Translations under genes and position numbers: made by a program
IMG/VR virus record: IMGVR_UViG_3300009594_000009
Location: 1-64,000 of that record
Source: a virus
Length of the DNA: 64,000 nucleotides
Direction: 5' to 3' (one strand)
Notes under the pieces: model-generated
The model's input: the letters and a program-made list of their open reading frames with translations, nothing else
Databases searched by the model: none
Told to the model about the DNA's origin: nothing
Part shown: positions 1-64,000 of the stretch, in pieces
How the letters are laid out: each line of letters begins with the position of its first letter
How positions within the stretch are numbered: position 1 is the first letter of the stretch

Positions 1-9
1 CGATCCATA

Positions 10-1014
10 TCATCCTCTCACATAGTTTTTCATACCAATTGAAGCGAAATAGGGGTCACCGTATATTCTGAACTCGTCCTGTAGAGGAACGCCGGTCTTA
101 ACCGATTCCTTCAACATGATTTCAACCATGCCATTACGAGCCGAAATGTAATCCACCCTACTTAGAATACCAGCTTCAACCGACTGAACCGGCTTGAATG
201 ATCCCCATTCAGGTAAACCATGATGGCTGGCGATACAGTGGAGTACCTCGTCAACGAACTCCTTTTTGACGGACCCAGACTTTAGTGACCTGAAATGCTG
301 ATCGACCAAGCTCATGCCATAGTAGATGTGCCCGATAGATTTCTCGGTGCTTAGCTGTTGGGATATACCCACTTTGTTGATATAGTAAGTTTCTACCTTG
401 CCGATGTCGTGTAAAATGGCACTGGCGTAAAGCACGTCTTTGTTGATGAAGCTATACTTGGGCAAACTGATTTCAACAACCGCCCTCACCAGAGCCAGAA
501 CCTCGGCGGTATGTACAATCAACCCGCCCTGATAACTGTGATGGACCTTCGTGGCTGCCGGGCAAGCCCTAAACTTCTCTTTATCCAAACGTCCCAGGCA
601 CCCTATGGCAAAATTGTGGTGAACCCTTTCGTCCCAGAAAGAACTATCAGCTATCAAATCCAGTGCCGCTCCGATAGCCTCGTCGCTGGCCTTTTCAACC
701 TCACAAATGGCAACGGCATCCTGGGGAACTAGATTAAACAATTCCTCACGAGTAGTCCTACCAAACCCCTCAATGACGATGTTGCCACGCTCAGCCATAT
801 TGTCTTGAAAAGAAGACACCAATATCACATCGCCGATATGGGGAAATTTCGGATTAGCCGCTACGTCATCTGGGGCATTCCACATGAAAGCCTTGATGTT
901 GCCAACCTTGGTCTTCAACAGGACTTGCCAGAACACCTTGCCGTTTTTGGCTACTCTTTTCTCTTCCTCTATGACTAATGCATATAAAGGAACCGGTATT
1001 ACTATACCTCCCAT
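10..1014 (-). CDS. YhaM-like 3'-5' exoribonuclease (OB fold + HD domain)
   Basis: 334 residues. Residues 1-90 look like an OB fold. An HD-type metal-binding domain follows, with a histidine in LIVHTAEV near 168, the LHDIGK doublet near 202 and a later SHHG. This order is typical of the YhaM/CBF1 family, which degrades single-stranded RNA or DNA from the 3' end. ATG 1014 is preceded by GGGAG. It is divergent from the small gene at 1044. Nuclease activity is inferred from family membership. A plain HD phosphohydrolase is the alternative. Confidence 0.75.
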   Translation of the reverse strand: MGGIVIPVPLYALVIEEEKRVAKNGKVFWQVLLKTKVGNIKAFMWNAPDDVAANPKFPHIGDVILVSSFQDNMAERGNIVIEGFGRTTREELFNLVPQDAVAICEVEKASDEAIGAALDLIADSSFWDERVHHNFAIGCLGRLDKEKFRACPAATKVHHSYQGGLIVHTAEVLALVRAVVEISLPKYSFINKDVLYASAILHDIGKVETYYINKVGISQQLSTEKSIGHIYYGMSLVDQHFRSLKSGSVKKEFVDEVLHCIASHHGLPEWGSFKPVQSVEAGILSRVDYISARNGMVEIMLKESVKTGVPLQDEFRIYGDPYFASIGMKNYVRG

Positions 1015-1043
1015 AAAACTCCCTTCATTCTCTAAATACCTTC

Positions 1044-1478
1044 ATGTACTACGACCTCTGGTTGAAACTGGAATCCCTTCTAGTCCCTGGATTAAACGAG
1101 AAAGAAAGACACGATCTTGCTGGTCTAGATGAGATGTCGCCAGAAGAACAGGCTAGACTAGATATTAGGCTACACATGGCAGCCCTGCAACCCGGCGAGG
1201 ACCGCTTCGACTCTAATGACCAGCGGCTCCTGGCCGACGACATATCCAGAACCAAACTGAGATTCATCAACCTCCTGAAAGATCAAAACGCCGACCCCCA
1301 AGAAGTAAAAGATGTGATTCGCCTACTGAAACGAGACATCCGATCTCACTTAGATAATCTGGGGATGCCTTCTGAGGAGTACGGGTCCAAGGCTTGGCAC
1401 CAAACTTGGATCAGGGTGTACGAAAACTGGATCAATCTTCTTTCTCGACTCCTAGCTTCTGGAGGGTCTTCGTCGTAG
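1044..1478 (+). CDS. Hypothetical protein with FKxWL-like N-terminus
   Basis: 144 residues, not recognised. The start YYDLWLKLES resembles the short aromatic/leucine N-terminal motif seen on several other proteins here, for example at 41409, 43176 and 46232. The rest is charged and mostly helical in appearance and ends in a glycine/serine tail. It ends in TAG and overlaps the 3' end of the convergent hldE-like gene by about 45 bases. If the motif is a capsid-targeting signal as in T4, this would be a packaged head protein, but that is inference. Confidence 0.6.
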   Translation: MYYDLWLKLESLLVPGLNEKERHDLAGLDEMSPEEQARLDIRLHMAALQPGEDRFDSNDQRLLADDISRTKLRFINLLKDQNADPQEVKDVIRLLKRDIRSHLDNLGMPSEEYGSKAWHQTWIRVYENWINLLSRLLASGGSSS

Positions 1479-2844
1479 AGAGTCCCTCTACCAAATCAAA
1501 TATCCTGACATCCTCTACCAAGTCCGAGCCGACCACCGCCCCTTTCCAATCAGAGCCTTTCACAAGTACATCTGGCTGAATCTGTTTGATCGTCTCGTAG
1601 GGCGTCTCCTCCTCGAAAGAGATTACGAAATCAACACAGTCCAATCCAGCCAACATCGACATACGATCACACAAGTTGTTGATTGGTCGGCCTTCGCCCT
1701 TGAGCCTAGAAACACTTTCGTCACTGTTAACCGCAACCACCAGAGCGTCCCCTTGGCACTTTGCGAACTTCAACATTTCTAGGTGCCCACGATGTAGTAT
1801 ATCAAAACAACCATTCGTAAACACCACCTTGCCTGGATACTCGCTCAAGAACTCCTTGGAAACCAATTTGGCAGCGTGAGGGTCTATATGTCTCTTCAAC
1901 TCATGAGGCGTGATCGGTTTGTTATAGTGCTTCTGAACATATACCGCCCCGGCCTCATATGCCAACTCAACGGCATCTACCACATCCATCATCCGGCCAA
2001 GGCCCATCGCCAAGAAAGCCATAAAGCAATCACCCGCACCTATCACACTCTCGGCTGATACCTTGGTGTGAGGAATGTACTCAAATTCCCTGTCAGCTAC
2101 CTTGCCTACTAGTCCGTCACCGCCCATCGTGATAACCGCAGCCATACAATGGGTCGTTTCCATGATTTTGTCGGCTTGCTTGAGCCAATCGCTTTCACCA
2201 GTTAGTTCCTTGGCCTCCTTGTAATTAGGTTTCAACAACGTGCAACCATACCACCGATTCAACGGCCCCTTCTTGGGGTCCACCAACTTGATTGGCACGT
2301 TCGGAAATTGCTTGGCAGCCCAAGGAAAACTATTACAGAACAATCCCTTGTTGTAATCAGAGAATATAATGACTTCATGCGATGTAGCACAATATCTGTC
2401 GAACAACTCCTGCTGGAGTCGGTGTAGTTGATCTACATCCAACCCATAATTATCCTTTTCTACATCCCAGCGACACAGCGGGAATTGTCCCTGATAGAAC
2501 CGCCTTTTCACAGGAACTAGACAGCGTGGAGGCAATAGTACGCAATTAGATGTGTCGATGCCATTGGCTTCTAGGACATCGTGGCTGCGATGGTCCAAGA
2601 AGCCAAACAATTTGACCTTGGTGTTGAAGTATTTGAATTGGGCACAAACATTACCGGCCCCACCGGGCAAAGAAGCGGTGGGGCTGTGATCCAATGATCG
2701 GAGGACCGGGATGGGGAATTCTGGGCTGACCCGGTTGGCGTCTACAGTAAAGTATTCATCTACCATCACGTCGCCAACGACGGTGACTTCTATCGGCCCT
2801 TCCTTCTGGTCTTCTGCCAGAAAACGTAATGCATGGCTCATCAT
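1432..2844 (-). CDS. hldE: HldE-like heptose-7-phosphate kinase / heptose-1-phosphate adenylyltransferase
   Basis: 470 residues, the usual length for bifunctional HldE (RfaE). The N-terminal two thirds form a PfkB-type sugar kinase (VVGDVMVDEY start, late GAGDCF motif). The last ~135 residues form a nucleotidyltransferase with FTNGCFDILHRGH, containing the HxGH signature. In bacteria HldE makes ADP-heptose precursors for LPS core. A GT9 heptosyltransferase-like gene lies at 13532-14608, so the phage may transfer heptose onto its own proteins or alter host LPS. Both domains look intact. Substrate specificity is inferred. Confidence 0.88.
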   Translation of the reverse strand: MMSHALRFLAEDQKEGPIEVTVVGDVMVDEYFTVDANRVSPEFPIPVLRSLDHSPTASLPGGAGNVCAQFKYFNTKVKLFGFLDHRSHDVLEANGIDTSNCVLLPPRCLVPVKRRFYQGQFPLCRWDVEKDNYGLDVDQLHRLQQELFDRYCATSHEVIIFSDYNKGLFCNSFPWAAKQFPNVPIKLVDPKKGPLNRWYGCTLLKPNYKEAKELTGESDWLKQADKIMETTHCMAAVITMGGDGLVGKVADREFEYIPHTKVSAESVIGAGDCFMAFLAMGLGRMMDVVDAVELAYEAGAVYVQKHYNKPITPHELKRHIDPHAAKLVSKEFLSEYPGKVVFTNGCFDILHRGHLEMLKFAKCQGDALVVAVNSDESVSRLKGEGRPINNLCDRMSMLAGLDCVDFVISFEEETPYETIKQIQPDVLVKGSDWKGAVVGSDLVEDVRIFDLVEGLSTTKTLQKLGVEKED

Positions 2845-2866
2845 GCCCTATTAGAGTTGGTAGAGG

Positions 2867-3427
2867 TCAATTTACTACGGTCGTCCTGACCAATTTGATG
2901 ACCTGTAGGGCGTCCTCAACCGCCGTGTGGGTGACTTCTGAATCCTTATTGGCTCTCTTCAAACATTCCTCTAGCCCAGGCATTGCCTTGTCTTTACTGG
3001 GGTCCAAGAACAAGATGGCCGGGTCGATGAAACGATGATGTAGTTTGACACGGCTGTAAAAACTAGGCAGCTTGGCAAGAAACTTGTTATCGAAGCCGCC
3101 AAAGTTATTACCTGCCACGTTCAATTTGGCGTCAGGATCATGCCCCTGACATACTAACCACTTGGCGAATTCTTCGCCCAGGGCGGTTTCATGAACGTAC
3201 TTGAATGGCGGTTCTAGTTTGGCTATACGCCGGAATATCTCTGCGTGCATCGCTAAGGCGTATGGCTCGCCGACATAGATGTTGTGGAGAACATAGGCGT
3301 GGAACCTGGGGAGCAAATCTAGCGGTCTGAGGTCATTCAGATCATCTAGTACCGCTCCGAATTCGATGACTTGACAATACTTATCATTTAGACCGGTTGT
3401 TTCGATGTCGATAGACGCATACTTCAT
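2867..3427 (-). CDS. DEDDh-type 3'-5' exonuclease
   Basis: 186 residues. Exo I reads SIDIETTGL at residues 4-12, Exo II is around NNFGGFDNKFL, and Exo III is HTAVEDAL near the C-terminus. This is the DEDDh set of DnaQ and oligoribonuclease proteins. It is a stand-alone exonuclease, consistent with the PolA encoded at 36170-37477 lacking an obvious proofreading domain. ATG 3427 has GGAGAG upstream. RNase T or oligoribonuclease activity is possible. Confidence 0.82.
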   Translation of the reverse strand: MKYASIDIETTGLNDKYCQVIEFGAVLDDLNDLRPLDLLPRFHAYVLHNIYVGEPYALAMHAEIFRRIAKLEPPFKYVHETALGEEFAKWLVCQGHDPDAKLNVAGNNFGGFDNKFLAKLPSFYSRVKLHHRFIDPAILFLDPSKDKAMPGLEECLKRANKDSEVTHTAVEDALQVIKLVRTTVVN

Positions 3428-3468
3428 AGCTTCTCTCCAGACGGGAAATGTAGAAAGAAGCTAACAAA

Positions 3469-3503
3469 AAAACACCGCCCTGGCAAGAGCCAGGGCGGTG
3501 TTT
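3469..3503 (-). terminator. Intrinsic terminator
   Basis: A GC-rich perfect hairpin with loop AAGA, followed on the minus strand by a run of T. It lies just below the end of the thymidylate synthase operon, between the small broken gene and the exonuclease gene. Confidence 0.85.
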
Positions 3504-3521
3504 GTAGTCTAGCGGCCCGAA

Positions 3522-3768
3522 TCAAATCGGACAGGTGCCACCTTCGCACTCGTCTTTCTTCTTCTCACCTTCCTCATCCTCTTCTTCGGGCGGCGGTTCC
3601 TTGCCTTGCTGGATGGCAAACAATTGATTGAGCATCTTGCCCAATTCCTTGTTCCATTTCCGGCTCTGCGTATAGTCACGAAGTTTTTGGGCCTGTTCTT
3701 TGTCCGACTCTGAAGTTCTTCCCAGATATCGTCCACGAGTCTACCTTTTTGCCCGAACCTGCCAACAT
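3522..3768 (-). pseudogene. Small acidic-tailed gene coupled to thyA, frameshifted
   Basis: ATG 3768 overlaps the thymidylate synthase stop as TGATG. The opening frame (MLAGSGKKVDSWT) soon stops. Coding character then moves through two other frames and ends in QKLRDYTQSRKWNKELG and a Glu/Lys-rich tail with GGTCPI at 3522. About 80 residues would result if two shifts were corrected. Function is not recognised. Decay and sequence error both remain possible. Confidence 0.5.
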
Positions 3769-5726
3769 CAAACGGCTACGGGGATTTTGATCTTCGGCTG
3801 GGGCTTATACCCGACTACCTCAAAACTGTCCATAGTGTAGGAGAAAATATCAAGAGCGGCCTTGATGACGAGTTTTGGAGAATCTGGTTTCGGCCTTCGC
3901 AGGTATTCCTCCACCGCTTCCATCTGGTTCAGATAGATGTGGCTATCCACCGTGGAGTGAACAAACTCATGCGGCGTGTAGCCGGTTTGTTGAGCCAGCA
4001 TCATCGTCAAGGCCGAGTAAAAAGCGATGTTGAAAGGCACCCCAATCGGGAAGTCACACGACCGCTGGGTGAGCATCCCGCTGAGCCTGCCTTTATCCGG
4101 GTCCACAAATACCTGATACGTGTAATGACAATTGTGATTTAGAAAGTTATTGGCGGTATAAGTATGCGAACCTTCTACCGACAAATTGTGTACCTCTGGC
4201 TCGGAGACCTCACCGATGAAACCCTCCGTCACGTCCTCCACTCTAATCCAAAGCAAATCTCCTTCCTTGATATATGGAATGCCTGTATGAAATTGCCTTC
4301 GTGACTCGCTCTTTTTAACGATCAGCGTATAAAGATCACACTGATTGACAAGCCTTCCTTGGATGATTTTCTTCTTTTTCCGCTTGAAGTGGTAGATCGC
4401 CGCTCTTTCTCCCAACTTCCAGAATATGGACTGCATCCCAAGGGCCAATTTGGGCGAGGTAGTGGTAAAATGCCAATACCTTCCATTAGAACAACCATCA
4501 CTGTCGTAGTATCCTTCCACCAGCTTCTCCAGACACTCAATCGGGGCATCCAGTATCCATCTAGGAATGTCTTTGTTGTGTGCCCGATGTCCTAGAGTTC
4601 TGAGTATGGGTGCCCATTTTTCACTGCGAGTCTCAAAAGTCGAACAGGACTCCCCTTCACCTTTCTTGCGAGAGATTTTTATGGACTTTCGGATCATCGG
4701 CAAAATATATTCTTCGTCTTCTGCCGCTATAGCAAAAGATATACGAGAGCTATTTTTAGAGGCCCATCCATCGCCCAAGAAATAACCCATCATGTACCAA
4801 TCATCCGGCGACGAAATCTCAAAATCGGTCTTTTTGGCATACTGATTGACGTAGATGTGTTCTTTGAATACCGGCAGCTTGCTCTCGGTGTTTAACCGCA
4901 TAGCCACATAATCACCCTTCTGCACTGTGCTGGCCGGAACATACCCTCGCCCACGAACTAAGAAAGGATGATTTGGAGTACATCTCACTGGAAGACCACG
5001 ACTATAAGCCATAGTCAACAAAATCCCCTTGCCTGAATAGGGCGTAATAAAATTCTCGGTCACTGACTGCCAGCCACCAGATGACCAAACTAGATCACCC
5101 GCCTTCACATCTTCAATAACTCGATATCCTTTATCGGTTTGCACAAAAGTGCCCTTCACAAAACACGGCGGGAGACGCATTTTATCGGTATCCCTCGGAT
5201 TCCACAGAGAAAAAAGGATGCGGCGACAATCCGGCTGCGTCTTGATGCGGTTGACCATCCAGGCGAGTTGGTCGAACCCTCCAAAGCCATACATACTATA
5301 AGGTAAATCGCCAAAATCAGTACATGGGTCTACCTCGGTGTCTTGGGTAAACTCCCTGCCGCCGATGCCGTTGCCATAGAAGCCATTGAAATGTCGAAGT
5401 TGGAAACCATAGACAGGACCGAAAGAACCAGGAGCGTAGCCATGTTTCTTCTCGAAAGCCTCATCTACCCAGGGCGTCCAGATATTGACTCCCAATTTTT
5501 GCAAATCCTTGTTGTTGGTACTGCCACTTAGAAACCAAAGTAGTTCAGCGAAAACGGCCTTGTGCGGAATCTCACGTCCGGTGAGTAGAGGGAAGCCCTC
5601 GGAGATGTTGTAGCGGGATAGAATACCGAAAACGGCTATAGTCCCGACGCCGGTTCGATTGGTCTTCTTGACGCCGGTGCTAATGATCTGGTGCAGGGCG
5701 TCGTCATAGGGTCGAAGCAAGTACAT
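3768..5726 (-). CDS. thyA: Thymidylate synthase interrupted by an intein
   Basis: 652 residues as translated. Residues 1-187 and 533-652 together give a ThyA of about 307 residues that methylates dUMP to dTMP. The N-extein has NRTGVGTI and the C-extein has RSCDFPIGVPFN and HIYLNQ. The intein sits between LPP and CHY, so its +1 nucleophile is the ThyA catalytic cysteine, and the enzyme is inactive until splicing. Together with dCMP deaminase, dNMP kinase and carbamoyltransferase it suggests phage-driven dTTP supply. No lesion is seen. Confidence 0.95.
   Translation of the reverse strand: MYLLRPYDDALHQIISTGVKKTNRTGVGTIAVFGILSRYNISEGFPLLTGREIPHKAVFAELLWFLSGSTNNKDLQKLGVNIWTPWVDEAFEKKHGYAPGSFGPVYGFQLRHFNGFYGNGIGGREFTQDTEVDPCTDFGDLPYSMYGFGGFDQLAWMVNRIKTQPDCRRILFSLWNPRDTDKMRLPPCFVKGTFVQTDKGYRVIEDVKAGDLVWSSGGWQSVTENFITPYSGKGILLTMAYSRGLPVRCTPNHPFLVRGRGYVPASTVQKGDYVAMRLNTESKLPVFKEHIYVNQYAKKTDFEISSPDDWYMMGYFLGDGWASKNSSRISFAIAAEDEEYILPMIRKSIKISRKKGEGESCSTFETRSEKWAPILRTLGHRAHNKDIPRWILDAPIECLEKLVEGYYDSDGCSNGRYWHFTTTSPKLALGMQSIFWKLGERAAIYHFKRKKKKIIQGRLVNQCDLYTLIVKKSESRRQFHTGIPYIKEGDLLWIRVEDVTEGFIGEVSEPEVHNLSVEGSHTYTANNFLNHNCHYTYQVFVDPDKGRLSGMLTQRSCDFPIGVPFNIAFYSALTMMLAQQTGYTPHEFVHSTVDSHIYLNQMEAVEEYLRRPKPDSPKLVIKAALDIFSYTMDSFEVVGYKPQPKIKIPVAV
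4131..5165 (-). other. Intein with LAGLIDADG homing endonuclease in ThyA
   Basis: About 345 residues. It begins at Cys188 (CFVKGTFVQT), has a block-B-like CTPNHPFLV, and ends in NFLNHN before the extein Cys. The two LAGLIDADG-like helices are MGYFLGDGWAS and LVEGYYDSDG, each keeping an acidic residue, so the endonuclease may be active. The block G ending HN followed by Cys is canonical for a class 1 intein. Confidence 0.93.
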
Positions 5727-5727
5727 T

Positions 5728-6299
5728 TTATAAACTCCTAGCTTTGCGGATTTCTTCTAGCACTGGAGCTAGAAGCATCATTTCGTCGTAGGTAAAGAAA
5801 TCATTCTTCACCATGTTACACTGACGGCAATAAGGGACTACATTATCGGATGTATACCCGATAAAGTTATCTTTGCGGTCCAATCCAATGCCGGTGGAGT
5901 TTAACACGCCTTTGCAATAATGGCAATGCCCAGAAATCAGTTCGGTGTACTCTGCCTCTGAAATAGTCCACCAAGCCTCCCTCGCTTCTTGGTGGTTCTG
6001 CATCGAGCATTTGCAAAACGTGTGTGAGGGATTCTCATAAGTTCGCAGGTAATTATAGAACGACATGATTTACAATAGGCATCACACAAACCGGTTCCGT
6101 TTCGCTTTCTAACGGTGAACTCGTCTAATGCTTTCTGGTCGCCATACTTGCCACAGACCTTAGAATCTGCACCTTGCTTTCTCTTGCCTAGCTCGTAGCA
6201 TTTTCTAGAGCAGAACTTGCCTTTTCCTTTAGCCAGCAAAAACTCGTAGGTATAAAAAGGAGTGCCACAATGTTTGCAATTCAGTTCTACTTTCATCAT
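5728..6299 (-). pseudogene. Zinc-ribbon HNH endonuclease, split by a frameshift
   Basis: The upstream frame (start 6299/6296) has zinc-ribbon pairs CKHCGTPF and KFCSRKC, then CKSC. The downstream frame carries the HNH part: CHYCKG, IGLDRKDNFIGYTSDNVV and PYCRQCN. Homing HNH proteins of phages usually join these parts in one frame, so a single-base shift near 6060 probably splits the gene. The downstream ORF has its own ATG at 6066, so two separate polypeptides are possible. It lies directly upstream of thyA. Confidence 0.65.
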
Positions 6300-6314
6300 C
6301 GTACCAATAAAAAA

Positions 6315-6334
6315 GGCCAGCATTTCTGCTGGCC
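6315..6334 (-). terminator. Intrinsic terminator after tRNA-like sequence
   Basis: GGCCAGCA/TGCTGGCC hairpin with a 4-base loop. On the minus strand it is followed by six T. It begins directly after the T-arm/acceptor-like sequence at 6338. Confidence 0.8.
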
Positions 6335-6337
6335 GAG

Positions 6338-6478
6338 ACACCCATGTGGGAATCGAACCCACCTATGCCTTTTTGGGTGGTGTGAGAATTCATTGTGACC
6401 CTCATTCCGCAAATTGTACCCTTTCGGGCGTGTAGTCTTCAGATCACGGTCGGCTTCTCAAAACCGCTGGCATTGGTG
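6338..6478 (-). other. tRNA-like sequence, probably interrupted or degenerate
   Basis: The 3' part has a perfect T-arm (GTGGG, TTCGATT, CCCAC) and an acceptor strand ATGGGTG. A 5' strand CACCAAT about 140 bases away pairs with one mismatch. A D-arm-like stretch and a CCCGAAAGGG hairpin lie between them, but no clean anticodon stem is seen. The length is about 50 bases too long for a class II tRNA. It could be a tRNA with an insertion or a relic. Confidence 0.35.
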
Positions 6479-6599
6479 TGCCAAGTGAACATAATTTAGT
6501 AATATAAATCTAGCACGTATCAAAGCAAGTGTCAAACATACTTTCAATCATCTAGTTCTCTAGTCTGCCGCAGTCACTCACTTTTCTACACAATCCAAG

Positions 6600-6875
6600 T
6601 TACCATATAGTAGTAGGCTGGTCAACACTTTTGCCGGAATTTTTTTGGTAGGTACATTTTTGGCTAATCCCCATCGACTGAACCGGCACATCGGCTTTAG
6701 GAATTTCCCTGGAAGGCTCAACCCACACGTTTTTGTAGACAGCCCTCTTGTACCTTCATGTGACTTCAATTGTACACAACTCACTGGAAGAGTAATCTAG
6801 CTCACCAAAGTAAATTGATATCGGCCACGCTTCTTCAAAGGTCCATTCTTCCAATGGTTTCATGACACAGCACAT
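6600..6875 (-). pseudogene. Remnant of a T4 gp19-like tail tube protein
   Basis: Starts at ATG 6875, overlapping the previous stop as TGATG. It reads WTFEEAWPISIYFGELDYSS and then CTIEVT, an in-frame TGA at 6756-6758, and RYKRAVYKNVWVEP to TAA at 6600. The WPxSI...LDYSSSE...EVTxRY pattern resembles the C-terminal part of contractile-tail tube proteins. The N-terminal part is absent. The family call is from memory of the pattern and moderate. The in-frame stop truncates the reading frame to 39 residues. Confidence 0.45.
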
Positions 6876-7244
6876 CAGGCCCATCCCCAGGTGCTATTCC
6901 CGCACTTAGGGCAGGTATAGTCAGGAACTAGGAAACACAGCTTGATCGTTCCGACTTTGGCTAGGTCGTACTGTTCTTCAGGTTTCTTGTTTGGATCAGT
7001 TAATTCGTATAGACTCGCAATAATAGAAAAAAAGGTCTTTGATCTCTTCGTCTGTGACATCGAAGTAGGTTACTGTAATCTATTCCCAATCCGACTTACC
7101 TGGAATCCAGGCTTTGGCGTCTAGGAAGTTCTTTTCGGTCTCCTCGATGTTCATCAGCGAACGTGCATTTACCTTGGCGTAGATCGGCTGAGTTTTTCCG
7201 CACGGAAAGTCAGCTTCACACGTCCAGCGAAACTTTCTAGACAT
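6875..7244 (-). pseudogene. Small zinc-knuckle phage protein with in-frame TAG and frameshift
   Basis: Starts MSRKFRWTCEADFPCGK at 7244 and runs to KSDWE, a TAG at 7080-7082, then continues in frame as ITVTYFDVTDEEIKDLF. At a run of seven T the coding signal moves to the frame of SIIASLYELTDPNKKP and ends with CPKCGNSTWGWA at 6875. The whole would be about 122 residues with a CxxC pair. Function is not recognised. Two independent lesions argue that it is inactive or mis-sequenced. Confidence 0.55.
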
Positions 7245-7287
7245 AGAATCTTCATTAAATGAAATTAGATGTGTGAATGGAGAAGTG

Positions 7288-7704
7288 TTATAGATCGAGC
7301 CGCATGGCGTTGCACCAATTGCGGAATCCAAATTGTTCGTAGAAGGGAACAAGGTCAAGGTTGCAGTCTAGAATCAACTTGTAGCAACCCAAAGACATGC
7401 CTACCATGATAAGATATTCTACAAGAGCCTTGCCTATTCCACGGCCTTGATACTCTTTCTGAACGGCCACATCTTCGATGTGGCCTACTTTGCCACCTGC
7501 GTGTATGAACTTGGTTTCGACCAACAGGCTAGCTGTGCCGACAACTTTGCCATCAACGACGGCAACGTAGATTTGTGTCTTTGCCGCCACTTGCAAGTAG
7601 ATGTCTAGTGCTTCGTCAAACGAGAGTTGTGGATCGGAAAGGGATTTCAGGCTATCTAGTAAACCATTGTTCAAATCTGAGATAATCGCTTCACGAATTT
7701 CCAT
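7288..7704 (-). CDS. GNAT-family N-acetyltransferase
   Basis: 138 residues. Typical GNAT features are HIEDVAVQKEYQGRGIG, in which QGRGIG is the acetyl-CoA pyrophosphate-binding loop, and the C-terminal FYEQFGF. The substrate cannot be told. The start at ATG 7704 overlaps the stop of the 7691-7873 gene. Intact. Confidence 0.88.
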   Translation of the reverse strand: MEIREAIISDLNNGLLDSLKSLSDPQLSFDEALDIYLQVAAKTQIYVAVVDGKVVGTASLLVETKFIHAGGKVGHIEDVAVQKEYQGRGIGKALVEYLIMVGMSLGCYKLILDCNLDLVPFYEQFGFRNWCNAMRLDL

Positions 7705-7873
7705 TGCGTTTCTTCTTGAAGAACGGGTCTTCCTCGCCCCAGAACGGCAGTCGCATCCTGCGAACTAGTCCCGGTATCACCGGACGTGCAAAACCAGCAA
7801 TACACGCTGTACTCGTGGCATTTTCGTTCTTCTCTCTTTGAGAGAGCCAGTCTTTGAAGTCTAACTTTATCAT
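7691..7873 (-). CDS. Small protein with FKxWL N-terminus
   Basis: 60 residues beginning MIKLDFKDWLSQREKN, so it carries the shared N-terminal motif. The rest is basic (RRMRLPFWGEEDPFFKKKR) and not recognised. Its ATG overlaps the stop of the upstream gene as ATGA, so translation is coupled. The motif suggests a capsid-internal or virion protein by analogy to T4 internal proteins (inference). Confidence 0.6.
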   Translation of the reverse strand: MIKLDFKDWLSQREKNENATSTACIAGFARPVIPGLVRRMRLPFWGEEDPFFKKKRNGNS

Positions 7874-8331
7874 GCTGGTGGTGCCCCTGGTGCTAAAAAC
7901 CCAGCAGACATGAGATCGTCTACTGATGGATTAGCTGGGTTTCCTCCCGCTGCTTTGACTTTCTCTGGGTCTACCTTAATGACGAAAACAGAGGTATCTA
8001 TGTCGGTTCCTTGTGGCATTGTCATGTAGCCCTTGTCAGTCTTCTTGTGTACCTTCTGCCCGTCGAACCCCATAATCTTCATGGGTTTGATCTTAGCTGC
8101 TATGACGTTATTGCCACGAGCAGGATCACGTTCCAAGCTGAGGATACGATATGGGGCAAAGTCGGTAGCAAAACCACCCATATCTGTGTTCAGTCCAATA
8201 TCTGGAACGGCCTTCTTCGCAGCGTCCCACTTGTCCTTTGGAATGTGCAATTCCTCTGGACCGGCGACACTGTAACCGGCTGCGAATTTTTCAGCCTCGT
8301 CTAGATACTCTTTGAACGAGAAGGACTTCAT
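7870..8331 (-). CDS. Hypothetical virion-type protein with CTS-like N-terminus
   Basis: 153 residues from ATG 8331. The start FSFKEYLDEAEKF is the one most like T4 capsid-targeting sequences, which are cut after LxE or IxE: here LDE is followed by A. The frame is open further upstream, but that part is antisense to the plus-strand gene at 8372 and is ignored. The body is not recognised. Confidence 0.7.
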   Translation of the reverse strand: MKSFSFKEYLDEAEKFAAGYSVAGPEELHIPKDKWDAAKKAVPDIGLNTDMGGFATDFAPYRILSLERDPARGNNVIAAKIKPMKIMGFDGQKVHKKTDKGYMTMPQGTDIDTSVFVIKVDPEKVKAAGGNPANPSVDDLMSAGFLAPGAPPA

Positions 8332-8371
8332 GCTTTTATATAGGGGGCTGGTATATACTTTGGAGACAACA

Positions 8372-8839
8372 ATGCAATCGCCTGGATTCTCAGACTTTAG
8401 ATCGCTAATGGACCTGTGGGATGAACAACTAGAAAAACAAGCCCAAGACAAGATACGTTCCATGCTGGAAGTCAACGGGTTCGTGTTCTTCTTCAAGAAG
8501 GACAACGAACTGTTCGCCGCCTCTGAGGATAGTAGGTTGACGTTCGCTAGGATGAAGAACCCAGACGAGGACACCGACAAGGATTGGGGTAAAGACGCCG
8601 CTTTCAAAGGCATCAGCCTCACCAGTGCCCTCCAAGGCGAAAAGAAAGAGAGCATGTTCTATCTAAAAGACTTGAAGAGCATTAAGGTTCTAGACAAGGA
8701 AGATGCTTACAAAGAACTAACCAAATTAGCTCAACAAAAAGGACAAGGTAAGAGGCTTAAAACAGTCCTGACTACCGACGATGACGAATACGATATCGAA
8801 GTACCGGCCAACCAACGACAACTAGGAGACGACGTATGA
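8372..8839 (+). CDS. Hypothetical protein
   Basis: 155 residues from ATG 8372, which has GGA-type spacing from TGGAGAC. It begins FSDFRSLMDLWDEQLEK, a possible distant variant of the FKxWL motif. The middle is NGFVFFFKKDNELFAAS. Its stop overlaps the start of the nuclease at 8836 as ATGA, so the two are probably co-translated. Function unknown. Confidence 0.7.
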   Translation: MQSPGFSDFRSLMDLWDEQLEKQAQDKIRSMLEVNGFVFFFKKDNELFAASEDSRLTFARMKNPDEDTDKDWGKDAAFKGISLTSALQGEKKESMFYLKDLKSIKVLDKEDAYKELTKLAQQKGQGKRLKTVLTTDDDEYDIEVPANQRQLGDDV

Positions 8840-9558
8840 CGAAGATGGAGTTTGAAGACGAAGATCAAAAAGGCAAACGCAAGTACCAATGCTTCGTATG
8901 TGGCATCCAACACACCGAGTTCGAGGAATACAAGAAGCATATAGTAGAAAATCATGAAGAGGGCAGAGAATACGTTATCTGTCCGCTCGACCACTGCAAG
9001 GCTCCGGTACGTGACCTAAAGCTCCATTACAAGGTGAAGCACTCTCACGCCAAACTCCCACCGGTAAAAGGCCCAACCAGGGCACTCATCTGGAAAGACA
9101 TTAACCCGAAGGGCAAAGGCAAAATGAGGACTCGAAAGCCCAAGTTCCTAGATGGCTGGTATGAGTCGCACAAAATGAAGAAGAAGATGCACTACCGAAG
9201 CGGCTGGGAGAGGCAGGTGTACGAATTACTGGATGAATGGAATGCCGTGCTTAGCTACGACGTAGAGATCATGAAGTTCAACTATTTCTTCGAGGGCGAG
9301 AATCACACCTACATTCCCGACCTGTTTGTACAATTCATGGACGGAAGAAAAGAAGTATGGGAGATCAAACCTTCCAACCAGACGGCCATGCAGAAGAACC
9401 AAGCCAAATGGCGGGCCTGCGGCCTGGAGTGTCAAGCTAGAGGGTGGTCTTTGAACGTCATTACCGAGACTGGCATGGATAAGCTCAAGAAGAAGGTGCA
9501 ATTCCAGATACCTTTGACCGAGAACGCATTTGATCCTGAACAGCCCCCAGAAGACTAA
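8836..9558 (+). CDS. C2H2 zinc-finger protein with TnsA-like PD-(D/E)XK nuclease domain
   Basis: 240 residues. Two Cys2His2 patterns occur at 19-40 (C19, C22, H35, H40) and 49-69 (C49, C54, H64, H69). After a basic linker comes RSGWERQVYELLDEW (125-135), then YIPDLFV with D162 and VWEIKP with E176 and K178. This is the TnsA-type endonuclease arrangement. T4-like phages carry small nucleases of this fold in head completion, so a role in packaging or DNA processing is possible. The finger fusion is unusual. Catalysis is inferred. Confidence 0.7.
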   Translation: MTKMEFEDEDQKGKRKYQCFVCGIQHTEFEEYKKHIVENHEEGREYVICPLDHCKAPVRDLKLHYKVKHSHAKLPPVKGPTRALIWKDINPKGKGKMRTRKPKFLDGWYESHKMKKKMHYRSGWERQVYELLDEWNAVLSYDVEIMKFNYFFEGENHTYIPDLFVQFMDGRKEVWEIKPSNQTAMQKNQAKWRACGLECQARGWSLNVITETGMDKLKKKVQFQIPLTENAFDPEQPPED

Positions 9559-9707
9559 CTACCACTCCACCCTTTTTTATAGACTTTCTTCCTAACTGTT
9601 TCACCGCTGACCGACTTTTTATACCGCATCCTGCCTGATTTGCCTCTTTTGGATCGTTCGTAGCGGCGTTCGACATCACGCTGTTGCTCTCTAGTTTTAT
9701 ACGGCAT
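9555..9707 (-). CDS. Small basic protein
   Basis: 50 residues, too short for usual gene calling. It reads MPYKTREQQRDVERRYERSK and on to a Lys/Arg-rich end. An AGAGGATGGGAG ribosome site directly follows the TAG stop of the dNMP kinase, which fixes the start and shows TAG is a true stop here. The opening resembles N-termini of small HNH proteins, but no HNH is present. Confidence 0.65.
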   Translation of the reverse strand: MPYKTREQQRDVERRYERSKRGKSGRMRYKKSVSGETVRKKVYKKGWSGS

Positions 9708-9718
9708 ACTCCCATCCT

Positions 9719-10432
9719 CTAAACGAGATACCATTTTCTTCTGACATAAGGGACCACCAGTGTGTCTATCTTTTGGTAGAGGTCTTCCTTGGTTCCATTG
9801 TTGACCAGGAAGAGATCAACTTGCTCGCACCCCTCTGGGGGTGTAGCTCTTGGATCGGTAGTTCTATTCCAGTATCGAACACGACCTGGAGGACCAGAAC
9901 TCCAATCACCTGTTAATTCGTCGGCGGGTTTGTTCACTGCACCCTCGGCACCTGTAGTCTTGTAGCGGTCTTTGAACCAATCGACAACAGGCTTGATCTG
10001 AGCCTCGGACCCGTTGGGGTCGTCGTTCTCAAATCCCGGTCGCCAAACTAGAATAGTAATGCCGCCGAGACTTTTGATCTTCTTGAGTTCGTTGATGTAG
10101 CGGGCATCAGAAAGAATGAGATTGTCGGTGCGATTGCGGAAGACTAATTCAATCCAGATATTTGCTTGAATCTTGCGGAACCCATCGCCAATGAACTGTA
10201 ACCCCTGGCGGACATTCATATCGAACCCAGGAGGACACTCCGATTTCACCTTCCACTCCTCTATAAACGACAGAGGCACATCAAAGGTCTCGGAGTATAC
10301 TCTTTTGACACTAGCGGCAAAGGCGGTTCTGGTATAATCTTCTCCGAAGACAGAAGGCAGTTTCTTCTTCAAATAGTCGGCAGCGATATCTTTGCCGTTT
10401 TGCATTTGAGCAGCTAGACCAATTACTTTCAT
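9719..10432 (-). CDS. Deoxynucleoside monophosphate kinase (T4 gp1-like)
   Basis: 237 residues from ATG 10432, which has GGAGGT upstream. The N-terminal P-loop-like segment is GLAAQMQNGKDIAADYL, close in layout to T4 gp1 (GVKRSGKDTTADF). LILSDARYINEL and ITILVWRPG match the later strand and lid regions of that family. It would phosphorylate dNMPs to dNDPs downstream of thymidylate synthase. Intact. Confidence 0.8.
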   Translation of the reverse strand: MKVIGLAAQMQNGKDIAADYLKKKLPSVFGEDYTRTAFAASVKRVYSETFDVPLSFIEEWKVKSECPPGFDMNVRQGLQFIGDGFRKIQANIWIELVFRNRTDNLILSDARYINELKKIKSLGGITILVWRPGFENDDPNGSEAQIKPVVDWFKDRYKTTGAEGAVNKPADELTGDWSSGPPGRVRYWNRTTDPRATPPEGCEQVDLFLVNNGTKEDLYQKIDTLVVPYVRRKWYLV

Positions 10433-10495
10433 GTCTTTACCTCCTAGAAGGCTAGATATTACTACATTAGTAGCGAAAACACAAGGGATCAAAAG

Positions 10496-10873
10496 ATGAA
10501 AAAACGAAAGCTATCAAGGCGAAATGTAAGAAAAGCCTTGTCTGTAGTCGGCAACGGAGTAGAGAAAATATGCAACAACTGCCGACTGTACAACCGAAAG
10601 GCAGGAGAATGCAGAGTCGTCGTTCTCTATCAGGGATGTAGGTACAATCTACCGGTTAGCCCAGGCGATAGGTGCTTCTTCGAGAACGAGTTCGTTGCTA
10701 TCAAGGAAGAGTTGGTAAACGATCAAGTGGTACAAAAGAAAGAGACTTTTGTGCCTGCTAACGAGATCAAGAGTGCTAGATTCTGGGTAGAAGACCCCGT
10801 TACAGGCAAACCCGCCGAAGAAGGGGTCGTCAAGATAGAATACGATAAGGACTTCTTTGGGAAGCAAGAATGA
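10496..10873 (+). CDS. Hypothetical cysteine-rich protein
   Basis: 125 residues. The N-terminus is very basic (MKKRKLSRRNVRKAL). A CNNCRLYNRKAGEC cluster and a later GDRCFF could bind zinc. The acidic C-terminal half is unrecognised. Its stop overlaps the next start as ATGA, pairing it with the glycosyltransferase-like gene at 10870. Divergent from the dNMP kinase. Confidence 0.65.
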   Translation: MKKRKLSRRNVRKALSVVGNGVEKICNNCRLYNRKAGECRVVVLYQGCRYNLPVSPGDRCFFENEFVAIKEELVNDQVVQKKETFVPANEIKSARFWVEDPVTGKPAEEGVVKIEYDKDFFGKQE

Positions 10874-11637
10874 AAAACGTGATGGTAGCAAACCTGTTGC
10901 CAAAGTCGAGAACAAACAAGGAAGAACTAGTAGCTATGGCCCAGGCTCAAATCGAGAATAGCCTGGACCTCGGATGGAAGCCTGAAGATATATGCCTGAT
11001 AACCAATTTCGACTTTGAACATGCAGGTGTAACAGCGATCAAAACCAACCTCAACGAACACTGCTCCACTGGCAGTAAGATGTTCGGCATACGTTGGCTG
11101 GTAGCTCAAAATCTAGACAATGTGTATTGGGCACACGACTTGGACTGTTGGCAGGATGTCGCTTTTGAACCTCCAAAGTTCAAAGACGTGGGCATCTGTG
11201 AATACAGCCTTCCAAAATACAACGGCGGAAGCGTATTTTGGAGAGACACATCTAAGGACATCATTGAACACGTAACTCGAACTTTGGAGGAGACCAATGC
11301 TACTAGAGAAGAACCAACTCTAAACAAAGTCCTGAAGAGTAAAGAGTATCGAGACAGAGTAACCGTGCTTAATACGACGTTCAACCTGGGTTGCTCTGGT
11401 TTCGTAAAGCGTTACGAGCGAGCAATCAAGCCGATCCACGCATCACACTTCCACCCCACTAATCGCATTGCCTGGGAGAGTCATGCGTTGAACAGAAGCG
11501 GCCTCGGATATAGATCAGTCTCCCCTCGGTTGGAAGCACTGCTGCGTCGGTTCTGGCCTGAATTAGCGTACAATCTCCACCCAAAAGACCTCAAGAACAA
11601 ACTACGCAGCGAACGGCGTCGATCCATGATCCTCTAA
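10870..11637 (+). CDS. Glycosyltransferase-like protein (GT-A type)
   Basis: 255 residues. It starts MKNVMVANLLPKSRTN, has alternating strands and helices and an acidic VYWAHDLDCWQD segment like the DxD metal/nucleotide-sugar site. NLGCSGF and HFHPTNR follow. No exact family is recognised. It is convergent with, and overlaps the stop of, the GT2 gene at 11634, which is part of a sugar-transfer cluster. Confidence 0.55.
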   Translation: MKNVMVANLLPKSRTNKEELVAMAQAQIENSLDLGWKPEDICLITNFDFEHAGVTAIKTNLNEHCSTGSKMFGIRWLVAQNLDNVYWAHDLDCWQDVAFEPPKFKDVGICEYSLPKYNGGSVFWRDTSKDIIEHVTRTLEETNATREEPTLNKVLKSKEYRDRVTVLNTTFNLGCSGFVKRYERAIKPIHASHFHPTNRIAWESHALNRSGLGYRSVSPRLEALLRRFWPELAYNLHPKDLKNKLRSERRRSMIL

Positions 11638-12464
11638 AGAATAACTTCCTCGGAGAAGTTCTTGATGAGTCTGGCTTTGCCCCAGGGCTTACCTTCGTTG
11701 GCCTTCAAAATGCCTTGTTCTATTTTCTTGTACCCTAACTGTTGGTTCAACTTCTCGCTTTCCTTCCAGTTCTTGATCGGCATGTTTTCGCCCTTCTGCT
11801 TGCTAGAAGTCTTGATCCTCTCCAGATAAATTCCACCAAACCAATACAATTCGTAACCGGACGCCCAACCCCGCCGCAAGAGGTCTATATCGTCGTACCC
11901 GTAACCAACCATCTCCTCGTCGTAACCACCCAACTCATCCATGAATTCCTTCTTGAAGAAGCCAAGTCGCCCACGCAACAACCTCTTGCCCTTGGCAAAC
12001 ATCCCCCGCCGCCCCTCGCACTGGTTTGCCAATATGTTGAGGTACTCGCAGAATGTGCGGTCTGGTGCCTGGGGAGCGGTTCTCCACACTATGTAATTAT
12101 CGGCATCTACATTAACAACCACGTCGCCGGTAGCAGCCTTAAAAGCTATGTTGCGTGATATGCCCATGCTATAGTGCTGTGGCTCATCAGTGCGGTAAAA
12201 GTTCAGTTTACCATTACTAATGTAGTCGGATAGATTGGCCTTTACCCACGCAGCCACATCGTCCTTCTTGCTACCGTAGTCCAGCAAAACGAACTCTACG
12301 TCTGGATATCTTTCGTAGCCCAGGTTGAAAGGAAGAGTCTGAGAGAGGTCTGCCAATCTATCCATACAGGTAGTGCAGAGTGAAATCTTGTAGTTCTTGG
12401 TTATAGGACGTATTATATTGCCGTCCCAAATTTTCTGACCAAGCCAGTATTGTCTATGACCCAT
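11634..12464 (-). CDS. Family 2 glycosyltransferase
   Basis: 276 residues from ATG 12464, preceded by GGAG, which gives a short overlap with the upstream glycosyltransferase. ISLCTTCMDRLADL opens the GT-A fold, VVVNVDADNYI supplies the DxD motif, and GYDEEMVGYGYDDIDL is the acceptor-side ED/DD region as in GT2/GT7 proteins. It probably adds a sugar to a protein or glycan. The acceptor is unknown. Ends in TAG. Confidence 0.82.
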   Translation of the reverse strand: MGHRQYWLGQKIWDGNIIRPITKNYKISLCTTCMDRLADLSQTLPFNLGYERYPDVEFVLLDYGSKKDDVAAWVKANLSDYISNGKLNFYRTDEPQHYSMGISRNIAFKAATGDVVVNVDADNYIVWRTAPQAPDRTFCEYLNILANQCEGRRGMFAKGKRLLRGRLGFFKKEFMDELGGYDEEMVGYGYDDIDLLRRGWASGYELYWFGGIYLERIKTSSKQKGENMPIKNWKESEKLNQQLGYKKIEQGILKANEGKPWGKARLIKNFSEEVIL

Positions 12465-13554
12465 ATGAAACTCCGATAAAACCAAGCAATTTTTCGATGA
12501 CCCTCTTAGACGAGAACTCCTTTGATCTCCTGATGCACTCACTTCGCATTAGTTCTAGGAGATTCCTATCCTTGGCTAACTTCACTATAGCTTTTTTATA
12601 TTCTGCTATGTCCTTGCACAAAAAGCCATTGTTACCATGTACTATCTGATCTACATTGCCTCCCTTGGGAGTCGCCAACACAGGACAACCACTCATGATG
12701 CCTTCTGCTATTGATCTAGACCAAGGTTCTTCTCTTTTGTAAGAGGGAAAGAACACAAATACATCTACATCAAACAAGAAGTCTTTTACATCAAGGGAGA
12801 ATTCCTTGTGGAACTCTATGTTGCGGAACTTCTTCAAACTACCCTGCACGTTGGAGGGGCAACCCATAAACCTCCACCCAACATCCGCTATATCGAGGTC
12901 TTCATGAACCGCTTCAACTAACAAAGGCCAGTCCTTGTTCCATTTGTCACCCACAGGCTTTGAATGCATACCTAGTCGCAATTTGGGAGAAACTGACTTC
13001 CCTTGCTCCACACTCATTGGGTCAATGGGCGACTCTAGTATCATCCTGGGTATATGGATCACTTCTTCGTACTTACGACCAATTTCCTCGAAGAACTTCC
13101 GGTTCGTTGTGATAATCCTCAAATCGGGGCAGTATTCTTGTATTCGTGCCAACCCCTTACACGGTGAAACAATATAGTTGTAGAGGAAGGTTATCTGTTT
13201 TATTTTCGATAGATCGACTGGCTTGGAGTGCTTTTCACTCTTGCCTAGCCAGTAATCCAGAGAGGAAAACAATCTAGAATCCGTGTTGACGACTATCAAG
13301 TGATCTAATTCATAGAGTTTATCTACCTTTTCTGGTTCTAGAATAAATACGTTAGTGTAGATTTCTACAGTGTCGGAAACACGACTACGGAGTTTATCTG
13401 TGATGCCAGCCTCGCATAACAAATAAGACTTGTGGTTAGTATATCTTGAAATGGCGTTGGCTAACTCGATGCATCTCATCTCCGATCCACCACTGAGGTC
13501 GAACTTAGAAAACACCCCTATGTTTTTACTCTTACTCAGTCGGAACATCATCAC
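12454..13554 (-). CDS. Family 4 glycosyltransferase (GT-B)
   Basis: 366 residues. The N-terminal GVFSKFDLSGGSEMRCIEL loop and C-terminal SRSIAEGIMSGCPVLATPKG (the E-x7-E region) are typical of GT4 retaining transferases. Overlaps both neighbours by a few codons, so it belongs to one minus-strand unit with the GT9 and GT2 genes. Confidence 0.85.
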   Translation of the reverse strand: MMMFRLSKSKNIGVFSKFDLSGGSEMRCIELANAISRYTNHKSYLLCEAGITDKLRSRVSDTVEIYTNVFILEPEKVDKLYELDHLIVVNTDSRLFSSLDYWLGKSEKHSKPVDLSKIKQITFLYNYIVSPCKGLARIQEYCPDLRIITTNRKFFEEIGRKYEEVIHIPRMILESPIDPMSVEQGKSVSPKLRLGMHSKPVGDKWNKDWPLLVEAVHEDLDIADVGWRFMGCPSNVQGSLKKFRNIEFHKEFSLDVKDFLFDVDVFVFFPSYKREEPWSRSIAEGIMSGCPVLATPKGGNVDQIVHGNNGFLCKDIAEYKKAIVKLAKDRNLLELMRSECIRRSKEFSSKRVIEKLLGFIGVSYGS

Positions 13555-14608
13555 CCCTCATATGTGAAGAGCTAAAAGGGATCGGCGGCTTGGCCTTGTA
13601 ATCCAGGTTGTTCATATATCGAGAGATCAATCCTGCGATCTCGTCTACCGTAATCATATCCATACATTTGGCGATGTACTGACCAGAGGCTAGCTTAACA
13701 GGGTAAATGCATAGGTCACGATCTTTGGAATCACCATCACCTATTGGAACCACTCTAGATTTCCAGCACCCCCCTAAATCACAACAATCGAGCATTCCGC
13801 ATGTGTGAACGAACTGCTGGTTCGCCGCCGCCTGCCAGTGGTTAGGCTCTCGACCGCCTGAAATGACGATACAGGCACGACTTTTCCTATTGTAGCGAGG
13901 ATGTGGCGGCACCGCATATGCAAGGTGCATCGGCAAACTAATGGGTGTAATAACACCGAAACTGTGCCAAATCAACCTGATTAGCTGCCGTCCATCGGTC
14001 TTGCCCACTAGATTGACGAGATTTTTGCCGGTCAATTTTGGATGGTTGTGGTCTGGATTGCCAATCTGGACAAATACAAGATCGATAAACCGGTCTACCA
14101 AAGCCTGATATCTCTCAAAATCCCACGCTTTAGCAGTATAGTCCCACTTATGCCCGGCATTGACCACCCAAAAAGGCGGATCATATCCCAGGATTTCATG
14201 TATCTGCGAGAACCAGCTTTGTTCTTCCTCTCGAATCCAGACCGCACTCTGAAAATCGGTAGGCTCTAGTTTGATATTGAGTTTTCTAGCCAAGTCTGAC
14301 CCAAAGGCGTTCACAAAATGGTACGCTTTCTGATTACTTTCGTGAATGGTGGGATAATCTAGCTCTATTACATATACGTCCCGGTCCTTCGGGTTTAATT
14401 TGGTGACGTAGGGGTTGCCCTCGAAAACCTCGTTGAAAAACGTATCTACACCCGTAACGTACCGGTTTGGATATTGCTCGTGCAAAGCCTTTAATGCGTA
14501 AGCCATCATTACGATGTCGCCTGGAGACTGGTGGTTCTTGAGAATGATCTTCATTGGCTTTCTAGGTCCGTCAGAGCGGTCGTACTGCTTTCTTCTCTTG
14601 GCTGGCAT
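13532..14608 (-). CDS. Family 9 glycosyltransferase (ADP-heptose transferase-like)
   Basis: 358 residues. The start KIILKNHQSPGDIVMMAYAL matches the GDxV loop of heptosyltransferases, and GVITPISLPMHLAYAV matches the nucleotide-sugar-binding region (the HxA pattern). GT9 enzymes transfer heptose from ADP-heptose, the product of the HldE pathway encoded at 1432-2844. First gene of a three-transferase minus-strand unit and divergent from the serine-rich protein gene 57 bases away. A role on that protein is inferred from position only. Confidence 0.8.
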   Translation of the reverse strand: MPAKRRKQYDRSDGPRKPMKIILKNHQSPGDIVMMAYALKALHEQYPNRYVTGVDTFFNEVFEGNPYVTKLNPKDRDVYVIELDYPTIHESNQKAYHFVNAFGSDLARKLNIKLEPTDFQSAVWIREEEQSWFSQIHEILGYDPPFWVVNAGHKWDYTAKAWDFERYQALVDRFIDLVFVQIGNPDHNHPKLTGKNLVNLVGKTDGRQLIRLIWHSFGVITPISLPMHLAYAVPPHPRYNRKSRACIVISGGREPNHWQAAANQQFVHTCGMLDCCDLGGCWKSRVVPIGDGDSKDRDLCIYPVKLASGQYIAKCMDMITVDEIAGLISRYMNNLDYKAKPPIPFSSSHMRGDDVPTE

Positions 14609-14665
14609 GGGTTCCTCGCTTTAGAGCCAATTGTACCTGTTTAGTATAGTCAGAGAAAGAGATAA

Positions 14666-16774
14666 ATGGCAGACTGCGGGCCTCCTTATGCTAGAGGTAG
14701 TGGCGGATGGTGTGGATGCAACTGTGGTTGCTGCCCGCCCCCGGAATGCCCATCAGTACGTTGGGACTTCTGTGTTGCGTCCTCGTCAGGTAGGTCTTTG
14801 TCATCACGATCTTCATCATCTATCTCGTCGTCCAAATCTTCGTCAAAATCCTCCAGCAGTCGATCTTCGAGCAGCAGCAGTAGTAGCTCCCAGAGTTCTT
14901 CTAGCAGTTCTTCTAGCAGTTCTTCTAGCAGTTCTTCTAGCAGAAGCAGTTCGTCCAGTAGTAGCAGCCGCAGCAGTTCGAGTAGTTCGTCCAGCCGCAG
15001 TTCCTCAAGTTCTTCATCAAGCAGAAGTTCTTCAAGTAGCTCTAGCAGTCGATCTTCGAGCAGCAGTTCTAGCGTAAGCAGTTCGAGCAGTTCTTCCAGC
15101 AGGAGTAGTTCGTCTAGTAGTAGCTCCAAGTCATCTTCTTCGTCGTCAAGCAGCCGAAGTTCTTCGAGCAGTAGCAGCCGTAGCAGTTCTAGTAGCTCGT
15201 CCAGCAAAAGCTCCTCATCTAGCCGCAGTTCATCAAGTTCTTCGTCTAGCAAGAGTAGTTCTAGCAGTAGCTCTAGATCGTCTTCCTCGTCTTCGAGCAG
15301 TCGAAGTTCTTCAAGCAGTTCTTCAAGCAGTTCTTCAAGTGTAAGTAGTTCTTCGAGCAGTAGTAGTCGGAGTTCGTCTTCATCTTCAAGCTCTCGGTCA
15401 TCATCGAGCAGTTCGTCTAGCAAGAGTAGTTCAAGCAGTAGTTCCAGATCGTCCTCATCGTCCTCAAGCTCTCGGTCGTCATCAAGCAGCAGTAGCTCTC
15501 GAAGCTCTTCAAGTAGCTCTTCCAGCAGAAGTAGCTCAAGTAGTAGTTCTCAATCTTCATTGAGTAGTTCTAGCAGTCATAGTTCCTCTAGCTCCTCATC
15601 GAGTAAAAGCAGTTCAAGGAGTTCTTCCAGCAGCAGGAGTATCTCTAGTTCTTCCAGCAGCAGGAGCAGCCAAAGTTCGTCAAGCTCGTCGTCTAGCCGA
15701 AGTTCCTCAAGTAGCAGGAGTAGCTTTAGCAGTTCCTCAAGCCTAAGCTCCTCAAGTAACTCCAGCAGCCATAGTTCATCAAGTAGCTCGTCTAGTAAGA
15801 GTTCATTGAGTAGCTCGTCTAGTAAGAGTTCATTGAGTAGCTCGTCTAGTAAGAGTTCATTGAGTAGCTCGTCTAGTAAGAGTTCATTGAGTAGCAGTAG
15901 CTCTAGGTCGTCGTTCTCATCTTCGAGCAGTCGGTCTTCAAGTAGCAGTAACTCTTCAAGTAGGAGTTCTTCAAGCTCCTATTCAAGCAGGAGTAGTTCG
16001 AGTAGCAGTAGTTCCAGATCGTCGTTCTCTTCTTTTAGCAGCCGAAGCTCATCAAGCTCCTTGTCCAGCCGAAGCTCATCAAGCTCCTTGTCCAGCCGAA
16101 GCTCATCAAGCTCCTTGTCCAGCCGAAGCTCTTCGAGCAGTCCTTCGAGCAGTACATCTTCGAGCAATAGCAGTGCAAGTAGTTCAAGTAGTAGGAGTTC
16201 ATCCACGAGTTCGTCCACGAGTTCGTCCAGCAGAATTTCTTCAAGTGCAGGTGATGCCTCAAACGGTTCTGCATCTCTATCAAAGGTATTAAAATTCTTT
16301 GATCCTGCATCCAGACCCACCCGATGGATGCGGGAACAGGATATGGTAACAGCCCAAGCCCTGGCTTGTAGTGAGTGTTTGTTCTCTGTTTATCTTGTGC
16401 CCGAATGCAGCATAGAAGTAACGGGCGGCGTTGCCTACTCAATTGGAGATCAATGTCTAAGTGCGAGTATAAGCGACAACACCTGTGATTGTATGCCAAA
16501 TGGCACAGACGATGTGAGAATCAATGGTTCGCCGCCGCCAGTTTGCGTCAACGACGGCGACACAATCAGCGTATCCATCGTGCCGTCGCCTCAGTGCGAA
16601 CTGCTTGGGTCAGAAGGCCCCATCTGTGAGACAGGCCAAGAATTCATGGCAAGAAGACTTATGACAGATAGATTGATGAAGTTAACCTCGTTTCGTGCCG
16701 CCATGAGAAACAAGATACTCAGCAGAATTCAAGTTGTCAGGCAAGGAAGAGGAGGCGGGAAGAAGATATACTAA
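14666..16774 (+). CDS. Serine-rich repeat protein with Cys-rich N-terminus
   Basis: 702 residues. Residues 1-36 are rich in Cys, Gly and Pro (GWCGCNCGCCPPPECPS). About 500 residues of serine follow, broken every 8-9 residues by Arg or Lys, with a few Leu, Phe, His or Gln near the end. The last ~165 residues are a normal globular-looking domain with Cys pairs (CSECLF, NTCDCMP) and a basic tail. Serine is spelled with all six codons, so selection acts on the protein. No RBS of note. It is a possible virion decoration protein or adhesin. Confidence 0.85.
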   Translation: MADCGPPYARGSGGWCGCNCGCCPPPECPSVRWDFCVASSSGRSLSSRSSSSISSSKSSSKSSSSRSSSSSSSSSQSSSSSSSSSSSSSSSSRSSSSSSSSRSSSSSSSSRSSSSSSSSRSSSSSSSSRSSSSSSSVSSSSSSSSRSSSSSSSSKSSSSSSSSRSSSSSSSRSSSSSSSSKSSSSSRSSSSSSSSKSSSSSSSRSSSSSSSSRSSSSSSSSSSSSVSSSSSSSSRSSSSSSSSRSSSSSSSSKSSSSSSSRSSSSSSSSRSSSSSSSSRSSSSSSSSRSSSSSSSQSSLSSSSSHSSSSSSSSKSSSRSSSSSRSISSSSSSRSSQSSSSSSSSRSSSSSRSSFSSSSSLSSSSNSSSHSSSSSSSSKSSLSSSSSKSSLSSSSSKSSLSSSSSKSSLSSSSSRSSFSSSSSRSSSSSNSSSRSSSSSYSSRSSSSSSSSRSSFSSFSSRSSSSSLSSRSSSSSLSSRSSSSSLSSRSSSSSPSSSTSSSNSSASSSSSRSSSTSSSTSSSSRISSSAGDASNGSASLSKVLKFFDPASRPTRWMREQDMVTAQALACSECLFSVYLVPECSIEVTGGVAYSIGDQCLSASISDNTCDCMPNGTDDVRINGSPPPVCVNDGDTISVSIVPSPQCELLGSEGPICETGQEFMARRLMTDRLMKLTSFRAAMRNKILSRIQVVRQGRGGGKKIY
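15784..15891 (+). repeat. 27-bp direct repeat, 4 copies, inside serine-rich gene
   Basis: Four perfect tandem copies of a 27-base unit coding for SSSSKSSLS (unit starts at 15784, 15811, 15838 and 15865). They point to recent expansion, in contrast with the codon-scrambled repeats before them. Confidence 0.95.
16040..16120 (+). repeat. 27-bp direct repeat, 3 copies, inside serine-rich gene
   Basis: Three perfect tandem copies of a second 27-base unit coding for SRSSSSSLS, with a partial fourth copy. Same period of nine residues as the other array. Confidence 0.93.
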
Positions 16775-18834
16775 GGCAACAGCATCACCTTCTCGGCGTC
16801 CGCCACAAAGTCCTTGATCCGATCAGCCTTCATGTTCAGAATTTTCGGGAGATCGGTAGCCCGGTCCACAAAATCACGGATGCTCTTGATGCCAGCATTG
16901 TAGAGTTTGGTAGCACGAACGGCCCCGATCCCCGGAATCTTGACCAGAGGTATCAAATGTGGCTCGACACCGTAGGATACCCTAGATTCTAGTTCGTCAA
17001 AGAAATCGGCTCGTTCCCACTTCGCACTCATGGAATCCAGAGCTTCCAACACCGTCCTCGTGCGAGGAAAGTCCATCTGGACATTCCTAGCCATAGCCGC
17101 AAAGCTGCCAGTTTCGCTGCCGGTGAGTAAGCACCAGTGAACGTACCCGCCCTTAACGGCGGTCTCTGGAAGATTATCGCCTAGCATCATCCTCAGTTTG
17201 GCTGCGTAATTCGACATCTCCTCTCGTTCCTTTTTGTTACAAATGCCCATGCGAATCGTATCCACGTTCCCCAGGGCATACGAGAGGATCAAATCGTTAT
17301 TATGCAGCCCATGCTTGAATACCACATCGAAATTCCGCTTGAGATCGGCAACATCGAAAGGCGAGTAGTAAAACATGCTGGCTACCTTGCCGATGCCAGT
17401 GACTTCTATGCTGCCGTCTTGTTCTTGGCGAATCGCCTTGTACTTGACCAAGAGATTCAACGTGGCATCCACAATATCATCGTCAAACGACTTGGACTGG
17501 AAGTTAGCCAGCGTGTTTTCATACCACTTGTACACGTCGTCACGATTCTTAATGCCGCCGTGGTGAATCTCGCTGACCAAATGAAAGGCCAGAGTCTTGT
17601 AGTGAGGGGCCTTTTCCTTGCCGTCTTCATCCTGCCCACCGCCAACGTAATCCAACAACCTAGACTCGATACGCTGATGCTTCGAGAGTCGCTCAATATG
17701 GTAGTCAGCTTTCGAGTCCGGCACCAGAATATAAACATCGCCACGAGGATCGTACCCCGGCCTTCCTGCACGGCCCGCCATCTGCCAGATGTCGTAAGTA
17801 TCAACTTCGTTCAGACCACGATGCACCCCAACGATGATTACCCGACGAGCGGGCAGATTTAAGCCCCAGGCAAGTGTAGACGTGGCTACAATTGCGTGTA
17901 ATGACCCAGAGCGAAAGGACTTCTCGACACTATGCCGCTTGGCCTTCTCTAAGTCGGCATTGTGGAACTCAGCCTCAATACCACTGCCTTTAAGTGCCCG
18001 CAACATCATCTCGCCGGTTCGTTTGGTGTGAACAAAAACAAGAAACTTGTCGTCCGAGTAGTCATGGACGATATTGAGGGCGGCATTGACCTTCTCTTCC
18101 TCGTTTTGTTCGTAGAGCTTGTTGCCGTCCCAATACTTCTGATAGTGAATGCCCAGAGGACAAGGACGATAATCCGACTCCAGCAAAAAAGTCTGCTTCT
18201 TGGTCAACTGGTAGGCAATCCAATCAGCAATCTCGGCGACATTAGGCATCGTCGCCGACAGAAACACGATTCGCAAGTTCGTAGCTATCTGGGCTAATTT
18301 CATCAGGCCGACTTCTAAGTGATCGCCTCGACCGGGCACGGTAAGTAGATGTGATTCATCAACAACAATAGTCCCAATGTCCTGGAGCCACTCGTTATTC
18401 TCTGATTTATAGTTTCTACACCGTGAATTGAGCATCTCTGATGTCATCACAATGATTTTCGAGTTCTCCAGTTCTTTCTTTCGGGCTGGGGTGAGACGGT
18501 AATCCCCTGTGCAGATAGAGATGCCATTGCCATCGAATGAGTGAGCAAGGTCAGTCCAATCGTCCAGCTTTTCTTTAGCTAAAGCCCTGAGTGGCGCAAG
18601 ATACATTGCCTTGCCGCCACGGACGTTGATCTCGTGGGCCATGAACATCTCGGCACAGACTGTCTTGCCTGAGCCGGTCTTTGTGGCGATCAAAGCACTA
18701 CAGTCCTTGTCGTAAATGTCAACAACACGGCTTTGGACCTGATTGAAGAAATCAAATGGAAACTTGGCATACGAAGGGAAAGTGTTCGTAGCTACCAAGA
18801 TCGGTTGATCGGTCAAACGTTGAACAGGTGACAT
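16771..18834 (-). CDS. Hel308/Ski2-like SF2 helicase
   Basis: 687 residues. ATKTGSGKT (Walker A), VVDESHLL (DExH), FLSATMPN, HTKRTGEMM, STLAWGLNLPA and QMAGRAGRPGYDPRG follow in order. A C-terminal IPGIGAVRATKLYNAGI is a helix-hairpin-helix. This layout is that of Hel308/Brr2-type 3'-5' helicases, better known in archaea and eukaryotes. Likely role: fork or recombination processing. It ends in TAG and shares 4 bases with the convergent serine-rich gene. Confidence 0.9.
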   Translation of the reverse strand: MSPVQRLTDQPILVATNTFPSYAKFPFDFFNQVQSRVVDIYDKDCSALIATKTGSGKTVCAEMFMAHEINVRGGKAMYLAPLRALAKEKLDDWTDLAHSFDGNGISICTGDYRLTPARKKELENSKIIVMTSEMLNSRCRNYKSENNEWLQDIGTIVVDESHLLTVPGRGDHLEVGLMKLAQIATNLRIVFLSATMPNVAEIADWIAYQLTKKQTFLLESDYRPCPLGIHYQKYWDGNKLYEQNEEEKVNAALNIVHDYSDDKFLVFVHTKRTGEMMLRALKGSGIEAEFHNADLEKAKRHSVEKSFRSGSLHAIVATSTLAWGLNLPARRVIIVGVHRGLNEVDTYDIWQMAGRAGRPGYDPRGDVYILVPDSKADYHIERLSKHQRIESRLLDYVGGGQDEDGKEKAPHYKTLAFHLVSEIHHGGIKNRDDVYKWYENTLANFQSKSFDDDIVDATLNLLVKYKAIRQEQDGSIEVTGIGKVASMFYYSPFDVADLKRNFDVVFKHGLHNNDLILSYALGNVDTIRMGICNKKEREEMSNYAAKLRMMLGDNLPETAVKGGYVHWCLLTGSETGSFAAMARNVQMDFPRTRTVLEALDSMSAKWERADFFDELESRVSYGVEPHLIPLVKIPGIGAVRATKLYNAGIKSIRDFVDRATDLPKILNMKADRIKDFVADAEKVMLLP

Positions 18835-18907
18835 CTACATCCTGCTTTCTTAAACCCACCAAAATCGGCGAGCCTAAATAGATGGTCTTTCAACCATCAA
18901 AAAGTAA

Positions 18908-19329
18908 CTAAACTTCACTCCCTACGAGCAGTTCTTGTAGGAAGATTTCGCCCAAGAGATTTTCACTCTTGTATCGAATAGTGCCAGCAAACTCTTTGAG
19001 GTCTGCCAGTCTAACCCGTAATCCTGTGAGGATGGCTTCTACATTGTCGTTCAGAGCCTTCCACAAAACCCATGAGTGAACCCGCTTATTTCGGTACTTT
19101 TCTGCAAGAGTTCCCAAAACCGCTTCCTTCACTCGCTTTGTGTCCAGTTTATAGAACGACAACTTCTCATTAAGTCCAAGTCCTCTGCGACCTATCACGA
19201 AGGCGGCAGACTCATGGATACTTACCTTATACATCCAGCGATACTTGTATTTGCCACTTGTATTTGCCAATGATGCTCGTTCTCCTCCCTGAGTTGGTCG
19301 AACGTCATTAGTGGTTTCTCTATGGGCAT
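18908..19329 (-). pseudogene. Hypothetical gene with frameshift near a 13-bp duplication
   Basis: ATG 19329 follows AAGGAG and opens MPIEKPLMTFDQLREENEHH. That frame stops after 35 codons, but coding continues in a second frame as GKYKYRWMYKVSIHESAAFV and on to the stop at 18908. Near the switch a 13-base unit (GGCAAATACAAGT) is tandemly duplicated. An ORF starting at 19345 in the second frame exists but lacks a good ribosome site. Function unknown. Confidence 0.5.
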
Positions 19330-19341
19330 ATAGCTCCTTAA

Positions 19342-19379
19342 ACACAAAAGCAGGCGGCTCTCGCCGCCTGCTTTTGTGT
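19342..19379 (-). terminator. Strong hairpin terminator
   Basis: A perfect 17-bp stem with loop TCTC between two minus-strand genes. The arm itself supplies TTTTG. It probably terminates transcripts of the 19382-19756 gene. Confidence 0.85.
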
Positions 19380-19381
19380 AG

Positions 19382-19756
19382 TTAAGAAGCCTCCACATTT
19401 GCGGGTGCGGGCTGCGGGAGCCGCTCCTTCCTTTGGAAAGGCTTGTCCCGTTTTCCCTGGTTCTGTTCCCTCTGTTCCCTCTGTTCCCTCTGTTCCCTCT
19501 GTTCCTTCAGGATAGCATGTCGCCGTTTGGCCTCACGGACGACGTTCTGCCCAACAACATCGAGCATATCAAACCAATCCTCTGCTGAGGTAGCAGAAGC
19601 CAGCCAACGATCTACATCCTTGTCCTTGAAAAGTATGTCAGCGATCTCAGCACGATCTCCGCAGAGCAACTGCTGGAACCGGCTATTCAAGAAGCGAAGG
19701 TCTTCATCAGAAAGACCTCTGACATACTCTTTTAGTACGGCGTCTGTCTTTTTCAT
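19382..19756 (-). CDS. Hypothetical protein with REQ tripeptide repeat
   Basis: 124 residues. The first ~85 are acidic and helical (LKEYVRGLSDEDLRFLNSRF). Then five REQ tripeptides lead to a basic, proline-rich tail. Not recognised. ATG 19756 has AAGGG upstream. Confidence 0.65.
   Translation of the reverse strand: MKKTDAVLKEYVRGLSDEDLRFLNSRFQQLLCGDRAEIADILFKDKDVDRWLASATSAEDWFDMLDVVGQNVVREAKRRHAILKEQREQREQREQREQNQGKRDKPFQRKERLPQPAPANVEAS
19462..19506. repeat. 9-bp tandem repeat, 5 units
   Basis: Five copies of TCTGTTCCC (the last one ends in T) coding for the REQ repeats on the minus strand. Length polymorphism by slippage would keep the frame. Confidence 0.9.
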
Positions 19757-19804
19757 TGGACACCCTTACCTCTAGAGACAGTGCTGCCAGACAGCACAAA
19801 TTAC

Positions 19805-20092
19805 ATGGAACTAAACTGTGCGGACCTTGAAAAACTCCTCGTTGCGAACTGGACCAAGTTCATCGACCGTCGTGCGTTGATGTCCTTTGTCCGTGATTGC
19901 TCGATACAGTATCTACAGATAGAGCCTACTTGTCAAGCCCGCAAGATCAGTTTTAGTAGATTCAAGCTTGTCGAGAAGGGTTTTCTCGTTTGGATAGAGT
20001 TCGAGGTTATGCACGGAGTTGCCCACACCACAGGAACTATAGAAGCCCTGATAAATTGGCATGGGCAATTCCAACCGCTAGAGATCGTTTAA
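19805..20092 (+). CDS. Hypothetical protein
   Basis: 95 residues from ATG 19805 (MELNCADLEKLLVANWTKF). An earlier in-frame ATG at 19781 is possible. Not recognised. Ends in TAA overlapping the convergent gene at 20089. Confidence 0.5.
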   Translation: MELNCADLEKLLVANWTKFIDRRALMSFVRDCSIQYLQIEPTCQARKISFSRFKLVEKGFLVWIEFEVMHGVAHTTGTIEALINWHGQFQPLEIV

Positions 20093-20391
20093 GCAACTGC
20101 GACCGAACGGGTCGGTCTGCCCTCCTTGTTTACTACACAATCCTCGAACAAGATTTTACTACCGTCGTCACAAAATCTCAAGCCCAGATTATAGGAATCG
20201 ATGGATACGTCCCTACCGGATTGAGAGGCGATAACCCAACAATAGTCTTCGGTCTTTACTAGTTGTCCATTTTTATCTTCCTGCGTGATACCAATTTCTA
20301 GTACCATGCCGCTCGGCAGAATCAATTGAACCTGACCCTCTTCAAGCAGAGTGGTAATAAGCATGGACTGAATTTTGTCTGTTTTGGTCAT
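20089..20391 (-). CDS. Hypothetical protein
   Basis: 100 residues. ATG 20391 follows GAGAGGT. Mixed strand/helix character (VQLILPSGMVLEIGI), not recognised. Upstream (20392-20501) has no gene apart from the corrected end of the CAP gene. Confidence 0.6.
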   Translation of the reverse strand: MTKTDKIQSMLITTLLEEGQVQLILPSGMVLEIGITQEDKNGQLVKTEDYCWVIASQSGRDVSIDSYNLGLRFCDDGSKILFEDCVVNKEGRPTRSVAVA

Positions 20392-20501
20392 TGGTATACC
20401 TCTCCATTCATAGGCTTATCGGTATTGAATAGCTCGTCAAAAACGAGACGAACTATATACCTGTATTAAAGAAGGAATCATCCAGATGAGAAAATAATAA
20501 C

Positions 20502-20992
20502 TCATCTAGGCGTGGCGAAAACCTGACAATAGTAGTAGATTCCGTCATCAGCCACGGCGAACGCCACTCCAATTTGAGTATACTTTCCCAAGATGTTTCT
20601 CTATAACCGGGCGAGGACATCCAACTTGAAACTACCTCCTCGAATGGGTAGTTCCACGCTATGTTTTCACCCAAAGCAGACCATTGGTATTGAACGGCCC
20701 CGACACGCTCTATCATGGTGCGGGCACCTGGGATGGGTAACTCGTGAGACAGACGCTTGCGGCTAGCCATATTCCTGGCATGTTCACCTGCGGCTGTACA
20801 TAGCTTGATGTCTACTTCCAGCGGCGGGAGGCCATGTTTAGCTCTAGCGGCATTAGTAGCGTCTACGATACGCTGCTCTTCCGGCAGCATAATGCGAATT
20901 GGAGTCGGTGATCGAAGACAGCAGCCGCCGATCACGAATATCAACAGGACCAGACTAGAAGAAATTAACGTCCTGCGGCAGAAGGTATCCAT
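20502..20992 (-). pseudogene. CAP-domain lipoprotein with a C-terminal frameshift
   Basis: ATG 20992 (alternative 21007). Signal peptide LVLLIFVIGGC ends in a lipobox Cys. The CAP/SCP domain has EQRIVDATNAARAKHGLPPL, ENIAWNYP and SSWMSSPGYRE. The frame then turns into non-family sequence ending at 20453. In the -1 frame the canonical end is NILGKYTQIGVAFAVADDG followed by YYYCQVFATPR to TGA at 20502. One missing A in GAAAC would account for it. CAP proteins are secreted. A phage lipoprotein of this kind could act in the envelope. Confidence 0.75.
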
Positions 20993-21413
20993 ACCTGAGA
21001 CCCTCATATTCTAGTGGCTCGGCTACCGGCTCTTGTAACGAATTAGGCACAGCTTCTCCATCCTTGGTCGTTGTTAGTGTCCAACAGTAGATTTTCCTGT
21101 TGTCCTTCAATAGTTCGACCAAGTACAGATTCTCCTCTCCCAAGAAGCGTTTGGCGAGTTTCGTCACTAGATTGAATGGCAAGAAGGGTTCGTACTTGCC
21201 ATGTATCTGCACCGTGATGAGATAGTGCTTCTCATAGTCAGCTTTGCTGAAATGTACGATGACATTGTAGCCATCAACTAACAATTCGCTGGTTTTCAAT
21301 GGAAGCAATTCGTCCTCGTTCTTTACGTTTCCTAGAGGGAAGTTGTAAGGGATGAGGCTATCGCCCATCTCCTTAATCTTTTCAATCTGTTCGTCAAGTT
21401 TCCTGCCGTACAT
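20955..21413 (-). CDS. Hypothetical protein
   Basis: 152 residues. ATG 21413 follows GAGGAGA. Contains NVIVHFSKADYEKHYLITVQ and ends YGYLLPQDVNFF. Not recognised. Its end overlaps the CAP gene start. Confidence 0.65.
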   Translation of the reverse strand: MYGRKLDEQIEKIKEMGDSLIPYNFPLGNVKNEDELLPLKTSELLVDGYNVIVHFSKADYEKHYLITVQIHGKYEPFLPFNLVTKLAKRFLGEENLYLVELLKDNRKIYCWTLTTTKDGEAVPNSLQEPVAEPLEYEGLRYGYLLPQDVNFF

Positions 21414-21437
21414 GCCTTTCTCCTCAATATATACGAG

Positions 21438-22481
21438 TCAGTCTTTATAATCTCCAGAATAAACAAGCTCAGGCGACCCCGGCAGTAGATACTGAAGTAG
21501 ATTCATTGTATCTAAACCATACTTGCGTCCCAATCGCTCGGCCTGTTCCTTGGAGTAACTCGTTATCGGCGAACTCCATATACCAGGAAGCTCGCCCTCT
21601 CTGGAATTATGTATGATCGAGGCTAAAAACCAATCCCTGGTTTGTCGCATACCATTAGAAAGAGTACCATCAAAATGTAGAAAGTTGAAGACATCTTCCG
21701 GCTCCAACCACAGGAACGATGACCATTTATTGCCACGTTGACAGTTAATAGGCATACCACGTTGTAGACTGCAATCTATAAAATGCAGAACTAGTTTGAT
21801 CCAGTTTTTGGTCAAGAACGGATTGAGGCACCCGTCCCTGCCAATGATGCGAAACTCCAGAGTTTTTCTATCGCCCCGGATTAAATGGAATGTGTTGATC
21901 GTATAATACTTTGATGCACCTATGCGTTTGATTATGATCTCAGGGTCCAGGGTAGAATCGTGTGAGAAAAGATCGCACAGCCCAATGAATTGGCAATACT
22001 TATTCCTCTTCCTCTGGAATGGAACAGCCGAAAGGAATACCCGCTCACATTTGATCCACCAAACGATGGCAGCCGCTATCTGCTCGAAATCGCAGTCGGC
22101 CATATCAATGTGAAGGTGTAGGGAACAAGTCTCGTCTACCGGGATGCGTCGATCACGAGCTACAGCGTCGATTACCTGACAGATTGAGCGTATCCCAATC
22201 CAACCCCTCTTGGGCGGGGAACATATTTCCATACCGCAACTTGAATCTGGCTTAACGATCCATCCTGTGTTGTTGTGTGTAGAATGCCATGTCTTAATGG
22301 ATACTGGCTCATTCGCTGAGCGAGCTACTAGTTCGGCTACCTCATCAATGCCTTTGGGTAATTCTTTGTTGATCTTGTCCAAAGGAAATAACTTGAAATT
22401 GCGGCTGTCAAACGAGTTGACCTCAATTTCTACACCGAACCTCCGACTAGTAGAAAGTCGGACAATTTTCTCAGATTCCAT
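21438..22481 (-). CDS. Amidoligase-like enzyme
   Basis: 347 residues from ATG 22481 (AGGGG upstream). RRFGVEIEVNSFD, KPDSSCGMEICSPP and CSLHLHIDMADCDFEQIA match the putative amidoligase family of ATP-grasp-related COOH-NH2 ligases (conserved E-E, D and HxH groups). Members are proposed to make amide bonds on peptides or cell wall. The substrate here is unknown. Intact. Confidence 0.75.
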   Translation of the reverse strand: MESEKIVRLSTSRRFGVEIEVNSFDSRNFKLFPLDKINKELPKGIDEVAELVARSANEPVSIKTWHSTHNNTGWIVKPDSSCGMEICSPPKRGWIGIRSICQVIDAVARDRRIPVDETCSLHLHIDMADCDFEQIAAAIVWWIKCERVFLSAVPFQRKRNKYCQFIGLCDLFSHDSTLDPEIIIKRIGASKYYTINTFHLIRGDRKTLEFRIIGRDGCLNPFLTKNWIKLVLHFIDCSLQRGMPINCQRGNKWSSFLWLEPEDVFNFLHFDGTLSNGMRQTRDWFLASIIHNSREGELPGIWSSPITSYSKEQAERLGRKYGLDTMNLLQYLLPGSPELVYSGDYKD

Positions 22482-22549
22482 GTTTACCCCTTGCACCGCA
22501 TATCCCTGCAATCATATACTAGAATAGTATTTACATCAAGAGGGCTAAT

Positions 22550-23050
22550 ATGTCGCAGAAAAAGAATCGTAAGTGCCTGATGATTCAAACTAGAGACAGC
22601 CGAAAGTTCTTTACCCACGAAAAGAATCTACAACAACTGATCGAGTTCTCCAAGACTTTCGGTGCCGAGATTTCTATAGTCAAAATAAAAGAAGGAGAGG
22701 TTCTCGATCTAGTGGACTTGGTTCCAGCTATCTGCAACAAAGAGTACAAAGCCAAATCGTCCTTTGAACTCGTAGAAAAGAAAATAGAGTCGCCAACCCA
22801 CAAACGCAAAGACATTCTCAGGAATGCAAGCCGAATCAGACGCTACATCACAAGCGAGTTCCTCAAAGGAAACACGGTCTCACTAAAACAAGTCCGAAGA
22901 AAGTTTGATAAGGAAAACCTAACCCTAGCCTGTTTCTGCAACCACTTGTCCGAAAGCAGACGTGAACTAGAGACATCTGGACACATCATCCACAAAATCG
23001 GTGGGGGCAAGTATCAGCTATTCAAACCAGAGACATACTCGGCGATGTAG
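22550..23050 (+). CDS. Hypothetical protein
   Basis: 166 residues. N-terminal half: LMIQTRDSRKFFTHEKNLQQ. C-terminal half is a possible winged helix (GNTVSLKQVRRKFDKENLTL). Could be a DNA-binding regulator, but no family is recognised. GAGGGCTAATATG gives the start. Convergent 37-base overlap with the epimerase. Confidence 0.6.
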   Translation: MSQKKNRKCLMIQTRDSRKFFTHEKNLQQLIEFSKTFGAEISIVKIKEGEVLDLVDLVPAICNKEYKAKSSFELVEKKIESPTHKRKDILRNASRIRRYITSEFLKGNTVSLKQVRRKFDKENLTLACFCNHLSESRRELETSGHIIHKIGGGKYQLFKPETYSAM

Positions 23051-23883
23051 TCTTCCAACCGCTGCTGCGGGGTCCATCCTAACAAGTTGCAGGTAGCTTC
23101 GATATCCGCCAGCGTGTCTCTAGCCTCGCCTGGGCGAGCCGGGAGGTATTCGATTGAGGACGGCTGAAATAATTTTGCCACTTCATTGATGGAGTGGTTT
23201 CGGCCAGACCCAAAATTAAACACCTGGGCCTCCAACGAATGAAAAGCGGAGATCGCCCGTAATCCAATAACTATGTCATTGACGTGGGTAAAATCACGCC
23301 GTTGCTCGCCATCGCCGGTCACAGTCAACGGCAGACCTTCCTTTTTCTGCCTCTCAAATATGGCAAGCACCGTCGCATACGGTCCATCACTGACATGGCG
23401 AGGCCCATAGACGTTGAAGAAACGGGCTATCGCCGTCTGAACATTGAAGACATTGTGATACATCTTGCAATACTCTTCGCCCAGCCATTTCGTGAAGGTG
23501 TACGGGTTCTTGTATACGCCGCCGTAGAAAGAACTCGACCCAGCATAAACCACCTTACTACCAGTGATTCTGGCAAACTCTAATACGTTAGCTGTCCCAT
23601 TGGTATTGGAATTGTGAGACTTGTGAGGGAACTGGAAACTCGGCTGAATCCTAGCTTCGGCTGCTAAATGAAAAATGACTTCATAGTTGCTACACTGTGA
23701 TGCATGATCCCTGGGGTTGAACGCCCCGACATCTACCACAGACCAAGTGGCCTTTTTGGATAGCTTATCAGGCACGCCAGTAGTGAAACTATCCCAGACA
23801 TGGACTTCATGACCTTCTTCCACAAGCAAGTCCACCAAGTTACTACCTATGAATCCGGCTCCTCCTGTGACTAGAAACTTCAT
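23014..23883 (-). CDS. NAD-dependent nucleotide-sugar epimerase/dehydratase (extended SDR)
   Basis: 289 residues. TGGAGFIGSNLVD is the NAD-binding GxxGxxG. SSSFYGG and YTFTKWLGEEY give the Ser and YxxxK catalytic residues. RRDFTHVNDIV and FNFGSGRNHSINE are typical of GalE/WbpP-like enzymes. It probably makes a nucleotide sugar for the transferases. HldD activity cannot be excluded. ATG 23883 follows AGAGGT. Confidence 0.88.
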   Translation of the reverse strand: MKFLVTGGAGFIGSNLVDLLVEEGHEVHVWDSFTTGVPDKLSKKATWSVVDVGAFNPRDHASQCSNYEVIFHLAAEARIQPSFQFPHKSHNSNTNGTANVLEFARITGSKVVYAGSSSFYGGVYKNPYTFTKWLGEEYCKMYHNVFNVQTAIARFFNVYGPRHVSDGPYATVLAIFERQKKEGLPLTVTGDGEQRRDFTHVNDIVIGLRAISAFHSLEAQVFNFGSGRNHSINEVAKLFQPSSIEYLPARPGEARDTLADIEATCNLLGWTPQQRLEDYIAEYVSGLNS

Positions 23884-23928
23884 TGTATTACCTCTCTTGT
23901 GACCTCCAATTATATTAGAATCACCGCT

Positions 23929-24159
23929 TCAGATTTGGTAGTTCGATTTACACACGAAGGAGTGGTCTTTGTAATCGAATTCAGCGTAATCGCATGTGAT
24001 CTCCTCGCCCACACGTATGTCACGTATGGCGTAGCAGTCGTTGGTATAGCACACTAAATTCGGTTTATGACTATGGTTCATGAAACGAGCATCATCACCA
24101 CAAAGGATGAAGGTGCCATCTTGCTTGGCATGAAGACCAAAGCCGTAAATCCGACTGAA
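23929..24159 (-). pseudogene. SET-domain protein remnant
   Basis: In one minus-strand frame: RIYGFGLHAKQDGTFI, then DDARFMNHSHKPN, AIRDIRVGEEITCDYAEFDY and a C-terminal VCKSNYQI. NHSxxPN and GEExTxDY are the SET methyltransferase core. The ~50 residues normally between GTFI and RFxNHS are missing, and no ATG/GTG/TTG start precedes the conserved part. A possible start MLKYDSVG lies in another frame. It looks like a decayed SET gene. No other gene is seen in 23884-24233. Confidence 0.65.
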
Positions 24160-24195
24160 TCATATTTGAGCATCAACTAACAACATAAACAAAAA

Positions 24196-24220
24196 CGCCC
24201 AGCCCCTTCGGGGCTGGGCG
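24196..24220 (-). terminator. Intrinsic terminator of the uvsX-like gene
   Basis: 11-bp GC stem with a 3-base loop. On the minus strand it is followed by TTTTTGTTT, just after the recombinase stop. Confidence 0.9.
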
Positions 24221-24233
24221 TTCCTCTCACTGC

Positions 24234-25466
24234 CTAGTAGCTATTCTCGTCACCAACAAGGTTACGGCCATCGTCAACCTCGCCGTCTGCCTTGTCGATT
24301 TCTTTCACATTCTCGTCGTCCGTCAACTTGATGGCGTCTCCGAAGATTTTGAAGTAGCTTTCTACTTGCTCTTTGGAGTCGGCATCAATCACTGATGGGC
24401 AATCGAGTAGAACATCAATCGGAACATCATTGCGTTCCTTTGAGGCTCGGAATTTGATCTCTTTGCCCCCGGCCCACGGATCAAGAACCGTGTAGTACCC
24501 AGCCTTGCCAGTCGGGTCAACTCGACCAGCGGCAATGAGGCAAGACAGTAGCCCGCCCACTGGATTTATACCGTTGGCGAAGTATAACTGCACGCCTTTT
24601 GTATACAAGCCGGGCGTAAAGCTACGATTTTTCTTGTTGCGGAAGGTCAAGTTGACGCCAAGAGGAATGTCCCTCTTCGCATCCTTGATCTCCTTCTGAG
24701 CGGACGTGCGTAGTCGGCATGAGGTATAGAAAGGCAGGGCCTTACCGCCGCCAGCAGTCACTTCTTCCCAGAAAGCACCGATAGCCTGACGAGTTTGGTT
24801 GATGATGTAGAGCGTAGCGTTCTGTTCTGAGATGAACGGATTGAGTTTCCGTAGTGCATCACCACAGGCTCGTGCCCGCTCACCAGGACGCTCAACACCA
24901 ACCGCCTTGAGTTGCTCCTTGGTAGGATTCTCAGGCAGCCCAACTTCTTCCCATTCACGCTGGCAAGGAGTAACGCCAATGGAATCCCATACCCAAAAGA
25001 TAGGAACATCCGGGCCATACTTCTTGCGAATGGCTCTGGTGACGTTGATGATTTTGGCTTCCACCTGCTCGATGGAAATGGGTTCGTAGAGCAGCAGGGT
25101 ACTTGTATCGACATGTCCGGCTCGTTGAGCGAACTCGGCGTTGCCCGCACGCTCGCAGTCGAGATAGGCCCCGATACCGCCCATTCGCTGTACCCCAGCC
25201 AAGGCACAATACCCCAGCAAGGACTTGGATGTAGCCGGTGGGCCGTAGACCTCAATAATCTTACCGCCCGGCAAGCCGCCAGTAATGAACCTGCCGCTAC
25301 AGATGTAATTCAGGCTGAGCGAGCCTGTGTCTACAAAATAGCTAGCTCGTCCAGCCAACTCGAAAGTCTGTCCTCCAGTTTCATTGAGGATGCCTGCGAG
25401 CAGGCTTGTGTCGATTGTGACTCCCTTGACGGGAGTTGCGTCGTCGGTTGTTTTTCTTTTCGCCAT
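24234..25466 (-). CDS. uvsX: UvsX/RecA-type recombinase
   Basis: 410 residues. Walker A is GPPATSKS (75-82), Walker B is IFWVWDSIG, and LYIINQTRQAIG with GGGKALPFYTSCRLR is the L2/C-core region. The C-terminus is acidic. It catalyses strand exchange for recombination-dependent replication with the UvsY-like, gp32-like and UvsW-like proteins also in this window. Flanked by terminators on both sides, so probably monocistronic. Confidence 0.93.
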   Translation of the reverse strand: MAKRKTTDDATPVKGVTIDTSLLAGILNETGGQTFELAGRASYFVDTGSLSLNYICSGRFITGGLPGGKIIEVYGPPATSKSLLGYCALAGVQRMGGIGAYLDCERAGNAEFAQRAGHVDTSTLLLYEPISIEQVEAKIINVTRAIRKKYGPDVPIFWVWDSIGVTPCQREWEEVGLPENPTKEQLKAVGVERPGERARACGDALRKLNPFISEQNATLYIINQTRQAIGAFWEEVTAGGGKALPFYTSCRLRTSAQKEIKDAKRDIPLGVNLTFRNKKNRSFTPGLYTKGVQLYFANGINPVGGLLSCLIAAGRVDPTGKAGYYTVLDPWAGGKEIKFRASKERNDVPIDVLLDCPSVIDADSKEQVESYFKIFGDAIKLTDDENVKEIDKADGEVDDGRNLVGDENSY

Positions 25467-25568
25467 TGGTATCTCCTGAGTTTCAGTTTTGGTAGTTTCT
25501 TTCTGGTGAGTTTGAAGCGTTTGTGGTACATAACCGGCTCCTCATGGCAATCACCATGTATGAAAAAA

Positions 25569-25607
25569 GGGTGTGACCAACGACCGACAAGGTATATGGT
25601 CACACCC
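25569..25607 (-). terminator. Intrinsic terminator of the SSB gene
   Basis: Inverted repeat GGGTGTGACCA/TGGTCACACCC with a 17-base loop, followed on the minus strand by six T. It lies between the SSB and recombinase genes. 25608-25750 holds no gene I can support. Confidence 0.75.
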
Positions 25608-25750
25608 TTTTGCAAAGGTGTCGTTTGACTCATCATAGGTTGCAGCGGTTGCCGTAAACGTCTGTAAACCTCATCTGGTACTAGCTAACGTTCGCAGACT
25701 TCGACCAGCAACATGCTAGTCAAACCAACCTCTAGGTGACACCTTGTTCG

Positions 25751-26758
25751 TTACATGCCCCGAAGTTCGGCCAGGAAGTCCGACTCCACCAAGGTCTCGT
25801 CCTTACCTGGAGTTTCCTTCTCGGCTGCAACCTGGGCATCGGTCTTCGGAGGCTGGGCTGAAGGGGTTGACTTCTTATTGGCCTCGAAAGCCGCTCTCTC
25901 AGCACCCTCGGCGATCTCGTCTTCGGTGACGGTAACGCCGGAATCTTCTGCTGCTTCCAATGTCTGCCATTCACGAGGATCGAAGCCGCTCTTGGTGTCA
26001 CGGATCAGATTCAGGTGGACCTTGAGGTTGTACTTCAGGTCGTCGGCAGTCGGAAGAACACGAAGAGCTACCAGATCGTGGCAACCTGCCAACCACTTCT
26101 CGACTTCCTCTGGCGTGCCTAGTGGCGACGGATCGAGGAACTTGGACTCACTGTAGTTCGGGTATGCCTCCTTGCCACTGTGCCGCATCGTCTTAATGAG
26201 CTTGAAGTCACGACCCTTGAGCGGATGAGTTACGTCACCCAGGCCCTTCTCATCGAGCTTTTCGTTGCCGACGATGGCACGAATGACCATCTGGATAAGC
26301 GTCTTGCCCACACTCAGGATGAGTGGGCCGACGTTCTTCTCGATTTGCTGCGTCTCTTCATTCACCATTGAGCGAACGATGCAGTTGAGGTAGTAGCGTT
26401 CGATGGGTTTGATAGCACGAGCCTTCGCCTGCATCCTGGCTGCTTCCTCTGAACCCTTTTTCTCCGACTCTCTCCAGAGCCAGTTGTAGTAGTCACAGAT
26501 GCAGCACTCGCCAACGAACTTGTTGTTGACCAAGTTTCGTGGACAGTGTAGGCTCTTGTCGTTCACCCGATGGATTCGGGTGTATTGATAGAAGGGGTTC
26601 TTGGCCCGATTGAACGCCCCGTCAGGAGTGGAAAGGAAACGGACAACGATATGACCGTTGCCTTCGGGTAGCTTGACGAAGTTCTTCATCCAGCCAGCCC
26701 CGGCCTGCGTCGATAAACGCTCGTTCTCTAATGCTAGTTCTTGAAAGTCGAGTGACAT
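25751..26758 (-). CDS. gp32-like single-stranded DNA-binding protein
   Basis: 335 residues. Short N-terminal arm, then an OB-type core with a zinc site formed by LHCPRNL and ECCICDYYNWLW, as in T4 gp32 (His plus three Cys). GWMKNFVKLPEGNG and VVRFL are core strands. The C-terminal ~70 residues are acidic and Ala/Lys-rich, the usual partner-binding tail. Binds ssDNA in replication with UvsX, UvsY and the helicase. Intact. Confidence 0.85.
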   Translation of the reverse strand: MSLDFQELALENERLSTQAGAGWMKNFVKLPEGNGHIVVRFLSTPDGAFNRAKNPFYQYTRIHRVNDKSLHCPRNLVNNKFVGECCICDYYNWLWRESEKKGSEEAARMQAKARAIKPIERYYLNCIVRSMVNEETQQIEKNVGPLILSVGKTLIQMVIRAIVGNEKLDEKGLGDVTHPLKGRDFKLIKTMRHSGKEAYPNYSESKFLDPSPLGTPEEVEKWLAGCHDLVALRVLPTADDLKYNLKVHLNLIRDTKSGFDPREWQTLEAAEDSGVTVTEDEIAEGAERAAFEANKKSTPSAQPPKTDAQVAAEKETPGKDETLVESDFLAELRGM

Positions 26759-26859
26759 GATAGTTCTCCTGTTTTAGAAGTTATTGTAGTTTCTTGCCAG
26801 CTACTCACTCAAGTAGCTTGGCTAATTGTACTGAATATCGAAGAACGTGTCAATAGACT

Positions 26860-27417
26860 TTAGCCGCTCTTACTGGCCTCATCTACTTCCTCGCTAGTAT
26901 CGTTGTTTTCAACACTAGCAGGTTCTTCGTCCAGAACAGGCTCAACTATATCATTTCTATCTTTGTTGACAAGTACCTCTTCTTGAGATTTTACATATTC
27001 CTCAATGTTGGTCTGCATATCGGCAATATCCACACCAGATGTCTCGGCAAACTTCTTCTTGAGGGCGTCTATCTTCTGCGACAGGGTTAGATGACCTTCA
27101 TCTTCTAGCTGCTTGACCAATTCATTACGGGCCATAGCTTCCTTGGTGAACTCTTCCTCAAGGGCCTTGAGAACCTCTAGATTGTATTCGAGTCTATTTT
27201 GGATGTGTTCTAGCTTCTCAACCTCCGACATAGACTCGAACTTCTGGCGTTCTCGGACATCCTTAGCGACCATCTTTTTGAGTTCCTTGGCCTTCTTGTA
27301 CCGGTCGCTTTCCTCTTTGGCCGCAGCACGTATAGCGACTCGCCGCCGCATTACTCTGGCTTTGGCGACTCGTTCTCTTTCTTTTTTCTTCTTCTCTTTC
27401 TTTTTTTGGTTCGACAT
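26860..27417 (-). CDS. Lysine-rich coiled-coil protein
   Basis: 185 residues. The start is a long Lys/Arg/Glu stretch (NQKKKEKKKKERERVAKAR), followed by predicted coiled coil to ~150 and an acidic tail. Could be a head scaffold or core protein given the capsid gene downstream of the same run, but this is only positional. ATG 27417 follows AAGGAG and the gene overlaps the end of its upstream neighbour by 67 bases. Confidence 0.65.
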   Translation of the reverse strand: MSNQKKKEKKKKERERVAKARVMRRRVAIRAAAKEESDRYKKAKELKKMVAKDVRERQKFESMSEVEKLEHIQNRLEYNLEVLKALEEEFTKEAMARNELVKQLEDEGHLTLSQKIDALKKKFAETSGVDIADMQTNIEEYVKSQEEVLVNKDRNDIVEPVLDEEPASVENNDTSEEVDEASKSG

Positions 27418-28121
27418 ACTAACTCCTTGAGTTTCTTATCGAAGCTATCGAAAGACACGTATTCTATCTTGCTTGGCCTAGCTCGATGCGGCATAAACAC
27501 GGTGCCCACATTGCTGGGCAGTTTGTCCAACAGGGCCTTGTTGTCTTCCTTAATACGCTCTATGAAAGCCTCGGCCTTTTGAGGCGGTAGTTGCCCAACA
27601 TCAATATAGAAAACAACGATTCCTTTTAGGCCGTCAGTCCTATCCGTAGAGGGTTCCCTATGGTTAAATACCTCATCGACACGTTCCATGTTCTCGATCC
27701 AGCTAGCCATTTCCTCATCCATGTGTCCGCCGCCCACAAACTGGCGACCTGTCAAAGTCATAGCTAGATCGAAAGCTGCAAAGTCGTCGGTGCGTAGTTC
27801 CTTGACAGCTTTCTCTAGTGCAGATTGTACCTGTTTAGGCGACCACTGATCTAGATCATCGTCAATCTTATGGTACAATTTCAATTCCCTGCCAAATATT
27901 GGCGGGGCTTCTATATCGATATCATAGGCTTCGTCTATCATTTCTTTGGCTTTACGGGCAGCTTCCGAATGCGGAAATTCCTGCTCATTGGCTTTCTCGG
28001 CCTTGAGGATCAGTTCTTTCAGTAACTCTTTTTGTTGCTGATCTACGCCAGTTGCTCTAGACTTTGCTACAGCCCTGTCTACTTCCTGATCCAGGTCTAG
28101 TTCATCATAACTTTGATTCAT
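27351..28121 (-). CDS. Hypothetical structural-region protein
   Basis: 256 residues. Helical N-terminus, then a segment GIVVFYIDVGQLPPQKAEAF, a C-terminal strand region and a basic tail (KKRKRRRKKKENES). Not recognised. The IDVGQLPPQKAE phrase recalls T4 gp20-like portal proteins, but the length is far too short. ATG 28121 follows AAGGAGA. Confidence 0.6.
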   Translation of the reverse strand: MNQSYDELDLDQEVDRAVAKSRATGVDQQQKELLKELILKAEKANEQEFPHSEAARKAKEMIDEAYDIDIEAPPIFGRELKLYHKIDDDLDQWSPKQVQSALEKAVKELRTDDFAAFDLAMTLTGRQFVGGGHMDEEMASWIENMERVDEVFNHREPSTDRTDGLKGIVVFYIDVGQLPPQKAEAFIERIKEDNKALLDKLPSNVGTVFMPHRARPSKIEYVSFDSFDKKLKELVCRTKKRKRRRKKKENESPKPE

Positions 28122-28129
28122 AGTTCTCC

Positions 28130-28960
28130 TTATCGTCTGATATCCGGCATCGCCCCATCAACCACGCCCGACCCCCAATCAAGACGGGCATCGCCCGACC
28201 CCGGAGTGCTAGCTGGCTTGAAGGAGTCTCCCTCGAACCCTCGCTCCAACTTAGCCACGTCGGGGGTAAAGTGTTTGTCATTCATGACTCTTCTTTGCCC
28301 GGTATCATCTACGGTGACGTAGTTCATACCAGCGTGGACGTTTTCAGTAGATGCCGCAGATTCAGAATAGATTGGGTACTTTTTACCCAACGTGAAAGCA
28401 TACCCACGTCGCTTGGCCTCTTGTGCCAATCCTGGGATAACAGGGTTGAATATCTCGAAACGCAGAGGCTTACCAACCGGCGTCGGTTTGAATTGAACAA
28501 CCGAACCGGTGCCGCCAGAAATCGGAGCCTGATGCGGTTGGATACCAGTGCCTTGTATTTGACCGAGAATACCAGGGTTATTGAGAAGCAAAGCCAGCAG
28601 TTGTTCAACCGGCCCACCCGCTTGAACTGGCTGAACGGGGGCCGGTTGACTAGTACCACTTTCCATCTCACACACGCTGTTACCAAGACGAGGACCGTCT
28701 TCGTAAGAAAACTTACGCTTACCGATCATTATGCCGTCGTCAGTTTGCTTGAACGTGAGATTCTTCTTAGAGTGTTCGATGATTTCTACATCTACTATCT
28801 CTATATTTCTCCTAGCCAACTGGCCTATAATTTTGCCAGCACAAACATCTAGAGTGATATCGTCGTCGGGAGTGCCGATCTTAATCGTCTTAGTCTTCAC
28901 GTCTTCGCCGAAAATACCATCCTCTTGTTCTTTGTAGTGATATGTGATTTCGTATCTCAT
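28130..28960 (-). CDS. Hypothetical protein
   Basis: 276 residues. An N-terminal beta-rich part (YEITYHYKEQEDGIFGED, IEIVDVEIIEHSKKNLTF), a Pro/Gly/Gln linker near 105-150, and a C-terminal part. Not recognised. The start overlaps the upstream stop as ATGA. Lies within the probable head-gene run. Confidence 0.6.
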   Translation of the reverse strand: MRYEITYHYKEQEDGIFGEDVKTKTIKIGTPDDDITLDVCAGKIIGQLARRNIEIVDVEIIEHSKKNLTFKQTDDGIMIGKRKFSYEDGPRLGNSVCEMESGTSQPAPVQPVQAGGPVEQLLALLLNNPGILGQIQGTGIQPHQAPISGGTGSVVQFKPTPVGKPLRFEIFNPVIPGLAQEAKRRGYAFTLGKKYPIYSESAASTENVHAGMNYVTVDDTGQRRVMNDKHFTPDVAKLERGFEGDSFKPASTPGSGDARLDWGSGVVDGAMPDIRR

Positions 28961-29283
28961 TGAAGCAAATCCCTCCTCAAGTTCTCGTATTTCCTCAAGT
29001 TCTCCTGCACGTCTCTAAACTGCAAGGTCTGGACCGCTTCCTCCTCGGTCATACCGAGATACTCAACCATGATCTCTACCTCGGTCATAGTATCCAGCGG
29101 TGACGGAACATCGATGAACGCTGGCCGTTTATCACTGTCTGGAAAGGCGGACAAACTCTGTGGGCCGAAGAACAACCAAACTAGAGGATCGGAAGAGTTC
29201 TTGTTCCTCTTAGTGAGTTCAGCACAATACTCGGCTGTACCTTCGACGGAGTTCACCCATTCATCGTATACTTTACGATCCAT
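28957..29283 (-). CDS. Hypothetical protein
   Basis: 108 residues. AGGAGTA precedes ATG 29283, which overlaps the upstream stop as TAATG. Acidic and helical (TEVEIMVEYLGMTEEEAVQT). Not recognised. Confidence 0.6.
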   Translation of the reverse strand: MDRKVYDEWVNSVEGTAEYCAELTKRNKNSSDPLVWLFFGPQSLSAFPDSDKRPAFIDVPSPLDTMTEVEIMVEYLGMTEEEAVQTLQFRDVQENLRKYENLRRDLLQ

Positions 29284-29621
29284 TACTCCTCCTTGCTCCG
29301 ATGACGTGTAACCACGGAGCCGCCAGAAAGAGTCACGTAGGTTGATTTGCCTTCATGAAACCCAACACACACTTTGAGACCGCCCGGCTTTACCAACATG
29401 CCGTTCCTGCTAATGTTGTTAGCACTCTTGAACAAAAGGGCTTGGGCATAGCTTTCAGTATCTAGTCTAGTCTCAATCTCTGGAAGTGGCGGATCAATAC
29501 AGTAGAAAGATAATTTCTTCCAAGTCTTCAACAGGTCTTCTTTATTCTCCTGCTGTATCTGCTTCGCCCTCTCCAACCAGTAGTTGTTGTGTTGAATCGG
29601 GGTAGGTTCGTTCTGGCTCAT
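29283..29621 (-). CDS. Hypothetical protein
   Basis: 112 residues. Overlaps the capsid gene end by 80 bases in another frame. Contains YWLERAKQIQQENKED and a C-terminal beta part (GLKVCVGFHEGKSTYVTLSG). Not recognised. Confidence 0.55.
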   Translation of the reverse strand: MSQNEPTPIQHNNYWLERAKQIQQENKEDLLKTWKKLSFYCIDPPLPEIETRLDTESYAQALLFKSANNISRNGMLVKPGGLKVCVGFHEGKSTYVTLSGGSVVTRHRSKEE

Positions 29622-30651
29622 GTTCTATATCCTTTGTAAACGAATTCTCTACTTGTATTACTCCATAGTAATCCCCGGATAGTAGATGCTTCCCGTATCT
29701 GGAAAGAATCGAAGTCCTTGGTTTAGCTGTTGGAGCAAAAGCAACATACGGGCAGTAATAGTACCCGCTCTCCATAGTTGGCCTATTGAACCCCATCACC
29801 AACTGAGTTTCGGGGAAATAGTCCTCGGAGATAGCATAGAGATGCCACTTGTTGGCAAGGTGCCCAACGTACCCCAACCTGTTCTCGGCGAAGGTGACGC
29901 CAGCAAAATCCTTGAGGTCAAAATGGCGGGCCAGATGTGTCGCCAGCCCTTCAGAGGTCACGATCCAATTAGCAGATGTGGTTATACGGCTGCCAATAGC
30001 ATTGCTAACCGCTAAAACAGCGTCGGCGAGCTTGGCTGCGTTTAACCAACTGTGTTCGGCTTGGAATGTAGCTGTGCTGGATATATCAGAAATGACTTCC
30101 TTGTTTAACTCTCGAATAATGTCTGTAGCCATCCTACCGGTCATCTCGGCTTCGTTATCAATGCCATTTGCACTAAGAGCATATTTACTGGCATCCTCGT
30201 TGTAGTAAAACTTGCCGAACCACTGACGCAGCCCGGTTTCGGATTCTTCGATATTGTCTACTTCCACCAGAGGAAAACCAGTAGCCAGCAATCTAGTCCT
30301 GGCCTGGATTGGATGTGGTACTATGAGACCGTATTTATTCGGGTGATAAAACTCATCGGTCGGACTGACAAGCGTTTGAACTGAAGCAATCTTGTAAGCT
30401 ATGAACTGGTTAGGTGAAAATACCCTCCTAGCCAACGGGATACTTAGGCGTCTGAACAGGTTGTTGAACGCCTTGTCGGATTCGTCGGCCTCGGCTAGAG
30501 GAAACTTCTCATTATAGAGCCGCTGGTTCTCTAGGATCATGGCGATGACAGCACGGTGAAAGTCATCCTTAATACCCTTGAGCAAACCAATCTGATCCCA
30601 CTTCTTATAAGCCTCTAGCTTCGGCTTCTTTTGCTTGTCGAAATCTAGCAT
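29542..30651 (-). CDS. Major capsid protein (T4 gp23-like)
   Basis: 369 residues from ATG 30651. The frame is open further up, but this start sits after AAAAGGTCAG. RMATDIIRELNKEVISDI matches the gp23 helix before the central domain. TSANWIVTSEGLATHL and LVMGFNRPTMESGYYYCPYV, then SRYGKHLLSGDYYGV, match the gp23 end (GYFYAPYV...RYG). Shorter than T4 gp23. Forms the head shell. Intact. Confidence 0.72.
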   Translation of the reverse strand: MLDFDKQKKPKLEAYKKWDQIGLLKGIKDDFHRAVIAMILENQRLYNEKFPLAEADESDKAFNNLFRRLSIPLARRVFSPNQFIAYKIASVQTLVSPTDEFYHPNKYGLIVPHPIQARTRLLATGFPLVEVDNIEESETGLRQWFGKFYYNEDASKYALSANGIDNEAEMTGRMATDIIRELNKEVISDISSTATFQAEHSWLNAAKLADAVLAVSNAIGSRITTSANWIVTSEGLATHLARHFDLKDFAGVTFAENRLGYVGHLANKWHLYAISEDYFPETQLVMGFNRPTMESGYYYCPYVAFAPTAKPRTSILSRYGKHLLSGDYYGVIQVENSFTKDIEHEPERTYPDSTQQLLVGEGEADTAGE

Positions 30652-30665
30652 AACTGACCTTTTCC

Positions 30666-31286
30666 TTATCTGACTACCAAACCAGTGCCGTATCTTGTCG
30701 AAAAGATAATCGGCTCTCTGTTCTTGGTCTTGCAGAAACTCTGGAAGGCTCTGGCTGCGAGGTCGTGGCTTTTCACGTAATCCATTACTATATGTCCGCC
30801 AAGATTCATGTGTTCCCAAACTAGGTCTAGGTAAAACATGTGGCGGTCGTAATCCTTTTCTTCATTCACGATCACCAAGTCCCACTTCCGTGCAGACAGT
30901 TTCTCTAGAAAAGTTTCATCTTCTATCTGTCCAAAATAAAACTCCAGAGGCTTCTTCTTGTGGTTTCGCTTAACGTTCTTAGATGCCATTCTAGGAGAGT
31001 AAAAATCACCAGTAGATTCCTGATAAGCCAGAAAATACTCTACGGATCGACAACTCTCCAGAAAGGCCCCGCTGAGCAATCCAAGCCGGAAACCTATCTC
31101 TAGAAGATTCCTTGGAGCTATATGTTTGCCAAGATAGTAATAGAAAGGGACGTACCTGGGGTCTCCAAAAGCACTTGTCTTCTTGGAGTCCTCAGTAATG
31201 AAACAAAAGTGGCTCATAATATTCGAGCCGACTAGTTGTTTGTTAAGTGATGTCTCTAAAACCTTTCTAAGTTCTTGAACTTCCAT
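30666..31286 (-). CDS. Class I SAM-dependent methyltransferase-like protein
   Basis: 206 residues. NLLEIGFRLGLLSGAFLE is a degenerate motif I (E-x-G). WDLVIVNEEKDYDRH and MNLGGHIVMDYV fit motifs IV and post-IV of Methyltransf_24-type proteins. The substrate is unknown. A similar protein lies at 54644. ATG 31286 follows GAGAAGG. Confidence 0.6.
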   Translation of the reverse strand: MEVQELRKVLETSLNKQLVGSNIMSHFCFITEDSKKTSAFGDPRYVPFYYYLGKHIAPRNLLEIGFRLGLLSGAFLESCRSVEYFLAYQESTGDFYSPRMASKNVKRNHKKKPLEFYFGQIEDETFLEKLSARKWDLVIVNEEKDYDRHMFYLDLVWEHMNLGGHIVMDYVKSHDLAARAFQSFCKTKNREPIIFSTRYGTGLVVR

Positions 31287-31354
31287 CGGACCTTCTCTAA
31301 TTACTAGGGGTATATATCAAAGGTTAGTAAATTTTTCCAAAGGCCAATAAAAAA

Positions 31355-31384
31355 GGGATGCTTACAATACGCTTGTAGCATCCC
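31355..31384 (-). terminator. Intrinsic terminator
   Basis: GGGATGC/GCATCCC stem extended by TACAA/TTGTA with one bulge. Followed on the minus strand by TTTTTT. No gene is seen in 31287-31607 besides this element. Confidence 0.8.
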
Positions 31385-31607
31385 TCGCCTGACATACATG
31401 AGTTACTGCCTAGAGTGTAACACTAGGTATTATCCACTCTTCACGCCGACAGTTTGCTTGGTAGGACTTGATGCAACGTCTGCGTGAACTATTTGCAACA
31501 AGTTTGGACCCTACAACAAGGAAGATCGGAACCTGTCAGGACAGAACATAGTATATATCACACAACCGAGTAATTTACTGAATACCACCTGTCGAGGAGT
31601 ACCACCA

Positions 31608-31898
31608 TCACTTCTGCTCGTTCTGGTCCATCCGTTTTTCTGCCTCCTCAATCTGGGAGAGCAGGAATTGAAGCTGTTGTTTATAGGCTCGCACTTCCTC
31701 CGGGCCATGTAGATCAACATATGGAGTACCATTGTTGCTCGAATGGTTCTCATAAGTGATCTTCAGCGAGGCGGTCCCTGACCGCTCTACTCGTTCCACC
31801 TTGACCACAGGAGATTTTCTCTCCTGCTTGCAGCCTGATGCTGCACAAGAGAAAGCTACAACTAGGGCGAGGAACAATAAGGATAATACTTTTCTCAT
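31608..31898 (-). CDS. Small lipoprotein (possible outer spanin)
   Basis: 96 residues. Signal peptide VLSLLFLALVVAFSCAASGC ends in a lipobox Cys. The mature part is short with a C-terminal coiled coil (FLLSQIEEAEKRMDQNEQK). Size and layout fit o-spanins, but no inner spanin is seen next to it. Start overlaps the deaminase stop as ATGA. Confidence 0.65.
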   Translation of the reverse strand: MRKVLSLLFLALVVAFSCAASGCKQERKSPVVKVERVERSGTASLKITYENHSSNNGTPYVDLHGPEEVRAYKQQLQFLLSQIEEAEKRMDQNEQK

Positions 31899-32416
31899 GG
31901 CCTCCAGAATTCTCCATTGAACTTGACGGGAGGAAGAACTTCTCCCTCGTACAAGTGGGTGTCGATGCCAGCCTCTTTCAACATTACAAAAGCGTGTTCG
32001 ATAGATTCCTTCCAGCGTTCGGGTGTCTTGTCCATCATCGCCTTGTGTCCAACCACCCTCTTGACGCCAGCTAGAATAATTGCCCTGGCACAGTCAGAGC
32101 AGGCAAACCAAGGCACGTACATGGTACTATCCTTGGTGCAGACGCCCTCTCTGGCTGCTGCAAAAATGACACCACGCTCGGCGTGTTCCACGAAGTTGTA
32201 CTTCAACGGCCTCTCCAACCGTTCTGGCGTGTTCTTGATGTTTGTTGGCAGCGTGTTACAGGCAGTAATGATCTGGCCTTCTCTTGTCGCAGGAACCAAG
32301 ACAGCCCCGTTTTGTGTAGAAAGATCAACGCTTTCTTTGGCTTTCCTATAAGCCAGATAGAGGTAGTAGGCGGCGTCATAATATGGATGACACACTTCGA
32401 TCATTGGTCGCTCCAC
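31895..32416 (-). CDS. dCMP deaminase
   Basis: 173 residues. Zinc site HAERGVI (HAE) and PWFACSDCAR (PCxxC variant). Early STQNGAVLV as in T4 Cd. Converts dCMP to dUMP, which feeds the phage thymidylate synthase. ATG 32416 overlaps the upstream gene end by 16 bases. A second ATG lies four codons in. Confidence 0.9.
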   Translation of the reverse strand: MERPMIEVCHPYYDAAYYLYLAYRKAKESVDLSTQNGAVLVPATREGQIITACNTLPTNIKNTPERLERPLKYNFVEHAERGVIFAAAREGVCTKDSTMYVPWFACSDCARAIILAGVKRVVGHKAMMDKTPERWKESIEHAFVMLKEAGIDTHLYEGEVLPPVKFNGEFWRP

Positions 32417-32997
32417 TTATGCCCCGAATACTTCAGCCAGATATCTAAATCAAACTCGGCTGGAGTTTTGTTAGAGGACACTAGATTGAGGAATTTTTGC
32501 TCCAACTCCAGGTATTTCTTCCTGCTGGTAGGTGTGGAGCTTGGGGTCTCGATGCCCTGGTCACGTAAATATTTCAACACATGTGTATCTAACCCAGCAC
32601 AATTGGCATCCGGTCTACTGTGCATGATGAAGCACGATGCGGTTTTCATACCTATACCCCATATCCCAGCAAGATCGTTGCGGGTACAGGATTTCAGGTT
32701 CATATCACGCCTGATTAACTCTATAAATGTCTTGGCCTTGTTGTTGTAACAACCAATGCCGTGATTCTTCATAGCCTCAGCCAAGTTCTCTTGCCCGCTC
32801 AAAGTAGATAGGGTCGCAAAAGGCTTGCGGTACTTCTTGTTCCTACCAGTCTGCTTTTCAGCATAACACAGCAGGTTCTCCAGGCACCTAGCAGCAGTAA
32901 CGCCGTTCTTGCCTGCGGCACAGACCCAAAATAAAATTGTCTCTTCTAGTTCATCGTGGGTCTGGTAATACCGGGTGATATTAGTCGGATCAACCAT
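32401..32997 (-). CDS. HhH-GPD DNA glycosylase-like protein
   Basis: 198 residues. DLAGIWGIGMKTASCF is the helix-hairpin-helix and NCAGLDTHVLKYLRDQG holds the GPD-type Asp (GLDTHV). No C-terminal 4Cys iron-sulfur cluster. Related to endonuclease III/MutY/AlkA proteins. The damaged-base target is unknown. TAATG overlap with the UvsY-like gene. Confidence 0.75.
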   Translation of the reverse strand: MVDPTNITRYYQTHDELEETILFWVCAAGKNGVTAARCLENLLCYAEKQTGRNKKYRKPFATLSTLSGQENLAEAMKNHGIGCYNNKAKTFIELIRRDMNLKSCTRNDLAGIWGIGMKTASCFIMHSRPDANCAGLDTHVLKYLRDQGIETPSSTPTSRKKYLELEQKFLNLVSSNKTPAEFDLDIWLKYSGHKWSDQ

Positions 32998-33503
32998 TAC
33001 CTCGATTCCATATCAGTCAGGTTCAGCAGTACATCCTCCTTGAATTTGCGGGCACCCAGGTCCATCTCCTTGCGGATCATGTGTCCTGTACTCTGGGCGT
33101 TGTCGTGGTTCTTATCCCACGCCTTCAGGTGATACTTCACCATACTAACGCCGTATTTGATTCTTGCAACCCTTCTTTGTAGTTCCTCTACTTCCGGATC
33201 GCACTTTGCACAAGCCTCTGCTAGCTTATCGCTAGACCCTTCGCTCTTGTAGTGCTTGAACTTTTCAGAGTAGCGAACCTCATGATCGATCTCTGCCATC
33301 TCAAGGGCACGCTCTAGCGTAGCTTGGAGGCTGCTATAGTGGCTATAGGCCATTCCCTCTCTACGCATATACTCGGTGAGGGTTTGGTCGTTGAAATCCA
33401 ACGCAGCGTTGTCGATTTCAAATTTGTGTTCGGCATCTATCTCGACCAAGACCTTCTTCTTCAGAAGTTCTAGCATCGAGAGTGTTTCTTGCATCTGTGA
33501 CAT
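32997..33503 (-). CDS. uvsY: UvsY-like recombination mediator
   Basis: 168 residues, mostly helical: YSHYSSLQATLERALEMAE, then a YSEKFKHYK region and VSMVKYHLKAWDKNHDNAQS near the end. Length, helix layout and position next to the helicase fit T4 UvsY, which loads UvsX on gp32-coated ssDNA. Sequence similarity by eye is modest. Confidence 0.6.
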   Translation of the reverse strand: MSQMQETLSMLELLKKKVLVEIDAEHKFEIDNAALDFNDQTLTEYMRREGMAYSHYSSLQATLERALEMAEIDHEVRYSEKFKHYKSEGSSDKLAEACAKCDPEVEELQRRVARIKYGVSMVKYHLKAWDKNHDNAQSTGHMIRKEMDLGARKFKEDVLLNLTDMESR

Positions 33504-33511
33504 TGTATCTC

Positions 33512-35065
33512 CTACGTTATTGGCTTCTCGTCTTCGACCTCTCTAGCTAGTTCCTCGCCCACCGATTTCATCTTCTTGCTGAACTTAATGTTGTCCTCTA
33601 CCTCATCGGTCTTGTGGACCTTCTTGGTTTGTTGGTAGCTGTGCAGACGACTATGATAGCTTTCGCTAGATAGCTCGGAAATCTTTAGGGTGTTTTTGTT
33701 GTATTCAACATAGAACGTGAACCGACTCTTGCCGTGGCGGTGCTTGATAGCGAAGATTTTCGCTAGTTCACAATCTTTCTCGTCCTTGGTTTGGTTAATG
33801 GACCACAGAGCATCCAGTGGGCGAACCTGACCATAGGAGTCGGCCAAGTTCTCGTCGTCAATCACGCCGCCCAGCTTGATTTGCTCCCTCGAACGCCTAT
33901 CAGGTTGCATGGCCGTCAAGACACAGACATTCTCCTCAACGGCAAAACCTCTCAGATCACGAACAATCATGTACCGTGACTCATAGGTTTTCATCCCTGG
34001 ATAATCCTTCATCTCGCCGATGTAGTCAACGATGACTAGATCGGGGCGGAAGCCGTACTGTAGCAACTGTGAGTAGTAGGCTCGGAAGGTCGGCACGTCC
34101 ATCGTACCAGCGGCAAATTGCTTGATGACCAGCAGGCGTGGGTCGAGGCACTCCTTCGTGTAATCTCTGAGGGCCTCAAACACGAACGTCTGTTTGTCGA
34201 GCAGGTTGTCGATGCGGATGCCGTGAATGCCCTTCGGGTCGGCAAGCTGAGCGTCGAACCGCTCGGCGACCTTCGTTTCGTTCATCTCAGTCGAAATGTA
34301 TAGAACCTTCTTCCCTTGATTCAGATTAGCGATGGCAGCCCCAACAAGAATGAGCGACTTACCTGTACCGGACAGGCCCATGAACGAGCCGATCTCGCCC
34401 CGGCCCAAACCACCGCCCAACAGGTTTTTGTCGATGGACTCGAACCCCAAGGTAAACACATCCTTCGTGGCGGCTGCCTCCATCATCTTGGCATACCGCT
34501 CCTCGAATGTCTGGAAATACTCACAACCGATCTCGAAGTTGCGGTCGATGGTTAGGGCTTTACGAACTAGATTGCTGACCTTAACCCAGCTTTCGTCAGA
34601 TTCCGGTGCCTTCTTCAACACGTCGATACTGGCGTTAAAAGCGTTCTTGATTGCCCGAATTTTGGCAAACTTGGTGATCTTATCTCGCAGATAGTCTCGT
34701 GAGTCGGTACCAGGAACGTAGTATTCGTAGACCGTATTGAGTTCGCTCAAATAGTGAAGCTGGACCTCCTTCTTCTTGTCACCGATTTGGTCTAGTACCT
34801 CTTGCCGAAGGTGAATCTTGGTCGGTGGGTTCTTGTACTGCTTGAAGTGCCGATGTAGGATCGTGCAGATCAACTTGTGAACTTCATCGCTGAAGTATGT
34901 AGCCTGAATCAATCCTTGGCTTTGAACCAAGAAGTAGCGATCACAGAGTAACATGCCTAATATCTGCCGTTGAAATTCCTCGTCCCAATGATACGAGTCC
35001 TTCTCAGCCGCATCAGGATCGGTGAAGGATTGCAACAGGGTTTCTTCTTCTGGCGTTAAGGGCAT
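33512..35065 (-). CDS. Replicative DnaB/gp41-type helicase
   Basis: 517 residues from ATG 35065 (GGAGTGATA upstream). N-terminal helical domain, RecA-like domain with MGLSGTGKS (Walker A), VLYISTEMNETKVAERF, DLVIVDYIGEM (Walker B), LTAMQPDRRSR and KHRHGKSRF. Unwinds DNA 5'-3' at the fork. Ends in TAG immediately followed by the GGAG of the next gene. Intact. Confidence 0.92.
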   Translation of the reverse strand: MPLTPEEETLLQSFTDPDAAEKDSYHWDEEFQRQILGMLLCDRYFLVQSQGLIQATYFSDEVHKLICTILHRHFKQYKNPPTKIHLRQEVLDQIGDKKKEVQLHYLSELNTVYEYYVPGTDSRDYLRDKITKFAKIRAIKNAFNASIDVLKKAPESDESWVKVSNLVRKALTIDRNFEIGCEYFQTFEERYAKMMEAAATKDVFTLGFESIDKNLLGGGLGRGEIGSFMGLSGTGKSLILVGAAIANLNQGKKVLYISTEMNETKVAERFDAQLADPKGIHGIRIDNLLDKQTFVFEALRDYTKECLDPRLLVIKQFAAGTMDVPTFRAYYSQLLQYGFRPDLVIVDYIGEMKDYPGMKTYESRYMIVRDLRGFAVEENVCVLTAMQPDRRSREQIKLGGVIDDENLADSYGQVRPLDALWSINQTKDEKDCELAKIFAIKHRHGKSRFTFYVEYNKNTLKISELSSESYHSRLHSYQQTKKVHKTDEVEDNIKFSKKMKSVGEELAREVEDEKPIT

Positions 35066-35067
35066 TA

Positions 35068-35538
35068 TCACTCCATGTAAATTGTGACTGCAAAGGTGTG
35101 GCTGGGGCAAATCCCATTCACATAGCTAGGCCCCTCATCGTTGACAACCCAATTATCAACGGCGGCGATGAACAACGGTATGATTACCTTCAGGTTGGGA
35201 AGAAGGAAAGAACTGCTGCGAACATCGCCCCAGCGATGCCAATGTACCTCTTCGGTCTCGCCTTCTCTCGGCTTAGGCTGGTCGAAGTCAACTTCTGCGT
35301 CAAAACAGTAGACAATACCCCAGCTTCCTACAATCTTGCCTCTCAAAATAACATTGTCGCTATGGAGACCTGTTTCTTCCAACAGTTCTCTCCTAGCGGC
35401 ATATTCTGGCGATTCGCCAGGTTGTACCTTCCCACCGGGTAGATTGTAGCGACCGGCCTGCCAAGCTGGACGGTCCTTGTGGACTAGTAGAACGAATTCT
35501 GGCCTATATCTTGCGAAAACTACAACGTACTCAGTCAT
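35068..35538 (-). CDS. NUDIX hydrolase
   Basis: 156 residues from ATG 35538. The NUDIX box GGKVQPGES...RRELLEETGL is complete (GX5EX7REUXEEXGU). It hydrolyses a nucleoside diphosphate-linked compound. Target not known (NTP, cap or sugar nucleotide). The stop is 2 bases before the helicase start. Confidence 0.9.
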   Translation of the reverse strand: MTEYVVVFARYRPEFVLLVHKDRPAWQAGRYNLPGGKVQPGESPEYAARRELLEETGLHSDNVILRGKIVGSWGIVYCFDAEVDFDQPKPREGETEEVHWHRWGDVRSSSFLLPNLKVIIPLFIAAVDNWVVNDEGPSYVNGICPSHTFAVTIYME

Positions 35539-35597
35539 CGGAGAGACCCACTTAATTAGTCGCTGGAGTCTACCCGATTCCCAAGATTCTTGCAAGC

Positions 35598-36155
35598 CTA
35601 GCAAGTCACTAGGTGGTCATATTCCGAGAGAGAAACCATGCCAGTTCGTATACACTTTTCTCTCGTATACTTCTTACCTATACTCTTTTGGCGGTTCCAG
35701 GTGATCGCTTTACAATAGGTCTTGAATTCGGGACTGATAGAAAGAGGTTCTCGTTTTGAGGGCCGCTCCTCTTTTGGAACTAGCACCTTGGTGAGCTTTT
35801 CTAGCAGTCGCTCTTGATGCGGCCCGAACTTCTGCCGGTTGGCACCGTGTCTAGTTTTGTTGTTCCAAAGAAACAATAGTTCATCAACGATGCTCTTCAA
35901 GAAGTGGTCTTCAGCGTACTTGAAACACAGATTTAGACACTTCTCGATGTAGACTTGTCTTTTGAAATACGACCCGGCGTGGATTAGAGAGAAACGTAGC
36001 TCTTGAGCTATGTCGCTCTGGTCATCGGTGTGATTGTTGCAGGAGTTCTTCTTAATTAGCTGCCATGCAGCGTACTCACATAGATCACCAAAAGCCTTAT
36101 CTAGATCAGCATACTCCTCTTGGGTGATAGGAAAAGACTTAACGATACTATCCAT
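35598..36155 (-). CDS. Hypothetical protein, possibly sigma-like
   Basis: 185 residues from ATG 36155. An upstream TTG at 36173 is also in frame. DQSDIAQELRFSLIHAGSYF faintly recalls sigma-70 region 2.1-2.2 as in T4 gp55, and the basic end NRQKSIGKKYTREKCI could bind DNA. This is a weak resemblance. Sits directly after PolA. Confidence 0.45.
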   Translation of the reverse strand: MDSIVKSFPITQEEYADLDKAFGDLCEYAAWQLIKKNSCNNHTDDQSDIAQELRFSLIHAGSYFKRQVYIEKCLNLCFKYAEDHFLKSIVDELLFLWNNKTRHGANRQKFGPHQERLLEKLTKVLVPKEERPSKREPLSISPEFKTYCKAITWNRQKSIGKKYTREKCIRTGMVSLSEYDHLVTC

Positions 36156-36169
36156 ACATTCTCTTTCAT

Positions 36170-37477
36170 TCAAATGGATTTCATACTGCCCATCCTGTCT
36201 CCTGTACTACAGGCTACCTTGAGTCTCAGACCTGGGTACAGGTCTTCTTCGGATTCCAACACTTGCTTCGCTAACTCAGCGGTTTTCATCCAACTAGACT
36301 TGTCAGTGAACAACATGTAGCCGTCGTGAACGTGATAGGCCAATTTGCCCTCATCCCTGGCTAACGCCTCGTGGAGTCGCACCAACTTGTGCAGGCAGAT
36401 AAGGGCTGCGGGAGACTGCACCTGGAAGTTCCGAATCCGGTACAGTTGATCTTCAAACCTACGCCGTTTCCCGAAGTAGTCGTAGGAGTAGTTGTTCTCA
36501 TCTAACGAATTCTGACGTCTCTTGATCCAGTCCATTGCAACGGAGAAAATTTGGTAGGTGCGATCTACCAACTTACTCGCCGTAGCCTCGGATACCTTGA
36601 GTTTCTCGGCCAACGAAGACACGCCCAGCCCGAAAACTACAGGCAGAAACACATCTTTGCATTTCTGTCTCTGGGCTGCGTCAGCGTCTAGCGTTGTGAT
36701 CTTCTTCCAAATTGATGCGTATAGGTCTTTGCCGGAAGCAAGAATTCCTCCAAGGACCGGATCGTTGGTAAGCCAATGTAGCACACTGGCTTCCATGTGC
36801 TTAAAATCCAGGTATAGGAACCTGTTGTCGTATCTAGTCGAGACCAAATTGTTTTTGTCGTCCTCAGTTATAGAATGTGGGTTAAAGCAGTGAGCCAGAG
36901 CCTTGTGGCATTTCATCCTACCGTTGATCTGACCAACTACTTCGTAGTACGAGGAGATTAGTATTCGGTCCCGCTGATGGGTCATGTATCTGGCTTCCAT
37001 CGCAGGGACGACTTCGACAATCAGTGGCAAGTACACCTTCTTGTAGATTTCTTTCAGTTCTTTCCAGGTCGGTTGAGTCGCCACGAACGCCAATCTGGTC
37101 TTGGCGTCGTGGAAAGTCTTCGGGCATTCATTGGAGATGCCCATGAAGCTCTCTAACACCTTCAGATCAAGAAGAGTGCCTTCAAGAGCAAACTTCTTAC
37201 CTGTTCGGCAAAATACGTAGCTGAGGAAGTTCTTGATTTCCCAACCGATCACTAGACGTGTTGGCAGGGAGAAGGCTTCCAGCAAAAGACCCAGAAACTC
37301 ATTCAGCTTCTTCTGCTCTGCTGGAAATGGAACCTCGACCCTGATGCCCTGAGCTAATAAAACTAGCTTCGCCGGACGTGCTGGGTTCGTGTGGTCGAGA
37401 ACCTCCGGTTCGGGATAGAGAAAAAGGTCTTTCCCCTCCAGTTTTTGAATGGCATCCGCCAGAGCAGGATTGAGCAT
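36170..37477 (-). CDS. Short family A DNA polymerase
   Basis: 435 residues. Motif A: LYLDFKHMEASVL (D224, E229). Motif B: KCKDVFLPVVFGLG (272-285). Motif C: YHVHDGY with D385. The usual HDE is HDG, so the second acidic residue is missing. The N-terminal ~150 residues resemble a worn 3'-5' exonuclease domain without its acidic residues. PolA enzymes of this length lack the 5' nuclease. Proofreading may come from the DEDDh protein at 2867. RBS GGTGAGGAG. Confidence 0.88.
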   Translation of the reverse strand: MLNPALADAIQKLEGKDLFLYPEPEVLDHTNPARPAKLVLLAQGIRVEVPFPAEQKKLNEFLGLLLEAFSLPTRLVIGWEIKNFLSYVFCRTGKKFALEGTLLDLKVLESFMGISNECPKTFHDAKTRLAFVATQPTWKELKEIYKKVYLPLIVEVVPAMEARYMTHQRDRILISSYYEVVGQINGRMKCHKALAHCFNPHSITEDDKNNLVSTRYDNRFLYLDFKHMEASVLHWLTNDPVLGGILASGKDLYASIWKKITTLDADAAQRQKCKDVFLPVVFGLGVSSLAEKLKVSEATASKLVDRTYQIFSVAMDWIKRRQNSLDENNYSYDYFGKRRRFEDQLYRIRNFQVQSPAALICLHKLVRLHEALARDEGKLAYHVHDGYMLFTDKSSWMKTAELAKQVLESEEDLYPGLRLKVACSTGDRMGSMKSI

Positions 37478-37489
37478 CTCCTCACCATA

Positions 37490-37703
37490 TCACATTGCGG
37501 GCAGATTTTCTAGATACGCTTGGCGTAAATGGGGCACGACTGTACCAAGTCTTTGATACCGTTCCTCAAAACTTGGAAAATCTTACCTTAGACAAAAAAT
37601 CCATGTTTCTTAGTTTGTATGCAGCACCGTAAGGTCCGCAGAGAAACCAGAACTTGATGTTCTTGCCGCCGACTACATCGGCATTCTCGACGATAGGCAA
37701 CAC
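37490..37703 (-). pseudogene. Small phage gene with frameshift upstream of PolA
   Basis: Starts at a GTG near 37703 and reads LPIVENADVVGGKNIKFWF and LCGPYGAAYKLRNMDFL to a TGA at 37566. The +1 frame continues FEERYQRLGTVVPHLRQAYL and ends at 37490 close to the polA ribosome site. A run of four T is at the switch. About 70 residues when joined. Its 5' end abuts the truncated tnpB-like sequence. Confidence 0.45.
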
Positions 37704-38463
37704 GGTTGTCTTCGCAGGTCTAGTTCAGCCGGTTCAACCAGTAACGATATATCCACGCACCGAGAGAACGACACATATTTTTACTCAAGCGTCGTTTGAG
37801 TTTGGTCCGGTGGTTCATTTTCTTCAAATCTTCCACCACGACCAGTTTCACGTCACCGCCGACTACCTCTTTGACGACTTCATCTACTCGCTGTCTCAAA
37901 GCACGGCGTACTCGTTGCTGCCTCTTACTGCCGTGCTGCTTCCTCTTGATCTTCTCAATCAGTCCCTTCACGTCCCGGCCATACTGACGCCCATCGTCCA
38001 GAGACGCCAGTGCGTTGATGCCGGTATCCACGTCGATCACCACGCCGATCACCACGCCATCGTCCTTCTTCGCACCTGTCTCTATCTCAAACGAGAATTG
38101 AACGCAGTCCTTCTTGATGATGTATGACTCTAGCCCCTTACCACGCCCTTTGAGCCAGTGGAAATGCTTGTGCAACTTCACCGGCAAATCCAAGATGATG
38201 CCGTCACCAACGCTGGCGATATGCAACCAGCAGTCGTATTCACTAGCGTTCTTGGTGGTCTAGAGGCTCGCAATCGTACTGGACACACTCATGGAGCGTC
38301 CATAGTGACGTGGTTTGAACTGGCATGCCTTCTCGTTCTCCTTGTTCTTCACGCTCAGAATCATGTCTATGGCTTCTCTGGCAGCAACCTTCCTAAACCG
38401 TGCCGAGAGCCATGTGCCAAGACAACCCAAAACTCCGCATCTCAAATGCGGAACAAGTCTTGA
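37690..38463 (-). pseudogene. TnpB-like (IS605 OrfB) gene, two in-frame TAG and no zinc-finger end
   Basis: One frame reads WLSARFRKVAAREAIDMI, TIASL-TAG-TTKNASEYDCW, then YIIKKDCVQFSFEIETG, VVIDVDTGINALASLDDG (RuvC I Asp), KLVVVEDLKKMNHRTK (RuvC II Glu), RRLSKNMCRSLGAW, NRLN-TAG-TCEDNRVAY. The C-terminal CxxC zinc finger and last RuvC Asp are absent. Coding for another gene starts there. Both TAG codons stand where Gln is common, so CAG to TAG changes are likely. Not functional as read. Confidence 0.75.
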
Positions 38464-38464
38464 C

Positions 38465-38719
38465 TCAAATGTTGTCGCCCAAGTCAGGAAGCGAAGCTGG
38501 ACGTTCCCATATCTTCCAATCAATCTCGCCTTCGTACCCGGCTTCCCCTGCTCCAACCTCGCCTATCTTCCCGATCAGCTTTCGCATGTACCTGTGTTCG
38601 CCTTCATCATCATTAGCCTTGTCTTGATCTGCCCTCGCCAGATAAACCTTCCAGGCGTGGTCCTTACACTTATGCAACAGAGCCGGGCTAATCTTCCCGG
38701 TGAATAGTTGTGTCCACAT
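38465..38719 (-). CDS. Hypothetical protein
   Basis: 84 residues from ATG 38719 with AGGAG upstream. HAWKVYLARADQDKANDD and GEIDWKIWERPASLPDLG. Not recognised. Immediately upstream of the tnpB-like remnant. Confidence 0.55.
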   Translation of the reverse strand: MWTQLFTGKISPALLHKCKDHAWKVYLARADQDKANDDEGEHRYMRKLIGKIGEVGAGEAGYEGEIDWKIWERPASLPDLGDNI

Positions 38720-38755
38720 CTCCACTCTCCTCGATCAGACCGAGCCATCAACCAG

Positions 38756-38929
38756 TCAGGAAAGTGTGAATCTGAAATATCCGTTCTCATGTCGATTGCT
38801 CTGGATTGAGTCGCTACGAACAGTGTAGCCATCTGGACGTGCTTCGACAACCACGCCGGTAATTTCGGTGCCACAACTTGTCTTGAACTGGCCTCGGTCT
38901 CCAACCTTCAAATGTCTCAAAGTTGTCAT
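38756..38929 (-). CDS. Small hypothetical protein
   Basis: 57 residues from ATG 38929: TTLRHLKVGDRGQFKTSCGT and a beta-rich rest, possibly a small SH3-like barrel. No strong ribosome site. Not recognised. Confidence 0.5.
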   Translation of the reverse strand: MTTLRHLKVGDRGQFKTSCGTEITGVVVEARPDGYTVRSDSIQSNRHENGYFRFTLS

Positions 38930-39479
38930 GGCGGAAGTATACCAAAACCAACGAGATGAATCTAGTCTGAAGTGAAAAGCAGAAATGAGTACATAATCTG
39001 GGCCTAAAGCGGTTCTTAGTGTTGTGTTGCATTTAAGAGAAGATATATGGGGTGTCAAAATCATTGACACAAGTACACCTTCTCCGTTATGCCATCAAAG
39101 AACCGACTTGGCATCGGAGTTAGTTCTGTCAGTGCAAGCTAAGTCCCGCTTGCGGGAGTTCCGCCTAACCTACCGACCTTGTTTGGGTGCCGAAGCACAC
39201 CGCACGGCCTTGACGTTAGTAGGCTTACCTTGGAACTATGCGATCATCGACTCGTCAGATTACACGAGTTATTTGCAGGCCGTTACTCGCCAGGGTCTCT
39301 GGCACCGCCTTGCAGGTTTTTAACTCAACATTCACTTGGACAGTTCAAGCTCTTGTGGAGTCGTAGAATCACCACCCTAGTCGGCTATCACCGCTATTGG
39401 CCCCAGTTATCTACACCCCTTATCATAGCAAAGTGGTACAGGAAGTCAAGATCATTTCTCGTCTAGTGAACGACGCAAC
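38930..39479. other. 550-base stretch without a convincing gene
   Basis: Frames are broken or low in coding character. A plus-strand TTGACA at 39063 has only a poor -10 (TTATGC). Several short hairpins are visible, such as CCCGCTTGCGGG near 39150. It lies upstream of the tnpB-like remnant. May hold a structured RNA, mobile-element debris or nothing. Confidence 0.4.
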
Positions 39480-39834
39480 TCATCTATCAACTCTTATACC
39501 AATCTTGCCGTAGTGCTTGTATAGTATTCTTGTAACCTGTTTAGGATCGTTTTTGTTGACTTGAATCTTAGGCACCGCTAGTCCTGCATCAATACAGGCC
39601 GCATTGATTGTTTTCTCTTTTCGGATTACCTTCGCCGTACATGTAAAACTCCAGGTACAGCTTTTTTTCGACAACTTTCTTCAGTATAGAAGGAGCTTCT
39701 TTGAGACTCTCCCCACCCCAACGACAGAAGTTGACTAGGTTTCTGATAATGAAACCGGCTTGTACTAGTTCGTTTTTCTCCACGGCTAGCTCCTTAAAAT
39801 TGCTCTTGCAATGTTTTTGAAAACCGAATAACAT
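39480..39834 (-). pseudogene. Small gene split by a frameshift
   Basis: From ATG 39834: HCKSNFKELAVEKNELVQAG ... VVEKKLYLEFYMYGEG, then a +1 switch at GAAGGTAATC to VIRKEKTINAACIDAGLAVP and NKNDPKQVTRILYKHYGKIG, ending at 39480. Near its start SNFKELAVE is loosely like the FKxWL motif. Function unknown. Confidence 0.5.
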
Positions 39835-40252
39835 TAGCTCGACTAACGATTGCAGTCCGCCATCTGAATTCTGGGAACATCAATCTACAACTATACTTAT
39901 GTCCCAGGACGCCATTAAAGGCGGCATACCGAGACGAACTCAGTAAGTTGTTCGGTAAGGAGATCATTACGGATTTTGACCCGAACGTAGGTCTGCCGAC
40001 GATGACCGTATACCTACCCTGAAGAGAATGTGGTTCGGAGACGACATCCGGGTGAACGATAACGACTACATTGATAATCTTGATGGCTACAAGGCGGCTA
40101 AGGCAGAGGCCAGCAAAATCAATAAAAAGGCATATCAGGATACCTGGATACAGCTTCGCCTCGAAGCCAAACTCCCTGGCAACAAACCAGTAAAAGGTTT
40201 GAAGAACATGGTTAAGGTCATGAAAATAGTCCACGATTTTCTGGGAGACTAA
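39811..40252 (+). pseudogene. Small gene(s) with shifting frames
   Basis: Coding signal runs from ATG 39811 (MFLKTE, then stop), continues in another frame with NINLQLYLCPRTPLKAAYRD and LFGKEIITDFDPNVGLPT to TGA at 40022, and in a third as MWFGDDIRVNDNDYIDNLDG from 40028 to 40252. The last part could be an intact 74-residue gene with AAGAGA upstream. Not recognised. Confidence 0.4.
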
Positions 40253-40254
40253 AT

Positions 40255-40956
40255 GTGGTAGACCCCCTCGAAGTCGTACTGCAATACAAAATGAACGATC
40301 TTGAAGCCAAGGCTTACAAGATTTCGCTCATGTGGATAGATTTGTCAAGAAAACTGTTCCCCAACTATCAGCACGCCAAATTACGCAAGACGGGCGATCC
40401 ACGGAAGTCACTTCTGTTCAAGCATTGCTACAAGCTGGCTCGTGAGACACTAGGCCTGATCGAGGACTCAGACTACCAACTTTACATCACGGCTCAGCTT
40501 CAGATCATGAAGCATATCACAGATGGGACAATTCACGCTATGATCGACCCAGGCATTCTACACGGCGAGAAAGCTTGGAAGCGATGGCGTCTTTGGAAGA
40601 AGCAATATGACCGAGCTATGGAGAGGCCAGCTACCTCCGAAGAGAAAGGTGCGAATAAGGCCAATGTTATCTTGGTGAAGTTCGACTTGCAAGACACTAG
40701 AAAATTTCTCGTGTCCAAACTCGGCGAGAATTACAACAAGCAAGATATCATCATCCTGCTTCAAGATCGCACGCTAATCGGCTGGACGACTTTGGGAAAG
40801 GTGAGTCCATACTATCTAGTGCTGTCTCCCTTCCTGAGAGACGTGTTAAAGATAGAAGATTTCTCTATGGACCTGAATGTGTACAGAGAACAGTCCTCGA
40901 ACGAGGTAGAGTCTGTGTTTAAGGATTTGTTTCCGAACGAGATAGCCACTCCTTGA
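40255..40956 (+). CDS. Hypothetical protein
   Basis: 233 residues from GTG 40255, 7 bases after GGGAG. The nearby ATG at 40253 is out of frame and stops at once. Two halves: helical YKISLMWIDLSRKLFPNYQH... and a C-terminal part with VILVKFDLQDTRKFLVSKLG and IIILLQDRTLIGW. Not recognised. Confidence 0.65.
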   Translation: MVDPLEVVLQYKMNDLEAKAYKISLMWIDLSRKLFPNYQHAKLRKTGDPRKSLLFKHCYKLARETLGLIEDSDYQLYITAQLQIMKHITDGTIHAMIDPGILHGEKAWKRWRLWKKQYDRAMERPATSEEKGANKANVILVKFDLQDTRKFLVSKLGENYNKQDIIILLQDRTLIGWTTLGKVSPYYLVLSPFLRDVLKIEDFSMDLNVYREQSSNEVESVFKDLFPNEIATP

Positions 40957-41140
40957 AACTAAGGTTGGCTATAGTGTTGAGGCTCCGATCAGGGTTGTCT
41001 AAGAGCCTGTCAATCTCTTCTTTTCCTTTGCCGCTGGACAGAGTACGCCATGCGACCTTGCGGGCGTTCCTAGTGGTTCGCTTGAAGGTGCCTTGTAGAT
41101 ATTTGGCTATATCAAGTGCTACGTCCCTGGCATTACTCAT
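40919..41140 (-). CDS. Small protein with FKEWL motif at its C-terminus
   Basis: 73 residues. Start ATG 41140 overlaps the upstream stop as TGATG. Basic N-terminal part (TFKRTTRNARKVAW) and end NLSFKEWLSRSETNP. The motif carried elsewhere at N-termini is at the C-terminus here. Unknown function. Confidence 0.6.
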   Translation of the reverse strand: MSNARDVALDIAKYLQGTFKRTTRNARKVAWRTLSSGKGKEEIDRLLDNPDRSLNTIANLSFKEWLSRSETNP

Positions 41141-41409
41141 CAATTCACTCCTAGAATAGCGGCTATATCATCAAGTGAAATAGGCGTGTTCGGATCGATA
41201 CCGGGAACTTTGGCGGCAACCATTTGTTGTTGGAATCCCTTCAAAGCTGCCGGATTCTGCTTGAAGTAATCTCCAGCCGTCGTACCAGGAGGAACAGCTA
41301 TCTTTGCCTTTTGCATAGCGATACTGGCAGCCTTTTTCACATTTGGTGTGACTTGAATTCCAGGCTGGCCTCTTCCTTCTTTTAGCTTGAGCCATTCTTT
41401 GAAATTCAT
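41140..41409 (-). CDS. Small Ala-rich protein with FKEWL N-terminus
   Basis: 89 residues from the second ATG (41409), 6 bases after AGGAG. It begins MNFKEWLKLKEG, in which LKE-G fits the LxE cleavage site of T4 prohead protease. Then an Ala/Pro/Lys-rich chain. Probable packaged protein by analogy. Confidence 0.65.
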   Translation of the reverse strand: MNFKEWLKLKEGRGQPGIQVTPNVKKAASIAMQKAKIAVPPGTTAGDYFKQNPAALKGFQQQMVAAKVPGIDPNTPISLDDIAAILGVN

Positions 41410-41418
41410 ATACATCTC

Positions 41419-42234
41419 CTAATAGAACAACAGAGTATTTATGACGATATCTACTATTTCCTCTATGGGCTGCGATGGTGCGTACCATTCATCCCACTCA
41501 GACGGAACGATCTCCCATTTGTGGCCCTTGGTGGGCGATTTGACATCATAACCCCAACACCTAATTAAGCCCTTTTCTTTGTCCATGAGTATGTCTATGT
41601 TGAATTGCTCCACCCTGGTAGCACTAGGGGATTCCACTCCATGACCTTTCATGTCGAAGTATATTTTGTAGTAGTTCTCATTGATCTGTTTGATTTTCGG
41701 TGAAAACATGCAGTAAGACGGAAAGTGTAGTCGAGATTGAGAGAATAGGTGCCGCACCAGGGTATGAAAGTCTTCGTAATCTGATTTAGGCGAATCAATC
41801 ATTTGCTTTCCTATGTCCTTGACAGCCTCGTATACTTCCACTGCTCTAGGCCCCTCATCTGTGTTGTAGTTTCTCTCATTCAGCGAAATGATTTTTTTGC
41901 AAATCCAACGCATTTCACCCTGTAGGTCCGTAATCTTCCTGCGTATCGTTATTTTGAACGATCCCAGCGGAGATATGTCTAATAAGAGGGCACCTATGTC
42001 CTGCCCCCACTCTAGTGTGTCGGCCCATCTCTTTTTGGCTTTGTGAGAGTTGATAGACGGCATCCGAAGCATTTCATCAAACATCTCTTGGACATCGAAA
42101 GGATTAAGGGGAGTTTGATCGTCATCGGTGTATTTTTTGCAATCGTCCTTTTGCTTGCTGAAGCCGAAGTCCGCCCACTCCTTTACACACGGATGGTCAC
42201 GCCGCTTTATCCATTGTTGAAAGTTCTTGTACAT
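41419..42234 (-). CDS. Hypothetical protein with FQQWI N-terminus
   Basis: 271 residues starting MYKNFQQWIKRRDHP. The central part is helical, the last third beta-rich (YYKIYFDMKGHG). Not recognised. The motif again suggests a virion-associated protein. Divergent from pyrB. Confidence 0.65.
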   Translation of the reverse strand: MYKNFQQWIKRRDHPCVKEWADFGFSKQKDDCKKYTDDDQTPLNPFDVQEMFDEMLRMPSINSHKAKKRWADTLEWGQDIGALLLDISPLGSFKITIRRKITDLQGEMRWICKKIISLNERNYNTDEGPRAVEVYEAVKDIGKQMIDSPKSDYEDFHTLVRHLFSQSRLHFPSYCMFSPKIKQINENYYKIYFDMKGHGVESPSATRVEQFNIDILMDKEKGLIRCWGYDVKSPTKGHKWEIVPSEWDEWYAPSQPIEEIVDIVINTLLFY

Positions 42235-42301
42235 ATTGCTGTTGATATTTAGTTACGCCATACTTAAAATAGACCTAATTTACACTTTAGGAGGCCGGGC
42301 C

Positions 42302-43168
42302 GTGGATATATTGTCTTCCTCTCAGTTTAATCTCCATTTTCTAGATCAGCTTTTCAAGCTCACGAAAAGCATAAGGTCTAACTTTTCCAAGGACGAACCG
42401 TGGTTCATGCGTGAATGCCATTACTTCACGGCCTTGAAGGGATGTACTATAGCCACGGTTTTCGATGAGCCTAGCACCAGAACCAAGTCTTCTTTTGAAG
42501 CAGCCGTCATGCGATTGGGCGGCTCGTTTTTTAGTGTCGATACCATGACTTCATCCATGAGGAAGGGGGAGTCATTCGAGGACACCATCAAGACGATCTC
42601 GCAATATGCCGATGTCATTGTGATCCGGCACCCGAATATAGGGGCGGCACAGACGGCGGCTAGGGTCTCTGACGTTCCGGTTATCAATGCCGGGGATGGT
42701 GCCGGTGAGCATCCTACCCAGGCGTTGATTGATTTGTTTACGATTATTGACGAAATTCCCAACTTCGAGCGGTTACTATTCCTGGGCGACATCCAATATG
42801 CCAGAACCATCAATTCGCTAGCATTGCTGGTACGTCGGGTCTTCGAGGACTGTCAGATTCATGAAATAGACATAAGAAACGGACCTTCCGAGACTTTGGA
42901 AAAGTTGCCGAACCTTCTAAGGGCGGCTGATGTCGTGTATATGACCCGTCTCCAAAGCGAGAGATGTGGAACGGACGGCGGCGAAGAATGCAGGAACCTC
43001 AATCCGCTGCCGCACATGAAGGAAAAATCAATCCTGTTGCACCCCCTACCCAGAACCAGGGAACTTAGTATCGAGTGCGATGCTGACCCTCGTGCCGCTT
43101 ACTGGAGGCAGGTAAAAAATGGCCTCTATCTTCGTATGGCACTTCTGAAAATAATTCTGCGTCCGTAA
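42302..43168 (+). CDS. pyrB: Aspartate carbamoyltransferase (PyrB-like)
   Basis: 288 residues from GTG 42302, 7 bases after a strong AGGAGG. Carbamoyl-phosphate loop DEPSTRT (55-61), KGES (88-91), RHP (109-111), GEHPTQALIDL (135-145), and LLHPLPRTREL near the end all fit ATCase rather than ornithine transcarbamoylase. Catalyses the first committed step of pyrimidine synthesis. Slightly shorter than the bacterial catalytic chain (~310). No regulatory PyrI is seen. Lacks the FKxWL motif of its neighbours. Confidence 0.9.
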   Translation: MDILSSSQFNLHFLDQLFKLTKSIRSNFSKDEPWFMRECHYFTALKGCTIATVFDEPSTRTKSSFEAAVMRLGGSFFSVDTMTSSMRKGESFEDTIKTISQYADVIVIRHPNIGAAQTAARVSDVPVINAGDGAGEHPTQALIDLFTIIDEIPNFERLLFLGDIQYARTINSLALLVRRVFEDCQIHEIDIRNGPSETLEKLPNLLRAADVVYMTRLQSERCGTDGGEECRNLNPLPHMKEKSILLHPLPRTRELSIECDADPRAAYWRQVKNGLYLRMALLKIILRP

Positions 43169-43175
43169 ATACGGT

Positions 43176-43514
43176 ATGTTGACGTTCAAGATATGGCTAG
43201 AGAACGAGGAAGTCAAAAAACTTCAAGATACCGTCCGGCAGATCATTATCAACTTCATGGCTGAAGACGATCCCGTAGCCAGGGACACCGATGAAGATAC
43301 GCTTATGATGCGTAATACGAAAATGATCTACCCCAAGGTCAACGACGTTCTAGAACGTGGGGAGGTCCAACAGTACCTACGTCCTGAGCAAGTATTTGCT
43401 ATTCGCAAACTTGCAAAAGATGGTCCAGGGATTCCGGTTTCTAGGTTTATTGATGAAATCGTAAAAGCCGCAGAAATGAATATGCGATCTGGCGGGACAG
43501 GGGGGCCAGAATGA
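43176..43514 (+). CDS. Small protein with FKIWL N-terminus
   Basis: 112 residues starting MLTFKIWLENEEVKKLQD, 7 bases after the carbamoyltransferase stop. Acidic, helical. Not recognised. One of the motif-bearing proteins. Confidence 0.65.
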   Translation: MLTFKIWLENEEVKKLQDTVRQIIINFMAEDDPVARDTDEDTLMMRNTKMIYPKVNDVLERGEVQQYLRPEQVFAIRKLAKDGPGIPVSRFIDEIVKAAEMNMRSGGTGGPE

Positions 43515-43579
43515 CACGTCTATAATCACCTTCTAATTTCTATTGAATCTTGGTAGGCTTTTACCAAGAGGATATAGAA

Positions 43580-44875
43580 ATGGAACTCATCATCGTTAGG
43601 CACGGCCAGAGTAAGTATAATGCCCGCCTCAGCGACGAGCTAGGTTCTGAGTTGACTAAAAAAGGTCACTCACAAGCCGAGTCTTTAGCGTCATTCCTAG
43701 CTTCGTTTGATGGCTACCTCGGCATTTGCTCGCCGTATCTCCGAACTGTACAAACAGCTAGCAAACTAGCTACCTTGGCAAAGCTACCCTTTGTGGTACA
43801 CGCAGGCCCAAGGGAGTATTATGTCACTAGCTATAGTCACCGTGACTTGGATAGCAATGGTGGAGTATTTGTGCCGAAAAGGGATATTCCAGGCATAGTA
43901 TACCCACCAGACCAATGGCACAAAGAAGGTAGATTCTTCCAAAGAGAATCTACAGAAGTGTTCGTTGATCGTATCAAACTGTTTTGGTACGATCTAGTAG
44001 GTCGTGAACAAGACAAATTCATCGTGGTCAGCCACGGTGCCCCTTGTAGGGTACTGGCTGAATTTGCTCTAGGCAAGAGCTACCAAGACTGTGTACGGCT
44101 GTGCCACGAGCAAGAGGATGCTCTGGAATGTCTAGAACATCATCCAGATTCCATTAGAAACTGTGATGCTATCTACATCAAAGACGGCAAAGTAGAATGG
44201 CGAAGGAATGGCGAAGGAATGGCTCCGATGGCAGATTTACCGACATTCAAGGATTACGTAAAGAATAGAGGTCCGGTCGATACCAGCAATAGGTATTGTA
44301 TCGTAATGCGTGGATTCCCCGGCTCTGGCAAATCTACTAGAGGCAAGGAACTCCTGAAAGAGTTCGGTGGTGGAGACCCTAATGACCACATTTTCTCTAC
44401 GGACAACCAATGGATACCTGAGACGCTTGAAAAACGTCGGCGTGGAGAGACCGTATCCGAAGAAGATGAGGTCAAAGAGTACAAGAGGAACTGGAATGCT
44501 GATAAGCTGATGGCGGCTCACGCTGAGAACCTTCGGTTATTCAAATATGCCATCGATAACGGCGTCACTCCAGTTGTTGTAGACAACACCAACGTCAAAG
44601 TTATGGATATGAGGGCGTATGTAGAATACGCCGACGACAACGGCTACGTGGTTATGATCCGTGAGCCTAACTCACCTTGGTGGAAGAAATATGCCCACTG
44701 TCTAAATGACAAGAAGGCAAAAAAGAAGGAGCTTGAGAAATTCATTGAGGAGATGCAGGAACACGGCAAACACGATGTCCCTACACACATATATTGGAAG
44801 ATGATTGATAATTACCAACTCGTCGTGAGCGTCGAAATGGTGCTAGGGCACCCGCCAAAGACTAAGAAAAAGTAG
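43580..44875 (+). CDS. Histidine phosphatase fused to a polynucleotide-kinase-type P-loop domain
   Basis: 431 residues from ATG 43580 (AGAGGATA upstream). The first ~210 residues form a phosphoglycerate-mutase-type phosphatase: IIVRHGQSKYN (catalytic RHG) and FIVVSHGAPCR. A P-loop kinase follows with MRGFPGSGKST (~244-254), IFSTDNQW and PVVVDNTN, the pattern of PNKP/NEDD4BP2-type kinases. T4 Pnkp joins the same kinase to a HAD phosphatase instead. Possible RNA end repair. Sugar phosphates are an alternative. Confidence 0.85.
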   Translation: MELIIVRHGQSKYNARLSDELGSELTKKGHSQAESLASFLASFDGYLGICSPYLRTVQTASKLATLAKLPFVVHAGPREYYVTSYSHRDLDSNGGVFVPKRDIPGIVYPPDQWHKEGRFFQRESTEVFVDRIKLFWYDLVGREQDKFIVVSHGAPCRVLAEFALGKSYQDCVRLCHEQEDALECLEHHPDSIRNCDAIYIKDGKVEWRRNGEGMAPMADLPTFKDYVKNRGPVDTSNRYCIVMRGFPGSGKSTRGKELLKEFGGGDPNDHIFSTDNQWIPETLEKRRRGETVSEEDEVKEYKRNWNADKLMAAHAENLRLFKYAIDNGVTPVVVDNTNVKVMDMRAYVEYADDNGYVVMIREPNSPWWKKYAHCLNDKKAKKKELEKFIEEMQEHGKHDVPTHIYWKMIDNYQLVVSVEMVLGHPPKTKKK

Positions 44876-44876
44876 A

Positions 44877-46232
44877 TCACTTGTTGAACCGTCCGGGTTT
44901 GTTGTTGTTGAACCTGTCGGTAGCGATGTTGTTCACCTTTACGACTACTCTGGCTATATTGGTAGTCGATGGGGTGAAGTCGTCTTCGTCGCCAAAGAGA
45001 TCGGCGACTTTGACATCAGGTTCCAAAGTCACATAAGTTCCATCTCTAGACCCGCCTTGGAGCTTGTATAACATTTTTACATAGGTCTGGTTAGCACCCA
45101 CTGTGACCACAGCCCCGTCCTTCGGGCTGAGTGGCGTGGCTGGTGTATCAGAGGTAATGAAATCCCTTTGCATAGCTCCAGACCAGAACGCCCCACCCAT
45201 ATTCCTGGTATAATTCCTGGCTGCCGAGAACGTGTTTTTGCCAGCGGTGAGGACGTAGTTGAGGAATTCAACGAACTTGTTTGGATTACCAGCCATTAGT
45301 TGTTTGGCTAGTCCGTGGTAGGTGTCGATCATGAACTGTTTGGCTTCGCTGGTGTCGATAGCCATAGCCTTCTTCAGTTCGTCCTCGAATGTAGATGGTT
45401 CGCTTCCGCCAAGAATAGAGTACATTGTCTGAGCAGACAGGCTGCGGTATGCTACCTTTGCCTCACTGGTGAACTTGGTAGCAAATCCCATCTTGTCTAA
45501 ATCGCACCCGATCTTGATGTCGGCTATGTCGGTCACACCCCAACCAGAAGAACCCCCAGAGAACTCTACCTGAGTTATCTGACCCTGGCACTTTTTTTGA
45601 AGAGTCTGATTCTGCATCGCTCGGTAGTATATCTGGTTGGCTAGATCGATGCCGTGACTACGGACCAGAACGACGATCCTTCTATACACAGCACCGTTGG
45701 TTATGCGAGCTTTGATGGCTTCCAAATGGTGATTGCGAATCTCCTTGGCTTCTGGGAGGCCGTGACCGTTTACTGGTTTCAGCTTTTTGCCCGTAATAAG
45801 GGCTATGAATACTTCGGTCTCAAAGAGGAGGCCCATATCCTTCGATATTAGATGAATCTTGCTGTCTAATGCTTTCTGGAATTTGGTCACATCTTTGTTA
45901 GCTCGGAACGGCTTGATGAACCCCGCCTCTACTCCGGCATCGTAGGTGAGCCTCCCTTTGCCGCCTTCTTTTTCCTTGATGCCTTCCGATACAATAGGGC
46001 CATCATATTGAGTGTGGGCAGCTAAAGCTAGTGGCCTGACATTGATCTGTGGGTACGGACTAGTGGCTGGGACAGAGTACATTTTGGAATAGTTCGGAAA
46101 CCTGAACGTGAGATGTCCGCCTTCCATTGTCATAGAGGACAGGGTTGATTTCTTGACCCTATCTAGGAAGAACTCAACCTCGGAATCTAGGTTTCCGTAT
46201 TCCTCGTACTCAAGCCAGAGTTTGAAATCCAT
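44877..46232 (-). CDS. Hypothetical large protein with FKLWL N-terminus
   Basis: 451 residues beginning MDFKLWLEYEEYG. In the middle GLLFETEVFIALITGKK, DIADIKIGCDLDKMG and FTSEAKVAYRS could form a restriction-nuclease-like core (E...D...ExK), but this is a guess. If the N-terminus is a capsid-targeting signal, this would be a candidate for an internal head protein injected with the DNA. Confidence 0.6.
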   Translation of the reverse strand: MDFKLWLEYEEYGNLDSEVEFFLDRVKKSTLSSMTMEGGHLTFRFPNYSKMYSVPATSPYPQINVRPLALAAHTQYDGPIVSEGIKEKEGGKGRLTYDAGVEAGFIKPFRANKDVTKFQKALDSKIHLISKDMGLLFETEVFIALITGKKLKPVNGHGLPEAKEIRNHHLEAIKARITNGAVYRRIVVLVRSHGIDLANQIYYRAMQNQTLQKKCQGQITQVEFSGGSSGWGVTDIADIKIGCDLDKMGFATKFTSEAKVAYRSLSAQTMYSILGGSEPSTFEDELKKAMAIDTSEAKQFMIDTYHGLAKQLMAGNPNKFVEFLNYVLTAGKNTFSAARNYTRNMGGAFWSGAMQRDFITSDTPATPLSPKDGAVVTVGANQTYVKMLYKLQGGSRDGTYVTLEPDVKVADLFGDEDDFTPSTTNIARVVVKVNNIATDRFNNNKPGRFNK

Positions 46233-46254
46233 ACGTTATCTATGTAGCGTATGG

Positions 46255-47685
46255 CTAGAAGTCTATGGTCTTTTTGACCTCCAAATCATGCCCTTCCTTG
46301 GAGAGAATCTTAATTCTCTTCTTGGAGTGATCTAGTAGGTAATTATTGATGTTGAACACGAAGTCATAGTAGTTGAGGATTTCCTTATCCTCAGCGGTAC
46401 GGAGGCCACGGCCCATTCTCTGGACGATTTGGTGGTCTGCCTGTCCGCCAGCAGCGTTAATGAGGTTGTGAACAAATACGTTGATGCCAGTATTGAAAAT
46501 GCCCTGGGTAGCTATGGCAATACATTGTTCGTTGTGTTGTAGCTGCTTGATTACCTGCTTTCTGGTGTCATCGTCGTCCTTACCTTGCACCCAAAGAGAC
46601 CCAGGGATTAGCTTATTGAGCGTATCACCGTGGGATATACGCTCGACCAGAACTAGAGTCCGTCCCTTCAGCGTAATGGCTAGTCTCTTCACAATGTTGT
46701 GGAACTGCCAGTTTTCAGCAATGCCGTTGGTGACGGCATCCATGTAGATGTCGTAGGGTATCTGCGGCTCGGTGATCGGGTAGAAAACACATCGAGACTT
46801 AGACAGGGTGCCACGTTCTTGTAGGAAATCAGTGGTGAGGACTCCGCCCTCGACCACATGAGTACGCATTACCGGGCCGAAGAATCCCTTGACGGCATAC
46901 TTCTGGCTTTTGTCATTGCCGCCGAACTTAAATGGTGTGGCACTGATAGCGACCCGAACGGAGGCTGCCTTCATCTTGTTGTAAAACTTCCGTGGTTCTT
47001 TCGACATCATCTCGTGAATCTCATCTACGATCAGACATCGAATCTTGCCCAGCACCTTATCCATTTTGTGAAGCGATTGGACTGTGGCACAGGTAATGAT
47101 GTTCGGTTCTTCGTATTTGTCGTATAGTCTGCCTGCGTTGGAGAAGCCCCACTTTATCATCTCATCGTAGTTTTGAGAGACTAAGCTTTTCTTGTTAGCT
47201 AGAATGACGGTTGGGCAATTAACCGGCAGGCATTTCAATATCGATATCATAATGTTTGTTTTGCCTGCTGAGGTAGGGGCTTGGATAACACCCCTTCTGT
47301 GCTTTAGGATTTGGTTGCACAGGTCAACTTGGTAGTCGTATAGCGTAACTGGCTTGGTGCCCGACTTCTGCCATTGTTGCAGGAAGTTATCGGTAATGGA
47401 GTTGTAGCGGAAATCGTACTGGCTTCGCTCATCCAGAATGCGATAGTCGCACTTCAGATGATTCAAGGCATACTCTACCTCCGGTAGCAGACCAGTCAAA
47501 AATCTGCCGCTCTCTGGCTTGAAGAATTCGGTATAGCCGTCCCACTTCTTTTGTTTGTATAGACGGCTGTGGAAGTAGTTTCTTTCTTTGAAGCGAAGGG
47601 CACGCCATAGTGTCGATCTAATTTCTTCGCTGTTGGTTTCTAGCCAAGAATAGCAGTTCTGTACTGAAATAACCGCCTTGCTCAT
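46255..47685 (-). CDS. uvsW: UvsW-like SF2 helicase
   Basis: 476 residues from the second in-frame ATG (47685). Walker A QAPTSAGKT, CLIVDEIHEM (DExH), VAISATPFKF, TLVLVERISHGDTL, IVQRMGRGLRT. The N-terminal ~110 residues match the substrate-binding part of T4 UvsW (RALRFKERNYF). Unwinds branched DNA and R-loops and moves replication from origins to recombination forks in T4. Confidence 0.88.
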   Translation of the reverse strand: MSKAVISVQNCYSWLETNSEEIRSTLWRALRFKERNYFHSRLYKQKKWDGYTEFFKPESGRFLTGLLPEVEYALNHLKCDYRILDERSQYDFRYNSITDNFLQQWQKSGTKPVTLYDYQVDLCNQILKHRRGVIQAPTSAGKTNIMISILKCLPVNCPTVILANKKSLVSQNYDEMIKWGFSNAGRLYDKYEEPNIITCATVQSLHKMDKVLGKIRCLIVDEIHEMMSKEPRKFYNKMKAASVRVAISATPFKFGGNDKSQKYAVKGFFGPVMRTHVVEGGVLTTDFLQERGTLSKSRCVFYPITEPQIPYDIYMDAVTNGIAENWQFHNIVKRLAITLKGRTLVLVERISHGDTLNKLIPGSLWVQGKDDDDTRKQVIKQLQHNEQCIAIATQGIFNTGINVFVHNLINAAGGQADHQIVQRMGRGLRTAEDKEILNYYDFVFNINNYLLDHSKKRIKILSKEGHDLEVKKTIDF

Positions 47686-47779
47686 GCCAAGATTATACCA
47701 CCCTTTCCTGAAAATGTAACCCCTGTTTTCCAAAGACTACAGTGATATATACCTTCGGAAAGGCTTAAAAGGAGTAGAG

Positions 47780-48664
47780 ATGGCAAATCAAACCGACATT
47801 CTGAAAGAACTAGCTAGACGTTCCGCAGTGCGGCCATGTCCTGAGATAGTTTGGCAGAAATTCATTTGCCGTCTGCCAGACTATAGGATCAAGGACGAGA
47901 GACATGAGGGCGAGGAATACGCCGTACTTTCCGGCTCTACTACGCTGGGAAGCGGGTCTGGCGTCGGTGTTATCTACAAGACAAAAAAGCAACCCATATC
48001 CTTGGGTAGTGTCAAGGGTTATTTTGTAGTCGGTCAGACCTATATGCAGGCTTTTGTTGAAGAGCTAGACGAGCCTGATCTAACTGGTTTCAGGACATTG
48101 AAATTGATGAAGCCAGATATGAGTGAGGAAATTGATTCGCCAGTTATTTCAGCCAAGATCAACTACAGGACCGGCGAGATAGTCACCCAATGGGATCGTA
48201 GTTCGTTGATCGGCGACCGATTCATGGCTATAGACTACGAGTACGAGGAATCTGGCTGTATTTCTCCAGATGCCAAGGAAATCTACTTCACTGGCAAGAA
48301 TCCGTATGACCTGGACAACCCTCTAGAGTGGGGATTTGTGGTCGTTGCTGAGCCAAAGGCAGCCAACTCGGTAGTCAACATCAAGAAGATTCATGTATTC
48401 CAGAACGGGGTTTGCAAGTTCAACTACAAGATAGATGACACTGACAACTCTGAATTCGCACAGGTTATCAACAACCTCTTTGAAGAGATCAAGGAGGTAG
48501 AGCAAGAAGAGCTTATGAAGTGGTTCCTACAACCCCCGGAAGAGGGAGGTATTCAGGGTGCCATCATATCCACCAGTGGGTCTGTGATAGCCCCAGGAAC
48601 CATTAAAGACGATGAGTTCAACGAGAATTGCACGCTCGAAGATTACTATACATTTACGAGCTAG
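47780..48664 (+). CDS. Hypothetical protein
   Basis: 294 residues. RBS AAAGGAG. Beta-rich, with EYAVLSGSTTLGSGSGVGVI and IHVFQNGVCKFNYKIDD. Could be a tail or neck structural protein given its composition. No family is recognised. Divergent from uvsW. Confidence 0.6.
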   Translation: MANQTDILKELARRSAVRPCPEIVWQKFICRLPDYRIKDERHEGEEYAVLSGSTTLGSGSGVGVIYKTKKQPISLGSVKGYFVVGQTYMQAFVEELDEPDLTGFRTLKLMKPDMSEEIDSPVISAKINYRTGEIVTQWDRSSLIGDRFMAIDYEYEESGCISPDAKEIYFTGKNPYDLDNPLEWGFVVVAEPKAANSVVNIKKIHVFQNGVCKFNYKIDDTDNSEFAQVINNLFEEIKEVEQEELMKWFLQPPEEGGIQGAIISTSGSVIAPGTIKDDEFNENCTLEDYYTFTS

Positions 48665-48678
48665 GAGATATATAGGTT

Positions 48679-49050
48679 ATGAAGACGTTCAAATACTTTT
48701 GCAATCAGCGGGAATCATACTACAAGAAGTTGAACGAAGTTGGCCCGGCTGCCCCAGCGACACCACCGGCTGGCACTCCACCTGCTGGAACGCCGCCTGC
48801 TGCCCCACCCCAAAGCAAGACACTGCCTCTAGTACAAAAGGGCATGACTGATATGCAGGCTGCAATGCAAAAAAACCCAGCCGATCCCAATCTAGCAAAG
48901 ATGGCACAGGATTTGACGAAAAACCTGACGGCGTGGCAACAAGAACTAGCACAGGCAGCCAAAGCTCCTGCACCAGGAACACCGCCAGCCGCAGGAGGCA
49001 CCCCACCAGCAACTCCGGGGGCACCGCCTGCTAAGGCTCCTGGGACATAA
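48679..49050 (+). CDS. Pro/Ala-rich protein with FKYF N-terminus
   Basis: 123 residues. ATG 48679 follows AGGAGATATATAG. Start MKTFKYFCNQRESYYKKLNE resembles T4 CTS peptides (MKTYQEF). Then GTPPAGTPPAAPP repeats flank a helical centre (MTDMQAAMQKNPADPNLAKM). Low-complexity ends suggest a flexible packaged or scaffold-like protein. Confidence 0.65.
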   Translation: MKTFKYFCNQRESYYKKLNEVGPAAPATPPAGTPPAGTPPAAPPQSKTLPLVQKGMTDMQAAMQKNPADPNLAKMAQDLTKNLTAWQQELAQAAKAPAPGTPPAAGGTPPATPGAPPAKAPGT

Positions 49051-50104
49051 TATCCTGAATGACCTCGGTACGATGTTTGGTAAGAGCTTTGATTTGTTCG
49101 ACAGTGCCGAAGTAGGATATCTCCCAATAAACCGAGTCCAAGATTTCTATCAATGTGAAGGGGTGATGGCATTCTATCACCCCTTCTTTCGTTTCTATCT
49201 GGATCGAATCATCTACTCTCAGTGGTAGTTGTGCTAGTTCTGACATGTCGCAAAACTCAACCCCATAGCAGGAGTTCTTGATTCCCTCGGTGATCGGCGG
49301 GCCAACGCCGTGGAATCCGGTGCAAAGCTCAGCATGATTGCTCCAGTTGCCGATTACTTTGTAGCATTCCAAGTAATCCAAATCCGTCTTTGTTGGCTTA
49401 TTTCTAGATGCAGCGTGGAATTCGTCTATATCGTTGCACCATGAGTACATGGAGATGAAATCCTTCAATCCCTTGTTATTCTCAACCCACGAGAACAGGT
49501 CTCCCAGGGTTAGCTTTTTTATTTTGCAATCAGACAGCAGATATGGCAGAGGATCATCGACTGGTTCTCCATCCTCGTCCAACAGGCCGGACTTAGTAAG
49601 AGTCACAGGCCCATAGAAAACGTAGTTATGGAAAAGGCCGCAGAGAAGGTCTAGTAGACTGAACGGGTATTTTCCTTCAAGAATCTGTTTGGTTGTTATA
49701 TCAGGTTTCTTCTTGAGTACGACTTTCTTCTTCACGATGAAGGAGTCGTTGACTTCTAAAGGCATTTCTGACAGAGCCAACGCTGGTTCTGTCTCCAGTT
49801 CATTAACCACTAGAAGCCTATCGCTTCTATCGATGATCCCCTGCCTGCTGACTATAAGACGATCCGAGTCCGGTTCCTCGATGGGCGTAACATTGCGGTA
49901 ATTGGGCCACCACATGCTCGCCAGCAACCTTAGCTCAGGCCGGGACTGGACCATATTGTACACGTCACCTAGCTTGATGCCCTCCTTTAGCTCCACCGGT
50001 TCCCGTAATTGGGTCCAGGCGGATTTGATCTCTTTCCAGAAATACTCTTCGGCTTCATCTTCAGAGTTCGCCATGAATACGGTTTTGCCTTCCCTAGTAG
50101 CCAT
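49031..50104 (-). CDS. Hypothetical protein with internal duplication
   Basis: 357 residues from ATG 50104 (GGGGTGA upstream). Two segments look homologous: LSEMPLEVNDSFIV...YPFSLLDLLCGLFHNYVFYG and MSELAQLPLRVDDSIQIE...HPFTLIEILDSVYWEISYFG. Function unknown. Convergent overlap with the Pro/Ala-rich gene. Confidence 0.65.
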   Translation of the reverse strand: MATREGKTVFMANSEDEAEEYFWKEIKSAWTQLREPVELKEGIKLGDVYNMVQSRPELRLLASMWWPNYRNVTPIEEPDSDRLIVSRQGIIDRSDRLLVVNELETEPALALSEMPLEVNDSFIVKKKVVLKKKPDITTKQILEGKYPFSLLDLLCGLFHNYVFYGPVTLTKSGLLDEDGEPVDDPLPYLLSDCKIKKLTLGDLFSWVENNKGLKDFISMYSWCNDIDEFHAASRNKPTKTDLDYLECYKVIGNWSNHAELCTGFHGVGPPITEGIKNSCYGVEFCDMSELAQLPLRVDDSIQIETKEGVIECHHPFTLIEILDSVYWEISYFGTVEQIKALTKHRTEVIQDIMSQEP

Positions 50105-50200
50105 TGAAGTCACCCCTGAAAATAACAACCGGCTTTCATTCTAGATAATTAGCTGCTGGAGAACAAGCTGAAATTTGGGATTTAGTAACTACTATAGATC

Positions 50201-50803
50201 ATGGACAAGCAAGTAAAACTTAAAGTTAAGGTTGTCGAGGAACGTGGCAATTACGTGGTGTTGGAAAGTCGCTTAATTGAAGGCACCGTATTTCAATTCA
50301 CCGTCCCAGCACGCCTGCTTGATCGAGAGAGCGAAACGCCCTGGCTCTGGGTGACTTCGCATGGGGTGTCTGCTGACAAGGTATCCTTGACACTGCCAGC
50401 CCAAGTGAATACGATAGGCAATCGGGTGACTGTTGACAAATCACAGTTACTCGACCAACCAAACAAAGTTGCGGACGTGGGACTACTCACCGCACCCAAA
50501 GAAATGATCGACCATGAAAAGAAGACGTTCACGGAACCAATCTGGGGAGACGAACAAGGTGTCGTAATCGGCTACATGGATAAGGTGGATTTCGATTACG
50601 AACTCGGTGGTGCCAAGGGCGGCAACAGGATTTTCCCATCTGTCAAAGACCTCGAAGAAAACAAGAAATGCGTCAAAAGCTGCGGCATCGTGGAAGTCGA
50701 AGTGCGGCTAAGGCGTGTCATTCGGGAATCGAACTTTGACGAAGAGATCGAGGAGGCCCGCAAGAAGGCGAAGCAAAAGAAGGATCAGGATGCTAGTCGG
50801 TGA
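50201..50803 (+). CDS. Hypothetical protein
   Basis: 200 residues. Beta-rich N-terminus (KLKVKVVEERGNYVVLESRL), charged helical C-terminus. Not recognised. Convergent with the HNH gene, with an 18-base overlap. Confidence 0.6.
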   Translation: MDKQVKLKVKVVEERGNYVVLESRLIEGTVFQFTVPARLLDRESETPWLWVTSHGVSADKVSLTLPAQVNTIGNRVTVDKSQLLDQPNKVADVGLLTAPKEMIDHEKKTFTEPIWGDEQGVVIGYMDKVDFDYELGGAKGGNRIFPSVKDLEENKKCVKSCGIVEVEVRLRRVIRESNFDEEIEEARKKAKQKKDQDASR

Positions 50804-51514
50804 GAGTGAATCTGGGAAATCATTGATAGGAATTCTTCTTCAAGAAGTCCGCTCTTCGCCGTATTGATATCTATGCGAACCCATTGCAGGTTATCGGCGG
50901 CGTGTGTACCTCCTCTGCTAAGTGGCACTCTATGATCTATGGAAGTATCGACACCTAACTTGATAGGTTGACCGGAATACACGCAGGTCTGATTTTGTTT
51001 TTCAAACAGAATTAGACCTATCTCTTTCCACCGATAACGTGTTTCCAAGCAAACGTAGGATATCGCCTTTAGTACGCACCGATAGCATCTGCCGATTTTA
51101 TCCTGTCGTTCGCCGCTGCACATGTGGCAAAGACCATTTTCGATTCGTCCTTTTTCTAGCCTCTTGCTGGTTGGTTTTATTTTTCTCTCGGCACGTTTCA
51201 CATAAGGTGTTCCCTGAAGAAACATTAAAGACAGAACCGCAATTTACACATTTGTGTTCGGTTGCCAAACGCTCTAGAAGTTGCTGTTTGCAGTGGGTTA
51301 CTCTAGTTAGGCCAGCCTCACGGCAGACAGCACAGAGCTTAAAAGGATAGCCGTTGGGCTTCCTATCACAATGAGGCGTCCCGTATACCGTGCAATTAAC
51401 CGGTTTCTTGTTCCTGATCTTCCTTGTTTTTTCGGCGTGCTTTCCACGGCACCTCTCACAGGTTATGAAGCGTGAATCCTCAACTTCTACTTGTCGGCAG
51501 GTAGAGTAAATCAT
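50785..51514 (-). pseudogene. Zinc-ribbon HNH endonuclease split by a frameshift
   Basis: The upstream frame (51514 down) has three zinc-ribbon pairs (ITCERCRGKH, KLCAVCREAG, HKCVNCGSVF, LCETCREK). At an A5 run near 51155 coding passes to the second frame, which has GLCHMCSGERQDKIGRCYRC and the HNH core CVYSGQPIKLG, IDHRVPLSRGG, NLQWV. Joined length is about 240 residues. Same zinc-ribbon plus HNH layout as 5728-6299, and also broken between the two parts. Confidence 0.7.
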
Positions 51515-51549
51515 GTTAGCATTTTACCAGGGCAGCCAAGTAAATGCTA

Positions 51550-51578
51550 TTGACGAATTTTGCGTGACATCGTACTAT
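51550..51578 (+). promoter_or_regulatory. Sigma-70-type promoter for the tRNA transcript
   Basis: TTGACG (51550) and TACTAT (51573) with 17-base spacing, pointing at the tRNA-like and tRNA-Leu genes. About 85 bases of leader follow before the first tRNA-like element. Confidence 0.7.
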
Positions 51579-51665
51579 ATAGGAGTAGCAGTCCAACATC
51601 ACCAACATGCTCGACTAAACACAGTAGAACAACCCCAATGCTGTATAAACACAATGCGGGGATAA

Positions 51666-51730
51666 GGCCAGGAGAGCTAAGGCGGTGGTGCAACGATCTC
51701 CGGATCGAAAAGGGCTAAAGAAAACTGGCC
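51666..51730 (+). other. tRNA-like relic
   Basis: GGCCAG pairs with CTGGCC at the ends. A D-arm-like GCTAAGGCGGTGGTGC and a hairpin CGAT/ATCG with CTCCGG loop follow, but the T-arm is missing. Could be a decayed tRNA (an Arg CCG anticodon is possible) on the same transcript as tRNA-Leu. Confidence 0.3.
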
Positions 51731-51735
51731 TTAAT

Positions 51736-51818
51736 GCCCTTGTGGTGGAATCAGGCAGACACGCATGGCTTAGGACCATGTACCGTAAGGCGTGCAGGTT
51801 CGAGTCCTGCCAAGGGCA
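51736..51818 (+). tRNA. tRNA-Leu (UAG anticodon)
   Basis: Full class II cloverleaf: acceptor GCCCTTG/CAAGGGC, anticodon arm CATGG-CTTAGGA-CCATG (anticodon TAG), long variable arm, T-arm GCAGG-TTCGAGT-CCTGC, discriminator A. CCA is not encoded. Followed by a terminator. Reads CUN leucine codons. Confidence 0.93.
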
Positions 51819-51822
51819 CTTT

Positions 51823-51854
51823 AGAAACCCACGGTATCTTTACCGTGGGTTTCT
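51823..51854 (+). terminator. Intrinsic terminator after tRNA-Leu
   Basis: 14-bp stem AGAAACCCACGGTA with loop TCTT, then TTTT. Confidence 0.88.
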
Positions 51855-51933
51855 TTTTGGTGTTGCTCTTTACATTTAATTCAAATTTCGATACCATTGT
51901 GCAACTTCAGTTTTCTATGGAGGAACCGAACTG

Positions 51934-52185
51934 ATGGCTCTCGAACAACGAGTTAAGGAAGTCATTGGGGAATGCTTTCAAGTTGATTGGAGGAACATCA
52001 AGAACACGGATAGGTTCAAGGAAGACCTGGGGGCAGACTCACTCGATCTCACCGACCTGTCTTTCCGGCTCGAAAGGAAATTCGAGCATGTCAAGAAACT
52101 CAACATAACTAAGGCGGAAGAGGAATGCTTTGTAAGCGTACAAGATATCCTCAACTATCTGCTCAATGAAGAATTAGAACCATGA
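51934..52185 (+). CDS. Acyl carrier protein
   Basis: 83 residues. DLGADSLDLTDLSFRLERKF holds the DSL phosphopantetheine serine (Ser36). Size and helical layout match bacterial ACP. Host fatty-acid or acyltransfer pathways use it. GGAGGAA lies upstream. Its stop overlaps the next start as ATGA, tying it to a membrane protein. Confidence 0.9.
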   Translation: MALEQRVKEVIGECFQVDWRNIKNTDRFKEDLGADSLDLTDLSFRLERKFEHVKKLNITKAEEECFVSVQDILNYLLNEELEP

Positions 52186-52904
52186 CCATCGAACCTCTCA
52201 TTGTACTCTTCACCCTGGGCAGTCCTCTCTTCTGGCTACTCTTTCTAGTGGTGAGCAGTTGTATCATCTGGGCCATTGAAGAAAACAGATGGTATTGGGC
52301 CGGATTCTCGGTCCTCGCTTTCCTGGCAGCCTGCGTGTTTCTTGGTGACACTGGCCTCGTCAAAACGCTCATTGAGCGGCCCTACATGATCGTACCCTAC
52401 GCAGGTGGATTCATCGGCCTGGGCATCACATGGGGCTTTATCAAATGGTTTGTCTTCCTGCACAAGCGGCGTCGGAAGTACGAAGATGCCAAGTTAGCTT
52501 GGCTTCGGGAGGAGGGCTTGCTAGATGCTAAGGAAATCCCCGAAGAATTGAAGAAGAAGTGGACACTCTACCTGCTCAACAGCGATGAATGGTCCCGTCC
52601 AAAAAAGCCGTTTGTCCCGGTTCACAGGTGGGATGCCAAACTCTCCAAGGACATCAATGACAGGGTTCTTACCGTGCGGCCCAGAGCATGGGAGAACAAG
52701 ACCAAGATTATCACCTGGATGGCGTTCTGGCCCTGGTCGCTGTTCTGGTATTTGCTCGGCGATCTACTTTACGATCTGTGGAACCGCATCTACGCTTGGC
52801 TCGGCGATCTTTTCGAGCAGATGTCGAAGCATGTGTTCAGGAATGTTGCCGCCGACGTGGTAGAGATCAAGAAGCCGAAGCCGGAATCAGAAGAAAGAAA
52901 CTGA
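52182..52904 (+). CDS. Membrane protein coupled to ACP
   Basis: 240 residues. Hydrophobic segments near 8-30, 38-54 and 66-95 and a Trp-rich one near 173-190 (WMAFWPWSLFWYLLGDLLY), with a charged loop between. No family is recognised. The ATGA coupling with ACP suggests joint function, such as membrane-linked acyl transfer (inference). Confidence 0.7.
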   Translation: MTIEPLIVLFTLGSPLFWLLFLVVSSCIIWAIEENRWYWAGFSVLAFLAACVFLGDTGLVKTLIERPYMIVPYAGGFIGLGITWGFIKWFVFLHKRRRKYEDAKLAWLREEGLLDAKEIPEELKKKWTLYLLNSDEWSRPKKPFVPVHRWDAKLSKDINDRVLTVRPRAWENKTKIITWMAFWPWSLFWYLLGDLLYDLWNRIYAWLGDLFEQMSKHVFRNVAADVVEIKKPKPESEERN

Positions 52905-52928
52905 CAAGTACGCACCTAGTCCGCATCA

Positions 52929-52956
52929 TTGACGAAATGATGCGGACTTCTATAAT
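52929..52956 (+). promoter_or_regulatory. Sigma-70-type promoter of RNase P RNA
   Basis: TTGACG (52929-52934) and a perfect TATAAT (52951-52956), 16-base spacing. A start 6-7 bases on falls at the first bases of the P1 helix. Confidence 0.85.
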
Positions 52957-52960
52957 GGAC

Positions 52961-53228
52961 TTTGGTTCGGAGCCTACGCTGCTGCGGGATCGCCAACCGT
53001 GGTAGAGGAAAGTCGGGACATCACTGCTTAACGTGGGAGACCGAGTAGCTGGTACGCCAGCGAGGGTCGTCTGCACCACGGAGGATGCAAGCCAAATAGA
53101 CTGGAGCCGGTGAGCAGGGCTGTGAAGGTCTGGTAGGTGCAGGCGTGTCGTAATAGACTGCCCACAGGTGACAAGTGCCTGTGAGATAAATGTAGGCATA
53201 AACCAGAATCCCGCTTACTCGAACCAAA
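52961..53228 (+). ncRNA. rnpB: RNase P RNA
   Basis: About 268 bases. P1: TTTGGTTCG at the 5' end pairs with CGAACCAAA at the 3' end. Bacterial signatures occur in order: AGAGGAAAGTCGGGACA (GAGGAAAGTC, 5' P4 region), GCAAGCCAAATAGACTGG, GAGATAAATG, and CAGAATCCCGCTTAC (3' P4 strand and CAGAA...GCTTA end). Shorter than typical bacterial RNA (~350-400), so some peripheral helices are reduced. It would cleave tRNA 5' leaders with the host protein subunit. No protein subunit gene is seen here. Confidence 0.88.
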
Positions 53229-53260
53229 CGCCGGGCCTGAAAAGGCCCGGCGTTTTGTTT
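53227..53260 (+). terminator. Intrinsic terminator of RNase P RNA
   Basis: 11-bp stem AACGCCGGGCC with loop TGAAAA, followed by TTTTGTTTTT. It begins as the P1 helix ends. Confidence 0.93.
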
Positions 53261-53279
53261 TTCCAGCCATACATATGGC

Positions 53280-54647
53280 ATGGACAAGCCTATTAAGCTC
53301 ATCATCTTTGATCTAGACGGCGTGCTGGTCGATGCCAAAGAGATACACTACCAAGCTCTGAACAAGGCGTTAGAGAAACATGGTTCTCGCTTTGTTATAC
53401 AGCGTAACGAGCATTTCTTCATCTACGACGGCCTCCCGACACGCAAGAAACTGCAACTCCTCACGAGTAATAAGGGTCTTCCAGCCGAAACTTACGACCA
53501 AATCTGGCATGACAAGCAAGACCACACCATCGAGGTCATCAACTCGTCACTGAAGATCGATCATCGCCTCTGCGATGTATTGAAAGCTCTGAGGAAGAAG
53601 TACCGAATTTACGTAGCTAGCAATTCGATTAGAGAGACGATGAAGCTGATGCTGATCCGTACCGGGTTGATTGAGTACGTAGACTATTTCATCTCCAACG
53701 AAGATGTCGTTCACCCTAAACCTCATTCTGAGATTTATCTTCGTTGCATGGTACATGCTGGCGTGAACCCAAAAGAGTGCCTCGTGGTAGAGGACTCTTC
53801 CCAGGGCCGCAAGGCTGCACTGGAGGCGGGGGCACACTTGTTCGGCATAGAGCGGATGGATGAGGTTACTTACGAGAACATTATGCAACAGATAATCAGC
53901 GTAGATTCCAATAGACAGAAGTGGAGAAGCGATAAGCTCAATGTGCTAATTCCTATGGCCGGGGCCGGAAAGAGATTTCAAGCGGCTGGTTATACGTTCC
54001 CCAAGCCTCTAATCGACGTGCTTGGCAAACCGATGATTCAACTGGTGGTTGAGAATCTGGGGCTGGAGGGCAAATTTATTTTCATCGTGCAGCAGGAGCA
54101 TTACGATCAGTACAACCTCAAACAAATGTTGAATCTGATTCGCCCAGGCTGCGAAGTCGTCTGCACTCAGGGTTTGACAGAGGGTGCGGCTTGTACGACG
54201 TTACTAGCTAAGCACTTGATAGACAGCGACCACCACCTGCTAATAGCTAATTCAGATCAATTTATCGATTGGGATAGCAGCGAATTCATGTATTCCATGT
54301 GTGCCTCTGATATAGACGGCGGTATATTGACTTTCAATGCCACACATCCCAAATGGAGCTATGTAAAACTAGACGACAACGGATTTGTGTGTCAGGTAGC
54401 AGAGAAGATACCTATCTCAAACATAGCAAATGTAGGAATATACTATTGGAACAAAGGTTCTGATTACGTCAAGTACGCTGAACAAATGATAGAAAAAGAT
54501 GTCAGGACCAATAACGAGTTCTACGTCGCCCCGGTGTACAACGAGGCTATATCCGATGGCAAGAAAATTAGACACTACCAAATCAGAGAGATGTGGGGGC
54601 TGGGCACCCCGGAAGACCTAGAACACTACTTGAGGAACCACAAGTGA
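53280..54647 (+). CDS. HAD phosphatase fused to sugar nucleotidyltransferase
   Basis: 455 residues. Residues 1-210: HAD fold with IIFDLDGVLVDAKEIHY, VASNSIRE, VHPKPHSEIY and LVVEDSSQG. Residues 220-455: NTP-transferase with VLIPMAGAGKRFQAAG, FPKPLIDVLGKPM, LLIANSDQFIDWD and MWGLGTPEDL. Such fusions sit in surface polysaccharide loci and activate a sugar phosphate. Heads a plus-strand sugar operon. Confidence 0.85.
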   Translation: MDKPIKLIIFDLDGVLVDAKEIHYQALNKALEKHGSRFVIQRNEHFFIYDGLPTRKKLQLLTSNKGLPAETYDQIWHDKQDHTIEVINSSLKIDHRLCDVLKALRKKYRIYVASNSIRETMKLMLIRTGLIEYVDYFISNEDVVHPKPHSEIYLRCMVHAGVNPKECLVVEDSSQGRKAALEAGAHLFGIERMDEVTYENIMQQIISVDSNRQKWRSDKLNVLIPMAGAGKRFQAAGYTFPKPLIDVLGKPMIQLVVENLGLEGKFIFIVQQEHYDQYNLKQMLNLIRPGCEVVCTQGLTEGAACTTLLAKHLIDSDHHLLIANSDQFIDWDSSEFMYSMCASDIDGGILTFNATHPKWSYVKLDDNGFVCQVAEKIPISNIANVGIYYWNKGSDYVKYAEQMIEKDVRTNNEFYVAPVYNEAISDGKKIRHYQIREMWGLGTPEDLEHYLRNHK

Positions 54648-55339
54648 ATCCAGTTTACAAGGAATTGGTAAAATCCGGTATCTATGAGGTTGCTGATCCA
54701 GAAATTAACAACCTCAAATTCACAGACCACAAATATCCTTGGTCTATATCCAATGACGAGTTTAACTTTGTTTTTAGCCATATCAAACAGATGGGTTACA
54801 AGGCTGGATACGACTTGGCTACTGGTTGTGGAATATCAGCATTAGCTATGGGGCTGGCTCTCAAGGATAACGGCGGGCGACTTGTGACTATGGACGCATA
54901 TGTGGAGGAGAACAGTGGCGAACTATACTACGAGGTTGAATCGTTCCCCAAGAGCGTCGGCTACAAGCGATTTTTGAAGCTAATCAAGCGTTTTAGGCTA
55001 AGCGGCGTTGTCCGAGCGGAGGTAGGGTGTAGCCCACAACATACCAGTGATCGTCTTGGCAGGACGTATGACCTCTCAACAGACAAACTAGATGTGGTGT
55101 TTATAGACGCCATGCATGATGACAAGAGTTTGGTAGAGGACTTCGAGGCAACATTCCCTTACCTAGATAGCAAATTTACGTTGTTCATACACGACGCTCA
55201 CAGCTTTAGTATGAGGATCATACATCAAGTGATGACGACGGTAGATAACCGGGGAAAGGGGAGATGCAAGTTAGTAGTTCCAGCCGGTAAAGGATGCAAT
55301 CTGATTTACATAACCAACGATGACTTGGTAGTTCTGTGA
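54644..55339 (+). CDS. Class I methyltransferase-like protein
   Basis: 231 residues from GTG 54644, which overlaps the upstream stop (GTGA). GYDLATGCGISALAMGLAL is motif I. LVTMDAY, KLDVVFIDAMHDD and FTLFIHDAHS follow, as in Methyltransf_24. Probably modifies a sugar in this operon. Upstream in-frame ATG 54593 has no site of its own. Confidence 0.72.
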   Translation: MNPVYKELVKSGIYEVADPEINNLKFTDHKYPWSISNDEFNFVFSHIKQMGYKAGYDLATGCGISALAMGLALKDNGGRLVTMDAYVEENSGELYYEVESFPKSVGYKRFLKLIKRFRLSGVVRAEVGCSPQHTSDRLGRTYDLSTDKLDVVFIDAMHDDKSLVEDFEATFPYLDSKFTLFIHDAHSFSMRIIHQVMTTVDNRGKGRCKLVVPAGKGCNLIYITNDDLVVL

Positions 55340-55348
55340 TGCGTAGCT

Positions 55349-56140
55349 ATGGATACATCTATTATCATACAAGGGCCACTACACCCGCTTACCATAGGAA
55401 CAATTCCATTCTACAAAAAGTTCGGCGAGGTAATTGTTTCGTGCTGGGAAAACGATAGTCCAGAACTACTAAATTCATTGCCGGGCGACATCAAATTGGT
55501 GGTCAGCCCATATCCAAGACGACCGATGATAAGCCGGTCCAACATACATCTTCAAACTATTTCTACATTGAATGGCCTGCTGTGCAGCACTGGCGAGATG
55601 TGTATCAAGGTTCGGTCGGACGAGTCATATAGCGATCTCAGTTGTTTTATAGACGCCATGAGAGAACATCCAGATAAGGTATGTTGCGGCAACGTATATT
55701 TCCGCAAGGAATACCCATTGCACATGAGCGATCATCTGTTTGGAACTGCTAAATGGCGGATGGTCCAGGCTCTTGAGTGGGCTAAGGAGCATTTGGAAAC
55801 CAACAAGCCGTTTACGCCCTGGCCGGAAGTAATTTTGACAACAGCGTTTTTGACTACGTTCGGTGTGTTTAGTAGAAGTTTCGATGTGCCTAATGGTTTG
55901 TATAAACGTGGGCTGTGTAATAGACGGACAAACACGCCTGATGAGGCTCTATTGTTATATCGCCACTTCTTTTTGGTCCCAATGAGGATGCTTGGCAAGT
56001 TTATCTGTAGAGTTCACACCAACGATGAAGGCCGGGTTTGGCTAGATAGGGAAGATCGCAACATTTTGGAATGGAATGGATCGAGCATATACAATTCGAT
56101 TGACGAACTACTGCCCAAACGAAGTAGCCTAAAAATGTAG
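55349..56140 (+). CDS. WavE-like LPS glycosyltransferase
   Basis: 263 residues. SIIIQGPLHP, EVIVSCWENDSP, and KVRSDESYSDL (the RxD motif) fit the WavE lipopolysaccharide family. Third gene of the HAD-NTase/methyltransferase operon. Its stop lies in the following terminator. Confidence 0.75.
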   Translation: MDTSIIIQGPLHPLTIGTIPFYKKFGEVIVSCWENDSPELLNSLPGDIKLVVSPYPRRPMISRSNIHLQTISTLNGLLCSTGEMCIKVRSDESYSDLSCFIDAMREHPDKVCCGNVYFRKEYPLHMSDHLFGTAKWRMVQALEWAKEHLETNKPFTPWPEVILTTAFLTTFGVFSRSFDVPNGLYKRGLCNRRTNTPDEALLLYRHFFLVPMRMLGKFICRVHTNDEGRVWLDREDRNILEWNGSSIYNSIDELLPKRSSLKM

Positions 56141-56159
56141 CCCCGCCAGAGGCGGGGCT
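56139..56159 (+). terminator. Weak terminator of the sugar operon
   Basis: AGCCCCGCC/GGCGGGGCT stem with 3-base loop. Only a short T-run follows (GAGTTT). Confidence 0.6.
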
Positions 56160-56163
56160 GAGT

Positions 56164-56474
56164 TTACTGCTTCCATTCCTTGGTGTAGTTTTTGACATCT
56201 ATCCAATGGATTTCTCCGAACCCGCCGATATAGTGAATTCGCTCGATCTCTAGTCTGAAGAAATGGAAGTCGCCGAAATCGCTGAAGGTCTTGGCTTATG
56301 CAGTTCCTCCCGTTCCTTGTTTGTGATGTCGCTCACGAAGATGTAGGGCCGCTCTTCGGCGTCAACGGCGTAAGGCACCAGAGAGCCGAACGGCGTTCCT
56401 TTATAGTCGGTTGATAGGGCTTTTAACACGGTTTGGTCCATCGGGCTGGTATTCACAGCCAGCAACTCGTCCAT
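56164..56474 (-). pseudogene. HugZ/pyridoxamine-oxidase-like gene with deletion and frameshift
   Basis: Start ATG 56474 overlaps the upstream stop (TAATG). TDYKGTPFGSLVPYAVDAEE and RPYIFVSDI form the FMN-binding N-terminal part. The frame then shifts near 56290, and in the -1 frame DFGDFHFFRLEIERIHYIGG and FGEIHWIDVKNYTKEWKQ give the normal C-terminal strand. About 60 residues usually found in between are missing. Unlikely to be functional. Confidence 0.55.
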
Positions 56475-56788
56475 TACCGCTCCTCCAACTGCGTAATGTC
56501 TCCGTGGGTTTTTAACCACTCCAAGATGTCCCGGCATTGGCCGTTGACATCCTTGGTAGCGTCAAAGGTTGGGGTCTTGCCGAATTCTCGCTCACACGCA
56601 GCGAGAGCCAGCGGGACTACCTGCCCAGGTTGCGGCATCCCTTTGGGGGCCTTCTTGACCTCGACAGGGGATTCGTTTTGCGGAAGTGTGGCAACAGTGG
56701 AAGGGCAGCGGGCGAGCAGCCAGTAGTAGAGGGCTAGATTCTCGTCACGACAGAGCGATTCTCGCCCGCTGTGTACAAAATAGATCAT
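56474..56788 (-). CDS. Hypothetical protein
   Basis: 104 residues. IYFVHSGRESLCRDENLALY then a Pro-rich middle and C-terminal QCRDILEWLKTHGDI. Not recognised. Coupled to the HugZ-like remnant. Confidence 0.55.
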   Translation of the reverse strand: MIYFVHSGRESLCRDENLALYYWLLARCPSTVATLPQNESPVEVKKAPKGMPQPGQVVPLALAACEREFGKTPTFDATKDVNGQCRDILEWLKTHGDITQLEER

Positions 56789-56865
56789 GACGGTGCCTCT
56801 TTCTCAAAAGAGTCGAGTTCACACCATCATTCTAGTCTCCTCGTGCTTGCTGTAAAGCACAAAAC

Positions 56866-57282
56866 TCACTTGGTGAGCTTGACGATCTGTGAGAAATGCA
56901 GGGCGATACCAGGAACGTAACCCCTTTCCACAGGCTTTCCGAGTCGAAGAACGCAGCTAGGATACGCTTAAGGAGTTTCCATTCAATGGGAATGCGGCGG
57001 TGATCGGAGACAGAAAGGTGCCAGAACTCGGCTGTGAAGCCGTGGGATTCAGGCGTAAGGACGTTGTATGTGAAGATGAAACGCAGAGGGCGTCCCTCAA
57101 TCTCCACATCTCGTTCGCAGTCCTTATGGCATTTCTGAAGCGTTGCTGACGGCCTAAAAATGTGAGCTTGTGCCGCTGCCCTCATCTCTGAGGCAAGGTT
57201 TGCCGAAGCACTCGCTTTCTTCAATCTTTGGCCCGGCACTGCGACGGTGCCGTTTGATTTTGACCTTCAACACCACGCTCAT
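56866..57282 (-). pseudogene. Hypothetical gene with two frameshifts
   Basis: ATG 57282: MSVVLKVKIKRHRRSAGPKI, then a shift to SASANLASEMRAAAQAHIFR ... LRFIFTYNVLTPESHGFTAE ... LKRILAAFFDSE, then another shift to RGYVPGIALHFSQIVKLTK ending at 56866. Each part has clear coding character. About 135 residues when joined. Unknown function. Confidence 0.5.
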
Positions 57283-57304
57283 TGTAGTCCAGAAAAGTCG
57301 GGTG

Positions 57305-57652
57305 TCAATACAGCTTCTCTTCCTGCATATGCAACCGCTTGTCTCGGATGGCGATGGCAGCCCAGGCGGTTGCCCATTGCAGGTCTCGCTCGGTGATTCC
57401 AGTGCCTTCAAACGAGTGGAAAACCCAGGCCCCGCCCTTGCATTCGTCTAGGTTGACGCTGATCGAGCCGAGAGGTTGACCCTGGCGAAGTGAAACTATG
57501 TGCCCCTCTGCAATTTTGTCCTTGCGATCCTTCCAAACGGTACACTGGCCCTTCCAACCGTGGCTATCCTCGTCAGCGACCCACATGATTTGCAGGGTGA
57601 TCGGGTTGGCGGTGTTGTTGTTTAACAACAGGCGAGTGCTGGTATGAGTCAT
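57305..57652 (-). CDS. Hypothetical protein
   Basis: 115 residues. Beta-rich (ANPITLQIMWVADEDSHG) with a helical end (LQWATAWAAIAIRDKRLHMQ). Not recognised. Start overlaps the upstream stop as ATGA. Intact. Confidence 0.6.
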   Translation of the reverse strand: MTHTSTRLLLNNNTANPITLQIMWVADEDSHGWKGQCTVWKDRKDKIAEGHIVSLRQGQPLGSISVNLDECKGGAWVFHSFEGTGITERDLQWATAWAAIAIRDKRLHMQEEKLY

Positions 57653-57945
57653 AGCTGGTTTCGGTTAAAGTTATGTTCAAAAATACGCTTTCTCAGTTCC
57701 TCGTTTTCAAGTAGGACTTCTTGCTGGTAGATAGTATAGCGAACGATGCGGTCAAGGGCTACTGGCGGTGATGTGAATTGCCAATTTGGAGGTTCATCGA
57801 AATCGAATACGACTTGAAAAACGTGAAGTCCACCAAAGCCGATTGCGTCTTGTAGATTGGCGGCAAACCAAGTGCCATCACGAAAACCTTGACAGAGGAT
57901 GCTTCGAGCGTTTTCCTCGCTCGTTCCGTGGTAGCAAATTCTCAT
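57649..57945 (-). CDS. Small ADP-ribosyltransferase-like protein
   Basis: 98 residues. RICYHGTSEENARSILCQGF and GTWFAANLQDAIGFGG match the YHGTS...A..I...GF...G..FA pattern of small ART/PARP-fold proteins. A second catalytic residue cannot be placed with confidence. ADP-ribosylation of host targets or RNA 2'-phosphate removal are both possible. Confidence 0.5.
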   Translation of the reverse strand: MRICYHGTSEENARSILCQGFRDGTWFAANLQDAIGFGGLHVFQVVFDFDEPPNWQFTSPPVALDRIVRYTIYQQEVLLENEELRKRIFEHNFNRNQL

Positions 57946-58442
57946 TTCTTACCTCTATGGTTCCACCAGTGATCGGGCCACAGCTTGCCAGCATCGAACG
58001 GTTCTAATGTTTCCATATACTCACGCCCGATTCTATCGGCATCGGAGTTGTATTCTCTTAACACATGCTCGGCAGTCCACTGACGGTCATCAGCCAGCAG
58101 GATATCTCTGATTTTCAATTTGATTGGCTCAAGATGCGGTGCTTTCGGATTAGGCTTGATTACACACCGTCTCTGGAGGAACCACCTAATGACCACTTCT
58201 GAGTCTCCGGTGATCTTTAGATGCTGAGGCCAACTACGCTCCACCACAGTTTCCAGACCAAGGAGCAGGCCGGTGAACTCGGCTGTGTTGTTTGTAGCCT
58301 GGGGAGAATAACTGGCTGCTAAGGTAGCTCCGCTTTCGATGATCTTGCCATCTGGAGAACGGAGTAAGAAGGAGCCTATAGCCAAACCGCCAGGGTTGAC
58401 AGGCTCGCAACCTCCGTCGAATTCTAGAATTAGGTCGTGCAT
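57942..58442 (-). CDS. RNase HI
   Basis: 166 residues from ATG 58442 (GGG-rich site upstream). DLILEFDGGCEPVNPGGLAI (first Asp), NNTAEFTGLLLGLE (Glu), ITGDSEVVIRWF (Asp) and YNSDADRIGREY (final Asp) complete the DEDD site. Removes RNA primers or R-loops. Coupled ATGA to the ART-like gene. Confidence 0.9.
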   Translation of the reverse strand: MHDLILEFDGGCEPVNPGGLAIGSFLLRSPDGKIIESGATLAASYSPQATNNTAEFTGLLLGLETVVERSWPQHLKITGDSEVVIRWFLQRRCVIKPNPKAPHLEPIKLKIRDILLADDRQWTAEHVLREYNSDADRIGREYMETLEPFDAGKLWPDHWWNHRGKK

Positions 58443-58970
58443 TCCCATACCCTTTGATTTTGCAACATCATGGCTAGTATAAAGCCGTGACCGCACTTCC
58501 TTGTCTCACAGTTGATGACATCTTGCAAGGTCATTCCTAGCTTGATGTAGTCGTAGGAATCGAAATCCCACAACCAAAGTTCGCCCCACTTTTCATAAAC
58601 AGTTTTTTGTACGCCTTTGTTCCTTCTACGGCCTTGGCATAGAGCGGGGCGTATATCTTCTTTCTGGCTCGACATAAGGGAGCTTTTGGCCGTTCCACCA
58701 GGAATAGGGAGGCTTTTTATCCTTTCCTATAGGGTATCGCATGGCTCGTTTCAGGTTCCAGCCGTGAATAGCCCAGGTGAAGTAGTCTTCGGACGGTTCC
58801 CCTTTTTCATCAACATATTCGGGGTAGACCTTGGTGTATTGCCATCCGTTCTCTACATTTTGAGCGGTGTAGTAACTATAGAGATCGACTGGCCCCAGAA
58901 AGAATGGGCTGAGTCCTTGACACTAATCACGAGACCGAGATGTGGTGTTAATGCGAGTGTGTATTGGCGA
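58430..58970 (-). pseudogene. Conserved-looking phage gene in several frames
   Basis: Coding signal passes through frames: LALTPHLGLVISVKDSAHSF; FFLGPVDLYSYYTAQNVENG ... EPSEDYFTWAIHGWNLKRAM and PPYSWWNGQKLPYVEPERR; IYAPLYAKAVEGTKAYKKLF; then WGELWLWDFDSYDYIKLGMT and LQDVINCETRKCGHGFILAM. Together these would make one ~180-residue protein with three shifts. Function unknown. The last frame overlaps the RNase H start. Confidence 0.45.
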
Positions 58971-58971
58971 C

Positions 58972-59166
58972 TCAGGAGGAAAGGGGTTTCTCGGCCCCGT
59001 CATGTGTATCATCTGGGTTTCCTTTACACATCGGGCAATCTGGGTTGATGCATGGATGGTGCTGCTTATAGCGGTCCAAGTCACACTCGGCAGTCATTGC
59101 CCGGTTCATCCAAATAGCTAGATGGTTGCTAAGACAGGCAACCATCGGGTTTTCGATTGGCAACAT
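58972..59166 (-). CDS. Small cysteine-containing protein
   Basis: 64 residues. CINPDCPMCKGNPDD could bind a metal. ATG directly follows the upstream TAA. Not recognised. Confidence 0.5.
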   Translation of the reverse strand: MLPIENPMVACLSNHLAIWMNRAMTAECDLDRYKQHHPCINPDCPMCKGNPDDTHDGAEKPLSS

Positions 59167-59391
59167 TTATTTCTTCTTTCCGAGGACTTGGCTAGACCAG
59201 TCGAGACGGATAACATGCTTTCGTTGTAAAATATCAGCAGAATTTCTACCTCGATGTTCTCCGCACCAATGCGGTAGTCTTTGAACTTACGCTTGTCTTC
59301 AGGGTCGTAAATTCTGAAAAAGTAACGTTCTGTGAAAGGATTGTAGAGAAGAAATCCTCTCGTTCTACCTGCCTGCTGGCTTTTCTGTCAT
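59167..59391 (-). pseudogene. Small gene with two frameshifts
   Basis: ATG 59391 overlaps the upstream stop. MTEKPAGR runs to TAG, coding continues +1 as GFLLYNPFTERYFFRIYDPE and DKRKFKDYRIGAENIEVEIL, then -1 as DILQRKHVIRLDWSSQVLGK to TAA at 59167. About 75 residues when joined. Unknown. Confidence 0.45.
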
Positions 59392-59494
59392 GGGTTACAT
59401 CTCGCACATGGATTAGGACCAGGTTTCTCATAGATGCCGTAACCACTCCCACCGCACTCGGCGTAGCTCGCAGCCGTTACTTGTGTCACATTCA
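59388..59494 (-). CDS. Very small Cys/Gly protein
   Basis: 34-35 residues: SYAECGGSGYGIYEKPGPNP then CARCNP. ATGA overlaps at both ends with neighbours argue that it is a real gene of the operon. A C...CxxC set may bind zinc. Confidence 0.5.
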
Positions 59495-59970
59495 TGAGAA
59501 CACCTTTACTCTCATTGGCTCGATGTTGTTGGCGATTACGAAATCATCGTTGAAATCCACCCGCTCGTCTTTGTAGACCATATCGGTTTCGTTGGTGACA
59601 AACTTGACGAGTCCCAAAGGAACGAGATAGTCGTGTCCGGCAACATGGTGTCGCCATTTGTAGGTACCGTCGATTGAGAGGGAAACATAGACGCCTTCCC
59701 TATTCTCGAAGAAGCCAGCGAAGCACCGTTACAGGCTTGCCTTCGTCTAGGAATTTTTCCAAACGATCCAAACTCATGTCGTGGACCTCTTTGACCCGGA
59801 GGACGTACTTCTTCGCAACTCTAATTAGGTCTTCAGATTCGGTTCCATCTTTCTTGCTGGTCCTGCAATCCCTAGTATTGGCAAATGGCCCGCAATATAG
59901 CAGGGCTATAGGCGTAGTTCGACACCTGCTCCACTTTCGGGAGCGGTATCCGTACCTTCTCCTTAAGCAT
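59491..59970 (-). pseudogene. Hypothetical gene with two frameshifts
   Basis: ATG 59970 follows GGGGAG. KEKVRIPLPKVEQVSNYAYS, then a shift to TRDCRTSKKDGTESEDLIRV ... SLDRLEKFLDEGKPVTV, then a shift to FFENREGVYVSLSIDGTYKW and VDFNDDFVIANNIEPMRVKV to TGA at 59491. About 155 residues when joined. Unknown function. Confidence 0.5.
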
Positions 59971-60048
59971 AAGTCACTCCCCAAAATGTAGTCCAATAGA
60001 GTCCATCATGGATATATACTTGTAGTTTCAACGATTTTGGGAGTAGCC

Positions 60049-60423
60049 ATGCCTATAGCAAGGTCGGTCAAAAGGACTATATACATACGGCCTTCAAAAG
60101 ATGTGATGCGGAGATTGGTCTACGTGGAGATCAGCCGCCCAGGTGATGCCTCGTTTACGAGGAGCTTTTATATCCCTGGATCAGCCAGAGCGTACCCCGT
60201 TGTGGCTGATCACGGCGATACGGTTAAGACATGGATCAAGAACATTACCGTGCTGCCAAACGGCCAGAGGGTATATTCTAACCCCAGCGACCCGGTAATT
60301 TTCAGCATACCACCGGCAGCGGTATCTGGGCTAGATAAGCCAAGTATAGAAGTGAACCACTACCCGGAACCAAAGAAGCTGGCTAAGGACCAGGATGCAT
60401 TTAAGGAGACATGCTCATCATGA
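60049..60423 (+). CDS. Hypothetical beta-rich protein
   Basis: 124 residues from ATG 60049, 5 bases after GGGAG. VYVEISRPGDASFTRSFYIP and a Gly/Asp-rich middle. Not recognised. Overlaps the next start as ATGA. Confidence 0.6.
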   Translation: MPIARSVKRTIYIRPSKDVMRRLVYVEISRPGDASFTRSFYIPGSARAYPVVADHGDTVKTWIKNITVLPNGQRVYSNPSDPVIFSIPPAAVSGLDKPSIEVNHYPEPKKLAKDQDAFKETCSS

Positions 60424-60653
60424 GTTGTGTAATCAAAGCGAAGAGGAAGAGTACCTATCGTGGATGCAATCCACTTCCCAAAGAAGAAGAGAAGATCGAC
60501 TATATCCTTTGCGATGTGGATAGTGTAATAACAAAAGAGAGGATGCTATTCACCAATTCGCAAATCACAGCCTGGAATCCAGATTCTACCGGGGCCTATT
60601 TACCATCTACTACGATTTGCCACTTGAAAAATAGGGGCTTCACTGTTTTGTAA
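60420..60653 (+). CDS. Small hypothetical protein
   Basis: 77 residues. CVIKAKRKSTYRGCNPLPKE ... DYILCDVDSVITKERMLF. Not recognised. Translation is coupled to the previous gene. Confidence 0.5.
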   Translation: MSCVIKAKRKSTYRGCNPLPKEEEKIDYILCDVDSVITKERMLFTNSQITAWNPDSTGAYLPSTTICHLKNRGFTVL

Positions 60654-61641
60654 AATCCAACACAAGTCGCTGGCGATTGGAATTGGCCCTGATGACTACA
60701 AACCCCATGCTCTCTATAGCTTGGCGAGTCCAGCGTGACGACTCAGTGTTCAAAAACACCCAGCCGTTGTTAGCCAGACAACGGCTGGTGTCCTTTAGAA
60801 ACTTATTTTGTGGTATTTTAGATACGTCGTTAGCTATGAAGGCACCTACTTCGCCTTTCCTGCCCCTGCCAGGAAATCTGTTGTTGAAGTATTCTTGATA
60901 ATCGGCATACAACAGCATATGTAGTTCACACCACCGTTGAACCACGTTTCTAATATACTTGTCATACAGAGCCATTGAAGCCTGGACGACATTTCCTGCT
61001 AATTCTCGGAAGGAGTTTGCTTCGTGGAGATGGTAGACGTAAAGTGGTTTGTCTATATGCTCTACCCAGCCTTTTATGTAGGTACGACATAATAAGTCTT
61101 GATCGTCCAGCACTATGTCCTGATGCCCCCCGATACGTTCGTAGAAAGGCCGTCGCCAAGCTCGTATGTGATTTGGGCAGAACCAGATTTGACTCAGTGT
61201 AATAGGGCTGGCTTTGAAAGCAACGGTTTCAAGTAGCCGCTGTCCCTTGTATTGTACGTCCCGGTATTTCCAGCCAAACGAGTCGCTGAAACGATGGGGT
61301 TTGCCGTCTCGGACATTACACGAATTGGAATACACGAAGTCTACATGGGGCTTTTGGAAAGCCAAAACAACTTCCTCAAGTGCATTGGGGAACAATTCAT
61401 CGTCGTGGTCGGCCTCTACCAGAATGTCTCCGGTAGCCTGGGAGCAGGCGAATTTCTTCAAAGCACCAATCCGCCCTAGCTCAGATGGAATAATTTTGGC
61501 GTTGTGCCACTCCCCTTCCAAAGCGATGCCATTGGGCACAATGATCCACTCGAAGTCCTGAAAAGCCTGATCTTTGAGAGATGCTTCTAGTCTGCGAAGA
61601 TGCTGGGGGTTGTGAGTCGGAGTGAAAACGCTCAATCTCAT
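60640..61641 (-). CDS. Family 2 glycosyltransferase
   Basis: 333 residues. LSVFTPTHNPQHLRRLEASL opens the GT2 fold, ILVEADHDDELFPNAL gives the DxD-type DHDD, and IVLDDQDLLCRTYIKG the ED-type motif. The last ~90 residues (FIANDVSKIPQNKFLKDT) may be an extra domain. Coupled to the broken nucleotidyltransferase gene. Confidence 0.85.
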   Translation of the reverse strand: MRLSVFTPTHNPQHLRRLEASLKDQAFQDFEWIIVPNGIALEGEWHNAKIIPSELGRIGALKKFACSQATGDILVEADHDDELFPNALEEVVLAFQKPHVDFVYSNSCNVRDGKPHRFSDSFGWKYRDVQYKGQRLLETVAFKASPITLSQIWFCPNHIRAWRRPFYERIGGHQDIVLDDQDLLCRTYIKGWVEHIDKPLYVYHLHEANSFRELAGNVVQASMALYDKYIRNVVQRWCELHMLLYADYQEYFNNRFPGRGRKGEVGAFIANDVSKIPQNKFLKDTSRCLANNGWVFLNTESSRWTRQAIESMGFVVIRANSNRQRLVLDFTKQ

Positions 61642-62241
61642 TTCGGTGCCGCTCTCATGAATTCGGTAGCCAGGGCATTATACACCGGCTGGTACTTGTC
61701 TTTGTAATAATCCCAGGTGTATTGACTGGCTTTAATGGTCTCTTTCCAGTAGTGATTGGCTGCCCCATAGTCCTCGATCTTCCCAACCGTGGCTACCTGT
61801 GTGCCGAAGACTAGGATACGAAGGGAGTGGAAGAGACTCTTGAAACCAATGTAGTAATCATGTTCCCTTTTCGATCTTCTTCTTGGCTTTAACAAAGCTA
61901 TGGGAAGCCTTGGATGAAATCTCCTCATGTAGTACGGAGGGATTCAATGTGAAGGTGAATGCTTTGCAAAGCTGGCTGGGGTGGAAGTAGGCTTCGAGAG
62001 CGTGAATCTTGTGCCTGTTGAGTTACTGTTGGAAATCATGTCGATTGTACATATGGACGTTGGTTTCATTATGGCGGTATTCCGTACTTGTATCAGCAAA
62101 CCGGTTGGTCGGAATAATGGTGATATAGTCGTAGTCTGAGCGGTCGGTAGCTGTGCCGTAGACTCGGCTACTGTAGGGAACCAATATCACATCCTTTGGA
62201 CGGAATCCATAGGTTGCCATGAAGTATTCTATGTCGCTCAT
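61638..62241 (-). pseudogene. Nucleotidyltransferase-like gene with in-frame TAA and frameshift
   Basis: ATG 62241: YFMATYGFRPKDVILVPYSS, VYGTATDRSDYDYITI (GS/T...DxD), NVHMYNRHDFQQ then TAA, continuing in frame LNRHKIHALEAYFHPSQLCK and KASHSFVKAKKKIEKGT, then a shift to HDYYIGFKSLFHSLRILVFG and YGAANHYWKETI to 61638. Resembles phage nucleotidyltransferase-fold proteins. CAA to TAA would explain the stop. Confidence 0.6.
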
Positions 62242-62246
62242 TTTCT

Positions 62247-62444
62247 TTACCCTGGCATTTCCTGCAACCAACTAACAGGAACAGCAAACAATTTCCGATC
62301 TAGTTCAAAAACCTTGACGCTTTCATTGAACTCGTCACACCTTACTGGTTTTGCCACTAGACCGTGGCAACAGTAAAGCGGTCAAGGCAACCCAAGCCTA
62401 GCTTCTTCGTGTCTATCATCAGGTACGATTATTTTGTATGTCAT
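62247..62444 (-). pseudogene. Small gene with in-frame TGA
   Basis: MTYKIIVPDDRHEEARLGLP, TGA (62382-62384), then in the same frame PLYCCHGLVAKPVRCDEFNE and KVFELDRKLFAVPVSWLQEM to TAA. 65 codons in all. Downstream part is clearly coding. Unknown function. Confidence 0.5.
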
Positions 62445-62452
62445 AAGACAAA

Positions 62453-62476
62453 AAGGCCCGCCTTGCGGCGGGCCTT
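62453..62476 (-). terminator. Intrinsic terminator
   Basis: AAGGCCCGCC/GGCGGGCCTT stem with a 4-base loop, followed by TTTTTG on the minus strand. Ends the transcript of the 62481 gene. Confidence 0.9.
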
Positions 62477-62480
62477 TTGG

Positions 62481-62864
62481 TTACTTTCTCTCGCTTGAAT
62501 GCCCACACCAGATACATTGGGTGCCGTCGCTCAGTTCTATTTTACCATCTTCGGTGTGGTAATGACAAACGCCATCCGGCGAAACTTTACAACGCCAGCC
62601 GAAGTGCCCCCCGCAGATGATGCAACTAGCCCCGACCGACATCCATTTGTCATCCAGGTCTTCTTTACTTAACGGTTTGAACTGGTGCGGCGAGCAGGAG
62701 TCTTTTAGTTCCTCAAGTTCCTCATTGAGCTTCCTAATCTGCTCTTTTTTTTCGGCGATAGTCGCTTTGCGTACTTCGGGCGACAGTCCTTTGAGCAGGG
62801 CGACTCTGGCCTGTCTTTCGGCAAATCGCTCGGCATGTTTCGCACGACGTTCTTCAGGGATCAT
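62481..62864 (-). CDS. Zinc-ribbon protein with coiled coil
   Basis: 127 residues. N-terminal charged helix (KKEQIRKLNEELEELKDSCS), then CIICGGHFGWRC and CIWCGHSSERK, a four-Cys zinc ribbon. Family unknown. Overlaps upstream gene as ATGA. Intact. Confidence 0.65.
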   Translation of the reverse strand: MIPEERRAKHAERFAERQARVALLKGLSPEVRKATIAEKKEQIRKLNEELEELKDSCSPHQFKPLSKEDLDDKWMSVGASCIICGGHFGWRCKVSPDGVCHYHTEDGKIELSDGTQCIWCGHSSERK

Positions 62865-62977
62865 AGTAACCTCTCAAGGATGTCCGGCAAGAAGGCGGCT
62901 GCCAAGACGCCAAGAACGACAGCCAGTAAAAACAAAAGGGCTGTGACCAGGAGGCCGTTTCCCTGTCTCACAGTCAT
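62861..62977 (-). CDS. Single-span membrane peptide
   Basis: 38 residues from ATG 62977 with AGGAG upstream: TVRQGNGLLVTALLFLLAVV then GVLAAAFLPDILERLL. One membrane helix. Function unknown. A small lysis or superinfection factor is possible. Confidence 0.55.
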   Translation of the reverse strand: MTVRQGNGLLVTALLFLLAVVLGVLAAAFLPDILERLL

Positions 62978-63005
62978 TATATGATACTCCTGCCCCTGAA
63001 AAGGT

Positions 63006-63207
63006 TCATCCTTCGTGACGCCCCTCAACCCAATCACAAGGTCTGACCCATTCGGGGGAAAGCAGCCAGGGAACTTGCTGGCGAATTGGGTGGTCGTAGA
63101 GCTTCTTGAGTTCAGGGGGAACCTGGCCTTTCCTGCATTAAAGCGATGAACCAAAAATCCCACCAGTTGGAGCCGTATGGTTGCTGGTTATTGTCGTAGG
63201 TATCCAT
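63006..63207 (-). pseudogene. Small gene with shift in a C5 run
   Basis: ATG 63207: MDTYDNNQQPYGSNWWDFWF and IALMQERPGSP then TGA. In the next frame PELKKLYDHPIRQQVPWLLS and PEWVRPCDWVEGRHEG to 63006. The switch is at CCCCC. About 66 residues when joined. Confidence 0.5.
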
Positions 63208-63209
63208 AG

Positions 63210-63294
63210 CGGAAACGGTGGGACTCGAATCCACAAGATTTTTTCAGTCCAGTTCGTTTAGTAGACGGCACCCTCATCCAGCCGGATCGTTCCC
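63210..63294 (-). tRNA. Class II tRNA-like gene (amino acid uncertain)
   Basis: 85 bases. Acceptor GGGAACG/CGTTTCC pairs with one G-T. The T-arm is GTGGA-TTCGAGT-CCCAC with one mismatch and a GG-containing D-loop precedes it. The only anticodon loop with U33 (CTACTAA, ACT, Ser) sits on a 3-bp stem. Length fits Ser/Leu/Tyr tRNAs. May be mutated. Confidence 0.45.
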
Positions 63295-63295
63295 G

Positions 63296-63436
63296 TTAAA
63301 ACTTTGGCCTTGACCGACACATCATACACAAACAGCACACGGCGATAAACATCATTGCCATGCACCCTATCGCCCAGAAGAGTGGATTAACTAAAATTGT
63401 CCAGTTTTTCTTATCTAGATTGCGTTCGTCGGTCAT
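63296..63436 (-). CDS. Small membrane protein
   Basis: 46 residues: MTDERNLDKKNWTILVNPLF then WAIGCMAMMFIAVCCLCMMC. One Cys/Met-rich membrane helix and a basic end. Stops 2 bases before the tRNA-like gene. Function unknown. Confidence 0.5.
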   Translation of the reverse strand: MTDERNLDKKNWTILVNPLFWAIGCMAMMFIAVCCLCMMCRSRPKF

Positions 63437-63465
63437 CCAGTCGAACAGGCAGTGTACATCTCTAG

Positions 63466-63861
63466 TTAGGGTTGGTTGGTCCGTATTTTACACCCTTCGC
63501 AAAGTGCCCTGTACCAAGGTAGCGTATAGTCAATAGATACGCCGCCAACGCCACATTCTTCGCAAATTGATTCGGACTTCTTTTCGGCTTCATCGATCAA
63601 ACAACACATCTCCTTGTTGCCGCCAGAATGGTAAAGCGTGAGCCGCCCGAACTTTTCTTTGATCTGTAGGAAGTGAAAATCAGTTGATGGGTCTTTCAAA
63701 GACTCCGCTAGCAAGCCTTGACATAGTTCGTACAGAATGGGATACCAGCCATCGCCGTGCGAACAACCCCAGGCCATGCACGTCTTGCGTGGATCGCCCC
63801 ACATGTCACGAAAGAATGTTGGAAACTCCGTGACCAATCGTTTTTCTAGTTCTTGTCTCAT
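63466..63861 (-). CDS. Hypothetical zinc-binding protein
   Basis: 131 residues from ATG 63861, which overlaps the upstream stop (ATGA). An in-frame GTG lies 5 codons earlier. CMAWGCSHGDGWYPILYELC, QIKEKFGRLTLYHSG and ICEECG...CEGC resemble a common uncharacterised phage family. Intact. Confidence 0.65.
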   Translation of the reverse strand: MRQELEKRLVTEFPTFFRDMWGDPRKTCMAWGCSHGDGWYPILYELCQGLLAESLKDPSTDFHFLQIKEKFGRLTLYHSGGNKEMCCLIDEAEKKSESICEECGVGGVSIDYTLPWYRALCEGCKIRTNQP

Positions 63862-63971
63862 GGTCTTCTTGGGCACCCGTATTGTTCCAAGGCTCGGATG
63901 GCGATAGCTGCTATTTTACGCAAAACGTGCAGTGCGGCTTCGTTGCCAGGATTCTTGGTCCAGGCTACCAT
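63858..63971 (-). CDS. Small hypothetical protein
   Basis: 37 residues: MVAWTKNPGNEAALHVLRKI and AAIAIRALEQYGCPRRP. GGAGA precedes ATG 63971. Coupled to the next gene by ATGA. Confidence 0.5.
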   Translation of the reverse strand: MVAWTKNPGNEAALHVLRKIAAIAIRALEQYGCPRRP

Positions 63972-64000
63972 TGTCGTCTCCAATGTAGTCAATACGGGTC

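Follow-up and report, generated by a model that had tools for sequence, protein, structure and literature searches.

Positions 52961–53228 of the window, the whole 64,000-nucleotide stretch of viral DNA analysed here, encode an RNase P RNA, and the genome that carries it is that of a phage. RNase P RNA, a catalytic RNA of ancient origin, trims transfer RNAs; its gene is regarded as cellular and single-copy, and serves as a check on the completeness of cellular genomes. The original prediction, a phage RNase P RNA with its own promoter and terminator at 52929–53260, held, on the evidence of an Rfam match, covariation across ten phages, a capsid gene and sequence identity in two records; its coordinates were refined, the RNA proper lying within them.

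Identity and architecture of the window RNA

In an Rfam search, RF00010 (RNaseP_bact_a) matched positions 52962–53231 over the full length of the model at 51.2 bits, with E-values of 4.9e-15 (401 bases searched) and 1.8e-16 (for the record). This is significant, yet below the curated gathering cut-off of 100 bits; a standard scan at that threshold gave no match, and the RNA is therefore missed by routine annotation. In the same search, 3 of the 11 matching control genomes scored under it as well. Direct reading found GAGGAAAGTC, GCAAGCCAAATAG and CAGAATCCCGCTTA within the RNA in that order, and CR-I, CR-IV and CR-V are likewise present in order. The predicted signatures and perfect end pairing thus both held. 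The features are as follows.

51736–51818 (+), tRNA-Leu gene (RF00005 55.6 bits, ARAGORN); no encoded CCA, followed by CT
52929–52956 (+), sigma-70-type promoter TTGACG-N16-TATAAT, 11 of 12 consensus positions
52961–53228 (+), RNase P RNA, class A-like with reduced specificity domain, 268 nt from P1 to P1 (RF00010, ten-phage covariation)
52961–52969 (+), P1 5′ strand TTTGGTTCG, nine perfect pairs with CGAACCAAA at 53220–53228
52972–52976 (+), P2 5′ strand GCCTA, partner 53193–53197; 100% paired, 5/5 pairs covary
52979–53005 (+), P3 hairpin; 52979–52987 pairs with 52997–53005 in the MFE fold
53005–53018 (+), CR-I GAGGAAAGTC and P4 5′ strand with bulged U, partner 53209–53216
53019–53022 (+), P5 5′ strand CATC, partner 53084–53087; 100% paired, 3/4 covary
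53024–53030 (+), P6 5′ strand CTGCTTA, pseudoknot with L17 TGAGCAG at 53111–53117
53032–53036 (+), P7 5′ strand CGTGG, partner 53076–53080; 100% paired, 3/5 covary
53037–53075 (+), 39-nt mini-insert replacing P8–P14 (sequence, MFE fold)
53098–53134 (+), P15/16–P17 with L17 (P6 3′ strand) and L15
53164–53182 (+), P18 hairpin ACAGG/CCTGT (MFE fold); variable length, unscored in the alignment
53184–53192 (+), J18/2 (CR-IV) AGATAAATG, positions invariant or nearly so across ten phages
53204–53217 (+), CR-V CAGAATCCCGCTTA and P4 3′ strand
53226–53262 (+), strong intrinsic terminator, 13-bp GC-rich stem and T-rich tail TTTTGTTTTT (stem and T-run 53226–53255)

The perfect pairing of the two P1 strands sets the length of the RNA at 268 nt. 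The promoter, with its −35-type TTGACG at 52929–52934, a 16-nt spacer and TATAAT at 52951–52956, is the top-scoring of four sites in 51400–53500. Helices P1–P7 and P15–P18 are kept, including P4 (AAG.CGGGA with UCCCG.CUU, one bulged U, crossing P2) and the 7-bp P6 pseudoknot between J5/7 and L17, which is a class A-specific element. L15 contributes GGT at 53132–53134, the CCA-binding loop; the L15 GGU of RNase P RNA binds RCCA. The test for a specificity domain (P8–P14, J11/12–J12/11) was not met, the space between the P7 strands being taken up by a GACC/GGTC plus GCTGG/CCAGC hairpin with a UACG loop; relatives have inserts of 20–40 nt, or larger ones, at this place. Much of P8–P14 is missing from some known RNase P RNAs too, so we regard the window RNA as a reduced variant rather than a non-member. 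Because P8–P14 of bacterial RNase P contacts the tRNA T-loop, its loss removes that contact and activity might be weak or altered.

Selection for this structure was shown by aligning ten related phage RNAs (from genomes or contigs of 436, 343, 735, 184, 225 and 363 kb and others) with MAFFT and scoring 44 pairs of a hand-named structure; P18 and the outer P15 pair were excluded because MAFFT misaligns them. Standard pairs filled 97.3% of cells, against 72.6% in shuffles and 30–44% when partners were slid by 1–3 columns. Thirty-one of the 44 pairs change on both sides, the P4 and P6 pseudoknots included, and the covariation score was 0.703 against 0.189 ± 0.022 in shuffles, none of 500 of which reached it. 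Naming the structure from the window sequence inflates the percentage paired, but does not favor double changes to such an extent. By helix, all nine P1 pairs change on both sides; P4 is 98.8% paired with 4/8 pairs covarying, P6 100% with 3/7, and P17 (100%) and P15 (96.7%) also covary, while P3 differs in length among the phages. The original prediction would have been refuted had P4 been unable to form; it forms, with compensatory changes across phages. Conserved landmarks are GAGGAA in J3/4, the bulged U of P4, the L15 GGU, AGAUAAAUG in J18/2 and ACAGAAU... Single-sequence MFE folding was uninformative as a test of the pseudoknotted core, which it did not recover; the energy was modestly below that of shuffles (z −2.1).

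That the RNA resides in a phage genome is likewise shown. The window's source record is 65,083 bp, and all 64,000 window bases are identical to positions 83338–19339 of IMGVR_UViG_3300017388_000001 (435,946 bp). Window proteins match the phage major head protein, UvsX, DnaB helicase and thymidylate synthase families (PHROG), and the larger contig has a T4-type capsid gene, Gp23, at 53168–53674, about 23 kb from the RNA at 30108–30377. The same contig encodes 62 tRNA genes, a tmRNA and two PolyA_pol (CCA-adding enzyme) loci.

Several other features of this genome were recorded in passing. Nearly all of 63 ARAGORN tRNA genes of the 436-kb contig (loci L054–L075) lack an encoded CCA, the discriminator base mostly being followed by CT (N73-C-T); this conservation of CT is unexplained. 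The thymidylate synthase gene at window positions 3768–5726 (−) contains an in-frame intein that includes a LAGLIDADG endonuclease (residues ~187 to 532 hold the Pfam Intein_splicing and LAGLIDADG_3 matches), and an aspartate/ornithine carbamoyltransferase-like phage gene lies at 42227–43168 (+; Pfam OTCace_N, 7.9e-41). Directly downstream of the RNase P RNA, 53280–56140 (+) encodes a HAD phosphatase–nucleotidyltransferase fusion, a methyltransferase and a third ORF without a Pfam match; these possibly represent a sugar-nucleotide or surface-modification operon, which they resemble.

Distribution, proximity to tRNA genes and the RnpA partner

A set of 2.9 million viral contigs was searched with seven pattern scans; together with one blastn match these yielded 63 distinct sequences, which sit mostly in large viral contigs. 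The claim that such genes are rare in phages therefore failed: with more than 60 distinct copies, many under the Rfam cut-off, they are not rare in large phages. Capsid or terminase was found in 33 of the 66 records tested (E ≤ 0.001), many of the others being fragments. The 735-kb (LR756501/3), 642-kb (LR756502) and 634-kb (LR745206) huge phages carry the RNA, as does the cultured Stenotrophomonas phage DLP6, in which it is unannotated, lies at about 105,780–106,022 of the record and ends a few nucleotides before a tRNA-Arg. Even at E ≤ 1, Rfam still misses the copies in the 735-kb phage and DLP6, and blastn with three single RNAs gave no matches among known phages.

The catalytic-core strings and L15 GGU are retained in nearly all 63 sequences, with GGT upstream of J18/2 in every one. 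P4 occurs in 16 P4b and 7 P4a combinations; inclusion required CR-I and a pairing P4 with at least four of five P4b bases, so the P4 tally is partly selected. In the last pattern scan, 38 new contigs met the P4 requirement and 6 failed. By comparison, 110 bacterial RNAs found with the same 3′ pattern nearly all have GGAAAGTC with CCGGA/TCCGG and are longer than the phage RNAs, and none of 84,980 prokaryote genomes contained a match to the phage-type P6/P7 motif.

Some candidates were rejected. Five matches to the pattern GGTGAGC..CCC..GGGTAG.GGC (L090–L094) were due to chance, and L095, L100, L102, L124, L128 and L130, from another pattern scan, to chance or unrelated sequence. A short-consensus blastn against phages gave Rheinheimera, Enterocloster, Listeria and Lactococcus matches at E 0.05–7 inside annotated genes; Cellulophaga was matched as well, and DLP6 alone stood out. 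Five full-size, bacterial-type IMG/VR RNAs scoring above 260 bits (G005, G010, G020, G023, G037) were excluded as support because no capsid or terminase was matched where tested, and they may be host DNA.

Near-bacterial-size RNAs of 168–277 bits were also seen in phage contigs having capsid and/or terminase (G019 61039–61391, G013 73526–73802, G012 68571–68937); these could be more recent acquisitions from hosts. TAnnTTTG-type (Bacteroidota-like) promoter sequences lie upstream of the RNase P RNA in L053, L116, L123, L134 and L138, hinting at hosts in several phyla. One 3,053-bp contig from a Roizmanbacteria MAG (L187) carries a compact, phage-type RNase P RNA with a tRNA-like sequence behind it; the contig probably belongs to a phage and ended up in a bacterial genome bin.

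The smallest forms span only ~152 nt from P1 to P1 (G025, 328 kb; G043, 243 kb; G014, G027, G036, G038). P7 and everything above it are absent, so that no specificity domain remains, and the 6–8-nt loop closing P5 doubles as the P6 5′ strand. Within this group 95.4% of cells are paired and 12 of 36 pairs are double-changed, compared with 0–1 in slid versions. Most of these RNAs begin right after a sigma-70-like promoter and are followed by tRNA genes; a TTGAC-N-TATAAT-type promoter precedes the RNA in G025, G027, G036, G038 and G043, and TTGACA-N17-TATAAT examples directly upstream are analogous to the window promoter. On the bolder reading given below, they would be the smallest natural bacterial-type RNase P RNAs that we know of.

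Linkage to tRNA genes is frequent. In at least 20 of the 63 sequences a tRNA starts no more than 60 nt downstream from the P4 3′ strand, and in at least 33 one lies within 500 nt on either side (lower bounds, as many loci are truncated); by a rough estimate assuming one tRNA every several kb, fewer than about one case within 60 nt would be expected by chance. In relatives the RNA often lies directly before, or between, tRNA genes. CCA-adding-enzyme domains were found in 8 of 19 records searched, one of them under the curated cut-off.

RnpA was not found in 51 of the 54 records searched, the window's phage among them (no PF00825 match in the 436-kb phage). The exceptions are LR756502 (642 kb), LR745206 (634 kb) and a 476-kb contig, whose proteins each score above the TIGR00188 cut-off and bear the RnpA signature, as in VDRNRIKRLM. 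Some phages thus encode both RNase P subunits, as shown by sequence; activity is inferred. In LR745206, rnpA and a clpP-like gene adjoin a gene for a 681-aa outer-membrane beta-barrel protein (L263 3458–5500, −; OMP_b-brl_3, TonB-receptor-like).

Proposed function and rival explanations

The window RNA very likely functions as an active RNase P ribozyme belonging to the phage, working with host RnpA to mature phage tRNAs. With no expression or cleavage data, its activity is untested, and it is by inference only that the RNA is transcribed, is catalytic, partners with RnpA, acts specifically on tRNAs and benefits the phage. In the proposed mechanism, the ~436-kb T4-like phage would express the reduced RNA from its own promoter; the RNA would adopt the normal catalytic domain (P1–P4, P5–P7, P15–P18, L15 GGU) and bind host RnpA, or phage RnpA where encoded. 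Pre-tRNAs would be recognized through the acceptor stem and the L15–CCA contact, with reduced T-loop contact; 5′ leaders would be cut from the phage's own pre-tRNAs, the tRNA-Leu at 51736–51818 being a likely substrate, and phage CCA-adding enzymes would then finish the 3′ ends. Such an RNA may sustain tRNA maturation once the host's RNA synthesis has been shut down or if host RNase P is in short supply. Where the RNA gene directly adjoins a tRNA, the RNA's own 3′ end would be released by RNase P.

The original prediction had offered three roles. The 62 tRNA genes and the common adjacency of RNA and tRNA among relatives agree with processing of phage tRNAs, and takeover of the host protein subunit is in line with the lack of RnpA in the window's phage, three relatives having their own; both remain inferences. 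Replacement of a shut-off host enzyme stays an untested possibility.

A bolder reading, which taken as a single joint claim we favor only by a narrow margin, is that large tailed phages possess an RNase P lineage of their own, widespread and evolving independently, made up of catalytic-domain-only RNAs (down to ~152 nt), sometimes with their own RnpA, and set within tRNA arrays in such a way that RNase P cutting at the following tRNA liberates the RNA's 3′ end, and that together with phage tRNAs and CCA-adding enzymes these constitute a virus-encoded tRNA maturation pathway.

The main rival is a decoy, in which an idle RNase P RNA mimic sequesters host RnpA and reduces host RNase P, favoring phage products. 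Supporting this, most such phages lack RnpA, and the RnpA-binding domain is kept while the substrate-specificity domain is trimmed. We consider it very unlikely, however, because a decoy needs none of the L15 GGU, the P4 bulged U or the J3/4 and J18/2 residues, all of which are conserved; moreover, three phages have their own RnpA, and these phages hold many tRNAs requiring 5′ maturation, with 20 of 63 RNAs adjoining tRNAs. Similarly improbable is a non-tRNA role, i.e., processing or regulation of phage mRNA or tmRNA with tRNA processing secondary. RNase P substrates do include pre-tmRNA and phage regulatory RNAs (PMC4919922), and the 436-kb phage has a tmRNA, but relatives' RNAs are linked to tRNA genes and CCA-adding enzymes co-occur. 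A passenger or pseudogene, i.e., a host rnpB caught by chance and short because it is decaying, would suit the reduced length, and the near-bacterial-size RNAs in some phage contigs (G019, 276.7 bits) fit acquisition from hosts. This is strongly disfavored and very unlikely: compensatory covariation is strong in every core helix, decay is incompatible with 97% pairing, many different phages have the same reduced architecture, and promoter and terminator are intact. Lastly, misclassified bacterial (e.g., CPR) DNA, suggested by the small genomes and reduced RNase P RNAs of CPR, some without P12 (PMC8172020), is all but excluded by the capsid, UvsX, DnaB and thymidylate synthase matches in the window, Gp23 in the contig, the presence of the RNA in curated huge phages (LR756501, LR756502, LR745206) and cultured DLP6, and the lack of any match to the phage-type P6/P7 motif among the 84,980 prokaryote genomes.

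Significance and relation to known systems

With the ribozyme reading preferred, it appears, by inference, that large phages have taken a core step of translation into their own hands. The presence of RNase P RNA, in three cases with RnpA, in phages brings a core translation ribozyme into the viral gene pool and suggests how tRNA-rich giant phages may mature their tRNAs following host shut-off. The phage RNAs are natural experiments on the minimal RNA, with P4 covarying and the specificity domain hairpin-sized or absent, and are small candidates for structure and mechanism studies. The Rfam cut-off conceals many of their genes, and cultured DLP6 makes their function testable now.

No prior report of phage RNase P was found in the open-access literature searched, most subscription papers and bioRxiv preprints being outside its scope. 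The huge phages of Al-Shayeb 2020 (735, 642 and 634 kb) were described as having tRNAs, synthetases and a CCA-adding enzyme (PMC7162821); RNase P, rnpA and rnpB are not mentioned in the main text. Phage RNase P RNA is also unreported in the main texts of a 2026 jumbo-phage review (PMC13282480) and the DLP6 genome paper (PMC5349666), and that of a study of circularised megaphages reports only tRNAs and tmRNA (PMC8172020).

With bacterial class A RNase P RNA (RF00010, rnpB) the phage RNA shares P1–P7, P15–P18, the L15 GGU, CR-I/IV/V and the P4 and P6 pseudoknots; it differs in being a phage gene, in having P8–P14 cut to a ~40-nt hairpin and in a P4 sequence free to covary. The core from GGAA..TC to J18/2 spans 77–295 nt in phages (median ~142) and 203–389 nt in the bacteria compared, barring two short outliers. 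Reduction has precedents in cells. The minimal RNase P RNA of the archaeon Pyrobaculum likewise lacks nearly the whole specificity domain (PMC4919922), whereas the phage RNA is bacterial-type (P15–L15, P6), viral, and usually without its protein subunit in the genome. Those of CPR and Mycoplasma fermentans are likewise missing P12 and other helices, and the CPR forms are detectable only at a lowered Rfam threshold (PMC8172020); theirs are cellular genes, however, and the phage forms shrink to ~152 nt. Theta ribozymes, which lie beside phage tRNAs (PMC10879173), are likewise tied to tRNA maturation, and some of their phages have CCA-adding enzymes; these ribozymes are self-cleaving, HDV-like and act at tRNA 3′ ends, whereas the phage RNase P RNA is predicted to act in trans, at 5′ ends.
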